From Saccharopolyspora erythraea NRRL 2338 (GTDB taxonomy: Bacteria > Actinomycetota > Actinomycetes > Mycobacteriales > Pseudonocardiaceae): DNA of 64,000 nt. Below the pieces are notes generated by a model, which did not search any database, was not told the origin of the DNA, and worked only from the letters and a program-made list of their open reading frames with translations. Positions 1 to 64,000 of this stretch are shown here, piece after piece (position 1 is the stretch's first letter; every line of letters begins with the position of its first letter). Position numbers and translations under genes: made by a program. The stretch lies in contig NC_009142.1 of NCBI RefSeq assembly GCF_000062885.1, positions 1,973,584-2,037,583 of the forward strand, given 5' to 3'.

Positions 1-78
1 GCGCCGGGCTGCGCGCACTGCGCGGCGCTGGTGGACGGCATCGTCGAGGAGGAATGGCGATGGTTCCGCGCCGATTAA
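1..78 (+). CDS. C-terminal end of an unidentified protein (partial)
   Basis: Frame 1 is open from the window edge and ends at a TAA at 76-78, giving 25 residues with two cysteines in a C-A-H-C arrangement and an acidic, Trp-rich end. Third codon positions are mostly G or C, which fits a real gene. The rest of the protein lies outside the window, so no family can be given. Confidence 0.45.
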   Translation, partial: APGCAHCAALVDGIVEEEWRWFRAD

Positions 79-115
79 GGCGGGCGAGCCGGATGCCGAG
101 CTCGCGGAGCTCGTC

Positions 116-548
116 GTGGCCGAACCCGACCGGCACGACTGGCGCGTGCTGGACGCCGCCCTGGGCCGCATCACGTGCGAGGACTGCGGGCAGCGGCTCA
201 GCCGCGGACCGATGGGCTGCGCCGCCTGCGACCTCGCCCACGGCTTCCGCTACGCCGCCGTCGAGTCCGAACCGGCCCGGCGTGCCGCCGGGCAACGAGC
301 ACGCGGTCCGCGTGAACGTCTCGGTCGTGCGCAGGCCGCACATGACATCGGAGCCGGAGCCGCTGGTCCGGCGGTTGCTGCTGCCCGCTGGTCGGCTTCC
401 TGCCGACGACCTCGCAGGCCCAGCGCCTGAGAGCGCTGGTCGAGTCCGATCCCGCACCGGAGCGCGTCGCCGGGCTGGTGGACGAGCTGTCCTGGGAACC
501 GAGGCTGAGACGCCACCGCGCGGTCCTCGTGCCACGCTTGGCGCATGA
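116..548 (+). pseudogene. small Cys-rich hypothetical gene broken by two frameshifts
   Basis: The likely start is the GTG at 116. Frame 2 then encodes a short zinc-ribbon-like segment with CEDC and CAAC pairs. The high-GC3, protein-like reading moves to frame 3 near 265-285 (through VPPGNEHAVRVNV and RRPHMTSEPE) and to frame 1 near 382-392 (LVGFLPTTSQAQRLRALV, then a VDELSW motif). Each move skips one base, as expected for two single-base insertions or two sequencing errors. The joined product would be about 140 residues. The TGA at 546-548 (frame 3) overlaps the ATG of the next gene, so a third slip near the end would be needed for a tidy stop. I do not recognise the family; the continuity is inferred from codon bias and residue flow. 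Confidence 0.55.
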
Positions 549-1117
549 CTCGCTCGCTTTACCTGACCCAGGACGCCGAAGCCGACGCACTGCTCGGGCG
601 CGACCCGCTGGCGCTGCTGCTGGGGATGCTGCTGGACCAGCAGATCACGATGGAGAAGGCGTTCACCGGTCCCAAGACGCTGGCCGAGCGGCTCGGCGGC
701 CTCGACGTGCACCGCATCGCCACGATGGACCAGGAGGAGTTCCTGGCGGTGTGCGCGCAGCCGCCGGCGATCCACCGGTTCCCGGGGTCGATGGGCAAGC
801 GTGTGCAGACCCTCTGCCAGTACCTCGTGGACGAGTACGAGGGGGAGGTCGAGCGCATCTGGCAGGAGGGCGACCCGTCGGGGCGGGAGGTGCTCAAGCG
901 GCTCAAGGCGCTGCCGGGATTCGGCGACCAGAAGGCCCGGATCTTCGTCGCCCTGCTCGGCAAGCAGTGGGACGTGCGGCCCGAGGGTTGGCGGGAGGCC
1001 GCGGGCGCCTACGGGGAGGACGGCGTGCGCATGTCGATCGCCGACGTGGTCGACCAGCAGAGCCTCGAAGAGGTCCGCACCTGGAAGAAGCAGCAGAAGG
1101 CCGCCGCGAAGAAGTGA
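545..1117 (+). CDS. HhH-GPD family DNA repair protein
   Basis: A 190-residue protein of the uncharacterised HhH-GPD group found in actinobacteria. The N-terminus has the GMLLDQQITMEKAF stretch typical of base-excision glycosylase folds. Around residues 120-135 is a helix-hairpin-helix, LPGFGDQKARIF, which contacts the DNA backbone. The C-terminus is Lys/Ala rich. The catalytic Lys/Asp pair of EndoIII or MutY is not obvious and there is no FeS cluster motif, so the substrate is unknown. The ATG overlaps the end of the upstream broken gene. It is convergent with the acyltransferase gene across a hairpin at 1138-1197. Confidence 0.85.
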   Translation: MTRSLYLTQDAEADALLGRDPLALLLGMLLDQQITMEKAFTGPKTLAERLGGLDVHRIATMDQEEFLAVCAQPPAIHRFPGSMGKRVQTLCQYLVDEYEGEVERIWQEGDPSGREVLKRLKALPGFGDQKARIFVALLGKQWDVRPEGWREAAGAYGEDGVRMSIADVVDQQSLEEVRTWKKQQKAAAKK

Positions 1118-1137
1118 CGCCCGCTGGGCGGCTCAGA

Positions 1138-1197
1138 GCCTGTCTTCGAATCTTCGAAGCGGCGTAGCCGCCACGCGAGCTGAGTTCGAGGACAGGC
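1138..1197. terminator. hairpin between convergent genes, also a copy of a dispersed repeat
   Basis: Arms at 1138-1150 and 1185-1197 pair over 13 bp (GCCTGTCTTCGAA with TTCGAGGACAGGC, one G-U). They enclose an inner GGCG/CGCC region. It sits between two convergent stop codons, so it probably terminates both. Related sequence occurs at 49345-49400 and 61101-61130. Confidence 0.65.
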
Positions 1198-1199
1198 GA

Positions 1200-1871
1200 T
1201 CAGGCCGCTGCCGAGGACGGCTTCTGGTAGCGGTCCACGTATTCCTGTTCGGACAGTTCGGCGATCGCGTACATGATCTCGTCGGTGATCGATCGCAGGA
1301 CCGGCAGCGAACCGTCCATGCCGGAGTAGCGGGAGAAGTCCAGCGGGTCGCCGAAACGCACCGTGACCGGCCGGATGCGGGGGATGCGGGTGCCGATCGG
1401 CTGGAGCTTGTCGGTCCCGGTCAGCGCGACCGGGACCACCGGCGCGCCGGTGCTCAGCGCCAGCCGAGCCACCCCGGTCCGGCCGCGGTAGAGCCGCCCG
1501 TCGGGCGAGCGGGTGCCCTCCGGGTGGATGCCGAACGCGCCGCCGTCGTTGAGCACCCGCTCGGCGGCCTCCAGCGCCTCCTTGGCCGCCCGGCCCTTGC
1601 CGCGGTCGACCGGGATCGCCCCGAGCGAGGTGAACATCCAGCGCGAGAGCCCGCCCTTGAGCCCACTGCCCCGGAAGTACTCGGCCTTGGCCAGGAACGC
1701 CACCGGGCGCGGCAGCACCAGCGGCACGATGAAGCTGTCGGCGACGGCGAGGTGGTTGGGGGCGAGGATGACCGGTCCGGTGGACGGCACCTTGTCGGCG
1801 TCGATGACGTCCGGGCGGTAAACAGCCCGCGCCAGTGAGCCCACGACCCGCTTGGTCACCGAATACAACAT
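1200..1871 (-). CDS. lysophospholipid acyltransferase (PlsC-like)
   Basis: A 223-residue enzyme of the 1-acyl-glycerol-3-phosphate acyltransferase family, which moves an acyl chain onto a lysophospholipid at the membrane. The catalytic NHLAVADS box (HX4D) lies near residue 40. The substrate-binding EGTRSP motif lies near residue 120, followed by the RGRTG block, with VPVALTG further on. The length is normal. The ATG start at 1871 reads MLYSVTKRVVGSLA, a short amphipathic start. The exact acyl acceptor cannot be told. Confidence 0.88.
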   Translation of the reverse strand: MLYSVTKRVVGSLARAVYRPDVIDADKVPSTGPVILAPNHLAVADSFIVPLVLPRPVAFLAKAEYFRGSGLKGGLSRWMFTSLGAIPVDRGKGRAAKEALEAAERVLNDGGAFGIHPEGTRSPDGRLYRGRTGVARLALSTGAPVVPVALTGTDKLQPIGTRIPRIRPVTVRFGDPLDFSRYSGMDGSLPVLRSITDEIMYAIAELSEQEYVDRYQKPSSAAA

Positions 1872-2015
1872 GTCGCCTCCCGCTTCGTTCCCCGATCAAA
1901 TCTAACCCCGTGGCTTATCGCGTCTGTTCGCCACCGGTTACAGCCGTGTTCAGTCGGTATCCGGGCTGTCGGGCTCGGGTGCGGAGTGGGACGATGGAGA
2001 GCAGGAGGTGGTGTC

Positions 2016-2345
2016 GTGAGTGGTACGCAGCATGGCGACGACACCCCGGTGCTGATCACCGAGGCGCAGCCGTCCTACGACGACCAGCAGGCCGTGCGCA
2101 GGCGCAAGTACGCGATCATGATGGCTTGCCGGATTCCCTGCCTGGCGTTCGCGGCGCTGATCTACCAGGCTTGGGGGCTCTGGTGGCTCGCGCTGATCGT
2201 GCTGGCGATCTCGGTTCCACTGCCGTGGATGGCCGTGCTGATCGCCAACGACCGGCCGCCGCGCAAGCAGGAGCACGTCAGCCGCTATCACCATTCCTCG
2301 CGTTCCATCGAGGCTCGCGAGCACCAGGTGATCGAGGGCACCTGA
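2016..2345 (+). CDS. DUF3099 small membrane protein
   Basis: A 109-residue protein of the DUF3099 family, the counterpart of Rv2709. Two hydrophobic helices span about residues 32-50 and 55-72, separated by a short loop, followed by NDRPPRK at the membrane edge. I chose the GTG at 2016 over the in-frame GTG at 1986 because AGGAGG at 2003-2008 sits seven bases before it. The function is unknown. It neighbours DUF3039 and YihY, as in M. tuberculosis. Confidence 0.85.
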   Translation: MSGTQHGDDTPVLITEAQPSYDDQQAVRRRKYAIMMACRIPCLAFAALIYQAWGLWWLALIVLAISVPLPWMAVLIANDRPPRKQEHVSRYHHSSRSIEAREHQVIEGT

Positions 2346-2436
2346 CCAGCGGACCGGCGGGCACCGGGAGAGTCACCCGGACCCGCCGGTTCACCGTGCG
2401 GGCACCCGCGAGCCGCGGGTGCGGCATCATGGAGCC

Positions 2437-2685
2437 ATGAGCACGATGACGCTTCCGGAGACCGACACCCGGCCCGAGACCACTGACCAGACCAGTGACG
2501 ACCGGCCGGAGATGTTCCACTACGTCCAGAAGAACAAGATCGCCGAGAGCGCGGTCATGGGAACGCACGTGGTGGCGCTGTGCGGTGAGGTGTTCCCGGT
2601 CACCAAGTCCCCCAAGCCCGGTTCGCCGGTGTGCCCGGACTGCAAGGAGATCTTCGAGTCGCTCCCGCCCGGCGGCGACAGCTGA
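2437..2685 (+). CDS. DUF3039 small zinc-ribbon-like protein
   Basis: An 82-residue protein of the DUF3039 family (Rv2708c type). The core reads FHYVQKNKI, then VMGTHVVALCGEVF, and ends with a CPDC pair. The CG and CPDC cysteines with the nearby His suggest a single metal site, but this is inferred. The ATG at 2437 matches the family's usual MST start; a GTG at 2419 in the same frame is less likely. The function is unknown. Confidence 0.88.
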   Translation: MSTMTLPETDTRPETTDQTSDDRPEMFHYVQKNKIAESAVMGTHVVALCGEVFPVTKSPKPGSPVCPDCKEIFESLPPGGDS

Positions 2686-2724
2686 CGGCGCACCCGGCGC
2701 CGGCAAGCGGTACGCGCGGTGGTG

Positions 2725-3939
2725 TCAGCCACCGCGCTGTTCTGCTCTCCTGACCTCCTCCGCGCCGGCCGTCCGGGCCTGCTCGGCGGGCTCCGGACCT
2801 GCTGAATCGTCCTCTCGTGCTCGCTCGCGCCCCGAGTCGCGAGCGCCGGTGTCCTCGACCGCGGGGGCAGTCCCGTTCGTCGGCAGCCGCAGGGTTGTCC
2901 GGGCCCCGGGTTCCTCTTCGACGGCGTGCTCGGCGTTGCCGTTGCGCCACGCCTGGTAGCCCTCCTCGGTGTGCATCCGCTGGGCCATGCGCCGCATCTC
3001 CAGGCGGCGCCACCGGCGGCGCTCCTTGCGCGTCATCTTCGCCGGCCACATCTCCTCGATGGCGTTGTTGAACTGCGCCCCGATGATGATGGCCATCCCG
3101 ATGAAGAACGCGAACAGCAGGAACGCGATGGGCGTCGCCAGCGCGCCGTAGGTGTAGCCGGTGCTGGTGACCCACGCGATGTAGAGCCGCATGCCGATGC
3201 TGGAGCACAGGAAAACCAGCATCGCCAGCAGCGCGCCCGGCAGCCCGCGGTGCCACGGCAGCTTCCTGGGCAGCGACACCTTGTACAGCGTGGCCAGCGC
3301 CAGCACCAGCAGGACCCCGGTGGCGGGGTAGTAGAACACCTGGATGAGCCAGGCGACGTCGTCCTGGAACTCCTGGGGGACCACCCGCACCAGCCAGTCC
3401 GGGCCAAGCGCGATGACCGGCAGCCCGATGACCGCCAGCACCAGGCTCACGAGGTACAGCAGCAGCGCGAAGGTCCGCTGCCACACGCTGTGGCGTACCA
3501 TGTACTGGTTGTAGGCGAGGGTGATCGAGTCCACGAGGGACGCCAGCGCCGACGAGCCCGCCCACAGCGACAGCAGGAAACCGACCGAGACGATCTCGGT
3601 CCGCCCCTTGGTGAGGATGTCGCCGACCGTCGGCGCGATGATCTGGTCGACCACGTTGCCGCTGAAGACGGTGCGGCTGAAGCCCAGGATGTTGGCGTGC
3701 ACCGCGTCGATGACCGCGGGTCCGAACCAGTCGGCGATGAACCCGATGCTGCCCAGCAGCCCGAGCAGCAGCGGCGGCATCGACAGCGTCTGCCAGAACG
3801 CGGCCGCCGCCGACTCCGAGAAGATGTTGTCCCACCAGGCTTTGGTCACCGTGCGCCACACCAGCCGCAGCGGCCCCCGCTTCACCGGACGGTCGGGTGG
3901 CGTCTGCGGCCGGTAGTGGTAGTTCGGACTGGCAGCCAT
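2725..3939 (-). CDS. YihY/BrkB-type inner membrane protein
   Basis: A 404-residue integral membrane protein of the YihY/virulence factor BrkB family (Rv2707 counterpart). Six hydrophobic segments lie between about residues 35 and 290, with the family stretches LWAGSSALASLVDSITLAYN and AQFNNAIEEMWP. The last 100 residues are a charged, Arg/Glu-rich cytoplasmic tail with low complexity. Earlier claims that such proteins are RNase BN are not supported, so no activity is assigned. It is convergent with DUF3039, and its ATG is at 3937-3939. Confidence 0.88.
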   Translation of the reverse strand: MAASPNYHYRPQTPPDRPVKRGPLRLVWRTVTKAWWDNIFSESAAAAFWQTLSMPPLLLGLLGSIGFIADWFGPAVIDAVHANILGFSRTVFSGNVVDQIIAPTVGDILTKGRTEIVSVGFLLSLWAGSSALASLVDSITLAYNQYMVRHSVWQRTFALLLYLVSLVLAVIGLPVIALGPDWLVRVVPQEFQDDVAWLIQVFYYPATGVLLVLALATLYKVSLPRKLPWHRGLPGALLAMLVFLCSSIGMRLYIAWVTSTGYTYGALATPIAFLLFAFFIGMAIIIGAQFNNAIEEMWPAKMTRKERRRWRRLEMRRMAQRMHTEEGYQAWRNGNAEHAVEEEPGARTTLRLPTNGTAPAVEDTGARDSGRERAREDDSAGPEPAEQARTAGAEEVRRAEQRGG

Positions 3940-4179
3940 GGCGCCTACAAGGATGCTTCATGCCGGTCTCGAGCGGGCGGCGACCCGTGCAAATCGAGAT
4001 GTCATCCCGATCTCAGTCGGGCCCGCCACTGGTCGGGCCGGCCGCCGGGGCTCCGGCGGCCAGGTAGGCTGCACGGCGGCTCCCGAGCGTTCCACGGCCG
4101 GGAGCTTTCGACGTGGGCCGCACGCGTGGGGGCGTGCACGGCAGGTCCGGGAAATCGCGGGAAGGAGCGGCGAGCAGGC

Positions 4180-5955
4180 GTGTCGGAGGCGCAAGTCGAC
4201 TATTCCGTCCGATCCGTACTCAGCGACCCTTCGCAGGCGCCTTCCCGCCCGCTGCGGGCGTGGCAGCGCCGGGCGCTGACCAGGTATCTGTCCGGCAAGC
4301 CGCAGGACTTCCTGGCCGTCGCCACGCCCGGCGCGGGCAAGACGACCTTCGGGCTTCGCATCGCCTCCGAACTGCTTGCCGACCGGACGGTGGACTCGGT
4401 CACGGTCGTGGCACCCACCGAGCACCTCAAGCACCAGTGGGCGCTGGCGGCCGGCGGCGCGGGCATCGCGCTGGACTCGAACTTCCGCAACGGCGACGGC
4501 GTCACCTCCAGCGACTACCAGGGCGTCGTGCTGACCTACGCGCAGGTCGCCGCGCACCCGACGCTGCACCGCGTGCGCACCGAGCGGCGCAAGACGCTGG
4601 TCATCCTCGACGAGGTGCACCACGCGGGGGACGCCAAGTCTTGGGGCGACGCCGTGCGCGAGGCGTTCACGCCCGCCGTGCGGCGGCTGGCGCTGACCGG
4701 TACGCCGTTCCGCAGCGACGACTCGCCGATCCCGTTCATCAACTACGAGCCCGACGCCGACGGTTCGCTGCGCAGCCGTGCCGACCACTCCTACGGCTAC
4801 TCCGACGCCCTGAAGGACGGCGTCGTGCGTCCGGTGGTGTTCCTGGCGTACTCGGGCGAGACGCGGTGGCGGACCAGCGCGGGCGACGAGTACAGCGCCC
4901 GGCTCGGCGAGCCGCTGACCGCCGAGCAGACCGCGCGGGCGTGGCGCACGGCGCTGGACCCGTCGGGGGAGTGGATCCCGTCGGTGCTGCAGGCCGCCGA
5001 CACCCGGCTGACGCAGCTGCGCAAGGGCGGCATCCCGGACGCGGGCGGACTGGTCATCGCCTCCGACCACGTCACGGCCAAGGCCTACGCCAAGACGCTG
5101 CACCACATCACCGGAGTCGAGCCGGTGGTGGTGCTCTCCGACGACCCGAAGGCTTCCGGGCGCATCGCGGAGTTCTCCGAGTCCGAGGACCGGTGGATGG
5201 TCGCGGTCCGGATGGTCAGCGAAGGCGTCGACGTGCCGCGCCTGGCGGTCGGCGTCTACGCCACCAGCGCCTCGACGCCGCTGTTCTTCGCCCAGGCCAT
5301 CGGCCGGTTCGTGCGTGCGCGCAGGCCGGGGGAGACCGCGAGCGTCTTCCTGCCCAGCGTGCCGGTGCTGCTGGAGCTGGCCAGCCAGCTCGAGGCCGAG
5401 CGGGACCACGTCCTGGGCAAGCCGCACCGCGAGAAGGACGGCTGGGACGACGAGCTGCTCGCCGAGGCCAACCGCAGCCGCGACGAGCCGGGCGAGGAGG
5501 AGAAGGCGTTCACCTCGCTGGGCGCCGACGCCGAGCTCGACCAGGTGATCTACGACGGGTCGTCCTTCGGCACCGCCGCGTTCGGCACGTCCGAGGACGA
5601 GCAGGACTACCTCGGCCTGCCGGGTCTGCTGGAGCCCGACCAGGTGCGCGCCCTGCTGCGGCAGCGGCAGGAGGAGCAGCTCACCGAGGTCGCCAAGCGC
5701 GAGTCGGCAGACAAGGCGGCGAAGGCGGCCAAGGCCGACGAGGAGGCCCAGCAGCGCAAGCCGCAGAGCGTGCAGGAGCGCATCCACGGGCTGCGCAAGG
5801 AGCTCAACACGCTCGTGTCGCTGCACCACCACCGCACTCGCAAGCCGCACGGCATGATCCACAACGAGCTGCGGCGGGTGTGCGGGGGACCGCCGACCGC
5901 GATGGCCAGCGTCGAACAGCTGGAGGAGCGCATCGCGACGCTGCGGTCTTGGTAG
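4180..5955 (+). CDS. DEAD/DEAH box superfamily 2 helicase
   Basis: A 591-residue ATP-dependent helicase. Motif I is TPGAGKTTFG near residue 50, motif II is DEVHH near residue 145, motif III is LTGTPFRSD near residue 175, and motif VI is QAIGRFVRARR near residue 375. The C-terminal 130 residues are charged and probably coiled coil, ending in a small helical tail (SVQERIHGLRKELNTLV). The GTG at 4180 is the first start that keeps the compact N-terminus; an AGGAG lies upstream at 4163. The layout resembles actinobacterial type III restriction-like or XPB-like SF2 proteins, but no nuclease or methyltransferase partner is nearby. The substrate is unknown. Confidence 0.85.
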   Translation: MSEAQVDYSVRSVLSDPSQAPSRPLRAWQRRALTRYLSGKPQDFLAVATPGAGKTTFGLRIASELLADRTVDSVTVVAPTEHLKHQWALAAGGAGIALDSNFRNGDGVTSSDYQGVVLTYAQVAAHPTLHRVRTERRKTLVILDEVHHAGDAKSWGDAVREAFTPAVRRLALTGTPFRSDDSPIPFINYEPDADGSLRSRADHSYGYSDALKDGVVRPVVFLAYSGETRWRTSAGDEYSARLGEPLTAEQTARAWRTALDPSGEWIPSVLQAADTRLTQLRKGGIPDAGGLVIASDHVTAKAYAKTLHHITGVEPVVVLSDDPKASGRIAEFSESEDRWMVAVRMVSEGVDVPRLAVGVYATSASTPLFFAQAIGRFVRARRPGETASVFLPSVPVLLELASQLEAERDHVLGKPHREKDGWDDELLAEANRSRDEPGEEEKAFTSLGADAELDQVIYDGSSFGTAAFGTSEDEQDYLGLPGLLEPDQVRALLRQRQEEQLTEVAKRESADKAAKAAKADEEAQQRKPQSVQERIHGLRKELNTLVSLHHHRTRKPHGMIHNELRRVCGGPPTAMASVEQLEERIATLRSW

Positions 5956-6104
5956 TGAGGTGAGCCGGCGAACGGCTCGTCGCGGTGTGGTGAACGGGCC
6001 GAAGAGGTGCCCGCCGCCGGCAGGTACGTGATCGCGCCGTCGTCCGTGCTGCCTTCCAGCGGCATGGTTTTCGGTTCGGTCCTCCGGGAAGAAGGCTGAC
6101 CCGG

Positions 6105-6899
6105 GTGGCCACCGCCGCTACCCTTTCCACGGATGAGTGGCGATCTTGGGTGGGGGCCGTGAACGGGGACGCGTGGAACGTCGCGCTCAACATCATCGCC
6201 AGCGCCATCACGGGCTCGGTCGTGTGGCTGACCGGCCGGCTGGTGGCGCGGCGCAGGCTGGGGCGCAAGCGCGAGTTCTTCGGCCTCGTCGCCGACTCCG
6301 ACTACCTCGTCGTGGTGCCCCGGCACGCCTCGTCCAACCAGGACAACAGCGTCCACCGCAACGACGCCGCCGCGTTGCTGGAGCTGTCGGCGACCTTGGG
6401 GGACTGCGGCGCCCGGCCCGACGTGATCTTCCACGACCAGAACTACGAGGGCGTCGCGGACAAGGCGGAGTTCTGCATCGGAGGGCCGACCGCCAACCGG
6501 CGCACCGTCGCGCACATGCGGTCGGCGCTGCCGGGGCTCGACTTCATCGAGTCCGAACGCTCGCAACCCGTCGCCATCGCCGTGGGTGAGCACCACTACG
6601 AGTTCGAGCGGGGCAGGGTCGAGCACGTCGCCCTGGCCAAGATCGTCCGCGGCCCGAAGGACAAGCCGACGTTCCTGATCTGCGGGCAGTCCTCGGCGTC
6701 CAACCGCGCGGCCGGTCGCTACCTCGCCTCGCACTACCGCGACCTGATGCGCGCCCACGGCACGCGCGGGCGGTTCTGCGTCGTCCTGCGGGTTCTGGAG
6801 CCCGAGGTCTACGGTCCGAACGTGGTGGAGCCGGCCGGTGACGTCACCGATGCGGTGTTCACCCGGAATGTCCTCGTGGCCGGGGCCACAGGCTCGTAG
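6105..6899 (+). CDS. unidentified membrane-anchored protein
   Basis: A 264-residue protein starting at GTG 6105. One transmembrane helix (about residues 26-45, LNIIASAITGSVVWLTG) is followed by an Arg-rich stretch, which suggests a cytoplasmic C-terminal domain. That domain alternates beta strands and helices: DYLVVVPRH, PDVIFHD, EFCIGGPTANRRTVAHM, PTFLICG, RFCVVLRVL. This looks Rossmann-like. The GGP-N and ICGQSSASNRAAG stretches could be a ligand pocket. I do not recognise the family. Its stop is 9 bases before the cysteine-desulfurase-like gene, so the two are probably co-transcribed. Confidence 0.75.
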   Translation: MATAATLSTDEWRSWVGAVNGDAWNVALNIIASAITGSVVWLTGRLVARRRLGRKREFFGLVADSDYLVVVPRHASSNQDNSVHRNDAAALLELSATLGDCGARPDVIFHDQNYEGVADKAEFCIGGPTANRRTVAHMRSALPGLDFIESERSQPVAIAVGEHHYEFERGRVEHVALAKIVRGPKDKPTFLICGQSSASNRAAGRYLASHYRDLMRAHGTRGRFCVVLRVLEPEVYGPNVVEPAGDVTDAVFTRNVLVAGATGS

Positions 6900-6908
6900 G
6901 GTCGCCGC

Positions 6909-8120
6909 ATGGCTTACGACGTGGAGAAGATCCGTGCGCAGTACCCGGCGCTGTCGGACGGTCGCGCCTGGCTCGACGGCGCCGCGGGGACGCAGGTGCC
7001 GCAGGCGGTGATCGACGCGGTCGCCGACGCCTACCGCATCGGCGTGTCCAACCAGGGCGGACCGTACGAGTCGAGCCGCCGCGCGGGCGGCATCGTCGCC
7101 GAGGCGCGGGCGGCCGTGGCCGACCTGGTCGGCGCACCGGACCCGGCGTGCGTGGTGTTCGGTCCGAGCATGACCGCGCTGACCTACCGGTTCGCCTCGG
7201 TGCTGGCCGCGGGCTGGCGTCCCGGCGACGAGGTCGTGGTGACGCGCCTGGACCACGACGCGAACTTCCGCCCGTGGGTGCAGGCCGCGCGACGGGCCGG
7301 TGCGACCGTGCGAGTCGCCGACATCGATCCGGACACCGGGGAGCTGTCCGCGAACGATGTCGTCGAGCTCATCGGCGACCGGACGCGGCTGGTCGCGGTC
7401 ACCGCGGCCTCCAACCTGCTCGGCATCATGCCCGACCTGCCCAGGATCACCGAGCGCGCCGCAGAAGCGGGCGCACTGTCCTATGTGGACGGTGTGCAGC
7501 ACTGCCCGCACGCGAGGGTGCGCATCCGCGAGCTGGGTGCCGACCTCTACGCCACGAGCGCCTACAAGTGGGCCGGTCCGCACCTGGCGGCCGTCGTCGC
7601 GGCCGACCACTGGACGCTGGAGACGCTGCACCCCGACAAGCTCGCGCCGTCGCCGGACACCGTGCCCGACCGCTTCGAGCTCGGCACCAACTCGTTCGAG
7701 GCGATGGCCGGAGTCACCGCCGCGGTGCGGCACCTCGCCGAACTGGACTCCGATTCCGATGGCAGCCGGGTGGACAAGCTCGACACCTCGCGCAGGGCCG
7801 TCATCGCCCACGAAGAGGCTTTGCGGCGCATGTTGTTCGAGGGTCTGGACGCACTGGGCGGGGTGAAGCGCTACGGGCCGAAGTCGGGTGACTGCACTCC
7901 GACGGCGTTCTTCACCGTGCGGGGGTTGTCACCGTCGGTCGTCGCGGACAAGCTTGCCGCTCGCGGCGTCAACGTCTCGCACGGGCACTCCTACGCCTGG
8001 GAGACCGTCGACGCGCTCGGACTGGGGCCTGAGGGCGGCGTGCGGGCCAGTCTGTCGCACTACAGCACCGCGGAGGACGTGCGCCGCCTGCTCGAAGCGT
8101 TGGGCGAGCTGACCGGCTGA
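6909..8120 (+). CDS. cysteine desulfurase-like PLP enzyme
   Basis: A 403-residue fold-type I PLP enzyme of the class V aminotransferase family, closest to the VC1184-type subgroup. LDGAAGTQVP replaces the usual LDNAA near the N-terminus. LDHDANFRPW follows, then VDGVQHCPH (PLP-ring Asp and His), and SAYKWAGPHL carries the Schiff-base Lys near residue 220. No clear catalytic Cys loop of IscS or SufS is visible, so it may not be a true desulfurase. It follows the unidentified membrane gene by 9 bases. Confidence 0.82.
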   Translation: MAYDVEKIRAQYPALSDGRAWLDGAAGTQVPQAVIDAVADAYRIGVSNQGGPYESSRRAGGIVAEARAAVADLVGAPDPACVVFGPSMTALTYRFASVLAAGWRPGDEVVVTRLDHDANFRPWVQAARRAGATVRVADIDPDTGELSANDVVELIGDRTRLVAVTAASNLLGIMPDLPRITERAAEAGALSYVDGVQHCPHARVRIRELGADLYATSAYKWAGPHLAAVVAADHWTLETLHPDKLAPSPDTVPDRFELGTNSFEAMAGVTAAVRHLAELDSDSDGSRVDKLDTSRRAVIAHEEALRRMLFEGLDALGGVKRYGPKSGDCTPTAFFTVRGLSPSVVADKLAARGVNVSHGHSYAWETVDALGLGPEGGVRASLSHYSTAEDVRRLLEALGELTG

Positions 8121-8171
8121 GGGGCCGCCGCGACAGGGCCGAGAAGCCCCGGAAAGGTCCCCGGAAAAAGC

Positions 8172-8208
8172 CGTTCCCCCGGAGAAGCGTGGCTTCCCCG
8201 GGGGAACG
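8172..8208. terminator. bidirectional hairpin terminator
   Basis: An 11-bp perfect stem (8172-8182 with 8198-8208, CGTTCCCCCGG and its complement) with a 15-base loop. It lies between the convergent PLP enzyme and DUF7455 genes. No U-tract follows, which is common in actinobacteria. Confidence 0.7.
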
Positions 8209-8220
8209 CTGACTCGGGTG

Positions 8221-8409
8221 CTAGTGCTGCTCGTCCTGCTGGAGCTCGGCCTCCACCTCGCGGAGACCGGACTCGTAGGCGCGGGCGTGGTGCCCGCAGA
8301 ACAGCAGCTCCCCACCGGACGGCAGTACGGCGCGAAGCTTCGCAGCGGCCCCGCAGCGGTCGCAGCGGTCGGCGGCGGTCAGCTCGGGGCGGGTGAGCGT
8401 TCCAGGCAT
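8221..8409 (-). CDS. DUF7455 small zinc-finger-like protein
   Basis: A 62-residue protein with ADRCDRCGAAAKLRAVL followed by LLFCGHHARAYE. The two cysteine groups (C-x2-C, then C-x-H-H) look like one zinc site. This compact protein is widespread in actinobacteria, often not far from sigA. Its function is unknown. The stop is the TAG at 8221-8223. Confidence 0.8.
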   Translation of the reverse strand: MPGTLTRPELTAADRCDRCGAAAKLRAVLPSGGELLFCGHHARAYESGLREVEAELQQDEQH

Positions 8410-9197
8410 CGTGATCTCCCTCCGTCCCGGCGCCGGAGATCTACCGGCGCCCTCGATCCTGCTACGACCACCGGTGGCCCACTGGCTGTCAGGTCGGTGC
8501 TCGTTGGCTCCACTCTTGCAGACGCTTCAGCGGAAGTCAGTGTTCCCGTTGGGTGTGGCGACTGTCGTCACGTCGAAGCACCCGGTTGCAGCAACGGCGA
8601 TAGCGCAGAGTGGCCAACGGGCGGTGAAAGCCTTGTGACTAGGGGAAATCCGGCGGGTCAAGGTCGTCCGACGCGATCTCCGGCGCTCGCCGGTTCGCAC
8701 GGTGGGGTGTCTCTTGTCACATTTCGCCTGGTTCGGCGACTCGGCGTTCCGCTGTAGGCGAACAGGAATTTCCCGATCGTCGGAACGCTTCCGCTCGGTG
8801 ATCACGGCAACGATTTCCATCGTCCCGGCCCGAGAATCGCACGTTTCGTGGTTGCCCGCACACGTTGGGCGCACGAGTCGGCGCGGTCGCGCGACCGTCC
8901 AGCCGCACCACCGCGCCGGAAAGGATGGGAAGCGACGGGTGCGCCGCGTTCCCGCGTTCGGTTCGCGCAGGCCCTTCGGAGATCCGGGCGGACCGCGCAA
9001 CCGTCTAGCCGCGTGGAACACCCTCCGGAGTCCTGCACGGGAGCTGCCGACCGAACAGGCGGCATCCGCCCGGCTCTCCCAGGGGAATCGACATCCAGCC
9101 TCTGTTCATGTCCCGGCTCCTTCCTCACTCGCAGGACTCAGCTGGTACCGGTGAGACGCGTTGCGGCCGTCTCCGGTTCCACTGCGCGAGCAATCGG
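8410..9197. other. 788-base region without a recognisable gene
   Basis: Reading frames here show no sustained third-position GC bias or protein-like composition, and the open frames on both strands are rich in Arg, Pro and Ser, typical of shadows. A promoter for the DUF7455 gene should lie just above 8409. Two short similar stretches (around 8886-8902 and 8997-9013, GACCGTCCAGCCGC-like) may be remnants of a repeat. I see nothing else. Confidence 0.4.
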
Positions 9198-10127
9198 TCA
9201 CCCCTCGCGCACGAGCTTCGACCAACCCGGTCGCTCGGCCGACGGCTCCGCGACCCACCCGTTCGGCCACTTCCGCCTGCTCCCGTCGTCGTCGGAGGCC
9301 AGCGCCCCGGTGAGGACGGCGGTCGTGTGCTCCCCGAAGTCCACCGCACCCTCGAACGAGGTGCCCCGGAAGTTCGGTCCCTCGCCGTCGAAGGTGACGC
9401 GGCGGAAGTCGGCCAGACCGGTGAACCGCACGTTGCGGAAGTCCGCCGACCGATCGAAGGTGGTACCCCGGAACACGGCCGCGCCGTGGAAGCGCGCGTC
9501 GGCGAAGGAGGCCGTGCGCACGCGGCAGCGGGCGAAGGTGAAGGACCGCAGCCGGGCGCCGGAAAGGTTCAGCCGCACGTCCGGCCAGAACCGGGACGTC
9601 TCCTCGGGCCGCAGGTGCGCCGCAAGGACGCCCTGCGCGGTCTGGCGGACTTCCTCCTCCTGAGCGGCGTTCACATCGTCCTCCCGCGGCATGCGCAGGT
9701 AGGCGCAGATGAGGTCCACGATGGTCTGCCGGTGCTCCGGATGGCCCTGGGCCAGTCTCTCCAGCGCGAGGATCCCGGCGAGCCGCACAGGGGCCTTGTC
9801 GCTGCCCATCTGGTCGGCGGCCTTGCCGTAGAGCTCGGTCACGCGGGTCTCCGCGGCGTCGTGGTCGCGCTGCCGGAGGTCGAGCTCGGTGGCCCGCTGC
9901 CTGCGCGCCGCGAGCAACAGCCCGGCCGCGCCGCCACCGCCGACCACGATGCTGAACGCGGTGCGGATGATGTCCAGGCGCACGGAGGCGTTGGGGCCGC
10001 CCGAGCCGAGCAGCGACCAGAGCGTGACGATCGAGCCCGCGGCCAGCACGAGCAGACCCACGGCCCAGGCGACGATGGCACCGTTGGACAGCACCCGGTG
10101 CTCGTCCGCGGACGCTGAACGTCTCAC
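9198..10127 (-). CDS. pentapeptide-repeat membrane protein
   Basis: A 309-residue protein. Two transmembrane helices at about residues 15-35 and 57-75 are followed by a long helix (RQRATELDLRQRDHDAAETRV). A helical domain (APVRLAGILALERLAQ, then IVDLICAYLRMP) leads into a right-handed pentapeptide-repeat region from about residue 185 to 275, with units such as ASFADARF, AVFRG, ADFRNVRF and ADFRRVTF. The architecture is common in actinomycetes, but its role is not established. The gene stands alone on its strand. Confidence 0.85.
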   Translation of the reverse strand: MRRSASADEHRVLSNGAIVAWAVGLLVLAAGSIVTLWSLLGSGGPNASVRLDIIRTAFSIVVGGGGAAGLLLAARRQRATELDLRQRDHDAAETRVTELYGKAADQMGSDKAPVRLAGILALERLAQGHPEHRQTIVDLICAYLRMPREDDVNAAQEEEVRQTAQGVLAAHLRPEETSRFWPDVRLNLSGARLRSFTFARCRVRTASFADARFHGAAVFRGTTFDRSADFRNVRFTGLADFRRVTFDGEGPNFRGTSFEGAVDFGEHTTAVLTGALASDDDGSRRKWPNGWVAEPSAERPGWSKLVREG

Positions 10128-10257
10128 GCCTCACGATCCTGCCGCGATCGCCCGTCCACCGGTCCCGCCTCTCGGGCGAAGCCGCCGGCCCCGAACGCGA
10201 AGAAGGCGCCCGTCCCGGATCGCTCCGGGGCGGACGCCCTCCTCGCGTGCGAAGTGC

Positions 10258-11661
10258 TCAGTCCAGGTAGTCGCGCAGCACCTGCGACCGGGACGGATGC
10301 CTCAGCTTCGACATCGTCTTGGACTCGATCTGGCGGATCCGCTCGCGGGTCACGCCGTAGACCTGGCCGATCTCGTCCAGCGTGCGCGGCTGGCCGTCGG
10401 TGAGGCCGAAGCGCAGCCGCACCACGCCCGCCTCGCGCTCCGACAGCGTGGCCAGCACCGACTGGAGCTGGTCCTGCAGCAGCGTGAACGACACCGCGTC
10501 GACCGCGACGACCGCCTCGGAGTCCTCGATGAAGTCACCGAGCTGGCTGTCGCCCTCGTCGCCGATGGTCTGGTCCAGCGAGATGGGCTCCCGGGCGTAC
10601 TGCTGGATCTCCAGCACCTTCTCCGGGGTGATGTCCATTTCCTTGGCCAGCTCCTCCGGGGTGGGCTCGCGGCCCAGGTCCTGGAGCAGCTCGCGCTGGA
10701 TGCGACCGAGCTTGTTGATGACCTCCACCATGTGCACCGGGATGCGGATGGTGCGCGCCTGGTCGGCCATGGCCCGGGTGATGGCCTGCCGGATCCACCA
10801 GGTGGCGTAGGTCGAGAACTTGTAGCCCTTGGTGTAGTCGAACTTCTCCACGGCCCTGATGAGGCCGAGGTTGCCTTCCTGGATCAGGTCCAGGAACGCC
10901 ATGCCGCGGCCGGTGTAGCGCTTGGCGAGGCTGACCACGAGCCGGAGGTTGGCCTCCAGCAGGTGGTTCTTCGCCCGCTCACCGTCACGCACGATCCAGC
11001 GCAGGTCGCGCCGCATCTGCATGGCCAGGCGCTCTTCGGCCTCCTCGGCCTGGCGCAGCCGCTCGGCCGCGTAGAGGCCGGCCTCGATGCGCTTGGCCAG
11101 CTCGACCTCTTCCTCGGCGTTGAGCAGCGCCACCTTGCCGATCTGCTTGAGGTAGGCGCGGACCGAGTCGGCCGAGGCGGTGAGCTCGGCGTCCTTGCGG
11201 GCCTGCCGGAGAGCCTCGGACTCCTCCTCGTCCCACACGAAGTCCGAGTCGGCCTTGCCGTCCTCGTCCTCGGGAACGGTGGGCTCCTCCGGGATCTCCA
11301 CCTCGACCTCGGCGAGGTCGGCGACATCGGGAGACGTCAGATCGGTCTCGATCGGTTCGTCGATCTCCATGCTCTCGCCGCTGCCCTTGGCCGAGGCCCC
11401 CTTCGCCGACTTGGCCGAAGAGGTCTTGGCGCCCTTCTTCGCCGCCGGCTTGGCCGCGGTCTTGCGGGCGGTCGACTTGGTGCCGGCCGGGCTCTTGGCC
11501 GCAGAACTCTTGGCCGTGGTCTTGCGCGTCGAGGTGGCCTGCTTGGTCTCCTCGGCGTCGGAGGCCGCGGCGTTCGCCTGGGTCTGGGCCGACTGGGACT
11601 GGGCACCGCCAGAGTTTGCAGCGGAGCTGGAGCGTCGGGTTGCGGTTTCTGCGGCTGCCAC
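10258..11661 (-). CDS. sigA: principal RNA polymerase sigma factor (RpoD/SigA/HrdB)
   Basis: A 467-residue group 1 sigma-70 factor. A Lys/Ala/Ser-rich N-terminal region 1.1 (about residues 1-110) is followed by an acidic linker, then region 1.2 ([11 protein letters not shown]), region 2 ([50 protein letters not shown]), region 3 ([12 protein letters not shown]) and region 4 ([34 protein letters not shown]). The chosen start is the GTG at 11659-11661 ([10 protein letters not shown]); the open frame extends further upstream but loses its composition. It controls housekeeping transcription and lies next to ppgK on the same strand, as in mycobacteria. Confidence 0.95.
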
Positions 11662-11902
11662 GTACGCCCTTTCGCGACGGTCGATCAGGGCTGGCCGGAG
11701 GGCGCGAAACCTCGGCCGCCAAAGGTCGGGGACAACCCACCCTGACCGAAATCCTCCCGGACGGCACGTGAGCTGCGCTTGCGAACTCGTCCGGCGGCCT
11801 CGGATCAGGTGGGCCGTGTTCCATTGTAACTGCGATGGACGAGTGCGGTTCCGCTGCAAGGCGGAGCCGCCCCGCCCCCGGGCACTGGAGAGTGCTGGTC
11901 CC

Positions 11903-12664
<762 letters not shown>

Positions 12665-12733
12665 GGCTGACCCTTCCTATTCGATTCAGACGAAGGTGTG
12701 CAGACCTTAACCGTGTTGTGTTGCGATGTGTTC

Positions 12734-13552
12734 GTGGGATTGGCAAATGAGCTCGACGTGGAAACCCTTCGCACCGTAGCGGTGCAGGTCGCGAGCCAGG
12801 CGGCGGATCTGGCGCGCACGGTGCGTGACGAGGCGGTGACGGACGGTACGGTCGACACCAAGAGCGCCGAGACCGACGTCGTCACCGCGGGCGACCGGGC
12901 GGCCGAACGCCTGGTCCGGGAGCGGCTGGCCGAGCTGCGGCCGGGGGAGGGCGTCCTCGGCGAGGAGGAGGGCGGGGAACACGCCCTGGACGGCCTGCGC
13001 TGGGTCGTCGACCCGATCGACGGCACGGTCAACTACCTCTACGGCTTCCCCTGGTACGCGGTGTCGCTGGCGGCGCAGGTCGACGGGCGCTCGGTCGCCG
13101 GCGCGGTCGTGGAACCGGCCTCCGGCCGGGTGTGGAGCGCCGCGCTGGGGCACGGGGCGTACCTGGGCGATCGGCGGCTGCGGGTCTCCGGCGCCGAGCG
13201 CCTCGACCTGGCCCTGATCGGCACCGGCTTCGCCTACAAGGTGGAGCGGCGCCGGGAACAGGCCGCGACGGTCGGCAAGCTGCTGGCGGAGGTCCGCGAC
13301 ATCCGGCGCAGCGGGTCGGCCGCGCTCGACCTGTGCGCGGTGGCGGCCGGCTGGCTCGACGGCTACTACGAGCGCGGGCTCAACCGGTGGGACTGGGCGG
13401 CCGGGGCGCTCATCGCGGCGGAGGCGGGCGCCGAGCTGCGGCTGCCCTTCCCGGACACCGACGACGGTCTCGGCGACGGGACGATCCTCTGCGTGACGCC
13501 GGGTATCGGAACGGCCCTCAAGGACGCCCTGCGCCGCTCCGGCGGGGCCTGA
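12734..13552 (+). CDS. suhB: inositol monophosphatase family protein (SuhB-like)
   Basis: A Mg-dependent phosphatase of about 272 residues. The metal-binding motifs are GEEEGG near residue 77, DPIDGTVNY near 95 (WVVDPIDGT), and WDWAAGALIAAEAG near 225. The start is uncertain: GTG at 12734 (VGLANELDVE) gives the usual family length, and GTG at 12698 in the same frame would add 12 atypical Cys-rich residues. It is the Rv2701c counterpart, acting on inositol phosphate or a related sugar phosphate. Confidence 0.88.
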   Translation: MGLANELDVETLRTVAVQVASQAADLARTVRDEAVTDGTVDTKSAETDVVTAGDRAAERLVRERLAELRPGEGVLGEEEGGEHALDGLRWVVDPIDGTVNYLYGFPWYAVSLAAQVDGRSVAGAVVEPASGRVWSAALGHGAYLGDRRLRVSGAERLDLALIGTGFAYKVERRREQAATVGKLLAEVRDIRRSGSAALDLCAVAAGWLDGYYERGLNRWDWAAGALIAAEAGAELRLPFPDTDDGLGDGTILCVTPGIGTALKDALRRSGGA

Positions 13553-13570
13553 CGATGTTTCAGAAGTGGT

Positions 13571-13610
13571 GCCTGTCGATTCCGGTGGCGGAACCTCAGG
13601 CGCCCTCCGG
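13571..13610. repeat. copy of a dispersed GGTGGCGGAACCTC repeat
   Basis: GGTGGCGGAACCTC followed by a GC-rich tail recurs at 49374-49400 with three differences over 27 bases. Both lie just after a stop codon. The rest of 13553-13806 shows no gene. Confidence 0.5.
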
Positions 13611-13806
13611 ACCCGGGAGCTTTTCTCGCGTAGTTCCCATACGCCGCGAAAAGCCGTCCCCGCTCGAACGCTTCTGAGAACCCGCGGCGGTGCGGGCTGG
13701 GCCTCGCACCGCAAGCGGCTGACGCCGCTCATGAACGGGTCCTGGGCGGCCCAGCGGCGCGCGGAGGTCCCGCGGCTCCGACCGGACGACCGCGGAAGCA
13801 CAACGA

Positions 13807-13850
13807 CGTGGAGGGGCCCGGTCACCCGCGGGTGACCGGGCCCCTCCACG
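13807..13850. terminator. 44-base perfect palindrome, bidirectional terminator
   Basis: A 21-bp perfect stem (13807-13827 with 13830-13850) is separated by only GC, so the whole 44 bases read the same on both strands. It sits between the convergent phosphatase and Cei genes, ending 15 bases before the Cei stop. Confidence 0.8.
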
Positions 13851-13865
13851 TCTCCGGTGACCGGC

Positions 13866-14561
13866 TCAGCAGTGCACGTCGCGCGCGGCGACGAGCAGTG
13901 CGGGATCGATCGACGGCGGGCTGACCTCCTGCTGGGTGCCGCCCGCGCTGTCCCGCTGGGGAACCCAGTGCTCCAGCTCCTGGAGCACCTGCTTGGCCTC
14001 CGCGGTGGTCTTGATGTCGTCGAACTTCGACCCAAGGGCGAAGTCGACGCCCGGGTCCTGGCGCTCGTCGCGCACGAGCTGCGCGCAGGGTGCGATGAGG
14101 CTGAGCGTGCGGGCCGCGTTGACCCCGGCCGCGCCGAACCGGATCTGGCCGTGGCAGTTCAGGTCGTAGTTCGGGTACACCGGGTCGTTGTCCGGGTCGC
14201 CGCCCTTGGCGAAACCGAGCCCGCTGAGCTCGTTGCTGATCAGCGACGCCTGCCTGCTCTCGCCGTTGCCGTTGAGGACCCGCACCCGGATGTCCTGCGG
14301 GGGGATCGGCGGTGTCTGGTCGAGGGAGTTGCGCGGCAGCATCTTGCCCAGCGGGGCGTACGGCTCCTCACCGGGAGCCGGCGGCGCGGTCGGCGCGCCG
14401 GGCGGACTGCAGGCCGTCGCGGTCTCGATGTCCTCGACGCCCTCGAAGATCCTGGTCCACAGCACCCCCGACAGCACCACCAGCGCGGCCAGCACCAGCA
14501 GCGCGGGCACCGGCCGCCGCCGTCGGTACCGGGGGCCGCGCCGACCCCACCTCGCGCTCAC
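13866..14561 (-). CDS. cei: envelope integrity protein Cei (LytR C-terminal domain)
   Basis: About 231 residues. A basic N-terminus and one transmembrane helix (PALLVLAALVVLSGVLW, about residues 18-35) are followed by a Pro-rich linker and a LytR_C domain (DIRVRVLNGNGESRQASLISNELSGLGF). Cysteines near residues 51, 136, 158 and at the end suggest extracytoplasmic disulfides. It is the Rv2700 counterpart, which is needed for cell envelope integrity. The GTG at 14559-14561 follows an AGGAG; a GTG 18 bases upstream is possible. Confidence 0.87.
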   Translation of the reverse strand: MSARWGRRGPRYRRRRPVPALLVLAALVVLSGVLWTRIFEGVEDIETATACSPPGAPTAPPAPGEEPYAPLGKMLPRNSLDQTPPIPPQDIRVRVLNGNGESRQASLISNELSGLGFAKGGDPDNDPVYPNYDLNCHGQIRFGAAGVNAARTLSLIAPCAQLVRDERQDPGVDFALGSKFDDIKTTAEAKQVLQELEHWVPQRDSAGGTQQEVSPPSIDPALLVAARDVHC

Positions 14562-15046
14562 GGCAGCCACTCCTGCCACCCTCCCCTTGACGTTCGCCGG
14601 TCCCGCCGATCTTGGCGTCCTGCTCGGATCAGCCTAGGCGCTGGCGCTCGCCCGCGCGGTGCCGGACCGGCCGTCGTATCGCACTTGTTGCCGATCAGGG
14701 CGAATTCACCGGCCGCACCCGAAACGCGCACCCCAGCGCCCGTCCGGGTGGTTCCAGGGCGCTCCCACGCGGCGGCGTCGCACCTGCTCCGTCGATCTTG
14801 CCGGGTTGCCCCACTGCCGCCAACACCACACCTACGGGTGACCCGGTGCGTGCGGCCGTGTCGTATGAGCTACCCTCTCGGCGCCTCCCGCAGTGATGAG
14901 TGAGGCGAATCGCTCGTTTCGGGGGAATCAACGCGTTGCGCCAGCGAGATCGCCGTCACTCTCCCCTGCGGGCACAAATCCGGGCCCTGGGACGTTTACC
15001 AGCGGCACACCATTGCAGTCTCCACATATCGCAGGGGTGAAACACG
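14562..15046. other. 485-base region between Cei and DUF4193 genes
   Basis: The flanking genes are divergent, so both promoters should lie here. No frame has the codon bias of a gene. The AT-richer stretch at about 14990-15040, just before the DUF4193 start, is the likeliest promoter zone, though no clear -35/-10 pair stands out. Confidence 0.4.
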
Positions 15047-15349
15047 ATGGCGACCGACTACGACGCTCCGCGCCGCAGCGAGTCCGACGAGATGGCGGAG
15101 GACTCGCTGGAGGAGCTCAAGGCGCGGCGCAACACGGAGCAATCCGGCGTCGTCGACGAGGACGAAGGGGCGATCGCGGAGAACTTCGAGCTCCCGGGCG
15201 CCGACCTTTCCGGTGAGGAGATGACCGTCAAGGTCCTCCCGAAGCAGGCTGACGAGTTCACCTGCGCCAGTTGCTTCCTGGTGCACCACCGCAGCCGGCT
15301 CGCCGAAGAGCGCAACGGCCAGCTGATCTGCCGCGACTGCGCGGCCTGA
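15047..15349 (+). CDS. DUF4193 zinc-ribbon-like protein
   Basis: A 100-residue acidic protein starting MATDYDAPR, with a C-terminal pair of cysteine motifs ([15 protein letters not shown] and LICRDCAA) that form a likely zinc ribbon. It is the Rv2699c counterpart and highly conserved in actinobacteria, of unknown function. RNA polymerase or ribosome association is often suspected for such proteins, but nothing here shows it. A strong hairpin follows the stop. Confidence 0.9.
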
Positions 15350-15379
15350 GCCCGCGTCCCGCGCCGATAGCAAAAGCGG

Positions 15380-15423
15380 AAAAATCACTGGGCACACGCG
15401 ACGGCGTGTGCCCAGTGATTTTT
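15380..15423. terminator. strong bidirectional intrinsic terminator
   Basis: A 20-bp perfect stem (15380-15399 with 15404-15423), loop GACG. One side starts with AAAAA and the other ends with TTTTT, so either strand yields a hairpin with a terminal U-run. It separates the convergent DUF4193 and DUF3093 genes. Confidence 0.9.
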
Positions 15424-15438
15424 CGCGTCCGGTTCCCC

Positions 15439-15951
15439 TCAGGCGGTGGGGTGGCCCAGCGCCGCGGCGAGCTTCTCCGGCCTGCGCGTGCTGACGATCC
15501 AGTAGGGGGTCGGGTCGTCCGGGTCGTCCAGCCAGACCCGCACCGAGGTCGGCACCCACGCGCGGTGCAGCACGTACGCCGCCGGGTCCAGGTCCGGACC
15601 GAGGGTGCGCCGCTTGTCCCGGCCGGGCACGACCTCGACGTCCTCGACGAAGCGCAACGGCAGGTGCGCCTCGCCCGCCCACAGCTCGCCGTCGCGCACC
15701 TCGACCCTCGTACGGCCGAGCCAGAGGGGGATGGCGATCGCCAGCGGCACCAGCACGACGTACGGCAGCCACGCGCGCACGCCCGGGTAACCCATGTGCA
15801 CCTGGGCGGCCATCAGCACGGCGCCGATCACCGGCAGCGGCCACGTCCACCACGACGCGTAGAGCCGCTCGCGGAACTCCGGACAGCCCTTCTCGTTCCC
15901 CTGACCGGGGGTGTCCCCGGCGGGACCGGCTGCTTCTGCGCTCTTCTGCAC
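15439..15951 (-). CDS. DUF3093 membrane protein
   Basis: A 170-residue protein. Two transmembrane helices near residues 35-52 and 57-76 are followed by a soluble beta-rich domain with [18 protein letters not shown] and [14 protein letters not shown]. It is the Rv2698 counterpart, of unknown function. The start is taken as the GTG at 15949-15951 (VQKSAEAAG); the spacing to the divergent dut start is only 24 bases, so their promoters must overlap. Confidence 0.85.
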
Positions 15952-15975
15952 GTCTTCAGGGTAGTCTCGCCGCCC

Positions 15976-16470
15976 GTGCCGAACGTGAAGGTCCTGCTGA
16001 CCCGACTCGACCCCGATGTCCCGATCCCGTCCTACGCCGAACCCGGCGACGCGGGAGCCGACCTGGTCACCACCAGCGATCTGACCCTCCAACCGGGCGA
16101 ACGAGCCCTCGTGGGCACCGGCGTCGCGGTGGCGCTGCCGGAGGGCTACGCCGGATTCGTGCACCCCCGGTCCGGGCTTGCCGCCCGCGCGGGCTTGAGC
16201 GTGGTCAACGCGCCTGGAACCGTGGACTCCGGGTACCGCGGTGAGATCAAGGTCTGCCTGATCAACCATGATCGGGCCGTGCCGCTGACGCTCCGGCGGG
16301 GCGACCGCATCGCCCAGCTCGTCGTGCAGAAGGTCGAGCACGCCGACTTCGAGGAGGTCGACGCGCTGCCGGAGTCGCAACGGGGTGCCGGGGGGTACGG
16401 ATCCACCGGCGGGCACGAGGTGCTGGCGGTTCCGGCGGAGGCCGGAGCCGATCACAGGACGGAGGTCTGA
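15976..16470 (+). CDS. dut: dUTP diphosphatase
   Basis: A 164-residue trimeric-type dUTPase that hydrolyses dUTP to dUMP and pyrophosphate, keeping uracil out of DNA. Conserved motifs in order: 1 AGDAGADL, 2 HPRSGLAAR, 3 [15 protein letters not shown], 4 RIAQLVV, and 5 the C-terminal GAGGYGSTG that closes over the nucleotide. The start is the GTG at 15976 (VPNVKVLL). DUF3710 begins three bases after its stop, so they form an operon. Confidence 0.95.
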
Positions 16471-16473
16471 GGG

Positions 16474-17127
16474 ATGTTCGGATGGGGCCGTCGACGGCGG
16501 GCCGCGGACGACGCGGGCGACGAGCCGTTCGGCGACGAACCGATCGTCGACGAGACCGGGGAGTCCGCCGGCCACGGCCCGTACGACGAGGCCGACGCGC
16601 CCGACGACGGTGTCGAGCGGCTCGACCTCGGCTCGGTGCGGGTGCCGGTGCCCGAAGGCGGGCAGCTGCAGGTGGAGGTGGACCCCTCCGGGCCGGTCCG
16701 GGCGGTGCACATGGTCACCCAGTTCGGCAGGCTGACGGTCAGCGCCTTCGCCGCGCCGAAGACCAGCCCGCTGTGGCCGGAGGTGAGCAAGGAGCTCGCC
16801 GACCAATTGCGCAAGGACGGGGCCCGGGTGCACAGCGAGGGCGGTGACTGGGGACCGGAGCTGGTCGCGGACTCGCCCAAGGCCGCGCTGCGGTTCGTGG
16901 GCGTGGACGGGCCGCGGTGGCTGGTGCGCGGGGTGGCGGCCGGTCCGCCCGAGCACGCCAAGGACTGCGCGAAGCTGCTCTACGCGGTGCTGGACGAGAC
17001 CGTCGTGGTGCGCGGTGACGACCCGCTGCCGGTGCGCACCCCGCTGCCGATCCAGCTCCCGGAGGCGATCGCCAGGCACATCCAGCAGGCGCAGCAGCAA
17101 CAGCAGGACGGTCCGCAGCAGGGCTAG
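16474..17127 (+). CDS. DUF3710 protein
   Basis: A 217-residue protein, the counterpart of Rv2696c. An N-terminal basic patch and an acidic, low-complexity stretch to about residue 45 precede the conserved domain (LDLGSVRVPVPEGGQLQVEV, HMVTQFGRLTVSAFAAPK). A Gln-rich tail closes it. The function is unknown. It follows dut by three bases in most actinobacteria, which suggests a shared regulation rather than a shared reaction. Confidence 0.9.
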   Translation: MFGWGRRRRAADDAGDEPFGDEPIVDETGESAGHGPYDEADAPDDGVERLDLGSVRVPVPEGGQLQVEVDPSGPVRAVHMVTQFGRLTVSAFAAPKTSPLWPEVSKELADQLRKDGARVHSEGGDWGPELVADSPKAALRFVGVDGPRWLVRGVAAGPPEHAKDCAKLLYAVLDETVVVRGDDPLPVRTPLPIQLPEAIARHIQQAQQQQQDGPQQG

Positions 17128-17156
17128 TCCCGCGGGCGCGGCGGCGCCGGAAACGG

Positions 17157-17180
17157 GTCGGCCGGGGGTTCCCGGCCGAC
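17157..17180 (+). terminator. hairpin terminator after DUF3710
   Basis: A 10-bp perfect stem GTCGGCCGGG / CCCGGCCGAC with loop GGTT, 29 bases after the stop codon of the dut operon. Confidence 0.7.
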
Positions 17181-17591
17181 AGGCCGCCGCCGTGCCCAAC
17201 GCGTACGACTGGGGGCTCTGGCTCCTGCGCGGCCTAGCTCATCCACCTGGGGGTGTGCGGGCCCTGCCGGAACCGCGCTGGGCAGCCGCCGGAGCCGAGG
17301 ACGGCAGAATTCGCGCCCGATGCCGGGCGGGCTGACCCCGCGCGCCGAGCGGGACTGCTACGGCACGTGGGCTCGGACTCACTCCCGCGCAGGGTCTTGC
17401 GGACCACCCGCGTCCGCGCGATGGTCGTGCGCGCCGCGAGCTGCGCGGGACCCCTCGCGTGATCGGAAAATGATCCGATCGTGGGGTCAAGGTCCAATTG
17501 TCGCCGGGCTGGCGACCCTCCGGTTCGCAGCGGGCTACGCTGGAGTCGGACGGGCTGCGAAGTCGAGCCCCGAAGCGCACGGGAGCGCTAG
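17181..17591. other. 411-base region before the OB-fold gene
   Basis: No frame shows coding bias. A small inverted repeat, GATCGGA-N6-TCCGATC, spans 17461-17480. It could be an operator or part of the promoter of the OB-fold/DUF3159 pair, but this is a guess. Confidence 0.35.
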
Positions 17592-17969
17592 ATGAGCAAG
17601 ACAGGGAGCGGCTACTGGCGTCGCCTCCTACACCGTCTGACCAGCGACGTCGGTCAGCTCGACGCCGACGACCTCTCCGAGCGTTCGCAGGAGGCAGGCG
17701 CCCAGCGGGCCTGCGACTGCAAGTGCGGCGAGGAGGCCGTGGTGCTCGGGAGGGTGCGCAGCGTGGGCGTGTCGCCCAAGGCGTCCGCGCCGACGCTGGA
17801 AGCCGAGTTGTTCGACGGCACCGACGGCGTCACCCTCGTGTGGCTGGGCCGGCGCCGGATCACCGGCATCGAGCCCGGGCGCACCATCAAGGCCAGCGGC
17901 CGCATCGCGGTGCGCGAGGGTCGCAAGGTGCTTTACAACCCCTACTACGAGCTGCAGAACACCGCATGA
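17592..17969 (+). CDS. OB-fold nucleic acid binding protein
   Basis: A 125-residue protein, the Rv2694c counterpart. After a helical N-terminus with a C-D-C-K-C cluster, residues 50-120 form an OB fold: AVVLGRVRSVGVSP, LEAELFDGTDGVTLVWLGRR, GRTIKASGRIAVREGR, LYNPYYEL. This resembles the tRNA-binding and RecG-like OB domains. The ligand is unknown. Its TGA overlaps the DUF3159 ATG by four bases (ATGA), which indicates translational coupling. Confidence 0.87.
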   Translation: MSKTGSGYWRRLLHRLTSDVGQLDADDLSERSQEAGAQRACDCKCGEEAVVLGRVRSVGVSPKASAPTLEAELFDGTDGVTLVWLGRRRITGIEPGRTIKASGRIAVREGRKVLYNPYYELQNTA

Positions 17970-18724
17970 GCGACAGCAACGCATCGGCGGCCTCCGGAGG
18001 CCACCGCCCAGCCGGCGTGGAGCCGGCCGACACCACCGGACCGGCGCCCGATCCCTCCGAGGACCGGGTGCAAGAGGCCGAGAAGACGATGCTCGAGCAG
18101 ATGGGCGGCGTCAGCGGTCTCGCCTACTCCGCCGTCCCGATCGTCGTGTTCGTCGTGATCAGCACGCTGGCCAGCCTCATGGTCGCGATCTGGTCGGCGA
18201 TCGGGGTCGCGCTCGCGATCGCCGTGGTGCGGCTGGTGCGCAAGGAGCCGCTGCAGCCGGCCATCTCCGGCGTGATCGGGGTGGCGGTGTGCTCGTTCAT
18301 CGCCTACCGGTCCGGGGAGGCCAAGGGCTTCTTCCTGCTGGGCATCTGGACCAGCCTGGTCTACGGCGGGGTGTTCCTGGTGTCGATCGTGGCCCGCTGG
18401 CCGCTGGTCGGCGTGGCGTGGTCGGCGCTGAACGGGCTCGGGTTCTCCTGGCGCAAGCACCGCAGGGCGATGCTCGGCTACGACCTGGCGACCCTGGCCT
18501 GGACGGTGGTGTTCGCGGCGAAGTTCGTGGTGCAGCAGTGGCTCTACGTCTCCGACGAGACCGGCTGGCTGGCCTTCGCCCGGATCGCGATGGGCTACCC
18601 GCTGACCGGGCTCGCGCTGCTCGTCACGGTGTGGGCGGTGCGCCGGGCCTCGAAGGTCGCGGAGGAGACCGCCGAGGCCGAACGCGCCGATCCGGCGCTG
18701 CGCTCCAACCCCGCATCGAGCTGA
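17966..18724 (+). CDS. DUF3159 integral membrane protein
   Basis: A 252-residue protein with about six transmembrane helices. An N-terminal polar tail of about 45 residues is followed by GLAYSAVPIVVFVVISTLAS, then paired helices and the conserved FSWRKHRRAMLGYDLATLAW near residue 155. It is the Rv2693c counterpart; a transport role is plausible but unproven. It is translationally coupled to the OB-fold protein and precedes the potassium-related genes in the conserved block. Confidence 0.87.
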   Translation: MSDSNASAASGGHRPAGVEPADTTGPAPDPSEDRVQEAEKTMLEQMGGVSGLAYSAVPIVVFVVISTLASLMVAIWSAIGVALAIAVVRLVRKEPLQPAISGVIGVAVCSFIAYRSGEAKGFFLLGIWTSLVYGGVFLVSIVARWPLVGVAWSALNGLGFSWRKHRRAMLGYDLATLAWTVVFAAKFVVQQWLYVSDETGWLAFARIAMGYPLTGLALLVTVWAVRRASKVAEETAEAERADPALRSNPASS

Positions 18725-18745
18725 CAGCTCTGGCAGAAGAATCGG

Positions 18746-18782
18746 AGCCGGTGCGCCTCCCGGACGGGTAGGCGCATCGGCT
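18746..18782. terminator. bidirectional hairpin terminator
   Basis: A 13-bp stem, AGCCGGTGCGCCT with AGGCGCATCGGCT (one G-U), between the convergent DUF3159 and TrkA-type genes. Confidence 0.7.
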
Positions 18783-18798
18783 TCGTCGTCTTTTCGGC

Positions 18799-19470
18799 TC
18801 AGGCCCGGTTCTGGGTGTCGTGCACGACGGCCCGGATCTCCTGCTCGACGTCGTCGGTGGCGACGAACAGCATCTCGTCACCCGCCTCCAGCGGGTCGTC
18901 GGACTGCGGCACGATGACCCGGCCGCCGCGCAGGATGGTCACCAGCGCCGCGTTCTCCGGGAGCTTCAGGTCGCGAACCCGGCGCCCGGCCAGCGGCGTG
19001 CCTTCCGGCAGGGTGATCTCGACCAGGTTGGCCTGGCCCTGGCGCAGGGTCATCAGCCGGACCAGGTCGCCGACGCTGACCGCCTCCTCCACGCCCGCGG
19101 CGAGCATCCGCGGCGTGGAGACCGCGACGTCGACGCCCCAGGCGTCGGTGAACAGCCACTCGTTGCGCGGGTCGTTGACCCGGGCCACCACCCTGCGGAC
19201 CGCGAACTCGGTCTTGGACAGCAGCGAGACGACCAGGTTGACCTTGTCGTCACCGGTGGCGGCGATGACGACGTCGCAGGACTCGATGCCCGCCTCCTCC
19301 AGCGAGGCCAGCTCGCAGGCGTCGGCGAGCACCCATTCGGCTGCGTCGATGTTCTTCGGCCGGTAGTTCTCGGTGCTGCGTTCGATGAGCATGACCTGGT
19401 GGTCGCCCTCGATGAGCTCCCGCGCGATGGACTGGCCGACCGCACCGGCCCCCGCGATGGCGATGCGCAT
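18799..19470 (-). CDS. ceoC: TrkA-type potassium uptake regulatory protein (CeoC)
   Basis: A 223-residue cytosolic gating subunit. The RCK_N Rossmann domain binds NAD(H) or a nucleotide (MRIAIAGAGAVGQSIAREL, then DACELASLEEAGIESCDVVIAATGDD). The RCK_C domain occupies about residues 140-220 (EGTPLAGRRVRDL, ALVTILRGGRVIVPQ). It is the Rv2692 counterpart. The ATG shares one base with the stop of ceoB (TGATG), so the two are coupled and probably form a hetero-oligomeric ring. Confidence 0.92.
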   Translation of the reverse strand: MRIAIAGAGAVGQSIARELIEGDHQVMLIERSTENYRPKNIDAAEWVLADACELASLEEAGIESCDVVIAATGDDKVNLVVSLLSKTEFAVRRVVARVNDPRNEWLFTDAWGVDVAVSTPRMLAAGVEEAVSVGDLVRLMTLRQGQANLVEITLPEGTPLAGRRVRDLKLPENAALVTILRGGRVIVPQSDDPLEAGDEMLFVATDDVEQEIRAVVHDTQNRA

Positions 19471-20135
19471 CAGTGGCTCTCCTCGGGTGCTTGCCTGGCG
19501 GACTCGGTGACGTCGGTGACGGTCCCCGACAGCGCGGCGACGTAGACGGTGTCGTCGGCCTGGATCACGGTCTTCGGCGTCGGCAGGATCCCGTTGCCGA
19601 AGCGCATGATGAACGCCACGCGGGAACCGGTGGCCTCTTCGAGTTCGGTGACCTTGCAGCCGACCCAGCCCTCGTGCAGCGGCAGCTGGAGCACCGCCAC
19701 CGTCCCGGACGGCTCCCGCCACGCCGTGGCGACGCCTTCGGGCAGCAGCATCCGCAGGAACCGGTCGGTCGTCCACGGCACGGTCGCCACGGTCGGGATG
19801 CCCAGCCGCTGGTAGACCTCGGCTCGCTTCGGGTCGTAGATGCGCGCCACCACGTGCTCGACGCCGAAGGTCTCCCTGGCGACCCTGGCGGCGACGATGT
19901 TGGAGTTGTCCCCGTTGGACACGGCCGCGAACGCCGCGGCCTTCTCGATGCCAGCCTCGATCAGGACGTCCCGGTCGAAGCCGTTGCCGGTGATCTGCCG
20001 GCCGTGGAAGTCGCGGCCCAGGCGGTGGAAGGCCAGGGCGTTCTTGTCGACCACGGCCACGGTGTGATCGAGCCTTTGCAGCGCCGTGGCCAGGGAGGCC
20101 CCGACCCGGCCGCAGCCCATGATCACCACGTGCAC
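19470..20135 (-). CDS. ceoB: TrkA-type potassium uptake regulatory protein (CeoB)
   Basis: A 221-residue RCK protein. The nucleotide site is MGCGRVGASLATAL, followed by GNGFDRDVLIEAGIEKAAAFAAVSNGDNSN. The C-terminal RCK_C starts near residue 140 (LHEGWVGCKVTELEEATG, FGNGILPTPKTVIQADDTVYVA). It is the Rv2691 counterpart. No TrkH/KtrB channel is in the window, but a KimA-like transporter is divergent from it, 266 bases away, so that is the natural partner to test. Confidence 0.92.
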   Translation of the reverse strand: MHVVIMGCGRVGASLATALQRLDHTVAVVDKNALAFHRLGRDFHGRQITGNGFDRDVLIEAGIEKAAAFAAVSNGDNSNIVAARVARETFGVEHVVARIYDPKRAEVYQRLGIPTVATVPWTTDRFLRMLLPEGVATAWREPSGTVAVLQLPLHEGWVGCKVTELEEATGSRVAFIMRFGNGILPTPKTVIQADDTVYVAALSGTVTDVTESARQAPEESH

Positions 20136-20401
20136 GACCTGTCTCCTCGCTGAAAGGGGGTTTTCGCTTGGGGGGTTTCTTTGCTTAGGCGACCCTGCCG
20201 GTCGTCATGCCAGCGTGACGGTACCCGGATTACCCCGGTGCGTGACTCCTGTCGGCGAGTTCCCGCCCGAACGGGCTGCTGCACCCTATCGGGTGAACGC
20301 GGTCGTTGGGGAGGGGGCTGCTCGAGCCCGGATGTGACGTGGGCACCCCTGTGCCCGCCGCGCTCACCACATGGGAAGTGGTTGCGCCTACGCTCTTGGC
20401 C

Positions 20402-22402
20402 GTGTCCAAGCTCGCAATCGCGGCCAAGCGCCTGATCGTCGGCCGGCCGTTCCGCAGTGACCGCCTGGCGCACACGCTGCTGCCCAAGCGGATCGCGCTT
20501 CCGGTGTTCGCCTCGGATCCGATGTCCAGCGTCGCGTACGCGCCGGAGGAGATCCTGCTGGTGCTGTCGGTCGCGGGCATCTCGGCCTACGCGTTCAGCC
20601 CGTGGATCGGCATCGTGGTCGCGGTCGTGATGATCACGGTGGTCGCGTCGTACCGGCAGAACGTGCGCGCCTACCCCTCGGGCGGTGGCGACTACGAGGT
20701 GGCCACCGTCAACCACGGCAGGCGGTGGGGGCTGGTCGTGGCCAGCGCGCTGCTGGTGGACTACATCCTCACCGTGGCGGTGTCGATCTCCTCGGCGGCG
20801 GCCAACATCGGCTCGGTCATCCCGTTCGTGGCGACCCACAAGGTGCTGTTCGCCGTGGGGGCCATCGTGCTGCTGACGGCGATGAACCTGCGCGGGGTCA
20901 AGGAGTCGGGTTCGCTGTTCGCGATTCCCACATACGCCTTCGTGCTCGGCGTGCTCGGCATGGTCGCCGTCGGCCTCTTCCGGGGTCTGGTTCTCGGTCA
21001 GGAGATGCGGGCCGAGAGCGCCGACTTCCACCTGGTGCAGGAGACCCAGATGGCCGGGGTCGCCTTCGCCTTCCTGATCCTGCGGGCGTTCTCCTCCGGC
21101 AGCGCCGCGCTCACCGGTGTCGAGGCCATCAGCAACGGTGTGCCCGCGTTCCGCAAACCGAAGTCGCGCAACGCCGCCACGACGCTGGCATTGATGGGCG
21201 CTCTCGCGATCGCGATGTTCATGGGGCTGATCGTGCTCGCGGGCATGACGGGTGCCGTCGTGGCCGAGGATCCGGCCCACCAGCTCATCGGCGCGCCCCC
21301 CGGCTACGAGCAAAAGACGCTGGTCGCGCAGTTGGCGAACGCGGTCTTCAGCGGGTTCCCGCCCGCGGTGTACTACGTGATGTTCTTCACCGGGTTGATC
21401 CTGGTGCTCGCGGCCAACACCGCGTTCAACGGATTCCCGGTGCTGGGCTCGATCCTGGCGCAGGACCGGTTCCTGCCGCGCCAGCTGCACACCCGGGGCG
21501 ACCGGCTGGCCTTCTCCAACGGCATCCTGTTCCTCGCCGTCAGCGCGATCATCCTGGTGCTGGCCTTCGACGCCGAGGTCACCCGGTTGATCCAGCTCTA
21601 CATCGTCGGGGTGTTCGTCTCGTTCGTTCTCAGCCAGAGCGGCATGATCCGGCACTGGAACCGCCTGCTGCGCACCGAGACCGACCCGGTGCAGCGGCGC
21701 CGGATGCGGCGCTCGCAGATGATCAACTCGTTCGGTCTGTTCATGACCGCCAGCGTGCTGGTGATCGTGCTGATCACGAAGTTCACCAAGGGCGCGTGGA
21801 TCGCGATCGCGGCCATGGCGGCGATCTACGTGCTCATGACCGCGATCCGCAAGCACTACGACCGGGTGGCCGAGGAGCTGCAGGAGCAGGAGGTCGACGC
21901 GGTCCTGCCGTCGCGCAACCACGCGATCATCCTGGTCTCCAAGCTGCACCTGCCGACGATGCGGGCCATCGCCTACGCCAGGGCGACGCGCCCGGACGTG
22001 CTGGAGGGCGTGACGGTCAACGTCGACGACGAGGACACCCGCGCGCTGGTGGCCAAGTGGGACGCCGAGGACCTGCCGCTGCCGCTGAAGGTGCTGGAGT
22101 CGCCGTACCGGGAGATCACCCGGCCGCTGCTGGGCTACGTCAAGCGCATCCGCCGGGACAGCCCGCGCGACGTGGTCACCGTGTTCATCCCCGAGTACGT
22201 GGTCGGGCACTGGTGGGAGCAGCTCCTGCACAACCAGAGCGCCCTGCGCCTCAAGAGCAGGCTGCTGTTCCAGCCGGGCGTGATGGTGACCAGCGTGCCG
22301 TGGCAGCTCGAGTCGTCGCAGCGGGTGAGCCACCGGCCCACCACCGTCCCGGGCGCGGTGCGCCGGGGCTTGGAAGACGTGAAGGGGAACGATCGCCGGT
22401 GA
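20402..22402 (+). CDS. KimA-like APC-superfamily potassium transporter
   Basis: A 666-residue membrane protein with 12 predicted helices and a C-terminal cytoplasmic domain (about residues 480-640). The stretches SSVAYAPEEILLVL, YPSGGGDYEVA and AFSSGSAALTGVEAISNG align by eye with Bacillus subtilis KimA (YdaO), a high-affinity K+/H+ symporter shut off by c-di-AMP. It is the Rv2690c counterpart. The GTG at 20402 is the chosen start (VSKLAIAAKRL); there is no clear ribosome binding site. The gene is translationally coupled (GTGA) to the methyltransferase downstream. Confidence 0.82.
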   Translation: MSKLAIAAKRLIVGRPFRSDRLAHTLLPKRIALPVFASDPMSSVAYAPEEILLVLSVAGISAYAFSPWIGIVVAVVMITVVASYRQNVRAYPSGGGDYEVATVNHGRRWGLVVASALLVDYILTVAVSISSAAANIGSVIPFVATHKVLFAVGAIVLLTAMNLRGVKESGSLFAIPTYAFVLGVLGMVAVGLFRGLVLGQEMRAESADFHLVQETQMAGVAFAFLILRAFSSGSAALTGVEAISNGVPAFRKPKSRNAATTLALMGALAIAMFMGLIVLAGMTGAVVAEDPAHQLIGAPPGYEQKTLVAQLANAVFSGFPPAVYYVMFFTGLILVLAANTAFNGFPVLGSILAQDRFLPRQLHTRGDRLAFSNGILFLAVSAIILVLAFDAEVTRLIQLYIVGVFVSFVLSQSGMIRHWNRLLRTETDPVQRRRMRRSQMINSFGLFMTASVLVIVLITKFTKGAWIAIAAMAAIYVLMTAIRKHYDRVAEELQEQEVDAVLPSRNHAIILVSKLHLPTMRAIAYARATRPDVLEGVTVNVDDEDTRALVAKWDAEDLPLPLKVLESPYREITRPLLGYVKRIRRDSPRDVVTVFIPEYVVGHWWEQLLHNQSALRLKSRLLFQPGVMVTSVPWQLESSQRVSHRPTTVPGAVRRGLEDVKGNDRR

Positions 22403-23631
22403 ACGGCAAACCGGACTGGACCGGACGCCTGCTGGAGGTCGAGGTGGGCCCGGTCGCCCACGGCGGGCACTGCGTGGCCAGGTACGAGGGCCGGGTGGTG
22501 TTCGTCCGCCACGCGCTGCCCGGCGAGGTCGTGGTCGCCGAGGTGACCGAGGACGGCGGTGGCGGCTTCTGCCGCGCCGACGCCGTCGAGGTCCGCACCG
22601 CGGCGCCGGGGCGGGTCGCTCCGCCGTGCCCGCTGGCCGACATGGCGCGCGGCCGCGACCGCTGCGGCGGCTGCGACTGGCAGCACGCCTCGGGCGAGAC
22701 GCAGCGCGAGCTGAAGTCGGCGGTCGTCACCGAGCAGCTGAAGCGGATCGCCGGGATCGACCTGCCGGTGCGGGTCCGGGAACTGCCCGGCGGCCTGCTG
22801 CGCTGGCGTACCCGGGCGCGGGTGGCGGTGGACCGCGGCGGCCGGGCGGGTTTCCGCGCGCACCGCAGCCACCGCGTGGTGCCGGCCGAGGACTGCCCGA
22901 TCACGGTCGCCGAGGCGATCCAGGACGTCACCTCCCGCCGGTGGCGACCGGGCTCGGAGGTGGAGGTCGCCGCGGACTCCGCGGACCAGGTGCACGTCAC
23001 CGCGCACGACCGGCGCCGCGGCGGCAGGCGCGTGTCCCGGCAGGTGCGCGGCAGCGGCGTCGCGCACGAAGAAGCGGCGGGCCGGACGTGGGAGCTGGCC
23101 GCACAAGGCTTCTGGCAGGTGCACGTGGCCGCCGCCGACACCTTCGCCGCGGTCGTCTCGCGCATGGCGGCGGCGCCGGAGGGCGGCGTGGCGTGGGACC
23201 TCTACGGCGGCGTGGGCCTGTTCGCGGCGGGACTGGCCGAGCAGGTCGGGCCGACCGGTTCGGTGCTGCTGGTGGAGTCGTCGCGGCGCGCGGTGGAGGA
23301 CGCCGTGAGCAACCTCCGCGACCTGCCGCAGGTGGAGTTCCGGGCGGGCACCGCCGAGGACGTCGTGCGCGACGAGGGGCTGCCCTCGCCGGACGTCGTC
23401 GTGCTCGACCCGCCGCGCAAGGGTGCCGGGCGCGAGGTGGCCGAGGCCGTCTGCGCGCACCGCCCGTCGCGGATCGTGCACGTCGCGTGCGATCCGGCGG
23501 CGCTGGCCCGCGACGTCGGGCTGTTCGTCGAAGGCGGTTACCGGCTGGTCGAGATCGAGGCGTTCGACGCCTTCCCGATGACCCACCACGTCGAGTGCAT
23601 CGCCCTGCTGGAGCGGGTCGACCAGCCGTGA
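22399..23631 (+). CDS. TrmA/RumA-type RNA (uracil-5-)-methyltransferase
   Basis: A 410-residue SAM-dependent methyltransferase, the Rv2689c counterpart. The N-terminal TRAM domain (VGPVAHGGHCVARYEGRVV) binds RNA. Iron-sulfur cysteines are CPLADM..RCGGC near residues 75-92 and DCP near 165. The SAM site is WDLYGGVGLFAAGLAEQ. The catalytic segment is VACDPAALARD with the Cys that attacks C6 of uracil, and VVLDPPRKGA is nearby. The TGA of the transporter overlaps its GTG by four bases. The target (rRNA or tRNA uridine) cannot be told. Confidence 0.9.
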   Translation: MNGKPDWTGRLLEVEVGPVAHGGHCVARYEGRVVFVRHALPGEVVVAEVTEDGGGGFCRADAVEVRTAAPGRVAPPCPLADMARGRDRCGGCDWQHASGETQRELKSAVVTEQLKRIAGIDLPVRVRELPGGLLRWRTRARVAVDRGGRAGFRAHRSHRVVPAEDCPITVAEAIQDVTSRRWRPGSEVEVAADSADQVHVTAHDRRRGGRRVSRQVRGSGVAHEEAAGRTWELAAQGFWQVHVAAADTFAAVVSRMAAAPEGGVAWDLYGGVGLFAAGLAEQVGPTGSVLLVESSRRAVEDAVSNLRDLPQVEFRAGTAEDVVRDEGLPSPDVVVLDPPRKGAGREVAEAVCAHRPSRIVHVACDPAALARDVGLFVEGGYRLVEIEAFDAFPMTHHVECIALLERVDQP

Positions 23632-23887
23632 CGGCCGGACAGCAGGCGCAGGCAGCGCACCATCGTCATCCATCGTGGCGAAACGGGCACCGCCGCGCGC
23701 GGGCCCCCGCGGTGCCCGGGGACACACCCGGTCGGGTAGTGCCTGGTCAAAGACGCGCGTGCCCTACGGGCCGATGTGATTTCCGGTTCCGGACCGAACC
23801 GTTCAGGTTGGGCCCGGCGTCCCTCCGTAGACTGGGCGGAACCGCAGTCCGGTCGAGAGCCCCCGGCGAGACAAGCGAGGTGAAGCG

Positions 23888-25816
23888 GTGACGCTGCTGG
23901 AGTCCGTGCAAAGCCCGGCCGACGTCAAACGCCTGGAGCACGGTGAGCTGGCGAAGCTGGCCGCTGAGATCCGCTCCTTCCTGATCGAGAAGGTGTCGCG
24001 AACCGGCGGTCATCTGGGGCCGAACCTGGGTGCCATCGAGCTCACCCTCGCCGTGCACCGGGTGTTCGACTCACCGCGCGACGCCGTGGTGTTCGACACC
24101 GGCCACCAGGCGTACGTGCACAAGATCGTCACCGGCAGGCAGTCCGGGTTCGACCGGCTCCGCAAGCGCGACGGCATCTCCGGCTACCCGTCGCGCGCCG
24201 AGAGCGAGCACGACCTGGTGGAGAACAGCCACGCCTCCACCGCGCTGTCCTACGCCGACGGCCTGGCGCGGGCGTTCCAGCTCGGCAGCGAGCAGCGGCA
24301 CGTGGTGGCGGTCGTCGGCGACGGCGCGCTCACCGGCGGCATGTGCTGGGAGGCGCTGAACAACATCGCGGCCGACCCGGACCGCCCCGTGGTCATCGTC
24401 GTCAACGACAACGGCCGCTCCTACGCCCCGACCATCGGCGGCCTCGCCGAGCACCTGGCGGGGCTGCGGCTCAAGCCGGGCTACGAGCGGGCGCTGGAGA
24501 GCGGGCGCCGCACGCTGCAGAACCTGCCGGTGGTGGGCCGTTCCCTCTACACCGGGCTGCACGCGGCCAAGTCCGGCATCAAGGACGCCCTGAGCCCGCA
24601 GGTCATGTTCTCCGACCTCGGCATCAAGTACCTCGGCCCGGTCGACGGCCACGACCTGCGCTCCATGGAGCAGGCGCTGTCGATGGCCAAGGCCTTCGGC
24701 GGCCCGGTGATCGTGCACGCGGTGACCCGCAAGGGCAACGGCTTCGCGCCCGCCGAGAACGACGTCGCCGAGCAGATGCACCAGGTCAAGGTCATCGACC
24801 CGGAGACCGGCATCCCCACCAAGCCCGCCCCCAAGATCTGGACCGACGTCTACTCCGACGAGCTGGTGCGCATCGGTGCCGAGCGCGAGGACGTGGTGGC
24901 GATCACCGCGGCGATGCTCGGCCCGACCGGGCTGGACAAGTTCGCCGCCGCCTACCCGGAGCGCTGCTACGACGTCGGCATCGCCGAGCAGCACGCCATG
25001 ACCTCGGCCGCGGGCATGGCCATGGGCGGTCTGCACCCGGTGTTCGCGGTGTACTCGACCTTCCTCAACCGGGCGTTCGACCAGCTGCTGATGGACGTCG
25101 CCCTGCACCGGCAGCCGGTCACGGTGACCCTGGACCGCTCCGGCATCACCGGCGACGACGGTGCCAGCCACAACGGCATGTGGGACCTGTCGATCCTGGG
25201 CGCGATCCCGGGCATCCAGGTCGCCGCGCCGCGCGACGCGGTGACGCTGCGCGAGGAGCTGCGCGAGGCCGTGGCCGTCGACGACGGTCCGACGGTGATG
25301 CGGTTCCCGAAGGGCTCGGTGATCGAGGAGGTGCCCGCCGTCGAGCGGATCGGCGGCGTGGACGTGCTGAGCAAGCCCGCCTCGGACGAGCGCTCCGAGG
25401 TGCTGCTGGCCGCCGTCGGCGCCTTCGGCCAGCTCGGCGTGGCCGTCGCCGAGCGGCTGGCCGCGCAGGGCATCGGCGTCACCGTGGTCGACCCGCGCTG
25501 GGTCGTGCCGGTGCCGCAGGCGGTGCTGGACCTCGCGGCCCGGCACAGCCTGGTGGTCACGCTGGAGGACTGCGGGCGCCACGGCGGCTTCGGATGGTCG
25601 CTGGCGGCCGCCATGCGCGATCAGGAGATCGACGTGCCGCTGCGCGACCTGGCGGTGCCCAACCGGTTCCTGCAGCACGCCTCCCGCGACGAGGTGCTCT
25701 CCGACCTCGGCCTGACCGAGCAGGACATCGCGCGCCGCATCACCGAGTGGGTCGCGGGCAGGCTGACCCCGGTCGTGGTGGGCAACGGTCGCGGCGAGAC
25801 CGCGACCGGAGCCTGA
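23888..25816 (+). CDS. dxs: 1-deoxy-D-xylulose-5-phosphate synthase
   Basis: A 642-residue thiamine-diphosphate enzyme, first step of the MEP isoprenoid route (pyruvate plus glyceraldehyde 3-phosphate). The N-terminal half has [20 protein letters not shown] and the ThDP/Mg motif [16 protein letters not shown]. The pyrimidine domain has [14 protein letters not shown] and [15 protein letters not shown]. The C-terminal domain supports the dimer. Start GTG at 23888 (VTLLESVQ), preceded by GAGGTGAAGCG. A hairpin follows at 25840. Confidence 0.97.
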
Positions 25817-25839
25817 CGGCACGGCACGCACGCAGCAGC

Positions 25840-25872
25840 AGTGGCCTCCCACCCGCGTGGTGGGGGGCCACT
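25840..25872 (+). terminator. hairpin terminator after dxs
   Basis: A 13-bp stem AGTGGCCTCCCAC / GTGGGGGGCCACT (one G-U pair), 23 bases after the dxs stop. Confidence 0.75.
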
Positions 25873-26044
25873 CGCGTTCGGGGGGTGGGGGCCGTCGCCG
25901 AGGTGAGCCGCGATGGTCGTCCCCCGACGACCGCGTATCGATCTCGGCGTGCGGGTAGTGGGGAGCTGTCACGTGCCCGCCTCCTCGGTGGGCGGGCACC
26001 GGCCGCGCGGCAGGGGCTGCGGCGCCGGGCGGAGGGGGAGCCCG

Positions 26045-26539
26045 ATGTACATGCTGTTCTGGTTGGTCGTCGCGCTCGTCGGTTTCGGAGTGCAGTACGC
26101 GCTGCGCCGCCGCCACGACCGAAGCGTGTCCGTGCCCGATCTGCTGCTGGGCTGGCTGCTGCTGAGCGCGGTCGGTCTGGCCGGGCTGCTCGGCGCGTTC
26201 GCCCACACCGCCTTCGCCGCCGAGACCGCGCAGGGCATCGGATTCCCCGCGGGCAACCCGTTCCAGTACGAGGTGGCCGTGGCGAACCTGGCGTTCGCGG
26301 TGCTGGCCCTGGTGGGCTTCTGGAACCCCGACGTGCGTCCCGTAGCCGGTCTCGTCAGCGGGATCTGGCTCGGCGGGGACGCGATCGTGCACACCCACGA
26401 GCTGGTCGCGCACGACAACACCGCACCGAACAACGCGGGCCTTTTCCTGGTGATCGAGACCGTCATCGCACTCGCCTTGCTCGGTCTCGGCGGCTACGCC
26501 GCGGCGAGCAGGCGCAGCGCGGCACCGGCGAGGGTGTAG
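26045..26539 (+). CDS. small membrane protein, DUF6790-like
   Basis: A 164-residue protein with about four or five transmembrane helices. It starts at the ATG at 26045 (MYMLFWLVVALVGFGVQYAL), preceded by GGAGGGGGAGC at 26031-26041. Conserved-looking polar spots inside the membrane region are GNPFQYEVAVANLAF, GGDAIVHTHEL and HDNTAPNNAG, which fits the DUF6790 family. The function is unknown. It begins an accessory insert between dxs and fadB. Confidence 0.75.
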   Translation: MYMLFWLVVALVGFGVQYALRRRHDRSVSVPDLLLGWLLLSAVGLAGLLGAFAHTAFAAETAQGIGFPAGNPFQYEVAVANLAFAVLALVGFWNPDVRPVAGLVSGIWLGGDAIVHTHELVAHDNTAPNNAGLFLVIETVIALALLGLGGYAAASRRSAAPARV

Positions 26540-26588
26540 ACGCGGGGAAACCAGCTCGGTGATCCGTGCCTTGTGGCAGGGTGAACAG

Positions 26589-27260
26589 GTGCGGATCCTG
26601 GTCGTGGAAGACGAGCAGCCGCTGGCGGACGCCATCGCCAGGGGGCTGCGCAGGGAGGGAATGGCCGTCGACATCGCCTACGACGGTGAGAGCGGGCAGG
26701 AGAAGGCGTCGATCACCCGCTACGACGTGATCGTGCTCGACCGCGACCTGCCCGGGATGTCGGGCGACGAGCTGTGCCGGTCGGTGGTGACCTCCGGGCA
26801 GCTGACCCGGGTCATCATGCTCACCGCCAGCGGGACGGTCGCCGACCGGGTGGAGGGGCTGTCGCTGGGAGCCGACGACTACCTGGCCAAGCCCTTCGCG
26901 TTCGCCGAGCTGACGGCGCGGGTGCGGGCGCTGGGCAGGCGTGCCACCCCGGCGGTCCCGCCGCTGCTGACCGCCCGCGACCTGGCGCTGGACCCGGCCC
27001 GCCGCACCGTCTCGCGCTCCGGCGGTGAGATCGAGCTGACGCGCAAGGAGTTCGGCGTGCTGGAGGTGCTGCTCGGCGCGGGCGGCGCGGTGGTCAGCTC
27101 CGAGGAGCTGCTGGAGCGGGTCTGGGACGAGAACGCCGACCCGTTCACCACGACGGTCCGGGTCACGATGATGACGTTGCGCAAGAAGCTGGGGGAGCCG
27201 GGTGTGATCGACACCGTCGTCGGCTCGGGCTACCGGGTTCCCACTGCGGGCCGGGGCTGA
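26589..27260 (+). CDS. OmpR/PhoB-family response regulator
   Basis: A 223-residue transcription factor. The receiver domain has the acidic pair ED at 7-8, phosphorylatable Asp51 (VLDRDLPGMSG), LTASG near 81 and the Lys of LAKPF near 101. The C-terminal winged helix has LTRKEFGVLEVLL and TTVRVTMMTLRKKL with the GYRVP end. The GTG at 26589 has AGGG eight bases before it. The sensor kinase follows one base after its stop, so the two form a two-component pair. Confidence 0.93.
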   Translation: MRILVVEDEQPLADAIARGLRREGMAVDIAYDGESGQEKASITRYDVIVLDRDLPGMSGDELCRSVVTSGQLTRVIMLTASGTVADRVEGLSLGADDYLAKPFAFAELTARVRALGRRATPAVPPLLTARDLALDPARRTVSRSGGEIELTRKEFGVLEVLLGAGGAVVSSEELLERVWDENADPFTTTVRVTMMTLRKKLGEPGVIDTVVGSGYRVPTAGRG

Positions 27261-27261
27261 G

Positions 27262-28416
27262 GTGGCGGCCCGCGGCCCGCGTCCGGTGCCGATCGCTCGA
27301 CGTGGTCCGGGTCTTCGGCTCCGGATCACGCTGCTGGCCACCGCCCTGGTCGCGGGGGTCAGCGCGCTGCTGCTGTGGCTGGGCTGGCTGCTGGTCGGCA
27401 ACGTGGTGGCGGCGGTGCCCCGGCTGCCCGACGGCAGCGTGGTGCGGGTGCACGGCGTCGACGTCCCGGCGAGCCTGCTCGGTGAGGCGCTGCGCCAGTC
27501 GGCGCGGGAGCAGGTGCTGCTGATCGGTGGCGGGGCTTTCGTGGCGGTGGTCCTGGCGGCGGCGGTGCTGGCGTGGACGGTGACCGGCCGGGTGCTGCGG
27601 CCGCTGCACGACGTCACCGACTCGGCCCGGCGGTTGTCGGCGGAGTCGCTGGACGAGCGGATCGAGCTGTCCGGCCCGCGCGACGAGGTCGCCGAGCTGG
27701 CCGACACCTTCGACGCGATGCTCGACCGCCTGCAGGCGGCGTTCGACTCCCAGCGCCGGTTCGTGGCCAACGCCAGCCACGAGCTGCGGACACCGCTGTC
27801 GGTGGTCCGCACCGAGCTGGAGGTGACCCTGTCGGATCCCGACGCCGACGAGCAGGAGCTGCGCCGGATGGCCGACGTGGTCCGGGAGGCCACCGCGCGG
27901 GCCGAGCGGCTGGTGGAGGCGCTGCTGCTGCTGGCCCGCACCGAGGGCGTGGAGCTGGCGGTCCGGGAGCCGGTCGACCTCACCGAGGTCGTCGGCCGCG
28001 CGCTGCGCGCGGTCTCGGTGGAGGCGGCCCAGCGCGGCATCCGCATCGACTGCTGCGACGAGCCCGCGTTCGCCGTCGGAGACCCCGCGCTGCTGGAGCG
28101 CGTCGCGGGCAACCTGCTGGAGAACGCCGTGCGGCACAACGTCGACGGGGGCTGGGTGCTGGTGAACGTCGGCAGCGGGCCGCGCTGGGCGTCGCTGCGG
28201 GTGGCGTCGTCGGGGGAGGAGATCGGCGCCGACCAGGTGGAGGCGCTGTTCGAGCCGTTCCGGCGCGCGGGCGTGCAGCGCACCGCCCGCACCGGCGCGG
28301 GGCTCGGCCTGTCGATCGTGCGTGCGGCGGCGGCCGCGCACGGCGGCCGCGTCGCGGCGGAGCCGGTCGCCGGAGGCGGCCTGGCGGTGACCGTCGAGCT
28401 GCCCGTCGCGCCCTGA
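27262..28416 (+). CDS. two-component sensor histidine kinase
   Basis: A 384-residue membrane kinase. Transmembrane helices lie at about 20-47 and 85-107, with a short 38-residue extracytoplasmic loop between. A HAMP domain follows (TGRVLRPLHDVTDSARRL), then the HisKA dimerisation helix with His173 in NASHELRTPLS, and the HATPase domain with NLLENAVRHN (N box) and GAGLGLSIVRAAAAAHGG (G2). The small loop suggests it senses a membrane or small-ligand signal. It pairs with the preceding regulator. Confidence 0.93.
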   Translation: MAARGPRPVPIARRGPGLRLRITLLATALVAGVSALLLWLGWLLVGNVVAAVPRLPDGSVVRVHGVDVPASLLGEALRQSAREQVLLIGGGAFVAVVLAAAVLAWTVTGRVLRPLHDVTDSARRLSAESLDERIELSGPRDEVAELADTFDAMLDRLQAAFDSQRRFVANASHELRTPLSVVRTELEVTLSDPDADEQELRRMADVVREATARAERLVEALLLLARTEGVELAVREPVDLTEVVGRALRAVSVEAAQRGIRIDCCDEPAFAVGDPALLERVAGNLLENAVRHNVDGGWVLVNVGSGPRWASLRVASSGEEIGADQVEALFEPFRRAGVQRTARTGAGLGLSIVRAAAAAHGGRVAAEPVAGGGLAVTVELPVAP

Positions 28417-28423
28417 GGACGGC

Positions 28424-29005
28424 TCAGGGGCGCAGCGCCGTGATGTCCAGCTCGACCGCGACCGGGCACGCGGCGATGCCGAACCGGCCCTGCCCGGCCT
28501 CGGCGGTTGCCTCGCAGACGTAGCGACCGTCTTCGAGCCGGTAGGCGGCGAGTTCGGTCGGCCCGCCGAGATCCTGCGCGATGCTCCAGAAGAACGGCAC
28601 ACCGGCCTGCTCGTAGGCGGCGAACTTGTCCTTGCGCTCACGGCCGCTGTTGCCTGGCGACCAGATCTCGCCCGCGAGGACGACCTCGCTCGCCTGGAAC
28701 GAGTTGGCGAGCGGTCGGGTGTTGAGGACGACGAAGTCCGGCACCAGAGCGGTGCGGTAGGTGGTGCTGATCTCCACGCCGACGCCCGCCACGGCGAACA
28801 GGTCCGTTCTCCCGGCTTGGCGGATGGCGCTCTTGAGAGCGAAGACCATCTCGCCCTCAGCCCACTGATGTTGACCGCTCGGTGGTGGGGTAACCAGCCA
28901 GTACCCTTCGATCAGCTCCAGGCGCGAACCGTCTTCCCGAGCGGGTAGCGCATGCCAATGAGCGATCGTGAACGGACCGAGTTCGTGCGGGAGGAGCGCG
29001 GTCAC
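28424..29005 (-). CDS. Uma2-family (DUF820) putative restriction endonuclease-like protein
   Basis: A 193-residue protein of the PD-(D/E)XK nuclease-like Uma2 family. The motif order fits: ELIEGYWLVTPPPSGQHQ near 29, VPDFVVLN near 90 (catalytic Asp), EIWSPGNSGRERKDKFAAYEQAGVPFFW split over 112-140 (Glu, and Lys in the helix). Such genes are numerous in actinomycetes and cyanobacteria; no substrate is proven for most. It is convergent with the kinase, seven bases apart. Confidence 0.85.
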   Translation of the reverse strand: MTALLPHELGPFTIAHWHALPAREDGSRLELIEGYWLVTPPPSGQHQWAEGEMVFALKSAIRQAGRTDLFAVAGVGVEISTTYRTALVPDFVVLNTRPLANSFQASEVVLAGEIWSPGNSGRERKDKFAAYEQAGVPFFWSIAQDLGGPTELAAYRLEDGRYVCEATAEAGQGRFGIAACPVAVELDITALRP

Positions 29006-29036
29006 GTGGGATCACCTCATCTCGCCTCGCCAACCA

Positions 29037-29960
29037 TCATGGCAGCACCGCGGGCCGCTGTTCTGCCTGTTCGTCCCCCGCCGCCGCACGGCGCACCGTG
29101 GCTGTGACGTGCGCCCGGAACTCCTGGGCCGCCAGCGAGACGTAGGCATCGCGGCGCCAGACGAACGTCAGGGTGCGGTGGCAGTCGGGCGCGTCGAGGT
29201 GCAGCCAGGCGAGCGGGGCGTGGGGTGCGAACCGGCGCGCCGTCGCCGGCAGCAGGCCGACGCCGAGACCGGAGCTGATCAGGTACGCCGTCGCGCCCGG
29301 CTCGTCGGCCTCGCACACGATGGTCGGCCGCGAGCCGGCGGCGGCGAAGAGCCGGTCGGTCAGGACCCGCTGCCAGTAGCCGGGCCGGGTGGTGATGAAC
29401 GGTTCCCCGTCGAGGTCCCCCATGCCGATGCGTTCGCGGGTGGCGAGGCGGTGGCCGAGCGGCGTGGCCAGCAGTACCTCCTCGTGCAGGACCTCGGCGG
29501 ACTCCAGCGCCGGGTCGTCCACGGGCTGCGACATCAGGCACAGGTCGACCTCGCCGCGCCGGAGCCGCTCCAGCAGCCCGTCGACCGACGACTGGTGCAG
29601 CCGCACGTCGACACCGGGATGGTCGTTGCGGAAGCCGGTCAGCGGCTCGACGAGGGTCAGCAGCGTCTCCGTCGCGACCGCGACGCTCCCGTGCGCCAGG
29701 CCGGCGGCGTCGGCGAGCTCGCGCCGTCCCTGCTCGAGTTCGTCGAGGGCGCGTTCGACCCGGCGCAGCAACGTGGCCCCGAAGCGGTTCAGCCGCACGT
29801 GGCGTCCTCGTCGGTCGAACAGCGGGACGCCGAGTTCGGTCTCCAGCCGCGCGATGGTGCGGCTCAGCGACGGCTGGGAAACACGCAGCTCGGTCGCCGC
29901 CCGGCTGATGTGCTCGTGGCGCGCGACGACCCGGAAGTAGCGCAGTGGAAGCAGATCCAT
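29037..29960 (-). CDS. LysR-family transcriptional regulator
   Basis: A 307-residue regulator. The N-terminal winged HTH (YFRVVARHEHISRAATEL, SQPSLSRTIARLE) is followed by the two-lobed effector domain. The ATG at 29958-29960 (MDLLPLRYF) is preferred over the longer open frame. It is divergent from the small membrane protein/multicopper oxidase pair, which it most likely controls. The 118-base gap would hold the operator. It lies in the accessory insert between dxs and fadB. Confidence 0.9.
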   Translation of the reverse strand: MDLLPLRYFRVVARHEHISRAATELRVSQPSLSRTIARLETELGVPLFDRRGRHVRLNRFGATLLRRVERALDELEQGRRELADAAGLAHGSVAVATETLLTLVEPLTGFRNDHPGVDVRLHQSSVDGLLERLRRGEVDLCLMSQPVDDPALESAEVLHEEVLLATPLGHRLATRERIGMGDLDGEPFITTRPGYWQRVLTDRLFAAAGSRPTIVCEADEPGATAYLISSGLGVGLLPATARRFAPHAPLAWLHLDAPDCHRTLTFVWRRDAYVSLAAQEFRAHVTATVRRAAAGDEQAEQRPAVLP

Positions 29961-30078
29961 CCGCCGAACATACCCGGCAAGGCATGAACACATCTCAGAA
30001 TTGGTCTTGGAAGACATCGGAAAACGGTTCTAGCTTCGCGGTGGGACGAAATCTCCACCAACACCGGGAAGAGCTGCG

Positions 30079-30474
30079 ATGGAAGTGTCCACATCGGCCG
30101 GACCGGTCGCCTCGAAAGCGCTGCTGGCGCTCCGCCTCGTCGCCACGGCGCACGCCGTGGCCATCTTCGGCCAGCCCGTGTTCGCGGGCGTGTTCCTCAG
30201 CGGCGACTACGACATGCTGCGCCTGCACGCCACCGGAGCCGACGTCGTGTTCTACCTGGCGCTGGTGCAGCTCGTCGCGGCGATGGTGCTGTGGTGGCGG
30301 CGCGGGGTGCGCTGGCCGAGCGCGGTCGCGCTGCTCATCGTGCTCGGCGAGACCGGCCAGTACTCCGCGGGGCTCTCCGGAGATCTCGAACTGCACATCC
30401 CGCTCGGTGTCGCCCTGGTCGCGCTGACCATCGTCTCGCTGTTCGTGCTGTGGCGGCCGGAGGTGGCCCGATGA
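30079..30474 (+). CDS. small four-helix membrane protein
   Basis: A 131-residue protein with four predicted transmembrane helices, a short polar start (MEVSTSAGPVASKALLAL), HAVAIFGQPVFAGVFLSGDYD near residue 25, and WWRRGVRWPS between the second and third helices. I do not recognise a named family. The stop overlaps the ATG of the multicopper oxidase by four bases (ATGA), so both are made together. Confidence 0.8.
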   Translation: MEVSTSAGPVASKALLALRLVATAHAVAIFGQPVFAGVFLSGDYDMLRLHATGADVVFYLALVQLVAAMVLWWRRGVRWPSAVALLIVLGETGQYSAGLSGDLELHIPLGVALVALTIVSLFVLWRPEVAR

Positions 30475-32024
30475 TGCACCGCCGCCGGTTCCTCGGTCTC
30501 GCGGGCGGCGCCGGAGTGGTGCTGGCCGCCGGTCTCGGTTATCCGCAGCTGCTGACCCCGCCCACCTCCGCCGGCACGCTGGTGCGCAGCGGTCTGCGGT
30601 TGCCCGCGCCGTTCCAGGTGCCGCTGAGCATCCCGCGCGTGCTCGAACCCGTGGTGCGGGACGCCGACGCCGACCGCTACGAGATCACGGCCAGGCAGGC
30701 CGAAGCGGAGATCCTGCCCGGTGTCCGGACCCCGATCTGGGGCTACGAAGGCACTTTCCCCGGGCCCACGATCGAGTCGAGGCGGCGGCGCACCACCGTC
30801 GTCCGCCACCGCAACGACCTGCCGGTGCCGACCGTGGTCCACCTGCACGGTGGCCGCACCCCACCGGAGTCCGACGGCTACCCGACGGATCTGGTGCTGC
30901 CGGCACGGGGCTGGCGCGCTGGCCACCACGGCATGCACGACCCCGACGCGGTCATCACGCAGGGCAGCCGCGACTACACCTTCCCGCTGGAGCAGCGCGC
31001 CGCGTTGCTCTGGTACCACGACCACCGGATGGACTTCACCGGCCCGGCCGTCTACCGCGGGCTCGCGGGCCTGCACATCGTCCGCGACGACGAGGAGGAC
31101 GCCCTCCCGCTGCCGCGAGGCGACCGCGAACTGCCGCTGGTGATCACCGACCGCTCCTTCGCGGCCGACGGCACGTTCAGCTACCCCTCCCTCGACCGAT
31201 CGCTGACCCGCGTGCCGGGCGTCACCGAGGCCTACGCCGCCGGAGTGCTGGGCGACGTCGTCCTGGTCAACGGCGCGCCGTGGCCGGTGCACGAGGTGTC
31301 GGCGACCCGGCACCGGCTGCGCGTGCTCAACGCCTCCAACGCCCGCCGCTACGAACTCGCCCTGGACCCACCGCCGCCGGCGGGAGCGGCCTTCGTGCAA
31401 ATCGGTTCCGATGGCGGGCTGCTGGTGGCGCCCCGCGAACACCGCACCATCACGCTGGCCCCCGCCGAGCGCTACGACGTGGTCGTGGACTTCGGCGCCT
31501 ACCCGGTGGGCACCGAGGTGACCGTGGTCAACCTGCTGGGTGCCGGCTCGACCCGCGACGTGATGCGCTTCCGGGTGGCGCGCGCGGAGCGCGACGACAC
31601 CGCCATCCCGCCACGGCTGTCCGAAGTGGAGCAGCTCGCCCGCGGGCAGGCGGTGGTGACGAGGGATTTCGCCTTCACCAGCGGCCGGATCGGCAACAGG
31701 CACGGATGGCTGATCGGCGGCCGGGCGTTCGAGATCGGGCACGCGGCGGCCAGGCCGCGCCTCGGCGACGTCGAGATCTGGCGGTTCGTGACCGACCTGC
31801 ACCACCCCGTCCACCTGCACCTGGTGAACTTCCAGGTGCTCTCCCGCGGCGGTCGCCCACCCGGGCCGCTGGACGGCGGGCTCAAGGACACCGTGGACCT
31901 CGGGCCGGGCGAGGCGGTGGAGGTGATCACGCGCTTCGACGGCTATCGCGGTCGCTACGTCTTCCACTGCCACAACGCCGAGCACGAGGACATGGGCATG
32001 ATGGCGACCTTCGAGACGGTGTGA
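30471..32024 (+). CDS. Tat-exported multicopper oxidase
   Basis: A 517-residue oxidase with three cupredoxin domains that couples substrate oxidation to four-electron O2 reduction. The N-terminus has a twin-arginine signal (HRRRFLGLAGGAGVVLAAG). Copper ligands: HLHGG near residue 125, WYHDHRM near 182, HPVHLHLVNF near 446, and HCHNAEHEDMGM near 500, with the type 1 copper Met. The layout is that of CotA/bilirubin oxidase-like enzymes. The substrate is unknown. It is coupled to the small membrane protein and probably under the divergent LysR. Confidence 0.93.
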   Translation: MMHRRRFLGLAGGAGVVLAAGLGYPQLLTPPTSAGTLVRSGLRLPAPFQVPLSIPRVLEPVVRDADADRYEITARQAEAEILPGVRTPIWGYEGTFPGPTIESRRRRTTVVRHRNDLPVPTVVHLHGGRTPPESDGYPTDLVLPARGWRAGHHGMHDPDAVITQGSRDYTFPLEQRAALLWYHDHRMDFTGPAVYRGLAGLHIVRDDEEDALPLPRGDRELPLVITDRSFAADGTFSYPSLDRSLTRVPGVTEAYAAGVLGDVVLVNGAPWPVHEVSATRHRLRVLNASNARRYELALDPPPPAGAAFVQIGSDGGLLVAPREHRTITLAPAERYDVVVDFGAYPVGTEVTVVNLLGAGSTRDVMRFRVARAERDDTAIPPRLSEVEQLARGQAVVTRDFAFTSGRIGNRHGWLIGGRAFEIGHAAARPRLGDVEIWRFVTDLHHPVHLHLVNFQVLSRGGRPPGPLDGGLKDTVDLGPGEAVEVITRFDGYRGRYVFHCHNAEHEDMGMMATFETV

Positions 32025-32150
32025 GCACGCGCGCGGAGGCACGGTTCCGTTCGTGCGCGCGGAAACGCCGTGGCACGAGGACGGCCGCTGTGACGTCGAG
32101 GAATCGTGGTCATGGCTGAGCCGTCGCGGCGCCGACGAAGACGGTGTGAC

Positions 32151-32201
32151 AGCACGAAGGAGGGCCAAGACGTCGGCGACGTCCCGGCCCTCCTCCGTGC
32201 T
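32151..32201. terminator. bidirectional hairpin terminator
   Basis: 16-base arms at 32151-32166 and 32186-32201 pair with one mismatch (AGCACGAAGGAGGGCC with GGCCCTCCTCCGTGCT). An inner GACGTC pair extends the stem. It lies between the convergent multicopper oxidase and fadB. Confidence 0.75.
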
Positions 32202-32209
32202 CAGCTCGC

Positions 32210-34309
32210 TCAGGCGGGCACGCTCGCCACACCCGGTTCGAGGAACCGCTTGCCGTTGACCTGCTCCGACACGCCGGCGCGGTCGAGGTACGGGGTGATG
32301 CCGCCCAGCCAGAACGGCCAGCCCGCGCCCAGGATCATGCACAGGTCGAGGTCCTGCGCCTCGGCGACCACGCCCTCGTCGAGCATGATGCGGGCCTCCT
32401 CGGCCAGCGCCTTGAGCGCCCGCTCGCGCACCTGCTCCTCGGTGGAGGGGTTGTCGCCCTGCTGCCACAGCTCGGCGACCTCGGGGTCGACCTTCTGGTT
32501 GCCCTGCTCGTCCCACTGCCACACCGCGGTCTTGCCGGCGTCGACGAACCGCTGCAGGTTGTCGCTGACGCCGAACCGGTCCGGGTAGGCCCGGTGCATG
32601 GTGTGGTTGACGTGCTGGGCGACCGCCGGGCCGACCAGCTGCAGCAGCACCAGCGGGCTCATCGGCAGGCCGAGCGGGGTCAGCGCGCGGTCGGCCACCT
32701 CGAACGGGGTGCCCTCGTCGACCGCGGCGATGACCTCGCCCATGAACCGGGTGAGCAGCCGGTTGACCACGAACGCCGGGGCGTCCTTGACCAGCACGCA
32801 CGACTTCTTCAGCTGCTTGCCGACCGAGAACGCCGTGGCCAGCGCGCCGTCGTCGGTCTTCTCACCGCGCACGATCTCCAGCAGCGGCAGCACCGCGACC
32901 GGGTTGAAGAAGTGGAAGCCCACGACCCGCTCGGGGTTGCGCAGCTGCGAGGCCATCTCGGTGATCGACAGCGACGAGGTGTTGGTGGCCAAGATCGCCT
33001 CGGGGGAGACGTGCTGCTCCAGCTCGGCGAACACCTTCTGCTTGACCGACATCTCCTCGAAGACGGCCTCGATCACGAAGTCGGCGTCGGAGAAGGCGCC
33101 CTTGTCCAGCGAGCCGGTGACCAGCGCCTTGAGCCGGTTGACCTCGTCGCCCGAGATGCGGCCCTTGCCCGCCAGCTTGTCGATCTCGCCGTGGATGTAG
33201 CCCACGCCCTTGTCGATGCGCGCCTGGTCGATGTCGGTGATGACCACCGGCACCTTCAGCCTGCGCACGAACAGCAGCGCCAGCTGCCCGGCCATCAGAC
33301 CGGCGCCGACGACGCCGACCTTCTTGACCTCGCGCGCCAGCGACTTGTCCGGCGCACCCGCCGGGCGCTTGGCGCGCTTCTGGGTGAGGTCGAAGGAGTA
33401 CAGGCCCGAACGCAGCTCGTCCGACATCAGCGCGTCGGCCAGCGCCTCGGTCTCGGCGGCGTAGCCGGCGTCGAGGTCGTCGTTGCGGGCGAGGTCGATC
33501 AGCTCGACGGCCTTGGTCACGGCGGGGGAGGCGCCGTGGGTGCGGGCCTCGACGATGCCCCTGGCGCGGTTGACCGCGTCGTCCCACGCCTGGCCGCGGT
33601 CGATCTCCGGCCGCTGCACGGTCTCCTCGCCGTTGACGACCCGCACCGCCCAGCGCAGCGACTCCTCCAGGAAGTCCGCGGCCTCGAGCTGCACGTCGAA
33701 GATGCCGAGCCCCGTGGCCTTCTTCGGGTTGAGCATCTTGTTCTGGTTCAGCGCGTTCTCGATGATCACGGTCACCGCGGCGTCCGCGCCGATGAGGTTG
33801 GGCAGCAGCTGGGTGCCGCCCCAGCCCGGGAACAGCCCGAGGAAGCACTCCGGGAACGCGATGGCGCCCGCGCCCTCCGAGACCGTGCGGTACCGGCAGG
33901 ACAGCGCCAGCTCCAGGCCACCGCCCAGCGCCGCGCCGTTGACGAACGCGAAGGTCGGGATCTCGGACTCGGTCAGCCTGCGGAACACGTCGTGGCCGGT
34001 CTTGGCGACCTGGTGGGCGTGCTTGCGCTCGGCGATCTGCTTGACACCGGAGAGGTCGGCGCCGACGGCGAACACGAACGGCTTGCCGGTGACCGCGATG
34101 GCGGCCGGCTCGGCGGCGAAGGCCTCGTCGAGCGCGGCGTCCAGGCAGGACAGTCCGCCGGGGCCGAAGGTCGACGGCCGGGTGTGGTCGTGGCCGTTGT
34201 CGATGGTTACCAGGGCCAGCTTGCCGGACAGGCCCGGTACGTCCAGGAGCCGGGTGAACGCCTTGGTCACCACTTCGTCCGGGAACAGGGATGCGAAGTC
34301 GTCGCTCAC
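32210..34309 (-). CDS. fadB: fatty acid oxidation multifunctional protein (enoyl-CoA hydratase/3-hydroxyacyl-CoA dehydrogenase)
   Basis: A 699-residue beta-oxidation protein. The N-terminal crotonase domain has GADLSGVKQ and the oxyanion-hole stretch NGAALGGGLELALSC; catalytic Glu lies in FPECFLGLFPGWGG. The NAD-binding dehydrogenase domain begins near residue 330 (VGVVGAGLMAGQLALLF, TNTSSLSI, GFHFFNPV with the catalytic His). A C-terminal 3HCDH domain follows (KDAPAFVVNRLL). The GTG start overlaps the thiolase stop (GTGA). It acts with FadA on the same transcript. Confidence 0.93.
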   Translation of the reverse strand: MSDDFASLFPDEVVTKAFTRLLDVPGLSGKLALVTIDNGHDHTRPSTFGPGGLSCLDAALDEAFAAEPAAIAVTGKPFVFAVGADLSGVKQIAERKHAHQVAKTGHDVFRRLTESEIPTFAFVNGAALGGGLELALSCRYRTVSEGAGAIAFPECFLGLFPGWGGTQLLPNLIGADAAVTVIIENALNQNKMLNPKKATGLGIFDVQLEAADFLEESLRWAVRVVNGEETVQRPEIDRGQAWDDAVNRARGIVEARTHGASPAVTKAVELIDLARNDDLDAGYAAETEALADALMSDELRSGLYSFDLTQKRAKRPAGAPDKSLAREVKKVGVVGAGLMAGQLALLFVRRLKVPVVITDIDQARIDKGVGYIHGEIDKLAGKGRISGDEVNRLKALVTGSLDKGAFSDADFVIEAVFEEMSVKQKVFAELEQHVSPEAILATNTSSLSITEMASQLRNPERVVGFHFFNPVAVLPLLEIVRGEKTDDGALATAFSVGKQLKKSCVLVKDAPAFVVNRLLTRFMGEVIAAVDEGTPFEVADRALTPLGLPMSPLVLLQLVGPAVAQHVNHTMHRAYPDRFGVSDNLQRFVDAGKTAVWQWDEQGNQKVDPEVAELWQQGDNPSTEEQVRERALKALAEEARIMLDEGVVAEAQDLDLCMILGAGWPFWLGGITPYLDRAGVSEQVNGKRFLEPGVASVPA

Positions 34310-35553
34310 CGCGCGCCTCCCTCGGTGTAGTTGGGGTTCTCCCAGATGACCGTGCCGCCCATGCCGAAGCCGATGCACATCGTGGTGATGCCGTAGCGGA
34401 CCTCGGGGTGCTCGGCGAAGTGCCGCGAGAGCTGGGTCATCAGCCGCACGCCGGAGGAGGCCAGCGGGTGACCGCAGGCGATGGCGCCGCCCCACGGGTT
34501 GACCCGCGCGTCGTCGTCGGCGATGCCGAAGTGCTCCAGGAAGGCAAGCACCTGCACGGCGAAGGCCTCGTTGATCTCGAACAGGCCGATGTCGTCGATG
34601 CTCAGCCCGGCCTTCTGCAGGGCCTTCTCGGTGGCCGGCACCGGACCGACGCCCATGACCTCCGGCTCGACGCCGGCGAAGGCGTAGCCGACGAGCTTCA
34701 TGCCGACCGGCAGGCCCAGCTCGCGGACGGTGTCGGCGTCGGCGATCAGGCAGCCGGTCGCGCCGTCGTTGAGGCCCGCGGCGTTGCCCGGGGTGACCCG
34801 GCCGTGCGGGCGGAACGGGGTCTTGAGGCCCGAGAGGGCCTCGACCGTGGTGCCCGGGCGCGGCGGCTCGTCGGCGGTGGCCAGGCCCCAGCCGTTCTCG
34901 GCCGAGCGGGTCGACACCGGCACCAGGTCCGGGGAGATCTTGCCCGCGCGCGCCGCCTCCTCGTAGCGCAGCTGGCTGAGCGCGGCGTAGGCGTCGGTGC
35001 GGTCCTTGGTCAGGCTCGGGTAGCGGTCGTGCACGTTCTCCGCGGTCGAGCCCATGACCAGCGCGGAGGGGTCGACGATCTTGTCGGCGACGTAGCGCGG
35101 GTTCGGGTCGGCGCCCTCGCCCATCGGGTGCCTGCCCATGTGCTCGACGCCGCCGGCGATCGCGACGTCGTAGGCGCCGAAGGCGATGCCGCTGGAGACG
35201 GTGGTCACGGCGGTCATGGCGCCCGCGCACATCCGGTCGATGGCGAAGCCGGGGACCGACTTGGGCAGCCCAGCCAGCAGCGCGGCGCTGCGGCCGATGG
35301 TCAGGCCCTGGTCGCCGGTCTGGGTGGTCGCGGCGATGGCGACCTCGTCGATGCGCTCGGGCGGGAGTTCGGGATGACGCCGCAGCAGTTCCCGGATGAC
35401 CTTGACGACCATGTCGTCGGCGCGGGTCTCGGCGTACAGGCCCTTCGAGCCGGCCTTGCCGAACGGCGTGCGAACGCCGTCGACGAAGACCACGTCCCGA
35501 ACAGCACGTGCTGCGCTGCGCGTGTCGGCGGCTGCCGACGCAGGTGCGGCCAC
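34306..35553 (-). CDS. fadA: acetyl-CoA acyltransferase (thiolase)
   Basis: A 415-residue thiolase that cleaves 3-ketoacyl-CoA in beta-oxidation. Catalytic residues: nucleophilic Cys in DRMCAGAMTAV near residue 112, His in GHPLASSGVRLM, and the second Cys in TMCIGFGMG near the C-terminus. The first 18 residues are an Ala-rich extension before VRDVVFVDGVRTPFGK. The GTG at 35551-35553 has AGGAG seven bases upstream. It is first in the fadA-fadB operon. Two palindromes upstream suggest a repressor. Confidence 0.94.
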   Translation of the reverse strand: MAAPASAAADTRSAARAVRDVVFVDGVRTPFGKAGSKGLYAETRADDMVVKVIRELLRRHPELPPERIDEVAIAATTQTGDQGLTIGRSAALLAGLPKSVPGFAIDRMCAGAMTAVTTVSSGIAFGAYDVAIAGGVEHMGRHPMGEGADPNPRYVADKIVDPSALVMGSTAENVHDRYPSLTKDRTDAYAALSQLRYEEAARAGKISPDLVPVSTRSAENGWGLATADEPPRPGTTVEALSGLKTPFRPHGRVTPGNAAGLNDGATGCLIADADTVRELGLPVGMKLVGYAFAGVEPEVMGVGPVPATEKALQKAGLSIDDIGLFEINEAFAVQVLAFLEHFGIADDDARVNPWGGAIACGHPLASSGVRLMTQLSRHFAEHPEVRYGITTMCIGFGMGGTVIWENPNYTEGGAR

Positions 35554-35616
35554 GGCGTGCTCCTCACTTGGTGTGGTGGATTGTGCCTCGGCGGTGTTGT
35601 GGCGGGAGCGGGCCCG

Positions 35617-35661
35617 CTACCAGCCGGTAACGGCACTCTAGCGCTTATTACCCACCGGTAA
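35617..35661 (-). promoter_or_regulatory. two palindromic operators upstream of fadA-fadB
   Basis: CTACC-N4-GGTAA at 35617-35630 and TTACC-N4-GGTAA at 35648-35661. The centres are 31 bp apart, about three helical turns, so both sites face one side of the helix. The position, 64-108 bases before the fadA start, fits repression by a TetR- or GntR-type fatty-acid-responsive regulator. The regulator itself is not in the window. Confidence 0.65.
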
Positions 35662-35694
35662 CCACACGCCTCGCCGTGTCGGGTGCCTCACATC

Positions 35695-35719
35695 CTCAAC
35701 GCCCCGGTGGGGCGTTGAG
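35695..35719. terminator. hairpin at the edge of the repeat region
   Basis: An 11-bp perfect stem CTCAACGCCCC / GGGGCGTTGAG with loop GGT. A second hairpin, ATCCGCGC-N4-GCGCGGAT, is at 35735-35754. No gene ends here, so these are either a boundary of the repeat array or part of a lost gene's terminator. Confidence 0.5.
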
Positions 35720-35778
35720 TGGCCCCGGGGCGCCATCCGCGCGCCAGCGCGGATGCGGGGCGTGGGCGGATGGGGCGG

Positions 35779-36213
35779 TGTCGGTGTGTTGGGCTGGGCC
35801 GATGTCGGTGTGTGGGGCGGGGCCGGTGTCGGTGTGTTGGGCCGGGCCGGCGTCGGCGTGTGGGTTTGGTGATGTCGGACTTGCGCCGATGTGTCGGGCA
35901 AGCCGCGTGTCGGGCGGGCCTTGTGTCGGTGTGGCGGTGCGTTGGGTCCCCGACTCGCGAGGATGTGTCGGTAGGGCACCGTGTCGGGCGCCCAACTCCC
36001 GAGGCATGTCTGGCCGCGCGGCTTGCGTTGGCGTGTCGGTGTGGCGGTGTGTCTGCCCCGACGCGCGAGGGCGTCTTGCGTGCCCGACTCGCGGGGGTGT
36101 GTCGGATACGCGGGTTTGGCGCTGGTGTGTCGGAGCCGCTCCACGCTGGTGTGTCGGTCCCCGACTCGCGCTGACATGTTGGGTGTCCGGCGCGCATGTC
36201 AACGGCGGCCGAA
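35779..36213. repeat. left arm of a degenerate TGTCGG repeat array
   Basis: The array starts with three 24-base tandem units at 35779, 35803 and 35827 (TGTCGGTGTGT followed by a GGGC-rich half) and a 22-base fourth unit at 35851. After 35873 the repeats become irregular but keep GTGTCGG cores, alternating with CGACTCGCG segments, up to about 36200. The bases are strongly G/T on this strand. Open frames here give Pro/Thr/His-rich or Cys/Gly-rich strings and are not genes. No gene lies between fadA and the insertion sequence. Confidence 0.7.
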
Positions 36214-36264
36214 TGTGGACCCGGCTGCGGCGGCTGAAAATGGACCCACCCTGGTTGTTGATGT

Positions 36265-37068
36265 TTAGTCGTTGGTGTTGGTGGCCGCGGGCACGCGGCC
36301 GAGGTCTTGGCGGTCTTTGAGGCGGTAGCTGTCTCCTTTCAGTGAGATGACTTCGGCGTGGTGGACGAGGCGGTCGATCATGGCGGCGGCGACGACGTCG
36401 TCGCCGAAGACCTCGCCCCAGCGGCCGAAGGGTTTGTTGCTGGTGACGATCAGGCTGGCTCTCTCGTAGCGGGCGGAGACCAGCTGGAAGAACAGGTTCG
36501 CGGCTTCGGCTTCGAACGGGATGTAGCCGACCTCGTCGATGATCAGTAGCGGGATCCGGCCGAGTTTGACCAGTTCCTGCTGGAGTCGTCCGGCGTGGCT
36601 GGCCTCGGCGAGCCGGGCTACCCACCCGGCGGCGGTGGCAAACGAGACGCGGTGTCCGGCCTGGCAGGCCCGGATCCCGAGTCCGATCGACAGGTGGGTC
36701 TTGCCGGTGCCGGGAGGCCCGAGGAAGACCACGTTTTCCTTGCCCGCGATGAAGTCCAGTGTTCCGAGATGTGTGATCGTGTCGCGTTTGAGGGAGCGTT
36801 GGTGATCGAAATCGAACTCCTCCAGCGACTTCCTGCTCGGGAACCGGGCGGTGCGGATGCGGCCCTCGCCGCCGTGGGACTCGCGGGCGGCGACCTCGCG
36901 TTGCAGGCAGGCGGCCAGGAACTCCTCGTGGGACCAGTCCTCGGCCCGGGCCCGTTCGGCCAGCCGCTCGACCGCCCCGGCCAGCGACGGTGCCTTCAAC
37001 GCCCGGGCGAGGTAGGCGATCTCGGCAGCCACGTTGCGACTACTGGTGGTGGGTTTGCCGGTCATCAC
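36265..37068 (-). CDS. istB: IS21-family helper ATPase IstB
   Basis: A 267-residue AAA+ ATPase that assists the IstA transposase in target capture. Walker A is GPPGTGKTHLSIGLG near residue 112, Walker B is LLIIDEVGYIPF near 173, and sensor 1 is IVTSNKPFGRWGEVF. The GTG start overlaps the istA stop (GTGA). The frame is intact, so the protein could still be made although istA is not. Confidence 0.93.
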   Translation of the reverse strand: MMTGKPTTSSRNVAAEIAYLARALKAPSLAGAVERLAERARAEDWSHEEFLAACLQREVAARESHGGEGRIRTARFPSRKSLEEFDFDHQRSLKRDTITHLGTLDFIAGKENVVFLGPPGTGKTHLSIGLGIRACQAGHRVSFATAAGWVARLAEASHAGRLQQELVKLGRIPLLIIDEVGYIPFEAEAANLFFQLVSARYERASLIVTSNKPFGRWGEVFGDDVVAAAMIDRLVHHAEVISLKGDSYRLKDRQDLGRVPAATNTND

Positions 37069-38310
37069 GCCACCCCCTGGTCATCGGTGGTGTCGGTGTC
37101 GAGGCCGAGTGCGCGGTCGTAGTCGGCGAGCTCGCGGTGCTCGACGGGTGTGTCGACCGGGCGCAGGCTGGCCCGGCGGGCTTGCTGGCGCAGCCTGGCT
37201 GCGGCGGTGGCGTGGTCGGGGTCGGTGATGCTCTGGTGCGCCGCCCAACACCGCTGATGCCGGGCGACCAGGCCGCCACCTTGGCAGGACACTTCCACGT
37301 GCTCTAGATCGCCGGTGATCTCGACGCGGTGACCGATCGCCGACGGGTGCACCGAGTAGTCGTTGGCGCCCAACCGCACGTAGTGATCACGCGGCAGCCG
37401 GATACTCGCGCGCCATCCGGTCACTGGGGCCACCGGCGGCAAGGCCAGCATGGCTTGCCGTCGTGCTCCCACCGGTCGGCCGGCCGACACCCGAGGATGC
37501 GGTGGTGACGTTGGTTGGCCCGAACCAGCCAGTCGGCCAGCTGGGTGTTGAAATCAGCCGGTGAGGTGAACCGGCGGCCGGGCAGAAACGAGGTCTCCAG
37601 ATAGCCGTTGGCCCGTTCCACCAGCCTTTGGCCTCCGGGTCACCGAGGCGGCATTGGATCACCGCGATCCCGAGCGTCCCGCGAAAAGCGTTCATCGCCT
37701 CGGTCAGCACCGGCCGACCGGCCTTGCGGAACCCGACCGCGGACTCGTTGTCCCACACCAGCGTCTTGGGCACCCGCCCCCACCCCGACAACAGCGCCCA
37801 GTGCCCGGCCAGCAGATCCGGGCCCTGCCGCGACGGGATCAACCTCGCGGCGATCACCCGCGAATAGCCCGACACCATCACCAGCACCGGCGGCCGCCCC
37901 ACCTGCCCGAACCCCAGCGGGATATCGACCGGCGGGAACCACAGGTCGCATTGGGCCAGCTCACCGGGCTGATACACCGTCCGCGACACCGGATCAGGCG
38001 GCAGGAACAACGGGCGCAACTCCCGCACCCGGTCCTTGAGCACCGTCAGGCCCCGCAGCCAGCCGATCCTCTCGGCGATCACCGGCACCGGCATCGTCGG
38101 CCACTCCGCCAACAACGCCCGGATCTGCGGCTCCACCGCATCCACGACCGAGCCCTTCGACGGCCGCTGATACCGCGGCGGCCCCTCCGAAGCCAACGCC
38201 CGCCGCACCGTGTTCCGCCCGACACCCAGCTTCCGGACGATCGCCCGAATCGGCATGCCCTCACACCGATGCAACCGACGGATCTCTGCCCAGTCCTCCA
38301 CGCTGATCAC
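37065..38310 (-). pseudogene. istA: IS21-family transposase IstA with two frameshifts
   Basis: The N-terminal part is intact from the GTG at 38310: HTH (MPIRAIVRKLGVGRNTVRRAL), then the DDE core with CDLWFP and VWDNESAVG. Near 37621-37626 the frame breaks: EAKG is followed by WWNG instead of LVERANGYLE, which continues in another frame and carries the third catalytic acid. A second break near 37458-37461 moves from DRWEHD to RQAMLALPPVAPVTGW. Each looks like loss of one C on the coding strand. The C-terminal domain then runs to the TGA at 37065. The element is probably immobile on its own, unless these are sequence errors. Confidence 0.85.
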
Positions 38311-38352
38311 TCCCTACTTGTCAGGGAGTGGGTCCGATTTCGCCCGCCCACA

Positions 38353-38780
38353 CCGGGTCAGGATTCACCCGTCCGCGACAGCGCAGCGGTATGTCGGGCG
38401 TCGGACTCGCCGTTGGCGTGTCCGGTCCCCAACTCGCGCTGGTGTGTTGTGTGCCCCGCGCGTAGCGGCGTGTTGGTTGTCGGATCGCGCGGGTGTGTCC
38501 GATCCCCAGCTCGTGCTGGGCGGTCGGTCCACGACTCGCGCCGGTGTGTCGGCCAGGCCGTGTGTCGGTGTGGCGGTGTGCCGGGTGTCCGACTCGCGGG
38601 GGTGTGTCGGGCAGGCCGTGTGTCGGCGCAGCGGTGTGCCGGGTGTCCGACTCGCGGGGGTGTGTCGGGTACGTGGCTTGTAGGGAGCTGCCGTGTGTCG
38701 GTACCCGCGCCCGCCGCTGCGCGGTCTTCTGGCCGCCGTCGCAGCCTCCCGCTGTCGCCGTCCCGGCCTAGGCTCTGGCC
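38353..38780. repeat. right arm of the TGTCGG repeat array, with a 58-base tandem duplication
   Basis: The region continues the pattern of the left arm. Two 58-base units at 38543-38600 and 38601-38658 differ at four positions, and a third begins at 38659. Each unit contains GTGTGTCGG twice and GTCCGACTCGCGGG once. The array fades by about 38700, and the AraC gene starts at 38781. No gene is seen. Confidence 0.75.
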
Positions 38781-39503
38781 ATGCTGTACACGCCGTCGGC
38801 TGTCGCTCCCGATCTGGTGCCGGATCTGGTCACCGGCTGGACGGCCGATGTGGGTGGGCAGGCGAGTCTGGTGCCGGACGGTTGCGTCGACGTCCTGTGG
38901 ATCAGCACCGGCGTGGTGCGCGTCTGCGGGCCCGAGACCGCTGCGTGGTCGTTCCGCTTCCCCGCCGGGGTCGAGGCCGTGGGGGTGCGGTTCCGGCCGG
39001 GGCGTGCCGGGAGCGTGCTGGGTTTCGACACCGCCGACGTGCGGGACCGGCGGGTCGGGCTGGACGACGTGCTCGGGTCGCGCGCGCAGCGGCTGCTCTC
39101 CGAGCAGCTCGGCGACGCGGGCGACCAGCGGAAACGGCTCGGCATCCTGCAGGAACACGCCCGCAGGTGGCTGGCCGGGGCCGCGCCGCAGGACCCGGCG
39201 ACCGAGACGGTGCGGCGGATGCTCCTGCACGACACCAGCACCACCGTCGCGACCATGGCGCAGGCGACCGGGCTGAGCGAGCGGCAGCTCAACCGGCGTT
39301 GCACGCGCACCTTCGGGTACGGGCCGTCGATGCTGCGGCGCATCCTGCGGCTCCAGGGCTTCCTGCGGATGGCCCGCCACCCCGGCGCTCCCGCCGGGTT
39401 GGCCGAACTCGCGGCCGCCGCCGGTTACACCGACCAGTCGCACCTCTCACGCGACTGCCGCCAGATCGGTGGGGCGAGCCCTCGCGAGCTCATCAGCGGT
39501 TGA
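38781..39503 (+). CDS. AraC-family transcriptional regulator
   Basis: A 240-residue regulator. The N-terminal part (LVPDGCVDVLWISTG, VGVRFRPGRAGSVLGF) matches the DUF6597-type sensor domain seen in many actinobacterial AraC proteins. The C-terminal double HTH has TVATMAQATGLSERQLNRRC and LAELAAAAGYTDQSHLSRDC. The ATG at 38781 is the first start after the repeats. The target may be the DinB-like gene 70 bases downstream, by proximity only. Confidence 0.88.
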   Translation: MLYTPSAVAPDLVPDLVTGWTADVGGQASLVPDGCVDVLWISTGVVRVCGPETAAWSFRFPAGVEAVGVRFRPGRAGSVLGFDTADVRDRRVGLDDVLGSRAQRLLSEQLGDAGDQRKRLGILQEHARRWLAGAAPQDPATETVRRMLLHDTSTTVATMAQATGLSERQLNRRCTRTFGYGPSMLRRILRLQGFLRMARHPGAPAGLAELAAAAGYTDQSHLSRDCRQIGGASPRELISG

Positions 39504-39573
39504 GGGGGAGCGGAGGACCGCGGTGTCCGATCCGTACACGACAACCTGACCTCGGCGGAGCATGCTCTGGTGC

Positions 39574-40122
39574 ATGAGTGACATCTCCGAGCGCTACCGG
39601 GCGCTGGCCGCCGAGTTCACCCGCCGCGTCGCGGCCGTTCCCGCCGGAAGCTGGGAAAACCCCTCGCCATGCGAGGGCTGGACGGCACGGGACGTGCTGC
39701 GCCACGTCGTCGAGGTGCACCGCGACATGCCGTCGTGGGCGGGGCTGTCGGTCACCCTGCACCGCCACGTCGACGACGACCCGGTCGGTGCGTGGAGCGA
39801 GGCCCGCGACGCCATCCAGGAACTGCTGGAAGATCCCGACCGCGCGGGCAAGCGGTACGACGGGATTTTCGGGCCGACCACAGCGGAGGCGACCGTCGAC
39901 CGCTTCCTCGGCTTCGACCTCCTGGTGCACGGCTGGGACATCGCGCGCGCCACCGGGCAGGACGAGTCGCTGCCCGAGCACGAGGTCACCAGGGTCTACG
40001 CCGACGCCCGCGCCCTCGGTGACAACCTCCGCAGGAGCGGAGTCTGCGGCCCCGAGGTCGTCGTCGGTGAGGACGCGTCGGAACAGGAGAAGTTGCTGGC
40101 GTTCCTCGGCCGCCGACCGTAA
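39574..40122 (+). CDS. TIGR03086-type DinB-like protein
   Basis: A 182-residue four-helix-bundle protein. Typical features are SWENPSPCEGWTARDVLRHV near residues 28-46, with the metal-binding His, and LLVHGWDIARATGQDE near 115, with a second His. This is the mycothiol-dependent maleylpyruvate isomerase/DinB fold. The mycothiol ligand and reaction are not proven for this subgroup. ATG at 39574 (MSDISERYR). Confidence 0.85.
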   Translation: MSDISERYRALAAEFTRRVAAVPAGSWENPSPCEGWTARDVLRHVVEVHRDMPSWAGLSVTLHRHVDDDPVGAWSEARDAIQELLEDPDRAGKRYDGIFGPTTAEATVDRFLGFDLLVHGWDIARATGQDESLPEHEVTRVYADARALGDNLRRSGVCGPEVVVGEDASEQEKLLAFLGRRP

Positions 40123-40138
40123 GTCCGGGACGACTAGA

Positions 40139-40190
40139 GCCGGATTTCCGCGTCCCAGCGCCGGATTTCCGGGCGCCCCACCGCCGGATT
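40139..40190. repeat. three direct GCCGGATTTCC-type repeats
   Basis: GCCGGATTTCCG recurs at about 40139 and 40160, and GCCGGATTCCG at 40183, at 21-23-base spacing. It overlaps the terminator hairpin at 40175-40203. The purpose is not clear. Confidence 0.45.
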
Positions 40191-40203
40191 CCGGTGGTGG
40201 GGC
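40175..40203. terminator. hairpin terminator between convergent genes
   Basis: A 13-bp stem GCCCCACCGCCGG / CCGGTGGTGGGGC (one G-U) with loop ATT, after the DinB-like gene. From 40204 to 40497 I see no gene. Confidence 0.65.
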
Positions 40204-40497
40204 GGGATTGTGCCGACGCGCGCAGCCTTGTGCCTGCACTGGCGCTGCGCGCTTAGCGCTCGCGTCGGCCGCGCGGCTCTCGCAGCGGTCCGGCAGCGAT
40301 CGCGACTCGCCCATAACACGGGCTGGCCCCAAGACATTGAGCCCGGACACGAACACGGGGCATCGCCACAAAGCCGCACCGGACCCAGAACACCGGGCGA
40401 GCCCAAAACTGGGCCAGTCCCCACTCTCCGGCCGGACCATAACGCCCCGGCCGGAGCCACGACTCCCGGCTGCAGCGCCAGCGCCCGCGCCGCGGGC

Positions 40498-41757
40498 CTA
40501 CTCCGTCGCGGCCGGTTCGGCGTGCAGTGCGGTGCTGAGGGCGTTCGCGGTCAGCGCGATCTGCCACTCGCGGGCGCCCTTCTCGCGCAGCAGTCGCGCG
40601 ACGGCTTCCTCGCCGATGTCCTCCGGCGGCGCCCAGCAGGTGCGGCGGACGAGATCGGGCAGCAGCAGGTTCTCCGCGGGCAACTGGTGCTTCTCGGCGA
40701 GCTCGGAGAGCTTCGCGCGGGCCGCGGTAAGCCGGGCCGCGGCGGCCGGATCGCGGTCGGCCCACCGGTTGGGCGGTGGCGGACCGTCGTTGGGCGGCGA
40801 GGCCACCGGAAGCTCGTCGGCCGACAGCCGACGCGCGTTGCGCAGGGCGTGCAGCCACATCGAGGCGCGGCGCCGTTGCTGCCTGCCGCCGAAGACCGGC
40901 AGCGCGGTCAGCTCCGCCTCCGTCTTCGGATTCGCCTGCGCGGCCTGCACTATCGAGCTGTCGGGCAGGATGCGCCCCGGCGCGATGTCGCGTTCGCGGG
41001 CGACCGCGTCACGCGCCTCCCACAGCGCGCGGACCGCCGCGAGCTGGCGGGGGCTGCGCACCCGGTGGATGCCGGACGTGCGGCGCCACGGTTCGGCGCG
41101 CGGCGGCGCGGGCGGGGCGGCGCGTACGGCTTCGAACTCCTCCCACGCCCACTCGAGCTTGTCCTGGCGCTCCAGCTCGGCGTGCATCGCCTCGCGCAGG
41201 GCGACCAGCAACTCGACGTCGAGCGCGGCGTAGGCGAGCCAGTCCGCGGGCAGCGGACGGCGCGACCAGTCGGCCGCGCTGTGGCCCTTCTCGAGCCGGT
41301 AGCCGAGCATGCGCTCGACGAGTGCGCCGAGCGAGACCCGGTCGAACCCGGCGAGACGGCCGGCCAGTTCGGTGTCGAACAGCCGCGCGGGCCGCAGATC
41401 CAGCTCGGCCAGGCACGGCAGGTCCTGCGACGCCGCGTGCAGCACCCACTCGGTGTCGTCCAACGCGGTGGCCAGGGGTTCCAGCGAGCCCGCCAGCGCG
41501 ATCGGATCGACCAGCACCGTGCCCGCGCCCTCCCGGCGCAGTTGCACCAGGTAGGCGCGCTGCGAGTAGCGGTAACCCGAGGCTCGCTCGGTGTCGACCG
41601 CCACCGGGCCGGTTCCCGCGGCGAGCGCGGTAGCGGCGGCTTGCAGCGCGACGGGGGAGTCGACCACCGGCGGTACGCCGTCGGCCGGCTCGGTCAGCAG
41701 CACCGGTTCCGGGCGGCCGGGTCCGGTGGACTCGGGAGTTGCAGCTTCCACGGCCAT
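40498..41757 (-). CDS. rnd: ribonuclease D
   Basis: A 419-residue 3'-5' exoribonuclease of the DEDD family (Rv2681 counterpart). Exo motif I is VAVDTERASGYRY near residue 53, II is VLHAASQDLPCL near 105 and III is YAALDVELLVAL near 180. An HRDC domain follows (RDAVARERDIAPGRILPDSSI) and a second HRDC-like region is near the C-terminus. It trims structured RNAs such as tRNA 3' ends. It is close to DUF3000 and hemE as in mycobacteria. Confidence 0.94.
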   Translation of the reverse strand: MAVEAATPESTGPGRPEPVLLTEPADGVPPVVDSPVALQAAATALAAGTGPVAVDTERASGYRYSQRAYLVQLRREGAGTVLVDPIALAGSLEPLATALDDTEWVLHAASQDLPCLAELDLRPARLFDTELAGRLAGFDRVSLGALVERMLGYRLEKGHSAADWSRRPLPADWLAYAALDVELLVALREAMHAELERQDKLEWAWEEFEAVRAAPPAPPRAEPWRRTSGIHRVRSPRQLAAVRALWEARDAVARERDIAPGRILPDSSIVQAAQANPKTEAELTALPVFGGRQQRRRASMWLHALRNARRLSADELPVASPPNDGPPPPNRWADRDPAAAARLTAARAKLSELAEKHQLPAENLLLPDLVRRTCWAPPEDIGEEAVARLLREKGAREWQIALTANALSTALHAEPAATE

Positions 41758-41871
41758 CAGACCTTACGTGTTCCGGTCCTTGGTGTGGGCTGGACTGCCC
41801 GAGGTCGCCGGTCCGGCCGCACCGGGGTCGGCGGTGCGGGCGCCGAGGGGGCGCCCGCACCAGTGGATCTC

Positions 41872-42597
41872 TCAGCCCGTCATCTGATCACCCCGGCGCG
41901 CATGGCCAGGGCGACCATCTGAGCCCGGTCGGCCGGTGCCCAGCTTGCGGCCGATCCGCGACAGGTGGCTCTTCACCGTGAGCGCGGACAGGTTGAGCGC
42001 CTCGCCGATCTCCTTGTTGGATCGGCCGTCGGCCACGAGTTGGAGCACCTCCACTTCACGCCCGGAAAGCTCCCGGGGCGTGTTGTCGGTTCCCGGAACC
42101 CTCGTGCCCGCGGCGAGAACCGGGGCCACGCTGGGATCGGCATACACGCCGCCGTCGAGAACGCGGCGCACCCCGTCGGTGACCACCATCGGCGAGGCCG
42201 ACTTCAGCAGGTACGCCTGCGCACCTGCCTGGAAGGCGGCCCGGACCGCGTAGGGGTCATCGGACGAAGCGAGCACCACGATCCGCGGCCAGCCCTGGGT
42301 ACGGAGTTCCGTCACCAGGTCGATGCCGGTCCCGTCGGGGAGTCCGAGATCGAGGATGGCGAGGTCGCACGGACCGGTCGCCAGGGCCCGAGCCCTGGCC
42401 TCGGCCATCGATGCGGCCTCGTGCACCGTGCCGGCGCCCATCTGCAGCAACCGGGCGGCGATTGCCTCCCGGAGCAGCGGATGGTCATCCACCACGAGCA
42501 CCGTGAACAGCTCTTCCCGCGGGTGCGGGACCATGTTGGCCGGCAAAGCGCCGGCAGGCGTGGTTCGAGCGGCCTGACCTAAGCCGACGGCAGCCAC
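41872..42597 (-). CDS. NarL/FixJ-type response regulator with a frameshifted C-terminus
   Basis: A 241-residue regulator. The receiver domain has VDDHPLLREA, phosphoacceptor Asp in LAILDLGLPDGTG and LLKSAS. The LuxR HTH has LSGREVEVLQLVADGRSNKEIGEALNLSALTVKSHLSRIGRKL. After KLGTG the current frame reads GRPGSDGRPGHARRGDQMTG. One base away, the other frame gives DRAQMVALAMRAGVIR and a stop at 41880, which is the expected last helix. An extra G (plus strand) in GGTCGGCCGG near 41928-41935 explains it. The GTG at 42595-42597 follows a GGGAGG. No sensor kinase is adjacent. Confidence 0.85.
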   Translation of the reverse strand: MAAVGLGQAARTTPAGALPANMVPHPREELFTVLVVDDHPLLREAIAARLLQMGAGTVHEAASMAEARARALATGPCDLAILDLGLPDGTGIDLVTELRTQGWPRIVVLASSDDPYAVRAAFQAGAQAYLLKSASPMVVTDGVRRVLDGGVYADPSVAPVLAAGTRVPGTDNTPRELSGREVEVLQLVADGRSNKEIGEALNLSALTVKSHLSRIGRKLGTGRPGSDGRPGHARRGDQMTG

Positions 42598-43577
42598 GTC
42601 ACTACCTCCCTGGAGTCGGTCGTGCCCCCCGACCGGCACCGGGACTCTCGACCAATCAGCCGCGCCACTGATCGACCGAAAGTGGTGTCGTCGGGGGCAG
42701 CGTAACCGCCCAAGCGGGTCAGCGGGACGATCAATCGGGTATGTATCCCGATCGAGTTGTTACTCGGACATGATTGCATCGCTCAATCGGGTGACAGTAG
42801 GCGATCTGGCTAACGTCGGTACGTGGCGGAACGACACACCTAGATTGCGGATCGTGAAAAGTTTGCGCATTCAATCGTTTCGATCGGGCCGACGGGAGGT
42901 CTCGGGGGCGGTCGGCCCGCCTCGGCGTGTCGCGGCGCGGCGTCGCGGTCAGGCGTGAGCAATGCAGAAATGTAACGGAACGCGCTTGGGTGGTCACGCT
43001 TCGTGCGACTGGCGTTCGAGTGACGAGCGGTGAACGGTCGGCGGGGAGTGATCAATGACGGCTCTCCCGCGGCGAACGGTCGCCGCTTCGGGTGAGAACG
43101 GCGGGTGACCGGTTGGCGACTCTCCGACGGCGATCGGTCGGCGTTCGGGTGGCAGCGCCGAGCGGCCTGCCTCCTGCGGCGAGTGGCAGTGCGAGGACGG
43201 CTGTGGCGTGGCATTCGGGTGCCGGACGGTCACGCAGCGGAACGGGCGGTCCCGGCCCGGTCGGGGCAATCCGGTGCGCACGGCGGCTTCCGGCGGCCAC
43301 GGGCGATCCGAGGGGCCGATCGGAGCCCAGCACTGAGGCATACGCGGCGGCGTCTCGCGCGACTCACCGGAACCGCTCCGCACACCGTCGGAACGCGCGT
43401 CGGAGCCGAGGGGCCACGGCGAGCGCAGCGAGCGTCACGCAGCCGGCAAAACCATGACGAGGTAGCTGCACGCGGTCGACATCCAGCACGAGACCCCAGC
43501 CGTCATCAGGCTCAGGGCCGGAAGCTGGGCCGACGCCCGGAATTGCGCGCCCGCGCCCCGTGAGCGCCGAGGCGCGG
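42598..43577. other. 980-base region upstream of the response regulator
   Basis: No frame has convincing coding bias. It contains possible operators at 42731-42792 and a degenerate tandem repeat, with CTCTCC-N2-CGGCGA-N-CGGTCG-N-CG at 43062 and 43120 (period 58 bases) and weaker copies around it. The rest up to 43577 shows no gene. Confidence 0.45.
42731..42792 (-). promoter_or_regulatory. repeated TCAATCGGGT sites upstream of the response regulator
   Basis: TCAATCGGGT occurs exactly at 42731-42740 and 42783-42792, 52 bp or about five helical turns apart. The first also forms an inverted repeat, ATCGGG-N7-CCCGAT, at 42734-42752. They lie 134-195 bases before the regulator's start and may be its own or another factor's binding sites. 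Confidence 0.5.
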
Positions 43578-44156
43578 TCAGCAGGGGCGGCCGTTGTCCG
43601 CCGTGCGGGGCCCGAGCATCGAGACGCCTTCCGGCGGGAGCCCGGCCGCGGTCGCCATCAGCTGGTGGAACGCCGCCCCGTGCGGTCCGAGGTCGGCGTC
43701 GGTCGCGGTCCACGACCCGCGCAGCTCCAGGTCGTGGCTGCGCGTGGGTCCCGCGATGTCGCCGAAGCGGGCCGACGACGTCAGCGTCACCGTGCCGCCC
43801 AGCGCCGTCCACGACGCCCCGGAGTCCTCCAGCGCGTCGGTGAGCCAGGACCAGCCGACGGCGGGCAGCAGCGGGTCGGTCGCCAGTTCGGGATCGAGCT
43901 CCACCCGCAGGTAGATGACCAGCCGAAGCACGCCCTTCCACGCCTCCTGGCCGTCCGGGTCGTGCAGCAGGACGAACCGCGCGGTTGCCAGCTCGCCCGC
44001 CGGTCCGTTGGCCTCCGCCGCGACCGCGTAGGCCCACGGCGCGAGCCGCCGCGGCGGCCCGACCTCGCTGACCTCGATCTCCTGGCGCGGGCGGGACGAC
44101 TTCAACGCGGCAACCGCCTGCCGGAACAACTCGGGCGCCACCGGCATCTCCGTCAC
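43578..44156 (-). CDS. DUF3000 protein
   Basis: A 192-residue protein, the Rv2680 counterpart. Conserved stretches include [12 protein letters not shown] near residue 38, [16 protein letters not shown] near 60, [14 protein letters not shown] and [10 protein letters not shown] near 100, ending in [13 protein letters not shown]. The function is unknown, but it is always close to ribonuclease D and hemE in actinobacteria. GTG start at 44154-44156 ([11 protein letters not shown]). It is divergent from hemE. Confidence 0.88.
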
Positions 44157-44358
44157 ACCGATGCACTGTAGGCGCCCGTGCGGCGACGGCGCGGCAAGCC
44201 ACGCCGAGCCGCGCCGAGAAAGATCAAGACGGCCCCGGCGGTGCCGCCGGAGCCGTCGTGCGGGCGTGCGAAGATGGCCTTCGCAAGCCGGTTTCCCGCG
44301 AGTTCGGCAAGCCATGACCGCCCGGGGACCGACCACACGACCCACGGGCAGCACTTCG

Positions 44359-45450
44359 ATGACGAATTCCGCACCGGTCACGCCCCGCCGCGACCTCGCC
44401 GACGCACCCCTGCTGGCCGCTGCTCGCGGCGAGACGCCCCGGCACACGCCGGTCTGGTTCATGCGGCAGGCGGGCCGCTCGCTGCCGGAGTACCGCAAGG
44501 TGCGCGAAGGCATCCCGATGCTGCAGTCGTGCCTGACGCCCGACCTGGTGTGCGAGATCACCGCGCAGCCGGTGCGCCGCCACGGCGTGGACGCCGCGAT
44601 CCTGTTCAGCGACATCGTGCTCCCGCTGCACGCCGCCGGTGTGGGGCTGGACATCGTGGCGGGCACCGGACCGGTGGTGGCCGAGCCGGTGCGCACCGCC
44701 GCCGACGTCGCGGCGCTGCCGTCGCTGGCGCCCGAGCAGGTCTCCAAGGTCGGTGACGCGGTCGGCCTGCTGCTCGACGAGCTGGGCAGCACGCCGCTGA
44801 TCGGCTTCGCCGGTGCGCCTTTCACGCTGGCCTCCTACCTCGTCGAGGGCGGCCCGAGCCGCAACCACGAGCGCACCAAGGCGCTGATGCACTCCGAGCC
44901 CGCGACCTGGCACGCGCTGCTGGAGAAGCTGGCCGACACGACGCTGACTTTCCTGCGGACCCAGCTCGCCGCTGGCGTGGACGCGATCCAGCTCTTCGAC
45001 TCCTGGGCCGGTGCGCTGTCGCTGCGCGACTACCGCGAGTTCGTGCTGCCGCACAGCCGCCGCATCTTCGAGGGCGTCGCCGAGACGCCGGGCGCCGCCG
45101 GCGTGCCCAAGATCCACTTCGGGGTGGGCACCGGCGAGCTGCTGGGCGCGATGCGCTCGGCGGGCGCCGACGTCGTGGGCGTCGACTGGCGGGTCCCGCT
45201 CGACACCGCGGCGCAGCGGCTGCGCGAGGCCGGACCGGACCAGGGGGCGCCGGTCGTGCAGGGCAACCTCGACCCCGCGGTGCTGTTCGCGGGCTGGGAG
45301 GCCGTCGAGCGGGAGGTGCGCCGCATCCTCGCCGAGGGGCGGGCCGCGGGCGGGCACATCTTCAACCTCGGTCACGGCGTGCTGCCGAGCACCGATCCCG
45401 GTGTGCTGACCAGGGTCGTCGAACTCGTGCACGCCGAGAGCGCGCGGTGA
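44359..45450 (+). CDS. hemE: uroporphyrinogen III decarboxylase
   Basis: A 363-residue enzyme that removes four carboxyl groups from uroporphyrinogen III to give coproporphyrinogen III. Signatures: [16 protein letters not shown] near residue 30 and [11 protein letters not shown] near 82 (catalytic Asp), [17 protein letters not shown] near 150, and [10 protein letters not shown] and HIFNLGHGV near the C-terminus. The chosen start is the ATG at 44359 ([11 protein letters not shown]); an in-frame ATG at 44314 is less like the family. The next gene overlaps by four bases (GTGA). Confidence 0.94.
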
Positions 45451-46874
45451 GCCGAGGCGAGGTGCCGCAGCGGGTCGCGGTCGTCGGCGGCGGCGCGGCC
45501 GGGCTGGCCGCCGCGTACGAGCTGCGCCGGGAGCTCGGGCCGCAGGCGCACATCACCCTGGTCGAGCAGACCGACCGGCTCGGCGGGAAGCTGCGCACGG
45601 TCCGGCTGGCGGGCCGCGAGTTCGACCTCGGAGCCGAGGCGTTCCTGGTGCGCAGGCCCGAAGTCCTGCGGCTGGCCGAGGAGCTGGGCGTCGACGACGG
45701 CATCGTGTACCCGGGCAGCGCCTCGGCCACGGTGCGCGCCGGCGGACGGACCCGGCCGCTGCCCGGCGGCACCGTCATGGGTGTGCCGTCCTCGCCCGAA
45801 GCCGTCCAGGACGTCCTGTCCGAAGCGGGCGTCGCGGCGGTGCGCGCGGAGGCCGACCTGCCGCCGCTGGAACTGGGCGGAGCCGACGTGTCGGTCGGCA
45901 GGCTGCTGCGCGAACGGGTCGGCGACGAGGTCGTCGACCGGCTGGTGGAGCCGCTGCTCGGCGGGGTCTACGCGGGCAACGCCGACCTGCTCGGCCTGCG
46001 CGCGACGATCCCCGCGCTCGCCGCGGCCATCGACGCCGGCGCGCAGTCGGTCACGGCCGCGGCGGCCGCGGCGCTGCCCGCGCCGAGCGAGCCGGGGCGC
46101 AAGCCGCCGGTGTTCGGCGCCTTCGCCAACGGCTACCAGCGGCTGGTCGACGAGCTCGTCCGCGAGTGCGCCGCCGAGGTCCGCCTCGGGCTGCCGGTGC
46201 GGGCGGTGGAGCGCAGCGGAACCGGATGGCGGCTGGAGATCGGCTCCGCGCCGACCCCGGACGTGCTGGAGGCCGACGCGGTCGTGCTCGCCGTCCCCGC
46301 TCCCGCGGCCCGCCGGCTGCTTTCCGGCGTGGTGCCGGAGGCCGCCGACCGGATGGCCGGGGTGGACGTCGCCTCCATGGTCGTCGTCGGCCTGGCCCTG
46401 CCGCCCGAGACGCCGTTGCCCGACGCTTCGGGCGTGCTGATCGCGCGCGGCGAGACCCACGCCGACGGCACGCCGTTCACCGCCAAGGCGTTCACCTTCT
46501 CCAGCCGCAAGTGGCCGCACCTGCGCGGCGAGAACGGCGAGCTGCTGGTCCGCGGTTCGGTGGGTCGCTTCGGCGAGACCGAGGAACTGCGGCTGACCGA
46601 CGAGGAGCTGCTGCGCCGGGTGCGCGCCGACCTCTCCGAGCTGATCGGCGCGGCCGTCGACCCGGTCGACACCGCCGTGCTGCGCTGGGGCGGCGGGCTG
46701 CCGCAGTACGGCGTCGGGCACCTCGACGCGATCTCCGGCATCGAGCGAGCCGTCGGCGAGGTGCCGGGGCTGGCCGTGGCGGGTGCCGCGCTGCACGGCC
46801 TCGGCGTGCCCGCCTGCGTGGCGACCGGGCAGGCGGCCGCGGCCAAGGTCACGCGAGACCTCGTGGCGGCCTGA
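45447..46874 (+). CDS. cgoX: coproporphyrinogen III oxidase (HemY/CgoX type)
   Basis: A 475-residue FAD enzyme of the protoporphyrinogen oxidase family. The dinucleotide-binding N-terminus is [20 protein letters not shown], followed by [13 protein letters not shown]. The C-terminal FAD contact is [25 protein letters not shown]. In Actinobacteria this enzyme oxidises coproporphyrinogen III to coproporphyrin III. It is translationally coupled to hemE and followed by the coproheme decarboxylase, which matches the coproporphyrin-dependent route. No ferrochelatase is in the window. Confidence 0.92.
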
Positions 46875-46900
46875 CCAGGTCGCGGTGGGAACATGGAGCC

Positions 46901-47596
46901 ATGGCGCGTCTGAACTACTCCGAGCTCAACGACACGATCCGCTACACGATGTGGTCGGTCTTCCGCATCGAGCAGGACACCCTGCCCGAGGACCGGGAGA
47001 AGGCCGCGCTGGCGACCAAGGAGTACCTGGACTCCCTGGAGGAATCCGGTGTCGTGGTGCGCGGCGTCTACGACGTGTCGGGTCTGCGCGCCGACGCCGA
47101 CTTCATGATCTGGTGGCACGCCGCCGAGGTCGAGGCCGTGCAGGCCGCCTACACCGGGTTCCGCCGCGAGACGCCGCTGGGGCACTCGTCGGAGCCGGTC
47201 TGGAGCAACGTCGCGCTGCACCGCCCGGCGGAGTTCAACAAGAGCCACATCCCGGCGTTCCTCGCCGGTGAGGAGCCGCGCAAGTACGTCTGCGTGTACC
47301 CGTTCGTGCGCTCCTACGAGTGGTACCTGATGCCCGACGACGAGCGCCGCACGATGCTGGCCGACCACGGCAAGGCCGCTCGGGACTACCCCGACGTGCG
47401 CGCGAACACGGTCGCGTCGTTCGGGCTCGGCGACTACGAGTGGGTGCTGGCCTTCGAGGCCGACGAGCTGCACCGGATCGTCGACCTGATGTGGAAGATG
47501 CGCTACACCGAGGCGCGGCTGCACGTGCGTGAGGAGACCCCTTTCTACACCGGTCACCGCGTGGACGTCGCCGACCTGGTCACCCGCCTGCCCTGA
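46901..47596 (+). CDS. chdC: coproheme decarboxylase (HemQ/ChdC)
   Basis: A 231-residue chlorite dismutase-like protein (Rv2676c counterpart) that oxidatively decarboxylates coproheme to heme b with H2O2. Features: the ferredoxin-like repeats, FMIWWHA near residue 68, [18 protein letters not shown] near 130 with the reactive Tyr region, [15 protein letters not shown] near 165 with the likely proximal His, and [18 protein letters not shown] at 46901 after GGAG. It ends the hem cluster here. Confidence 0.92.
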
Positions 47597-47731
47597 GCCG
47601 CTGGCGCCTCGAGCTGCCGGTCTGCCCCGAGCGGCCGGTGTGCTCTGTGCTACCCGCCGGTCCTGAGCCGCCCCGGTCGCGCTGGCGGCCCTCCGGTCGC
47701 GGCGCGGCGCCGCCGGGCTTGGAATGGCGCT

Positions 47732-48517
47732 ATGTGGCAACCGGACGGGTGGGACGCGCGAGCGCGGATCGGGGTGCTGACCCCGCACGGGGACGTCGGG
47801 CCGGAGTCGGAGTTGCAGGCGATGGCGCCCGACGGTGTCCGCGTACACGCGGCGCGGGTGCCGTTCGGCGCGATGGCCCGCGGCGGCCGGATACCGCCGA
47901 CGATCCCGCTCGCGCCGATCCGGGAGTACCCCGATCCGCCGCACGTCGACGACGCGGCGCGGCTGCTGGCCGCGGCGCCGGTGCGCAGCATCGCCTTCGC
48001 CTTCACCAGCTCCGGGTACGCGACCGGTCCGGCGGCCGAGGCGGAGCTGCTCCACCGGCTCGACGCCGCCACGCACGGCATCCCGGTCGTCGCCACCTGC
48101 TCGGCCGCCGTGCTCGCCCTGCGGGCGCTCGGCGTGGGCGAGCTGGCCCTGCTGGATCCGCCCTGGTTCGACCAGGAGCTCAGCGGCATGGGCGCGGAGT
48201 ACTTCCGGGACCAGGGCCTGGAGGTGGTGTTCAACTCGCCGGTCGGGTTGCCCAGCAACCAGCGCAGCATCAATCCCGGTGAGCTCTACGACTGGGTGCG
48301 CGAGCACGTGTCCGCCCGCGCCGAGGCCGTGTTCGTCGGCGGGAACGGGATGCGCGCGGTAGGCGTGATCGCCGCGCTGGAGCAGGACCTCGGACGCCCG
48401 GTGCTCACCGCCAACCAGGTCCTGCTGTGGCACGCGCTGCACGCCGGCGGACTGAACGTCCCGGTGCACGGGTACGGATGCCTGTTCGAGGTCCAGCCCC
48501 CGCTGCCGGAGGAGTGA
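47732..48517 (+). CDS. maleate isomerase/Asp-Glu racemase family protein
   Basis: A 261-residue protein of the maleate cis-trans isomerase/arylmalonate decarboxylase group. It has IGVLTPHGDVGPESEL at the N-terminus, IAFAFTSSGYATG near residue 90 and VVATCSAAVLALRALG near 120 (catalytic Cys), and the second half has EAVFVGGNGMRAVGVIAALEQ where a second Cys would be expected but Asn-Gly is seen. The loss of one of two cysteines fits decarboxylase or single-Cys isomerases. The substrate is unknown. It is convergent with the MarR gene. Confidence 0.82.
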   Translation: MWQPDGWDARARIGVLTPHGDVGPESELQAMAPDGVRVHAARVPFGAMARGGRIPPTIPLAPIREYPDPPHVDDAARLLAAAPVRSIAFAFTSSGYATGPAAEAELLHRLDAATHGIPVVATCSAAVLALRALGVGELALLDPPWFDQELSGMGAEYFRDQGLEVVFNSPVGLPSNQRSINPGELYDWVREHVSARAEAVFVGGNGMRAVGVIAALEQDLGRPVLTANQVLLWHALHAGGLNVPVHGYGCLFEVQPPLPEE

Positions 48518-48532
48518 AACCGGAACCCGGTC

Positions 48533-48961
48533 TCAGGAAAGGCTGTCCGCGCAGGAGGCCAGCAGTTCGACCAGCCGCCTCCGGTCGTCGGGTCCGATTC
48601 CCGCAAGCATGCGTTCCTCGACCTCCGAGACGGCGCGGTCGGCTTCGCCCAGCAGCCGCTCTCCCGCACCGGTGAGCGTCACCGGACGCGCCCTGCCGCC
48701 GGTCGCGCTCTCGGCGACGGCGACCAGGCCCGCGCCGCGCAGACCGCCGAGCACGTCCTGCAGCGACTGGCGGGTGACGAAGCACCGCCGTGCGAGCTCG
48801 GCGGAGGAGATCCCGGGTTCGCCGTCGAGCGCGTGCAGGACGGCGTACTTCGACATCGAGAGCCCGAGGGGGCGGAGCCGGCGCTCGCACGCCTGGTGCA
48901 GCGCTTGCTGGGCACGTTTGACCTGGTACCCGGCCCGGTTCCGGACGTCGGCTTGACTCAT
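48533..48961 (-). CDS. MarR-family transcriptional regulator
   Basis: A 142-residue winged-helix dimer. AQQALHQACERRLRPLGLSMSKYAVLHAL is the dimer helix and first part of the HTH (split here by function), ISSAELARRCFVTRQSLQDVLGGL the recognition helix, and GGRARPVTLTGAG the wing. The ATG at 48959-48961 lies at the edge of a long inverted repeat, so it likely represses itself and the divergent monooxygenase gene. Confidence 0.9.
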   Translation of the reverse strand: MSQADVRNRAGYQVKRAQQALHQACERRLRPLGLSMSKYAVLHALDGEPGISSAELARRCFVTRQSLQDVLGGLRGAGLVAVAESATGGRARPVTLTGAGERLLGEADRAVSEVEERMLAGIGPDDRRRLVELLASCADSLS

Positions 48962-49002
48962 GTCAGGAACCTTACAACAATACGTGTGTAAGGAACCTGA
49001 CA
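48961..49002. promoter_or_regulatory. MarR operator (inverted repeat)
   Basis: TGTCAGGAACCTTACA on the left mirrors TGTAAGGAACCTGACA on the right, with an AATACG centre. The inner AA/TT differ. It fills the 54-base gap between the divergent MarR and monooxygenase starts and touches the marR start codon. Confidence 0.8.
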
Positions 49003-49015
49003 TAGAGGAGCGGGC

Positions 49016-49342
49016 ATGCCGACCACCGAGATCAACGCCGACGCCGAGTTCGTCACGCTGATCAACGTCTTCACCGTGGAACCCGACCGCCAGCGGGAGC
49101 TGGTCGACGTGCTGGCGCGGGCGACCGAGGAGGTCATGCGCCACCAGCCCGGCTTCGTCTCGGCGAACCTGCACGTCGGCCTGGACGGCACCCGCGTGGC
49201 GAACTACGCGCAGTGGGAGAGCGCGGAGCACTTCCAGCGGATGCTGGCCAACCCGGAATGCCGGCAGCACATGGCGGCCGCCACCGCGATCGCCAGGGCC
49301 GAACCGGCGCTCTACTCCGTCGACTCCGTGCGCCACGCCTGA
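49016..49342 (+). CDS. antibiotic biosynthesis monooxygenase (ABM) domain protein
   Basis: A 108-residue ferredoxin-like ABM protein. FVTLINVFTVEPDRQRELVDVL forms the first strand and helix, and QPGFVSANLHVGLDGTRVANYAQWES follows near residue 45 (written in two parts: PGFVSANLHV and VANYAQWESAEHF). Such small cofactor-free oxygenases handle quinol or aromatic substrates, sometimes in stress defence. Control by the divergent MarR suggests an inducible detoxification role. Confidence 0.87.
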   Translation: MPTTEINADAEFVTLINVFTVEPDRQRELVDVLARATEEVMRHQPGFVSANLHVGLDGTRVANYAQWESAEHFQRMLANPECRQHMAAATAIARAEPALYSVDSVRHA

Positions 49343-49344
49343 GA

Positions 49345-49400
49345 GGCTGTCTCGAACTCGCCTCGCGTGGCGGGTGGCGGAACCTCGGGTGCTCTCCGGC
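49345..49400. repeat. copy of a dispersed gene-end repeat
   Basis: GCTGTCTCGAACTC followed by CTCGCGTGGCGG matches the complement of 1197-1155. The next part, GGTGGCGGAACCTC, matches 13584-13597. It lies just after the monooxygenase stop. Confidence 0.55.
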
Positions 49401-49478
49401 CCTGAGGCGCCCGACGAGCCGAAGACCACTCGGAAGCCGGAGTGCCGCAGGCGGTGGCCGACACCAGAATTGGCGGGC

Positions 49479-50030
49479 GTGGAGCGACCATCGGAGCTTC
49501 TGGCCGACGGCGGGGTACGGCTTCGCCGCTGGTTCCGCGGCGACGGCGACGAGGCGCTGCGGGTGACGACCGAGGCGCTCGACCACCTGGCGCCGTGGAT
49601 GGCGTGGGCGGCCGACGGCTACGGGCGGCCGGAGGCGCTGAAGTTCATCGAGCGCAGCCAGGCCGACTGGGACAGCGGCGCGGCCTACAACTACGCGATC
49701 CTCGCCGAGGACGGCGCGGCCATCGGCTGTTGCAGCCTGATGGCGCGCACCGGGGGTTTCGAGATCGGGTACTGGCTGCACCCCGGGCACACCGGGCGGG
49801 GCATCGCGACCCGGGCGGCGCGGGCGCTGGTGGGCGAGGCGTTCCGCCTCGGCGCCGGACAGGTCGAGATCGTCCACGACGCCGCCAACCACGCCAGCGC
49901 GGCGGTGCCCAGGCGGCTGGGCTTCACCGAGGTCGAGCGGCGCTGCCCGCAGCAGGAGCCGCAGGCAGGCGCGGAGGTCGGCGTCGACGTCGTGTGGCGG
50001 AGGCTGGCGGGGCCTGCCGCCGCGGGTTGA
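49479..50030 (+). CDS. GNAT-family N-acetyltransferase
   Basis: A 183-residue acetyltransferase. RLRRWFRGDGDEALRV starts the fold, FEIGYWLHPGHTGRGIATRAARALV near residues 90-115 contains the acetyl-CoA loop (the G-x-T-GRGIAT segment), and HASAAVPRRLGFTEVER follows. This resembles RimJ/RimL-type enzymes that acetylate protein N-termini or antibiotics. The GTG at 49479 is likely; an earlier in-frame start at 49374 lies in the repeat. The acceptor is unknown. Confidence 0.85.
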   Translation: MERPSELLADGGVRLRRWFRGDGDEALRVTTEALDHLAPWMAWAADGYGRPEALKFIERSQADWDSGAAYNYAILAEDGAAIGCCSLMARTGGFEIGYWLHPGHTGRGIATRAARALVGEAFRLGAGQVEIVHDAANHASAAVPRRLGFTEVERRCPQQEPQAGAEVGVDVVWRRLAGPAAAG

Positions 50031-50040
50031 GGGCCGCGTC

Positions 50041-50077
50041 CGCCGGGTGGCGGGCTCGGGTGGCCCGCCACCCGGCG
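50041..50077. terminator. bidirectional hairpin terminator
   Basis: A 15-bp perfect stem, CGCCGGGTGGCGGGC with its complement, and a 7-base loop, between the convergent GNAT and alcohol dehydrogenase genes. Confidence 0.8.
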
Positions 50078-50084
50078 CGGCGGA

Positions 50085-51134
50085 TCAGATCGTCGCGGTG
50101 TCGATGACGAAGCGGTAGCGGACGTCGCTGGCGAGGACCCGCTGGTAGGCCTCGTTGATCCGCTCGGCAGGGATCACCTCGACCTCGGCGCCGATCCCGT
50201 GCTCGGCGCAGAAGTCCAGCATCTCCTGCGTCTCGGCGATCCCGCCGATCAGCGAGCCGGCCAGCGTGCGGCGACCGCCGATCAGCGCCGACGCCGAGAC
50301 CGGCACCGGGCGCTCGGGCAGGCCGACCTGCACCAGTGCGCCGTCGGTGCGCAACAGGCCGAGGTAGGCGTCCAGGTCGAGGTCGGCCGAGACGGTGTTG
50401 ACGATCAGGTCGAAGCTGCCGGCCAGCTGCTCGAACGTGGCCGGGTCCGAGGTGGCGTGGTAGTGCTCGGCGCCCAGCCGCAGCCCGTCGTCCCTCTTCC
50501 GCAACGACTGGCTGAGCACCGTGACCTCGGCGCCCTTGGCGCGGGCGATCTTGACCGCCATGTGGCCCAGCCCGCCGAGACCGACGACGGCGACCCTGCG
50601 CCCCGGACCCGCGCCCCAGCGGGTGAGCGGCGAGTACACCGTGATGCCCGCGCACAGCAGCGGCGCCGCCTCGTCCAGCGGCAGGCCGTCGGGGATGCGC
50701 AGCGCGTAGCTCTCGTCCACCACGACCTGCCTGGCGTAGCCGCCGTAGGTGGGGTTGCCGTCCCGGTCGACGCCGTTGTAGGTCATCACCGTGCCGAGCT
50801 CGCCGGTGCAGTACTGCTCCAGACCGGCCCGGCAGTTGCCGCAGTCGCGGCAGGAGTCGACGAAGCACCCCACCCCGACGCGGTCGCCGGGGGTGTGGCG
50901 GGTCACCTGTGAGCCGACCGCCGTGACGACCCCCGCGATCTCGTGTCCGGGCACCATGGGGAACATGCCCTCGCCCCACTCGGCGTTGACCTGGTGGATG
51001 TCCGAGTGGCAGATGCCGGCGAAGGAGATGTCGACGAGGACGTCGTGCTCGCCGAGCTCGCGGCGCGGGACCGTCGTCGGCTCCAGCGGGGCCTTCGGCG
51101 AGGGTGCGGCGTAGGCGGCGATCGTGTGGTTCAT
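50085..51134 (-). CDS. zinc-dependent alcohol dehydrogenase
   Basis: A 349-residue medium-chain dehydrogenase. Catalytic zinc ligands lie in [13 protein letters not shown] near residue 42, PGHEIAGVV near 66 and the Cys of LLCAGITVY near 160. The structural zinc lobe has [15 protein letters not shown] near 95-109. The Rossmann motif is [15 protein letters not shown] near 182. The residues fit the CAD/YahK-like NADP-dependent aldehyde reductases. ATG at 51132-51134. It is divergent from the XRE regulator, which is the probable controller. Confidence 0.92.
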
Positions 51135-51223
51135 GCGGTCCAGCCTGCCCACGCCCCACCTGCGCGACCAGCGGGCGTTGAACGTACGAAACCGGTTCCT
51201 ACCACTGGGAGAAGCACCTTCGC

Positions 51224-52057
51224 ATGGACCACCGCACCGAGCTGAGCCAGTTCCTGCGCACCCGCCGTGCCCGGCTGAGCCCCGCTGACGTGGGACTCCC
51301 GCGGTACGGGCGGCGCCGCGTCCCCGGTCTGCGACGGGAGGAGCTGGCGCAGCTGGCAGGGGTGAGCGTGGCGTACTACACGCGGCTGGAGCAGGGGCAC
51401 GCCCAGAACGTCTCCGGCGAAGTGCTCGGGGCGATCTGCGACGCGCTGCGGCTCGACCAAGCCGAGCGGGACCACCTGCGCAACCTCGTCCGGCCGGTGC
51501 GCAAGCGGCGCCGCAGCGCGCAGCAGCGGGTGCGTCCCGCGTTGCAGCAGCTCATCGACGCGATGGAGAGCACGCCCGCGATCGTCCTCGGGCGGCGGCT
51601 GGACATCCTCGGCTGGAACCGGCTCGCCTGTGCGCTGCTGGGAGACTTCCCCGCGATGGAGCCCGGCCGGCGCAACCTGGCGCGGCAGGTCTTCCTCGAA
51701 CCGGCCGCCCGCGAGTTCTACGTGGACTGGACGGCCAAGGCGACCGAGATCGTGGCGCTCCTGCGGCTCGACGCCGGGCGCCACCCCGACGACGAGGCGC
51801 TGTGCGCGCTCGTCGAGGAGCTCTCCGGGCGCAGCGAGGTCTTCAGCCGCCTGTGGGCGGACCGCGACGTGCGCGATCTCGGCTACGGGCGCAAGCAGCT
51901 CCGGCACCCGGTGGTCGGCCCGCTGACGCTGGCCTACGAGACCATGCACCTGCCGGATCCGGACCAGAAGGTGATCGCCTACCACGCCGAACCCGGCTCG
52001 CCCTCCTCAGAGTCGCTGAACCTGCTGGCCACCAGCACGCTCGTCCCGGCAGGCTGA
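51224..52057 (+). CDS. XRE-family regulator with MmyB-like ligand domain
   Basis: A 277-residue regulator. The N-terminal HTH is [24 protein letters not shown] (recognition region around residues 42-65), and the C-terminal two thirds form the MmyB-like sensor, with [15 protein letters not shown] near 125 and [12 protein letters not shown]. Family members often control a divergent oxidoreductase gene and respond to small hydrophobic ligands. A possible -35 TTGAAC is at 51178. It is convergent with msrB, 12 bases apart. Confidence 0.9.
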
Positions 52058-52069
52058 CCGGGGGCCGCC

Positions 52070-52492
52070 TCAGGCCTTCGGCACGTGGCGCAGGGCGATC
52101 GAGTTGATGCAGTAGCGCTGGTCGGTGGGGGTGTCGTAGCCCTCGCCCTCGAAGACGTGGCCCAGGTGGCTGTGGCAGGTCGCGCACAGCACCTCCACCC
52201 GCACCATGCCGAGCGAGCGGTCCTCGCGCAGGATCACCGCGTCGGTATCGCGGGGGTCGTAGAAGGAGGGCCAGCCGCAGTGCGACTCGAACTTGGTCTC
52301 GCTGCGGAACAGCTCCGCCCCGCACGCCCTGCACTCGTAGACGCCCTGGGTCTTGGTGTCGACGTACTCGCCGGTCCACGGACGTTCGGTGGCCGCTTCC
52401 CGGAGCACCGCGTACTCGGTCGGGCTCAGCTGCTGCCGCCACTCCTCGTCGGACTTCGAGACCTTCGGGGTGGCACCCACATCCGGTTCCAT
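52070..52492 (-). CDS. msrB: peptide-methionine (R)-S-oxide reductase
   Basis: A 140-residue repair enzyme that reduces methionine-R-sulfoxide. The zinc cysteines are ECRACG near residue 53 and CATCHSHLGHVF near 102. Catalytic Cys is in QRYCINSIAL near the C-terminus, with SHCGWPSFY carrying a further Cys that may be the resolving one. The length is typical. It is the Rv2674 counterpart, close to the hem genes as in mycobacteria. Confidence 0.95.
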   Translation of the reverse strand: MEPDVGATPKVSKSDEEWRQQLSPTEYAVLREAATERPWTGEYVDTKTQGVYECRACGAELFRSETKFESHCGWPSFYDPRDTDAVILREDRSLGMVRVEVLCATCHSHLGHVFEGEGYDTPTDQRYCINSIALRHVPKA

Positions 52493-52562
52493 GCCTCCAC
52501 GCTAATCGTTTCCAAGATCGTCCGCCCGCGCGGGCACCCGTGGTCCCACGGGGCGGCGCGGT

Positions 52563-52871
52563 TCAGCGCAGGAAGGTCTCCAGCACGAAGGCGACGGCGT
52601 TGTAGACCGTGAACAGCACTCCGAACAGCATCAGCGAGACCAGGGAGACCGCGACCATGCGGCGGTGCCCTTGGGCGCGGTTGGCGCTCTGGGCGAAGTC
52701 GTCCACGCCGCGCAGCATCCCCTCGACGGTGGCCTTGGAACCGCTGCGCTCCATCCGGTCGAGGTGCTCGGCGAACGCCCTGGCCTCGGGGTCGTGCGGA
52801 TCGAGCCCGGCGAGGTCGTCGTCGAACCGCCTGGCCGGGCCGTCGCGCCCCTCGCCGTCCTGCGCTGGCAT
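52563..52871 (-). CDS. small single-pass membrane protein
   Basis: A 102-residue protein. A charged N-terminal region (FDDDLAGLDPHDPEARAFAE, EHLDRMERSG) is followed by a helical stretch and one transmembrane helix near residues 72-95 (VAVSLVSLMLFGVLFTVYNA). I do not recognise a named family. It shares its strand with msrB upstream and ROK further up, but gaps of 31 and 70 bases leave the operon uncertain. Confidence 0.75.
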   Translation of the reverse strand: MPAQDGEGRDGPARRFDDDLAGLDPHDPEARAFAEHLDRMERSGSKATVEGMLRGVDDFAQSANRAQGHRRMVAVSLVSLMLFGVLFTVYNAVAFVLETFLR

Positions 52872-52902
52872 GCCGCCACCGTAGCGCCGCGGGCCTGCGG
52901 TT

Positions 52903-54126
52903 TCAGCCGCCGATCCGCTGGGGAGCGCGCAGCAGCGGGGCGAAGGCGCGGTCGGCCGCGCCGGTGAGCGCCGGTTCGGCGAGCGCGCCGGGCACCGGCC
53001 GCAGCCGCCTGGTGCGGGCCACGAGCGAGAACCGGTGCAGCTCCTCGGTCAGCACGCCGGGCTCGGCGGCCAGCAGGCCGGCCAGCAAGCCGGTCAGCAC
53101 GATGCGGTCGGGGTCCAGGACGGTGGCCAGCCCGGCGAGGCCGGCGCCGAGGGTGCCTGCGGTGCGCCGCCGGGCGCTTCCGGCTCGGGCGGTGGTGGCT
53201 CGGAGGGCTTCCTCGGCGGAGGTCGCGCCTGCCGCGCGAGCCAGCGCCGCACCGTCGGCGTAGCGCTCCAGGCAGCCGCGCGAACCGCACGGGCACGGCT
53301 CGCCCTCGGAGTCGACCATGAGGTGCCCGGCCTCCACCGCGTGCCCACCACCGGTGAACAGCGTGCCCGCGTTCACCAGCGCGCCACCGATGCCCTTGCC
53401 GTCGCAGGTGAGCACGAGCGCGTTCGCGGCACCGGCCGCCGCCCCGCGCCGGTACTCGGCCATCCCGGCGAGGTTGCTGTCCCGGCTGAAGTGCAGCGGC
53501 AGGTCCGGCAGCAGCGCGGTCACCAGCCGCCCGAACGGCACGTCGGCCCAGCCGTAGCACAGCGAGGAGTGCACGAAGCCGTCGCTCTCGCGCATGGCGG
53601 CGGGCATCGCGACACCCACACCCGCGCAGGCCCGGCCGCTGCCGGTCTGCTGCCGGACCGCGAGCTCGACCTGCTCGGCGAGGACGGCGGCCAGCCGTTC
53701 CGGCGCGAAGTCGCGTTCGCCGAGGGGGTGGGGATGCGGTGGCGCGACGGGTTCGCCGATGGCGCAGGTGGTGACCTCCAGGCGGTCGGGCCGTAGCGCA
53801 CACGCGACGACGAAGGGCGCGGTCGGCGCGGCCTCGACCAGCGGCGACGGCCGTCCGCGGCCGGAGGCCGCGGGGGCGGCCGTGCGGACCAACCCCAGCG
53901 CCTCCAGTTCCGCGAGCGCGTTGCCGATGGCGCTGCGGGCCAGCCCGAGCGCCGAGGTGGCGCTGCTGCGCGACAGCGGCCCACCGTGGTGCAGAAGCGT
54001 CAGCACCCGTGCCGCGGCGGTGCGGGGCGCGGCGTCCGGGACCTCGGGCGGGGTCGGCGAGCGCTGCGGCGCGTCCGACACCATCCGCGGTTCCCGGCGC
54101 TCGGCGGCGCCCCGACGCTCGGCCAT
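52903..54126 (-). CDS. ROK-family transcriptional repressor
   Basis: A 407-residue protein. The N-terminal winged HTH has LLHHGGPLSRSSATSALGLARSAIGNAL (recognition helix near residues 45-70). The ROK sugar-kinase-like domain has VTCDGKGIGGALVNAGTLF-like contacts, HAVEAGHLMVD and the zinc cluster PCPCGSRGCLERYA near residue 275. A conserved Asp for catalysis is not clear, as in XylR- and NagC-type repressors. It is divergent from a HAD phosphatase and a perfect palindrome lies between them. Confidence 0.88.
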   Translation of the reverse strand: MAERRGAAERREPRMVSDAPQRSPTPPEVPDAAPRTAAARVLTLLHHGGPLSRSSATSALGLARSAIGNALAELEALGLVRTAAPAASGRGRPSPLVEAAPTAPFVVACALRPDRLEVTTCAIGEPVAPPHPHPLGERDFAPERLAAVLAEQVELAVRQQTGSGRACAGVGVAMPAAMRESDGFVHSSLCYGWADVPFGRLVTALLPDLPLHFSRDSNLAGMAEYRRGAAAGAANALVLTCDGKGIGGALVNAGTLFTGGGHAVEAGHLMVDSEGEPCPCGSRGCLERYADGAALARAAGATSAEEALRATTARAGSARRRTAGTLGAGLAGLATVLDPDRIVLTGLLAGLLAAEPGVLTEELHRFSLVARTRRLRPVPGALAEPALTGAADRAFAPLLRAPQRIGG

Positions 54127-54158
54127 TTCGCCCTTCCCCTCGGTCCGTCCCCATCCTA

Positions 54159-54181
54159 TTTTGTTCTAATGCAGAACAAAA
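54159..54181. promoter_or_regulatory. ROK repressor operator
   Basis: A perfect inverted repeat TTTTGTTCT-AATGC-AGAACAAAA. It covers the HAD gene's ATG (54169-54171), so a bound repressor would cover the start site. Its AT-rich arms stand out in this GC-rich window. Confidence 0.8.
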
Positions 54182-54861
54182 GAACCGGTGAGTTGCGGGT
54201 CCGCGCGGTCCTGCTCGATCTCGACGGCACGCTGGTGGACTCCCACGCGGCCGTGCGCCGCAGCTGGCAGCGCTGGGCCGACGCGGTCGGCATCCCGCTG
54301 GAGTCGTTCTTCCACCGCACGCACGGCAGACCCGGCCACGAGGTGATGGCGGAGGTGCTGCCGGAACGTCCCCTGGCCGAGAACCTCGCGGACAACCGCG
54401 CGCTGCTCGCCGACGAGATCGAGGACACCGACGGCGTGCGCGCGTTGCCCGGCGCCGCCCGGCTGCTGGCGTCGCTGGCCGAGATGCCGTGGGCGATCGT
54501 CACCGCCTGCACCGAGCCGCTGGCCCGGGCCAGGCTCGCCGCCGCCGGACTTGCGACGCCGGAGGTGCTGGTGACCAGCGAGCAGACCGACGCGGGCAAG
54601 CCCGATCCGGCCGGCTACCTGCTCGCCGCGCGGCGGCTCGGCGTAGAACCCGCGTGGTGCGCGGTCGTCGAGGACGCGTCGGCCGGCGTGCGCGCGGCCA
54701 TCGCGGCCGGGATGCACGTGATCGGCGTCGGCGGACCGGTCGAACCGGCACCGACCTGGGAACTGGCCGGGCTCGACGACCTGGAGGTGCTGCCCGACGG
54801 CGTGCTGCTCCGGCTGGTCGGCTCGCGCGTTCACCGGGACGGAGCGCCGATCTCGACTTAG
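54169..54861 (+). CDS. HAD-family phosphatase (phosphoglycolate/sugar phosphatase-like)
   Basis: A 230-residue haloacid dehalogenase hydrolase. Motif I is LLDLDGTLVDSHAAV near residue 16, motif II is VTACTEPLA near 110, motif III Lys is in DAGKPDPAGY near 145 and motif IV is VVEDASAGVRAA near 168. A cap domain lies between I and II, as in sugar phosphatases of the DOG1/GPP or YfbT kind. It starts inside the ROK operator, so its mRNA may have little or no leader. The LigD polymerase gene follows by 10 bases. Confidence 0.88.
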   Translation: MQNKRTGELRVRAVLLDLDGTLVDSHAAVRRSWQRWADAVGIPLESFFHRTHGRPGHEVMAEVLPERPLAENLADNRALLADEIEDTDGVRALPGAARLLASLAEMPWAIVTACTEPLARARLAAAGLATPEVLVTSEQTDAGKPDPAGYLLAARRLGVEPAWCAVVEDASAGVRAAIAAGMHVIGVGGPVEPAPTWELAGLDDLEVLPDGVLLRLVGSRVHRDGAPIST

Positions 54862-54871
54862 GCTGCTCGTC

Positions 54872-55915
54872 GTGGCGGCACACGCGGAATTCGAGGTCGA
54901 CGGGCCGGAGGGCACGCGCACGGTGCGGTTGTCCAACCCGGACAAGGTGTACTTCCCGGAGCGGGGGTTCACCAAGCGGCAGATCGCCGAGTACTACCTG
55001 TCGGTCGCGGAGCCGATGCTGCGTGCCATCGGCGACCGTCCGACGACGCTGAAGCGCTATCCGGGCGGTGTTCCCGGCGAGCCCTTCTACGCCAAGCGGG
55101 TGCCCAAGGGCGCGCCGGAGTGGGTGCGGCAGGTGGAGGTCACCTTCCCGTCGGGGCGCACCGCCCACCAGGTCTGCCCGAGCGAACCCGCGGTGCTGGT
55201 GTGGGCGGCGGGGCTCGGCACCCTGGACTTCCACCCGTGGCCGGTGCGTTCGGCCGACGTCGACCACCCCGACGAGCTGCGCGTCGACCTCGACCCGCAG
55301 CCCGGCACCGACTACGCCGACGCGGCGAGGGTGGCCGGGGTGCTGCGGGAGGTGCTGGCCGAAGCCGGGCTCACCGGCTTCCCGAAGACCTCCGGCGGTC
55401 GCGGCATCCACGTGCTGGTCCGCATCCGCCCGGAGTGGGACTTCATCATGGTGCGGCGCGCGGTCATCGCGCTGGCCCGCGAGGTGCAGCGCCGCATCCC
55501 GGAGCAGGCCACCGTGGCCTGGTGGAAGCCCGACCGCGGCGAGCGCGTCTTCCTCGACTTCAACCAGGCCGCGCGGGACCGCACCGTGGCCTCGGCCTGG
55601 TCGATCCGCGGCAACCAGCGGGCCACGGTGTCGACCCCGCTCACCTGGTCGCAACTGCCCGAGGTCGAACCCGACGACTTCGACCTCCAGACCGTGCCGC
55701 GGTGGCTCGCCGAGAACGGCGACCCGCACCGGGACCTGGACGACCGCGCCTACGGCATCGAGGTCCTGCTCGACTGGTACGCCCGCGACGAACGCGACCG
55801 GGGTCTCGGCGAAATGCCCTACCCGCCGGACTACCCGAAGATGCCGGGGGAGCCCACGCGCTCGCGGAAGGGGAGCCTGAGCGGTCAGCCGAACAGCTGC
55901 GAGAACTCGTCGTAG
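54872..55915 (+). CDS. LigD-type polymerase domain protein (non-homologous end joining)
   Basis: A 347-residue archaeo-eukaryotic primase-like (Prim-Pol) protein. Signatures: TRTVRLSNPDKVYFPE at the N-terminus, ELRVDLDPQPGTDY near residue 134 (the two catalytic Asp residues in VDLDP), PKTSGGRGIHVLVR near 170 and RVFLDFNQAARDRTVA near 230 (third Asp). It is a stand-alone polymerase, without ligase or nuclease domains. Its last 31 bases overlap the convergent Nramp-like gene. GTG start at 54872. Confidence 0.92.
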   Translation: MAAHAEFEVDGPEGTRTVRLSNPDKVYFPERGFTKRQIAEYYLSVAEPMLRAIGDRPTTLKRYPGGVPGEPFYAKRVPKGAPEWVRQVEVTFPSGRTAHQVCPSEPAVLVWAAGLGTLDFHPWPVRSADVDHPDELRVDLDPQPGTDYADAARVAGVLREVLAEAGLTGFPKTSGGRGIHVLVRIRPEWDFIMVRRAVIALAREVQRRIPEQATVAWWKPDRGERVFLDFNQAARDRTVASAWSIRGNQRATVSTPLTWSQLPEVEPDDFDLQTVPRWLAENGDPHRDLDDRAYGIEVLLDWYARDERDRGLGEMPYPPDYPKMPGEPTRSRKGSLSGQPNSCENSS

Positions 55916-57336
55916 ATCGTGAACAGCGAGAAGCTGCCGTAGAACAGCACGGCCCAGACCAGTGCCACGAGGCGGAAGCCCTTGAGGCCGATCTCCCTCG
56001 GGAGCACGCCGCGGTTCAGGCGGATCAGCAGGATGGAGTAGACGAACATCACGATGCCGTTGAGCGCGGAGGCGATGATCACCAGGACCAGCGGCTCGTC
56101 CACTCCGGAGGCCAGGATGACCGACCCGAAGACGATCTCCGCCCACACCACGATGAAGTAGATCCGGCTCTCGCTCAGCGCGGTGTTGCCGCGCAGCGGC
56201 CCGGTCTTGAGCACGTCGGCGGTCACCCGCCCGACCATGTCCAGCACGGCGAGGTTCGTCGAGTAGAGCACGACCGTGCCGAGCAGGTAGAAAATCGTCC
56301 CGGTGACGTCGCCGAGCCGCTCGCCCATCAGCTCGATGAACGCGAAGTCCTCCGCCTGGCTGCCGACGCCGATGGTGACGAACGTCAGGCCCATCAGGAT
56401 GAGCAGCGCGAACAGGCCGATCACGAAGAACGTGATGAACTGCTCCCGGTCGGCGACCCGCCACCAGCCGCGCCACCTGCGCAGGTTCTCCTCGTCCTGC
56501 GGGAAGAAGTAGCCCGTGGTCGCCACGGCCTGCTCCTCACCGGTGAACGGCGAGACCACCTTCGGCAGGCGGCTGCCCATGCCCAGTCCCTTGTCCCGGA
56601 TCCAGTTCGACTGGACCAGGTTGAGCGCGCCGCCCGCGCCGGCGAACGCGATCGCGCCGAGCAGGGTCGCGGCAGGGATCGCCGCCACCGACGCGGGGAT
56701 CTCGGTGACCTCCACGAAACCCCTGCCGATCTCCAGCCAGCCCGGTGCCCCCAGCAGCACCAGCGCGGCGTAGATGAGGAAGAGCACGATCAGGCCGACG
56801 AGGAAGAACTGGATCTTCTCGACGGTCTTGTAGACCACCGGAGAAACCGTGAGCACCAGGCCGATCAGCACCAGCACGCCGATGGTGACGTAGGGAATGG
56901 CGTCCTCGGGGAAGCCCAGCGCGAAGGAGAGCGTCGTGGTGCCGCCCGTCGCCCACCCGGGCCACGCCCAGGGCACCACGGTCATGATGATGAACAGCCA
57001 GCCCCAGTGCTTCCACAGCCGGCTGAACCCGGTCACGGCGGTCTCCCCGGTGGCCAGCGAGTAGCGCTCGATCTCCATGTTGAGGAAGTACTGGGTGAGC
57101 ACCCCGATGAGCGCCAGCCACACCAGGGCCAGGCCGACCTGGGAGGCGATGTAGGGCCACAGCACGTACTCCCCGGACCCGATCGCCCCCGCGAGCAGGA
57201 GCACGCTCGGGCCCAGGACCTTCCGCAACGGCTGCGGTTCCGGGAGGTCGGCGTAGGGAACACCGGGGAGTTGTGCGCTCGGGATCTCCGTCGCCGTAGG
57301 CGCCCGGTCGGATCTGTCCTCACCCGGTTGGGTCAT
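55885..57336 (-). CDS. Nramp-family transporter lacking canonical metal-binding residues
   Basis: A 483-residue protein with 11-12 predicted helices. The family fold is seen in VLGPSVLLLAGAIGSGEYVL, GRVTADVLKTGPLRGN and FFVIGLFALLILMGLTFV. However, TM1 has GSGE where true Mn/Fe transporters have DPGN, and TM6 has GAGGALNL where they have the MPHN motif. So Mn2+ or Fe2+ transport is doubtful, and another substrate is likely. The start is the ATG at 57336 (MTQPGEDRSD). It has a 31-base tail overlap with the LigD-type gene. Confidence 0.85.
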   Translation of the reverse strand: MTQPGEDRSDRAPTATEIPSAQLPGVPYADLPEPQPLRKVLGPSVLLLAGAIGSGEYVLWPYIASQVGLALVWLALIGVLTQYFLNMEIERYSLATGETAVTGFSRLWKHWGWLFIIMTVVPWAWPGWATGGTTTLSFALGFPEDAIPYVTIGVLVLIGLVLTVSPVVYKTVEKIQFFLVGLIVLFLIYAALVLLGAPGWLEIGRGFVEVTEIPASVAAIPAATLLGAIAFAGAGGALNLVQSNWIRDKGLGMGSRLPKVVSPFTGEEQAVATTGYFFPQDEENLRRWRGWWRVADREQFITFFVIGLFALLILMGLTFVTIGVGSQAEDFAFIELMGERLGDVTGTIFYLLGTVVLYSTNLAVLDMVGRVTADVLKTGPLRGNTALSESRIYFIVVWAEIVFGSVILASGVDEPLVLVIIASALNGIVMFVYSILLIRLNRGVLPREIGLKGFRLVALVWAVLFYGSFSLFTIYDEFSQLFG

Positions 57337-57546
57337 GACCGCTCCTCGTCGCCCGCCGCGCTGCGCGGAGCCGGCCGCAGCGCCCGGATACCTACAACGG
57401 TAGAACCGGTCGTCCGGATGCGACAGTCCTGAGCTGCTGGAACGGCTCGCGGAGCGACCGGACCGCCTCCTGCGCGGAGGGGGCGGTCTGTCACGGTCCC
57501 AGCGAGAGGATCCGGCGACTTCCCGGCCGGGCGTCGACTCGTCACC

Positions 57547-58107
57547 TCAGCGCGCGCCGACGCCTCCCTCGTCGGCGTACCCGCGCAGCGTCCGGGCGGA
57601 AGGACGCAGCAGCCACCGGCCGACGAGCAGGTTGCACAGCGCGAGCGCACACGGCACGGCGAGCAGGACCAGGTAGCCGACAACGGGAGGGCCGAACTCC
57701 ACGCGCTCTCCCCTGGAGAAGTTCCCGGAGCTCTCCACCGCCTTGACCAGCACCCAGCACGAGATCACCGTGGTGGCGACGGTTCCCGACCAGAACACGA
57801 CGAGGAGCCTGCGGGCCCTGGTCGCCGACGGCACGTCGAGGTGCCCGTCCGTGACGTAGGAACGTGCCGTCAGCAGCGTGACGCACGAGAAGACCTGGAA
57901 GAACGCCGAGATCCCGCCCATGCCGACCATGACTGTCGTCGTGGGGTTGTACGAGGTCGGCAGCCGGTGGCCGAGGACGGCGATGAGCACCAGCGCCGCC
58001 AGTCCGAGCACCAGCGAAACCAGGCCGACGAGCAACGACGTGGTCCCGATCGTCCGCGCGAACCGGGGCGGCAGCGGCGCGAACCGCTGCCGCCGGCCGG
58101 CGGTCAC
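57547..58107 (-). CDS. four-helix membrane protein of the type VII-like cluster
   Basis: A 186-residue protein with four predicted helices (TSLLVGLVSLVLGLAALVLI, VMVGMGGISAFFQVFSCVTL, VVFWSGTVATTVISCWVLV, VVGYLVLLAVPCALALCNLL). It is not a named family to me. Its GTG start overlaps the upstream stop by four bases, so it is the last gene of the four-gene set. It could be a membrane partner of the secreted-type proteins encoded just before. Confidence 0.78.
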   Translation of the reverse strand: MTAGRRQRFAPLPPRFARTIGTTSLLVGLVSLVLGLAALVLIAVLGHRLPTSYNPTTTVMVGMGGISAFFQVFSCVTLLTARSYVTDGHLDVPSATRARRLLVVFWSGTVATTVISCWVLVKAVESSGNFSRGERVEFGPPVVGYLVLLAVPCALALCNLLVGRWLLRPSARTLRGYADEGGVGAR

Positions 58108-58868
58108 CGGATGACCCGCCAGTCCGACGAGTCACCGTCGCTGACGCTGCCGTCGGACAGGTCGTGGGCCGACCGCGTCCACTGGTCGCCGAGGTCCCGG
58201 ATCTTGTCCCGGAGATCGGTCTGCTCGGTGTCGATGACGTCGAGGTAGCTGTTCATCGCCACGACCGCGGTGGTGATCAGGCCGACCGAGACGCCGGCCG
58301 CCGTGGCGATGGCGGCGATCGCCCCGGGCGTGCACACGACCGTGCAAGCGGTCGCGATCGCCGTGACGGCCCCGACCACGAACACGCCCAGCGCCACCAG
58401 CACCGCGAGCCAGAACGCGTCGATGGCGTTGGCGAGGTTGTTCAGCGACTGCCGGATCTGCATCGCGACGTCCTCGACCCCGTTGAGCCCCTCCTCCTGC
58501 TTCGGGACCAGCGCCTTGTACGCCTCGGCGGCCGGTCCCTCCCAGCGGACGCCCGCCTGGAGGCCGGAGAGCGTGATGTCGCCGGCGACGTCGCCGACCG
58601 GGGTCGCCACGGCGCCGGCCCACAGCTCGCTGATCTCGCGCAGGCGGTCGGAGTCGCCCGGTTGCTCGAAGAGCTGGTTCGTCCGATCCCAGAAGTCCTG
58701 CAGGAGCCGCGCCAACGCCTCCATGCCGCGCTGGATCGGCTCGACCAGGTACGACAGGAAGTCGGGGACCCGGCTCAGCAGCTCGTCGACCACCTCCCAG
58801 AAGTCGTCGACCGCCCGTTCGATCTCCTGGCTCCGGTCCGCGGCCTGCTGGACCAGCGCGTTCGCCAT
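58104..58868 (-). CDS. WXG-like long helical protein
   Basis: A 254-residue protein. The N-terminal half is helical with EIERAVDDFWEVVDELL and a W-E-G turn near residue 108 (GVRWEGPAAEAYKALVPKQ), like the WXG100 hairpin of type VII substrates. A hydrophobic stretch (LAVLVALGVFVVGAVTAIATA) and a glycine/alanine-rich helix follow. The C-terminus is polar. It may be a substrate or a membrane-linked chaperone, and no toxin motif is seen. It is coupled by a one-base overlap to the preceding small gene. Confidence 0.72.
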   Translation of the reverse strand: MANALVQQAADRSQEIERAVDDFWEVVDELLSRVPDFLSYLVEPIQRGMEALARLLQDFWDRTNQLFEQPGDSDRLREISELWAGAVATPVGDVAGDITLSGLQAGVRWEGPAAEAYKALVPKQEEGLNGVEDVAMQIRQSLNNLANAIDAFWLAVLVALGVFVVGAVTAIATACTVVCTPGAIAAIATAAGVSVGLITTAVVAMNSYLDVIDTEQTDLRDKIRDLGDQWTRSAHDLSDGSVSDGDSSDWRVIR

Positions 58869-59200
58869 CAGCGTTCCCCCAACTGCCCGTGCACGGCCTG
58901 GATGCCGTGCTTGCCCAGCGCGTCATCGTGTTCGTACTGGTCGGCGGCCGCGAGCAGGTCGTCACCGATCTCGCGGAAGTACTCGGCGGCCTGGTCGAGC
59001 ATGTCGGCAAGCGCGTCCCGCGCGGCGTTGAGCGTGCCGTCCATGCCCCGGTCGCTGGCCCACATCGAGACGTCGGCCGCCGTCACGCTGAGCGAGCGGG
59101 TGGCCTCGAGCACGCCCCGGAGGTCTTCGGCGGCGGTCTTCCACACCCCTGCGTCCGAGCGCAGGGCTTCGAGCTCGGCTTCGATGCCTGGTTGGCTCAC
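58868..59200 (-). CDS. EspC-like (DUF2580) small helical protein
   Basis: A 110-residue protein with two long helices, in the style of type VII-secreted EspC/WXG-like proteins: LEALRSDAGVWKTAAEDLRGVLEATR, a turn near residue 50 and RDALADMLDQAAEYFREIGDDL. The last part has AAADQYEHDD near 90, like the C-terminal secretion-type tail Y-x3-D. A GGAGGAGCAGATC precedes the GTG at 59198-59200. It is coupled to the next gene by a one-base overlap. Confidence 0.75.
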   Translation of the reverse strand: MSQPGIEAELEALRSDAGVWKTAAEDLRGVLEATRSLSVTAADVSMWASDRGMDGTLNAARDALADMLDQAAEYFREIGDDLLAAADQYEHDDALGKHGIQAVHGQLGER

Positions 59201-59235
59201 GATCTGCTCCTCCTGCGAAGCGGTGGTGGCGCGGG

Positions 59236-59919
59236 TCAGCGCAGCAGGCCGACCCGGCGCAGCAGTACCTGCGGATCGGCGGCCAGGGACTGGAGTTCGT
59301 CGATGGCACGGCTTCGCGGCCCGCCGGAGGCATCCGCAGGCACGCTGCGGTCGACGAGGCTGCCGAGGAGCGCGGTGAGCTCGGCCTCGATCTCCGAGCG
59401 CCGCGCCGCGCCCGCCCAGTCCGGGTCGACGGAGAGCTCCAGGACCCGGCCGCGCCTGGCGGTGCCGCTGACGTGCCCGCCGGCGCTCTCGATCGAAACC
59501 GGCTGGATGGACGTGGCGCTGATCCGCCGGGTGAAGTCGGCGAGGTCCGCCGACACCGCGTCGAGCAACCGCAACACGTCCTGCCTGCTCAGCGGCGAAG
59601 TGTCCGTGGGCGGCGGGGGAGACGCGGGCGAGGCTTCGGCAGCGGGCACGGTCGCGGCCATCGCCTGCAGGGTCGCCGCGGTCATCGCGGCCAGCACGGT
59701 CGTGCCCAGCTCGCGCGGTGGCACCGACTGCTTCCAGTCGTCGGCGAGCGCGACCGACGTGACCGTCCCGGAGTCGGTGACGCGCACCGTCACCGCGCCC
59801 GCGGAATCCTGGCCGAGGATGCCGGCCGCGTCTTCCGCGTCCGGTGTCTTCTCCTCGGAATTCCACGGTGCTGCGTCGTCGAACTCCCAGTCCTGCGGAT
59901 TGCGTCTGCCGTGGCTCAT
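59236..59919 (-). CDS. YbaB/EbfC-like protein of the type VII-like cluster
   Basis: A 227-residue protein. The central part (AGAVTVRVTDSGTVTSVALADDWKQS, PRELGTTVLAAMTAATLQAMA) resembles the YbaB/EbfC fold, here with about 40 polar N-terminal residues and a second domain (AVSADLADFTRRI, GRVLELSVDPDWAGAARRSEIEAELTALL). YbaB-like proteins often accompany EspC-like genes in Pseudonocardiales. It begins the four-gene set, 35 bases before the EspC-like gene. Confidence 0.75.
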   Translation of the reverse strand: MSHGRRNPQDWEFDDAAPWNSEEKTPDAEDAAGILGQDSAGAVTVRVTDSGTVTSVALADDWKQSVPPRELGTTVLAAMTAATLQAMAATVPAAEASPASPPPPTDTSPLSRQDVLRLLDAVSADLADFTRRISATSIQPVSIESAGGHVSGTARRGRVLELSVDPDWAGAARRSEIEAELTALLGSLVDRSVPADASGGPRSRAIDELQSLAADPQVLLRRVGLLR

Positions 59920-60295
59920 GGTGCGGGTCCTTTCCCGGATCGGTACTACCCGGCACTCCTGGCGATCTCGAGGCTGCGGCGAACTTTATGCGCACCGCGA
60001 TCCGGCCTGGTGCGCGGAGCCGCTTCTCCTACCCGTTCGGCCCAGCGGAGAGAGGGCCGCGAAATCACCGAGCAGTTGTTCTTGCGGCTTCTTGCTCCGC
60101 TGCGCGTGATCATCAAAAGGGAAGTGGCCGGATTCCGGTAATTCGATCAGGTGTTTTCGCACGCGGAATCGAAGGACACTTGGGCCCAGGGGTGGAAACC
60201 CCGGCCCTGAGTCAGCAAATCGGGTGATGTCGGTCGGCCGGTGCTACCTTCGGCGAGCGCTGTCGTGTTCCTTCGCGAGTACGCCGGAGGCAGTG
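59920..60295. other. 376-base divergent intergenic region
   Basis: It separates the type VII-like set from DUF4389. No coding bias is seen. Promoters for both directions should lie here, but I could not pick a clear one. Confidence 0.35.
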
Positions 60296-61090
60296 ATGAG
60301 CGAGCCTGGGGGACAGCCGGGGGAGACGCGTCCGCCGTTCCTGCCGGAAGTGCAGATCGAGGGGCCGGGCCCGCAGCGCAGGTGGACGGTGCTGGTGCGG
60401 CTCATCCTGCTGATCCCGCACTTCATCGTGCTCTACGCCGTCGGCATCGCGGCAGCGGTGGTCTCGGTCCTGGGGTGGTTCGCGGCGCTGTTCACCGCGC
60501 GCCTCCCGCCGTGGATCGCCGACTTCCTCGTGCTCTACGTGGGCTATCGGACGCGGGTCGGCGCCTACCTGACGCTGCTGGTCGACAGCTACCCGCAGTT
60601 CCTGACCACCGCGATCGGCTACCCGGTGCGGGTGGACATCCGCCCCGGGCGGCTCAACCGCGCGGCGGTGTTCTTCCGCCTGATCCTGGTCATCCCCGCG
60701 GCCGTGGTGGCGGCGGTGCTCGCACACGGCTGGGCGGTGCTGGCGTTCTTCCTGTGGCTTGCCGTGCTGATCGCGGGCCGGACACCGCGGCCGGTGTTCG
60801 GGGCGTCCGCCGCGTTCGTCCGCTACGACCTGCGCGTGCAGTCCTACTGGAGCCTGCTGACCGACTCCTACCCGAAGCGGCTCTTCGGCGACGGCGGTTC
60901 GGCGGAGGAAGGCGCGCGGGCGCAGGGGACCCGGCCGCTGACGCTGTCCACGGGAGCACGGGTGCTGCTGATCGCGTTCATCGTGCTGGGCGTGCTGGGG
61001 CTGCTCGCCACCGGTATATCGAGCGCTCTGCACGAGCCCGAACCCGAGTACTACCAGTACCACGAGTACGAGATCGCACCTCTGGTCTGA
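60296..61090 (+). CDS. DUF4389 membrane protein
   Basis: A 264-residue protein with two copies of the DUF4389 repeat: RLILLIPHFIVLYAVG and the YVGYRTRVGAYLTLLVDSYPQF tail, then RLILVIPAAVVAAVLAHG and VRYDLRVQSYWSLLTDSYPKRLF. Four helices plus a C-terminal one (VLLIAFIVLGVLGLLATG). A Tyr/Glu-rich tail ends it. The function is unknown. The ATG at 60296 has GGAGG six bases before it. Confidence 0.86.
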   Translation: MSEPGGQPGETRPPFLPEVQIEGPGPQRRWTVLVRLILLIPHFIVLYAVGIAAAVVSVLGWFAALFTARLPPWIADFLVLYVGYRTRVGAYLTLLVDSYPQFLTTAIGYPVRVDIRPGRLNRAAVFFRLILVIPAAVVAAVLAHGWAVLAFFLWLAVLIAGRTPRPVFGASAAFVRYDLRVQSYWSLLTDSYPKRLFGDGGSAEEGARAQGTRPLTLSTGARVLLIAFIVLGVLGLLATGISSALHEPEPEYYQYHEYEIAPLV

Positions 61091-61100
61091 GGTGCGGGAG

Positions 61101-61130
61101 GCTGCGCCGCTTCGAAGATCAGCTCTGAGC
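61101..61130. repeat. copy of a dispersed gene-end repeat
   Basis: CTGCGCCGCTTCGAAGAT followed by CTCTGAGCCGC matches the complement of the element at 1138-1197. It lies 10 bases after the DUF4389 stop, between convergent genes. Confidence 0.5.
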
Positions 61131-61141
61131 CGCGACCGGCG

Positions 61142-61684
61142 TCAGTCCACCAGCGCCTCGGTCCACGCCCGGCGCAGGATCTCGTCGACGGTCTCCCGCG
61201 GCGTCTGGTGCGAGGTGTCCAGCCACAGCCCGAGTGGCGGGGTCCGCTCCCGCAGAACGGCGTCGAGCTCGTGGACGGCCCAGTCGTCGTAGGCGACCTT
61301 GCCGCGGCCCGCCTCCCGCTCGGCGACGGCCTCCACCGAGGGCGCGAGCACCACGACAAGCAGTGGCCGGTTGCGGACGGCGCGCACCATGTCGGCCAGG
61401 TGCTCGCCGAGCACGACGTCCTGCACGACCACGGTGAAGCCGGCGTCGAAGTAGGCGTCGGCGGTGGCGGCGGTCAGCTCGTGGCGCAGGCGCAGCTGGC
61501 GCAGCGCCTCCTGCGACGGTGAGCCCGTCATCTCCTCCCTGCCGCCGACGACCATCCGGCGGAACACGTCACCGCGGACGTGCGCCGAACGGGTGAGGCG
61601 CTCGGCGACGCCCTGCGCGACGGTCGACTTGCCCGCCGCCTGGATGCCGGTGAGCAGCAGTATTGCCTGGTCAGAGATGTTCAC
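61142..61684 (-). CDS. AAA-type kinase/phosphotransferase-like protein
   Basis: A 180-residue P-loop protein. The Walker A motif is LTGIQAAGKSTVAQGVAERL near residue 10, HVRGDVFRRMVVGGREEM near 35 could bind the phosphate acceptor, and TVVVQDVVLGEHLADMV near 85 is a Walker B-like strand. This is the small-molecule kinase type (chloramphenicol or shikimate kinase-like). The acceptor is unknown. The GTG at 61682-61684 is chosen over the longer frame. It is divergent from the cysteine-rich peptide gene. Confidence 0.82.
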   Translation of the reverse strand: MNISDQAILLLTGIQAAGKSTVAQGVAERLTRSAHVRGDVFRRMVVGGREEMTGSPSQEALRQLRLRHELTAATADAYFDAGFTVVVQDVVLGEHLADMVRAVRNRPLLVVVLAPSVEAVAEREAGRGKVAYDDWAVHELDAVLRERTPPLGLWLDTSHQTPRETVDEILRRAWTEALVD

Positions 61685-61774
61685 GGGATGCGCTCCGGAG
61701 GATCGTGGTCGATCACATCCTGGCACCGGTGAACCGCGGCCGTCGCCTGCTTTTCGCCCTCGCGGTCACTCATA

Positions 61775-61785
61775 GCGATATTCGC
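61775..61785. promoter_or_regulatory. short palindrome upstream of the Cys-rich peptide gene
   Basis: GCGATATTCGC, arms GCGA/TCGC around TAT. It is 117 bases before the peptide start and 91 bases before the AAA gene start, so it may be an operator shared by both. The evidence is only the symmetry and position. Confidence 0.3.
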
Positions 61786-61901
61786 ATGTCGACCTTTCAG
61801 CACACTGGCGGACAACCACCGCTCGCGCGGCGGTGTCGCCGCCGGAGCCCCCGGCAGGACCATCGCTACTGCTGGCATTCGTCACACCGGGAGGCAGACC
61901 C

Positions 61902-62006
61902 ATGGTGCACACCGAGCGCGAGACCACCCCGGCCCAGGCTGGCGGCTGCAGCTGTTGCGGAAGCTGCTCCGGCCCGTCCTGCGGCTGTTGCTCGAGCTGC
62001 CGCTGA
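61902..62006 (+). CDS. 34-residue cysteine-rich peptide (metallothionein-like or RiPP precursor-like)
   Basis: The ATG at 61902 follows a perfect GGGAGG at 61889-61894 with a 7-base spacer. The first 15 residues are polar (MVHTERETTPAQAGG). The last 19 contain eight cysteines, at 16, 18, 19, 22, 27, 29, 30 and 33, forming C-x-C-C-x2-C twice, 11 residues apart. The rest is Gly, Ser, Pro and a final Arg. This resembles a thiolate metal-binding peptide such as a small metallothionein, or a leader plus core of a modified peptide. A strong hairpin (62017-62054) ends the transcript. The function is inferred. Confidence 0.7.
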   Translation: MVHTERETTPAQAGGCSCCGSCSGPSCGCCSSCR

Positions 62007-62016
62007 GCGGCGGAAA

Positions 62017-62054
62017 GCCTGCCCGGGGTGATTGCGGGATCACCCCGGGCAGGC
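62017..62054. terminator. bidirectional hairpin terminator
   Basis: A 16-bp perfect stem GCCTGCCCGGGGTGAT with its complement, loop TGCGGG. It follows the Cys-rich peptide gene by 10 bases and overlaps the stop codon of the convergent lipoprotein gene (62040). Confidence 0.85.
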
Positions 62055-63614
62055 CATGCCCTCGGTGGGGACCACGCCGTCGACCAGGAACCTGGTGACC
62101 GCGGTGGTGGCGCACTCGGAGCGGCCGACCGCGCCGTGCCCGGCGCCCAGCCAGCGCAGCACGACACCCGACGGCAGCTGCTCGGCCATGTGATCGCTGC
62201 CCAGCGCGGGCACCGCCGCGTCGTGCGCGGTGCTGATCACCGGCACGGGTGGCAGCCCCGCGGTGCGCGGTACCGGTAGCGCCTGCTGCGGTACCGGCCA
62301 GAGCCCGCACCAGACCAGCCGTTGCGCGAAGACGCCCCCGAACAGCGGGAACCGCGCGCTCCAGTCCGCGGCGATCTCGGTGCTGCGCTGCGGCGGCACG
62401 CGCAGCGTCGTGTCGTTGCAGCTGGTGATCATGTCGCCGTCGAGCCGGGCGGGTGCCGGCGGCGTGCTTTCGACCAGCGGCGCGACCATGGCCGCGACCG
62501 CGCTGCCGTCGCCGCGGTTCGCGGCGGCCAGCGCTTGCGCGAGCCCGGGCCAGGCGTCGCGGTCCCGCAGACCCAGCAGCACCGCCTGGGTGATCTTGCC
62601 CGCCGTCACAGGAGTCCCGGGCAGCGGCGCCGCGCGGGTCCGCTCCACGAGGTCGGAGACCGTCCGGCGCGGGTCGGGTCCGAGCGGGCAGCCGCGCGCG
62701 GCGCAGTCGGCGGCGAAGCGGTCGAACACCTGCTCCGCGCCCTGCGCCTGCGCCTCGCCCTGGGCGATCGCGTCGAGCTGCGGGTCGGGCGCGCCGTCGA
62801 GGACCATCCGGCCCACGCTCTCCGGGAAGCGCTCGGCGAAGGTGGTCAGCACCCTGGCGGCCTCGCCGCGGCCGACGGCGTGCAGCTTCGGCACGCCGAG
62901 CTCCAGCCGCAGCTCCTCCAGGTCGGCGGCGGTGCGCCAGGTGTCGTAGGCCTGCAACCGCTCGTCGAGGGACAGCAGGCACTGCTGGCTGGCGTCGCGG
63001 ACGGAGTCGACGAGCCGGTCCAGCGTCGTGCGGTCGGTGGCCCTGGGGTCGAAGCCGAGGATGGCGTTGCGCCGCTCGATCGGGATGCAGTCGGCGGAGT
63101 CGGACTCGCCGGTGCCCCGGCGGTCCATGCCGATCACGCGGAAGGTGCGCAGGAGCTCCGGAGGAAGCCGCAGCGCCATCCGCGCGGCGAAGGCCGTGCC
63201 CGGCTCGCCGCCGATGTCACCGAGCACCACCAGCGGGATCCGGCCGGAGCCCGCGCTGATCACGGCGCTGCGCGCGGTGCCGCGGCCGGGAGCCTCCGGC
63301 GAGTCGAGCGTGGTGGGCAGCCGGGAGCAGGTGAAGGTCATCCCCGCGGGCAGCGCGGGCACGCCGAGTTCGCCGCGGGTCTGCTCGGTGCAGTCGTCCC
63401 ACGTCAGCGACTCCTGCGCCGGCGGGCCCAGCGGCGGCACCGGCGCCGGTCCCGGCGCCTGCGGCTGCGGGGTGACCTGCTGCTCGGCGTCGCGGTAGGC
63501 CACCGGCGGTCGCTGCGATGGCCCGGCCGAGCACGCCGCGACGACCAGCAGCAGCAACGGCAGCAGGAGCACCCCGACCCGGTGAGCGGTGCGCCGGGGG
63601 GTGCTGCGCGGCAC
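62040..63614 (-). CDS. TAP-like alpha/beta hydrolase lipoprotein lacking the nucleophile
   Basis: A 524-residue secreted lipoprotein. The signal peptide has LLLPLLLLVVAACSA with a lipobox Cys near residue 28. The hydrolase domain has MDRRGTGESDSADC near 190 and SVGRMVLDGAPDP near 280. The C-terminal TAP-like part has VISTAHDAAVP and LGAGHGAVGRSECATTAV, with the acid and His. The nucleophile elbow, usually G-x-S-x-G, reads VGRGEAAR, so no Ser is at that place. The oxyanion-hole region GGPGGSG is replaced by GDIGGEPG. It is therefore probably inactive as a peptidase. GTG at 63612-63614 with AGGAG. Confidence 0.87.
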   Translation of the reverse strand: MPRSTPRRTAHRVGVLLLPLLLLVVAACSAGPSQRPPVAYRDAEQQVTPQPQAPGPAPVPPLGPPAQESLTWDDCTEQTRGELGVPALPAGMTFTCSRLPTTLDSPEAPGRGTARSAVISAGSGRIPLVVLGDIGGEPGTAFAARMALRLPPELLRTFRVIGMDRRGTGESDSADCIPIERRNAILGFDPRATDRTTLDRLVDSVRDASQQCLLSLDERLQAYDTWRTAADLEELRLELGVPKLHAVGRGEAARVLTTFAERFPESVGRMVLDGAPDPQLDAIAQGEAQAQGAEQVFDRFAADCAARGCPLGPDPRRTVSDLVERTRAAPLPGTPVTAGKITQAVLLGLRDRDAWPGLAQALAAANRGDGSAVAAMVAPLVESTPPAPARLDGDMITSCNDTTLRVPPQRSTEIAADWSARFPLFGGVFAQRLVWCGLWPVPQQALPVPRTAGLPPVPVISTAHDAAVPALGSDHMAEQLPSGVVLRWLGAGHGAVGRSECATTAVTRFLVDGVVPTEGMACPG

Positions 63615-63807
63615 GGGTACTCCTCGTCGTGGATGCACGGGATGCGAACTGCGGTCAGCATCGCATGATCCACGTGAGACCGCGGTGAGGGGCTGTTGGG
63701 ACGCCCGAGGGCGGTGGTGAGGCACAGCCCTCAAAGCGGTTCGACCAATCGCCGTGCGCCGGTAACGTGCGCACCCGTACCGGCGAGGGAAGGGAGCCTG
63801 CGCGGTC

Positions 63808-64000
63808 ATGGTCATGGCGCACATGGACGGGGCGTCGTCGCGGGGACGGCCGGTGGTGGGGCTGGAGCAGACCGCCGCCCGCGCCTTCGGGGCCGTCCCG
63901 CCGCCGGTGCTGGTCCTGCTGGGCATCGTGAGCCTGCAGGTCGGTGCCGCCTTCGCCAAGCAGATGTTCGCCGTCGCCGGTTCGTCCGGCGTGGTGGCGC
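63808..64000 (+). CDS. EamA-family transporter (partial)
   Basis: Start of a drug/metabolite transporter-type protein. Three in-frame ATG codons lie at 63808, 63814 and 63823, and GGGAG at 63793 fits the first. Residues VPPPVLVLLGIVSLQVGAAF form the first helix, then AKQMFAVAGSSGVVA. This matches the N-terminus of RhtA-like threonine/homoserine exporters. The window ends inside the gene, so the rest cannot be judged. Confidence 0.7.
   Translation, partial: MVMAHMDGASSRGRPVVGLEQTAARAFGAVPPPVLVLLGIVSLQVGAAFAKQMFAVAGSSGVVA

Follow-up and report, generated by a model that had tools for sequence, protein, structure and literature searches.

The short open reading frame described here, from the erythromycin producer Saccharopolyspora erythraea, most probably encodes a cytosolic mini-metallothionein that would bind Cu(I), or Zn/Cd, within a single thiolate cluster, a reading to which a probability of roughly 0.7 is given on the basis of sequence comparison. 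The frame is real, and it belongs to a peptide family which is conserved across one family of soil actinomycetes, the Pseudonocardiaceae (GTDB lineage of the source; the host's family in what follows), and which seems to be undescribed so far. The analyzed window is the whole stretch of 64,000 nucleotides corresponding to bases 1973584–2037583 of a single-contig genome of 8,212,805 bases. The features within it that are relevant to the peptide gene are as follows.

61142–61726, minus strand: P-loop kinase-like gene, with profile matches to AAA_33 (E 1.8e-10) and to a chloramphenicol-phosphotransferase-like family (PF07931, E 3e-9)
61771–61788, no strand assigned: candidate regulator site picked out by eye, the palindrome-like box CATAGCGATATTCGCATG, with look-alikes at varying distance in a number of relatives
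61819–61863, plus strand: putative promoter consisting of CCGCTCG (61819–61825), GCGGTGTC (61830–61837), a 20-nt spacer after GGTGTC and a −10-like GACCAT (61858–61863), the same architecture being found at 68 of 80 loci
61889–61894, plus strand: ribosome binding site GGGAGG, 7 nt 5' of the ATG, from the sequence and its alignment with relatives
61902–62006, plus strand: open reading frame for the 34-residue peptide, with an 18-residue, eight-Cys core at codons 16–33, from translation, homologues and core conservation
62017–62054, no strand assigned: 17-bp hairpin directly 3' of the stop codon, a possible terminator in common with the convergent gene, from folding and with no T-run

The peptide and its reading frame

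Translation of 61902–62006 gives MVHTERETTPAQAGGCSCCGSCSGPSCGCCSSCR, 34 residues followed by a stop codon, and bears out the duplicated C-x-C-C-x2-C motif for which the frame had been singled out in the earlier note. The final 19 residues contain eight Cys in two such blocks, the starts of which are 11 residues apart, so that the core follows the pattern C-x-C-C-x2-C-x4-C-x-C-C-x2-C. The good ribosome binding site claimed for the gene is likewise present, with GGGAGG lying 7 nt ahead of the ATG. Across all six frames, the window has a single instance of the exact eight-Cys spacing, and none of its 60 order-5 Markov copies has any. Cys density by itself is less distinctive: stretches of 19 residues contain up to 9 Cys in the window, and 8 were reached in one of the 60 copies.

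Distribution of the family

A profile built from 22 cores (A1) was found to have a match at E<=1e-3 in 221 of the 390 genomes of the host's family, representing 38 of its 46 genera; the profiles used were partly made from genomes that were later searched, and matches in those genomes are therefore expected. Six of the weakest A1 matches were inspected (L144–L149; E 2e-4 to 9e-4) and all look real. A second profile in which variant forms were included (A2) detected nine extra genomes of genus g11 that A1 had missed, and the figure of 221 is thus probably an underestimate. With the single peptide as query, 370 of the 390 genomes showed a match at the loose limit of E<=1, many of these being weak. 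Approximately 43% of the genomes of the family have no A1 match, among them all those of genus g31 (0 of 62), and the peptide is therefore dispensable. Genus g26 (Lentzea) has two profile matches in 24 of 24 genomes. It should also be noted that in one Lentzea genome (G240) the two peptide matches sit far apart, possibly reflecting a division of labour. The 14 loci that could be named belong to Saccharopolyspora, Lentzea, Longimycelium and Saccharomonospora.

Searches at higher ranks returned next to nothing beyond this family. At class level two of 394 genomes matched, both of them within the host's family; at order level there were matches in 66 of 397 genomes, 64 in the host's family and the other two being marginal partial matches (E 0.003 and 0.007); and at phylum level the one match in 296 genomes was the host genome itself. 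This near-empty outcome is unaffected by the overlap between profiles and searched genomes, and a diverged relative might be missed by it. No match was obtained in plasmid and phage records with the MVHTERETTPAQAGGCSCCGSCSGPSCGCCSSCR peptide alone as tblastn query.

Conservation of the core

The core was aligned over 88 loci, 30 of which came from the single-peptide search and 58 from a set of 60 that had been fetched, with L092 and L093 dropped as second copies. All eight Cys were invariant in 88 of 88 loci, an invariance that is in part due to ascertainment as the loci were gathered by similarity, which does not build in the synonymous changes or the promoter. Gly13 was also found in all 88 loci, and the Gly and the Pro of the linker in 87 each. 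The remaining core positions vary, mainly among Ser, Gly, Thr, Asn, Ala, Lys and Pro between the Cys, and 49 distinct 18-residue cores are represented. For the 78 distinct core DNA sequences a pN/pS of 0.25 was calculated, with a mean heterozygosity of 0.19, 0.18 and 0.44 at codon positions 1, 2 and 3, respectively, and with Cys codons divided into 514 TGC and 110 TGT. Retention of the eight Cys together with synonymous change, which the earlier note had proposed to look for in homologues, was thus observed in these similarity-selected loci.

In a set of 165 loci, which counts some places more than once, the exact eight-Cys motif was present in 150. Of the 15 others, 13 have His at the position of Cys1, one reads C-x-C-x-C in its first half, and the last (L003) is a DNA match that is unrelated. 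The 13 His-for-Cys1 loci (L144, L146–L152, L157, L159, L160, L162 and L163) belong without exception to genus g11, in which they represent 12 genomes, and have retained the other seven Cys. A swap of Cys for His at a single position with seven Cys retained is a pattern permitted by metal ligation. The variant leans toward Zn over Cu(I) and keeps Zn(II) possible as the metal. In part of this g11 sub-family the N-terminus is basic and looks amphipathic, as in MIKRLLKVVLRHGCC, and the peptide ends in CH or CK.

A common promoter architecture

To compare upstream regions, 158 anchored loci were reduced to 128 distinct stretches and, after removal of redundancy, to 80. A two-block motif search of these 80 regions gave a single architecture with 18.0 bits per sequence versus 10.2–10.6 in five shuffled sets, which were plain shuffles run with 6 restarts as against 15 for the real data. 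A strict rule written on these same loci ([AG]G[CT]GGT, then NANNNT 19 or 20 nt past GGTNNN) was obeyed by 68 of the 80. In 200 resampled sets it was obeyed by 2.0 loci on average and by 7 at most, and of 240 control stretches located farther upstream three conformed. All six of the His-variant loci in the promoter set obey the rule. A TCnCnC box is found 5' of the two-block motif, its three C being nearly invariant in 48 aligned rows.

A promoter model (R1) was made from 48 rows chosen from the 68 loci fitting the rule. Its best match in the host genome was the peptide promoter (G000:C1:2035402–2035448), a sequence that is itself among the 48. When eight genomes were scanned, four of which had contributed to the model, the peptide promoter ranked top in seven; for the four genomes outside the model it was top in three, the exception being G080 (E 0.207 versus 0.071 for the best match). 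No common downstream gene was seen when 23 of the R1 runners-up were checked by eye, and no co-regulated gene group with a metal theme emerged from the genome scans. The promoter site appears to be linked to the peptide gene alone.

No match to a sigma-70 consensus was found at the promoter, and this together with the long spacer suggests an activator, predicted from the sequence to act on the unusual −35 region. To our knowledge, the promoter resembles no metal-regulator site. Look-alikes of the box CATAGCGATATTCGCATG were noticed 5' of the gene in a number of relatives, for example CGCATTGCAATGCG (L007) and ACATAGCGAAATTCGCATA (L140), at differing distance. In L054 and L091 the promoter spacer contains GGTAAGGCTTACC, which we take to resemble half of the actinobacterial iron box and which could mean iron control in both lineages.

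Neighboring genes

The genes adjacent to the peptide were compared in 61 neighbourhoods, with crude gene calls (GC3-based) of which a few look like antisense artefacts. The sole widespread neighbour is a convergent alpha/beta hydrolase gene, the copy in the window matching PF08386/PF00561; 29 of the 61 loci, from 15 of 30 genera, have it no more than 700 nt away. Every other neighbour cluster was confined to 10 genera or fewer within about 4 kb. Elsewhere, for example, genus g26 has a thioesterase-like gene as a local neighbour, and g29, g30 and g34 have LuxR-type and FMN-reductase genes. In L037–L039, L059, L060, L084 and L085 the peptide gene was observed to lie between chlorite-dismutase-like and/or SelR (msrB-like) genes and the hydrolase gene, possibly an older location. 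Ten neighbour proteins were scanned against Pfam (hydrolase, LigD polymerase, EamA, SelR, DUF6319, chlorite dismutase, LuxR-type, FMN reductase, thioesterase and one unmatched) and no metal-handling gene was among them. The peptide gene seems to be free-standing, with no kept partner. The divergent P-loop kinase-like gene which the earlier note had reported was recovered as AAA_33 and chloramphenicol-phosphotransferase-like by profile match. As a partner it was rejected, its cluster occurring in two of the 61 neighbourhoods and in genera g1 and g36 only, with the kinase start apparently also present, at the margin of the alignment, in further g36 loci.

It might be supposed that a peptide with such dense vicinal Cys serves as a thiol redox buffer, a sulfur carrier or a zinc-delivery peptide instead of a detoxifying metallothionein, and the proximity of some loci to SelR (msrB-like) and chlorite-dismutase-like genes would suit this role. 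However, these two clusters are found in just 8 and 5 of the 30 genera, respectively, and the swap of Cys for His preserves metal ligation, not dithiol chemistry. Such a role is regarded as unlikely.

Peptide length and the possibility of a modified precursor

Lengths were called by a rule in which the start chosen is the nearest one that has a purine-rich stretch 5' of it, a choice biased to short forms. Under this rule the shortest peptide among 80 non-redundant loci has 20 residues and the longest 36; 28 of the 80 have 20–22 residues and two are uncalled, and the calls for L136 and L144 are doubtful, with a better start farther upstream. Many members are nearly core only, with M, MG, MS or MH ahead of the core. 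The short form, a 21-mer, is firm for L089, the entire open frame of which is 27 residues. It is also firm for L146, in which the frame is closed by a stop 10 codons 5' of the core and the only usual start codon from there to the core is the ATG of the 20-mer.

The earlier note had left open whether the peptide was a metallothionein or a precursor with a modified Cys-rich core. As a RiPP precursor, its Cys/Ser/Thr/Gly-rich C-terminus would be converted to azoles or thioether rings and its N-terminus would be the leader; the core is akin in composition to the cores of azole peptides, and the N-terminal part is more variable in the members of 30–34 residues. The 28 members of 20–22 residues are, however, essentially leaderless under a start rule that favors the nearest start, with L146 as the firm case, and no RiPP enzyme was detected among the ten scanned neighbour proteins. 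Due to this lack of room for a leader and of a modification enzyme in those neighbours, the precursor half of the proposal is weakened and now seems quite improbable. The metallothionein half is the better supported one, through the kept Cys, the swap of Cys for His, the free-standing gene and the common promoter.

The downstream hairpin and the following gene

The hairpin 3' of the peptide gene comprises 17 bp (−44.5 kcal/mol, z −5.67). The gene had been credited with its own terminator, and a strong hairpin is indeed in place, but no T-run terminator was found 3' of the frame, and the convergent hydrolase ORF (62040–63959, minus strand) supplies the right arm with its 3' end. The hairpin is thus common to both genes and not the peptide's own.

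Polycysteine short ORFs have been described in mycobacteria (Canestrari et al., 2020, as cited in an excerpt of PMC9031893), which like the present frame are short, Cys-rich and actinobacterial and which, according to that excerpt, act on an operon. With its eight Cys codons the peptide could similarly be a Cys-responsive leader peptide, or attenuator. Here, however, 45 of the 61 neighbourhoods have a convergent gene as the first one downstream and 16 have one on the same strand, these 16 genes falling in 14 different clusters. The conservation of residues other than Cys (Gly-Pro and Gly13) and the strong hairpin 3' of the stop codon in the window also speak against this explanation, which is a weak one and very unlikely to hold. 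A chance Cys-rich frame in GC-rich DNA, with no gene at all, would be in keeping with the shortness of the frame and the lack of a match to Pfam and NCBIfam models, but is scarcely credible because of the conservation in 38 genera, the synonymous change and the common promoter.

Comparison with known metallothioneins

Scans of nine members each against Pfam and NCBIfam gave no match to the peptides, nor did a PDB sequence search with one member, such very short and compositionally biased queries being hard cases for these searches. Rfam gave nothing at gathering score on the window. No sequence match to a known metallothionein family was found. The open-licence literature, outside which subscription journals mostly lie, held no account of the peptide family that could be found, and in a paper on Streptomyces small ORFs (PMC10654065) the words cysteine, metal and Saccharopolyspora are absent.

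Of the known systems, the fungal Cu-thioneins (Neurospora crassa and Agaricus bisporus MT) are likewise very short and Cys-dense. According to an excerpt of PMC4755600, these 7-Cys units of 26 residues follow X2-[CXC]-X5-[CXC]-X3-[CXC]-X2-C-X3, hold about five Cu(I) and were formerly called the shortest metallothioneins. The peptides described here have 20–36 residues and eight Cys in two C-x-C-C-x2-C blocks, and the aligned core does not fit the fungal (family 8) pattern; common descent is not claimed. If confirmed, the short members of the present family would undercut the 26-residue fungal proteins. MymT of mycobacteria is also small, Cys-rich and actinobacterial, binds Cu(I) and was discovered as a non-annotated small ORF (excerpt of PMC7558416). 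It differs by its size of 4.9 kDa, and its motif is said in an excerpt of PMC10612145 to be absent from other bacterial metallothioneins. The SmtA-type prokaryotic metallothioneins (PF02069) are metal-thiolate proteins whose ligands are Cys and some His (excerpt of PMC7387436), as would be the case here, but PF02069 matched none of nine family members. It also had no match in the host genome, while the positive control matched in Synechococcus elongatus.

Proposed function

A metallothionein fits best with the eight thiols in 18 residues, the small spacers, the Gly-Pro hinge between two similar halves, the His swap, the missing room for a leader in the short forms, the absence of a kept partner gene and the gene's own promoter. 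The peptide is small and Cys-rich, with CxC and CC clusters (eight Cys in 18–19 residues), and its ligand positions are either kept (88 of 88 loci) or replaced by His (13 loci in 12 genomes). In the mechanism that we infer, expression would be turned on, in response to an inducer, by an activator at the unusual −35 region, and the peptide would be translated in the cytosol from a single-gene transcript. The two C-x-C-C-x2-C halves, joined by the Gly-Pro turn, would close on several metal ions to give one thiolate cluster in which the ligands are eight Cys, or seven Cys plus a His. Cu(I) would be the likeliest and first-choice metal, in analogy to the 7-Cys fungal Cu-thioneins and MymT, with Zn(II)/Cd(II) next. 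The physiological role of the peptide would then be to buffer or detoxify metal on demand.

The broader proposal is that of a new metallothionein family limited to one actinomycete family, with the shortest natural members (20–21 residues, a naked eight-ligand core) and a dedicated activator-type promoter at one gene; for this combination the odds are put at about even. Were it true, nature would have provided a minimal one-cluster metallothionein, complete with its own series of Cys/His swaps.

Very short Cys-rich ORFs tend to escape gene calling and to fall below the limits of similarity searches, and bacterial metallothioneins may for this reason be undercounted. The peptide is small enough to be made entirely by chemical synthesis, and both a Cys/His swap and forms of 20 residues occur naturally. 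The family would therefore be a test bed for the minimum number of residues needed for a working metal cluster and for the determinants of Cu versus Zn binding, and it also supplies a promoter that apparently serves one gene.
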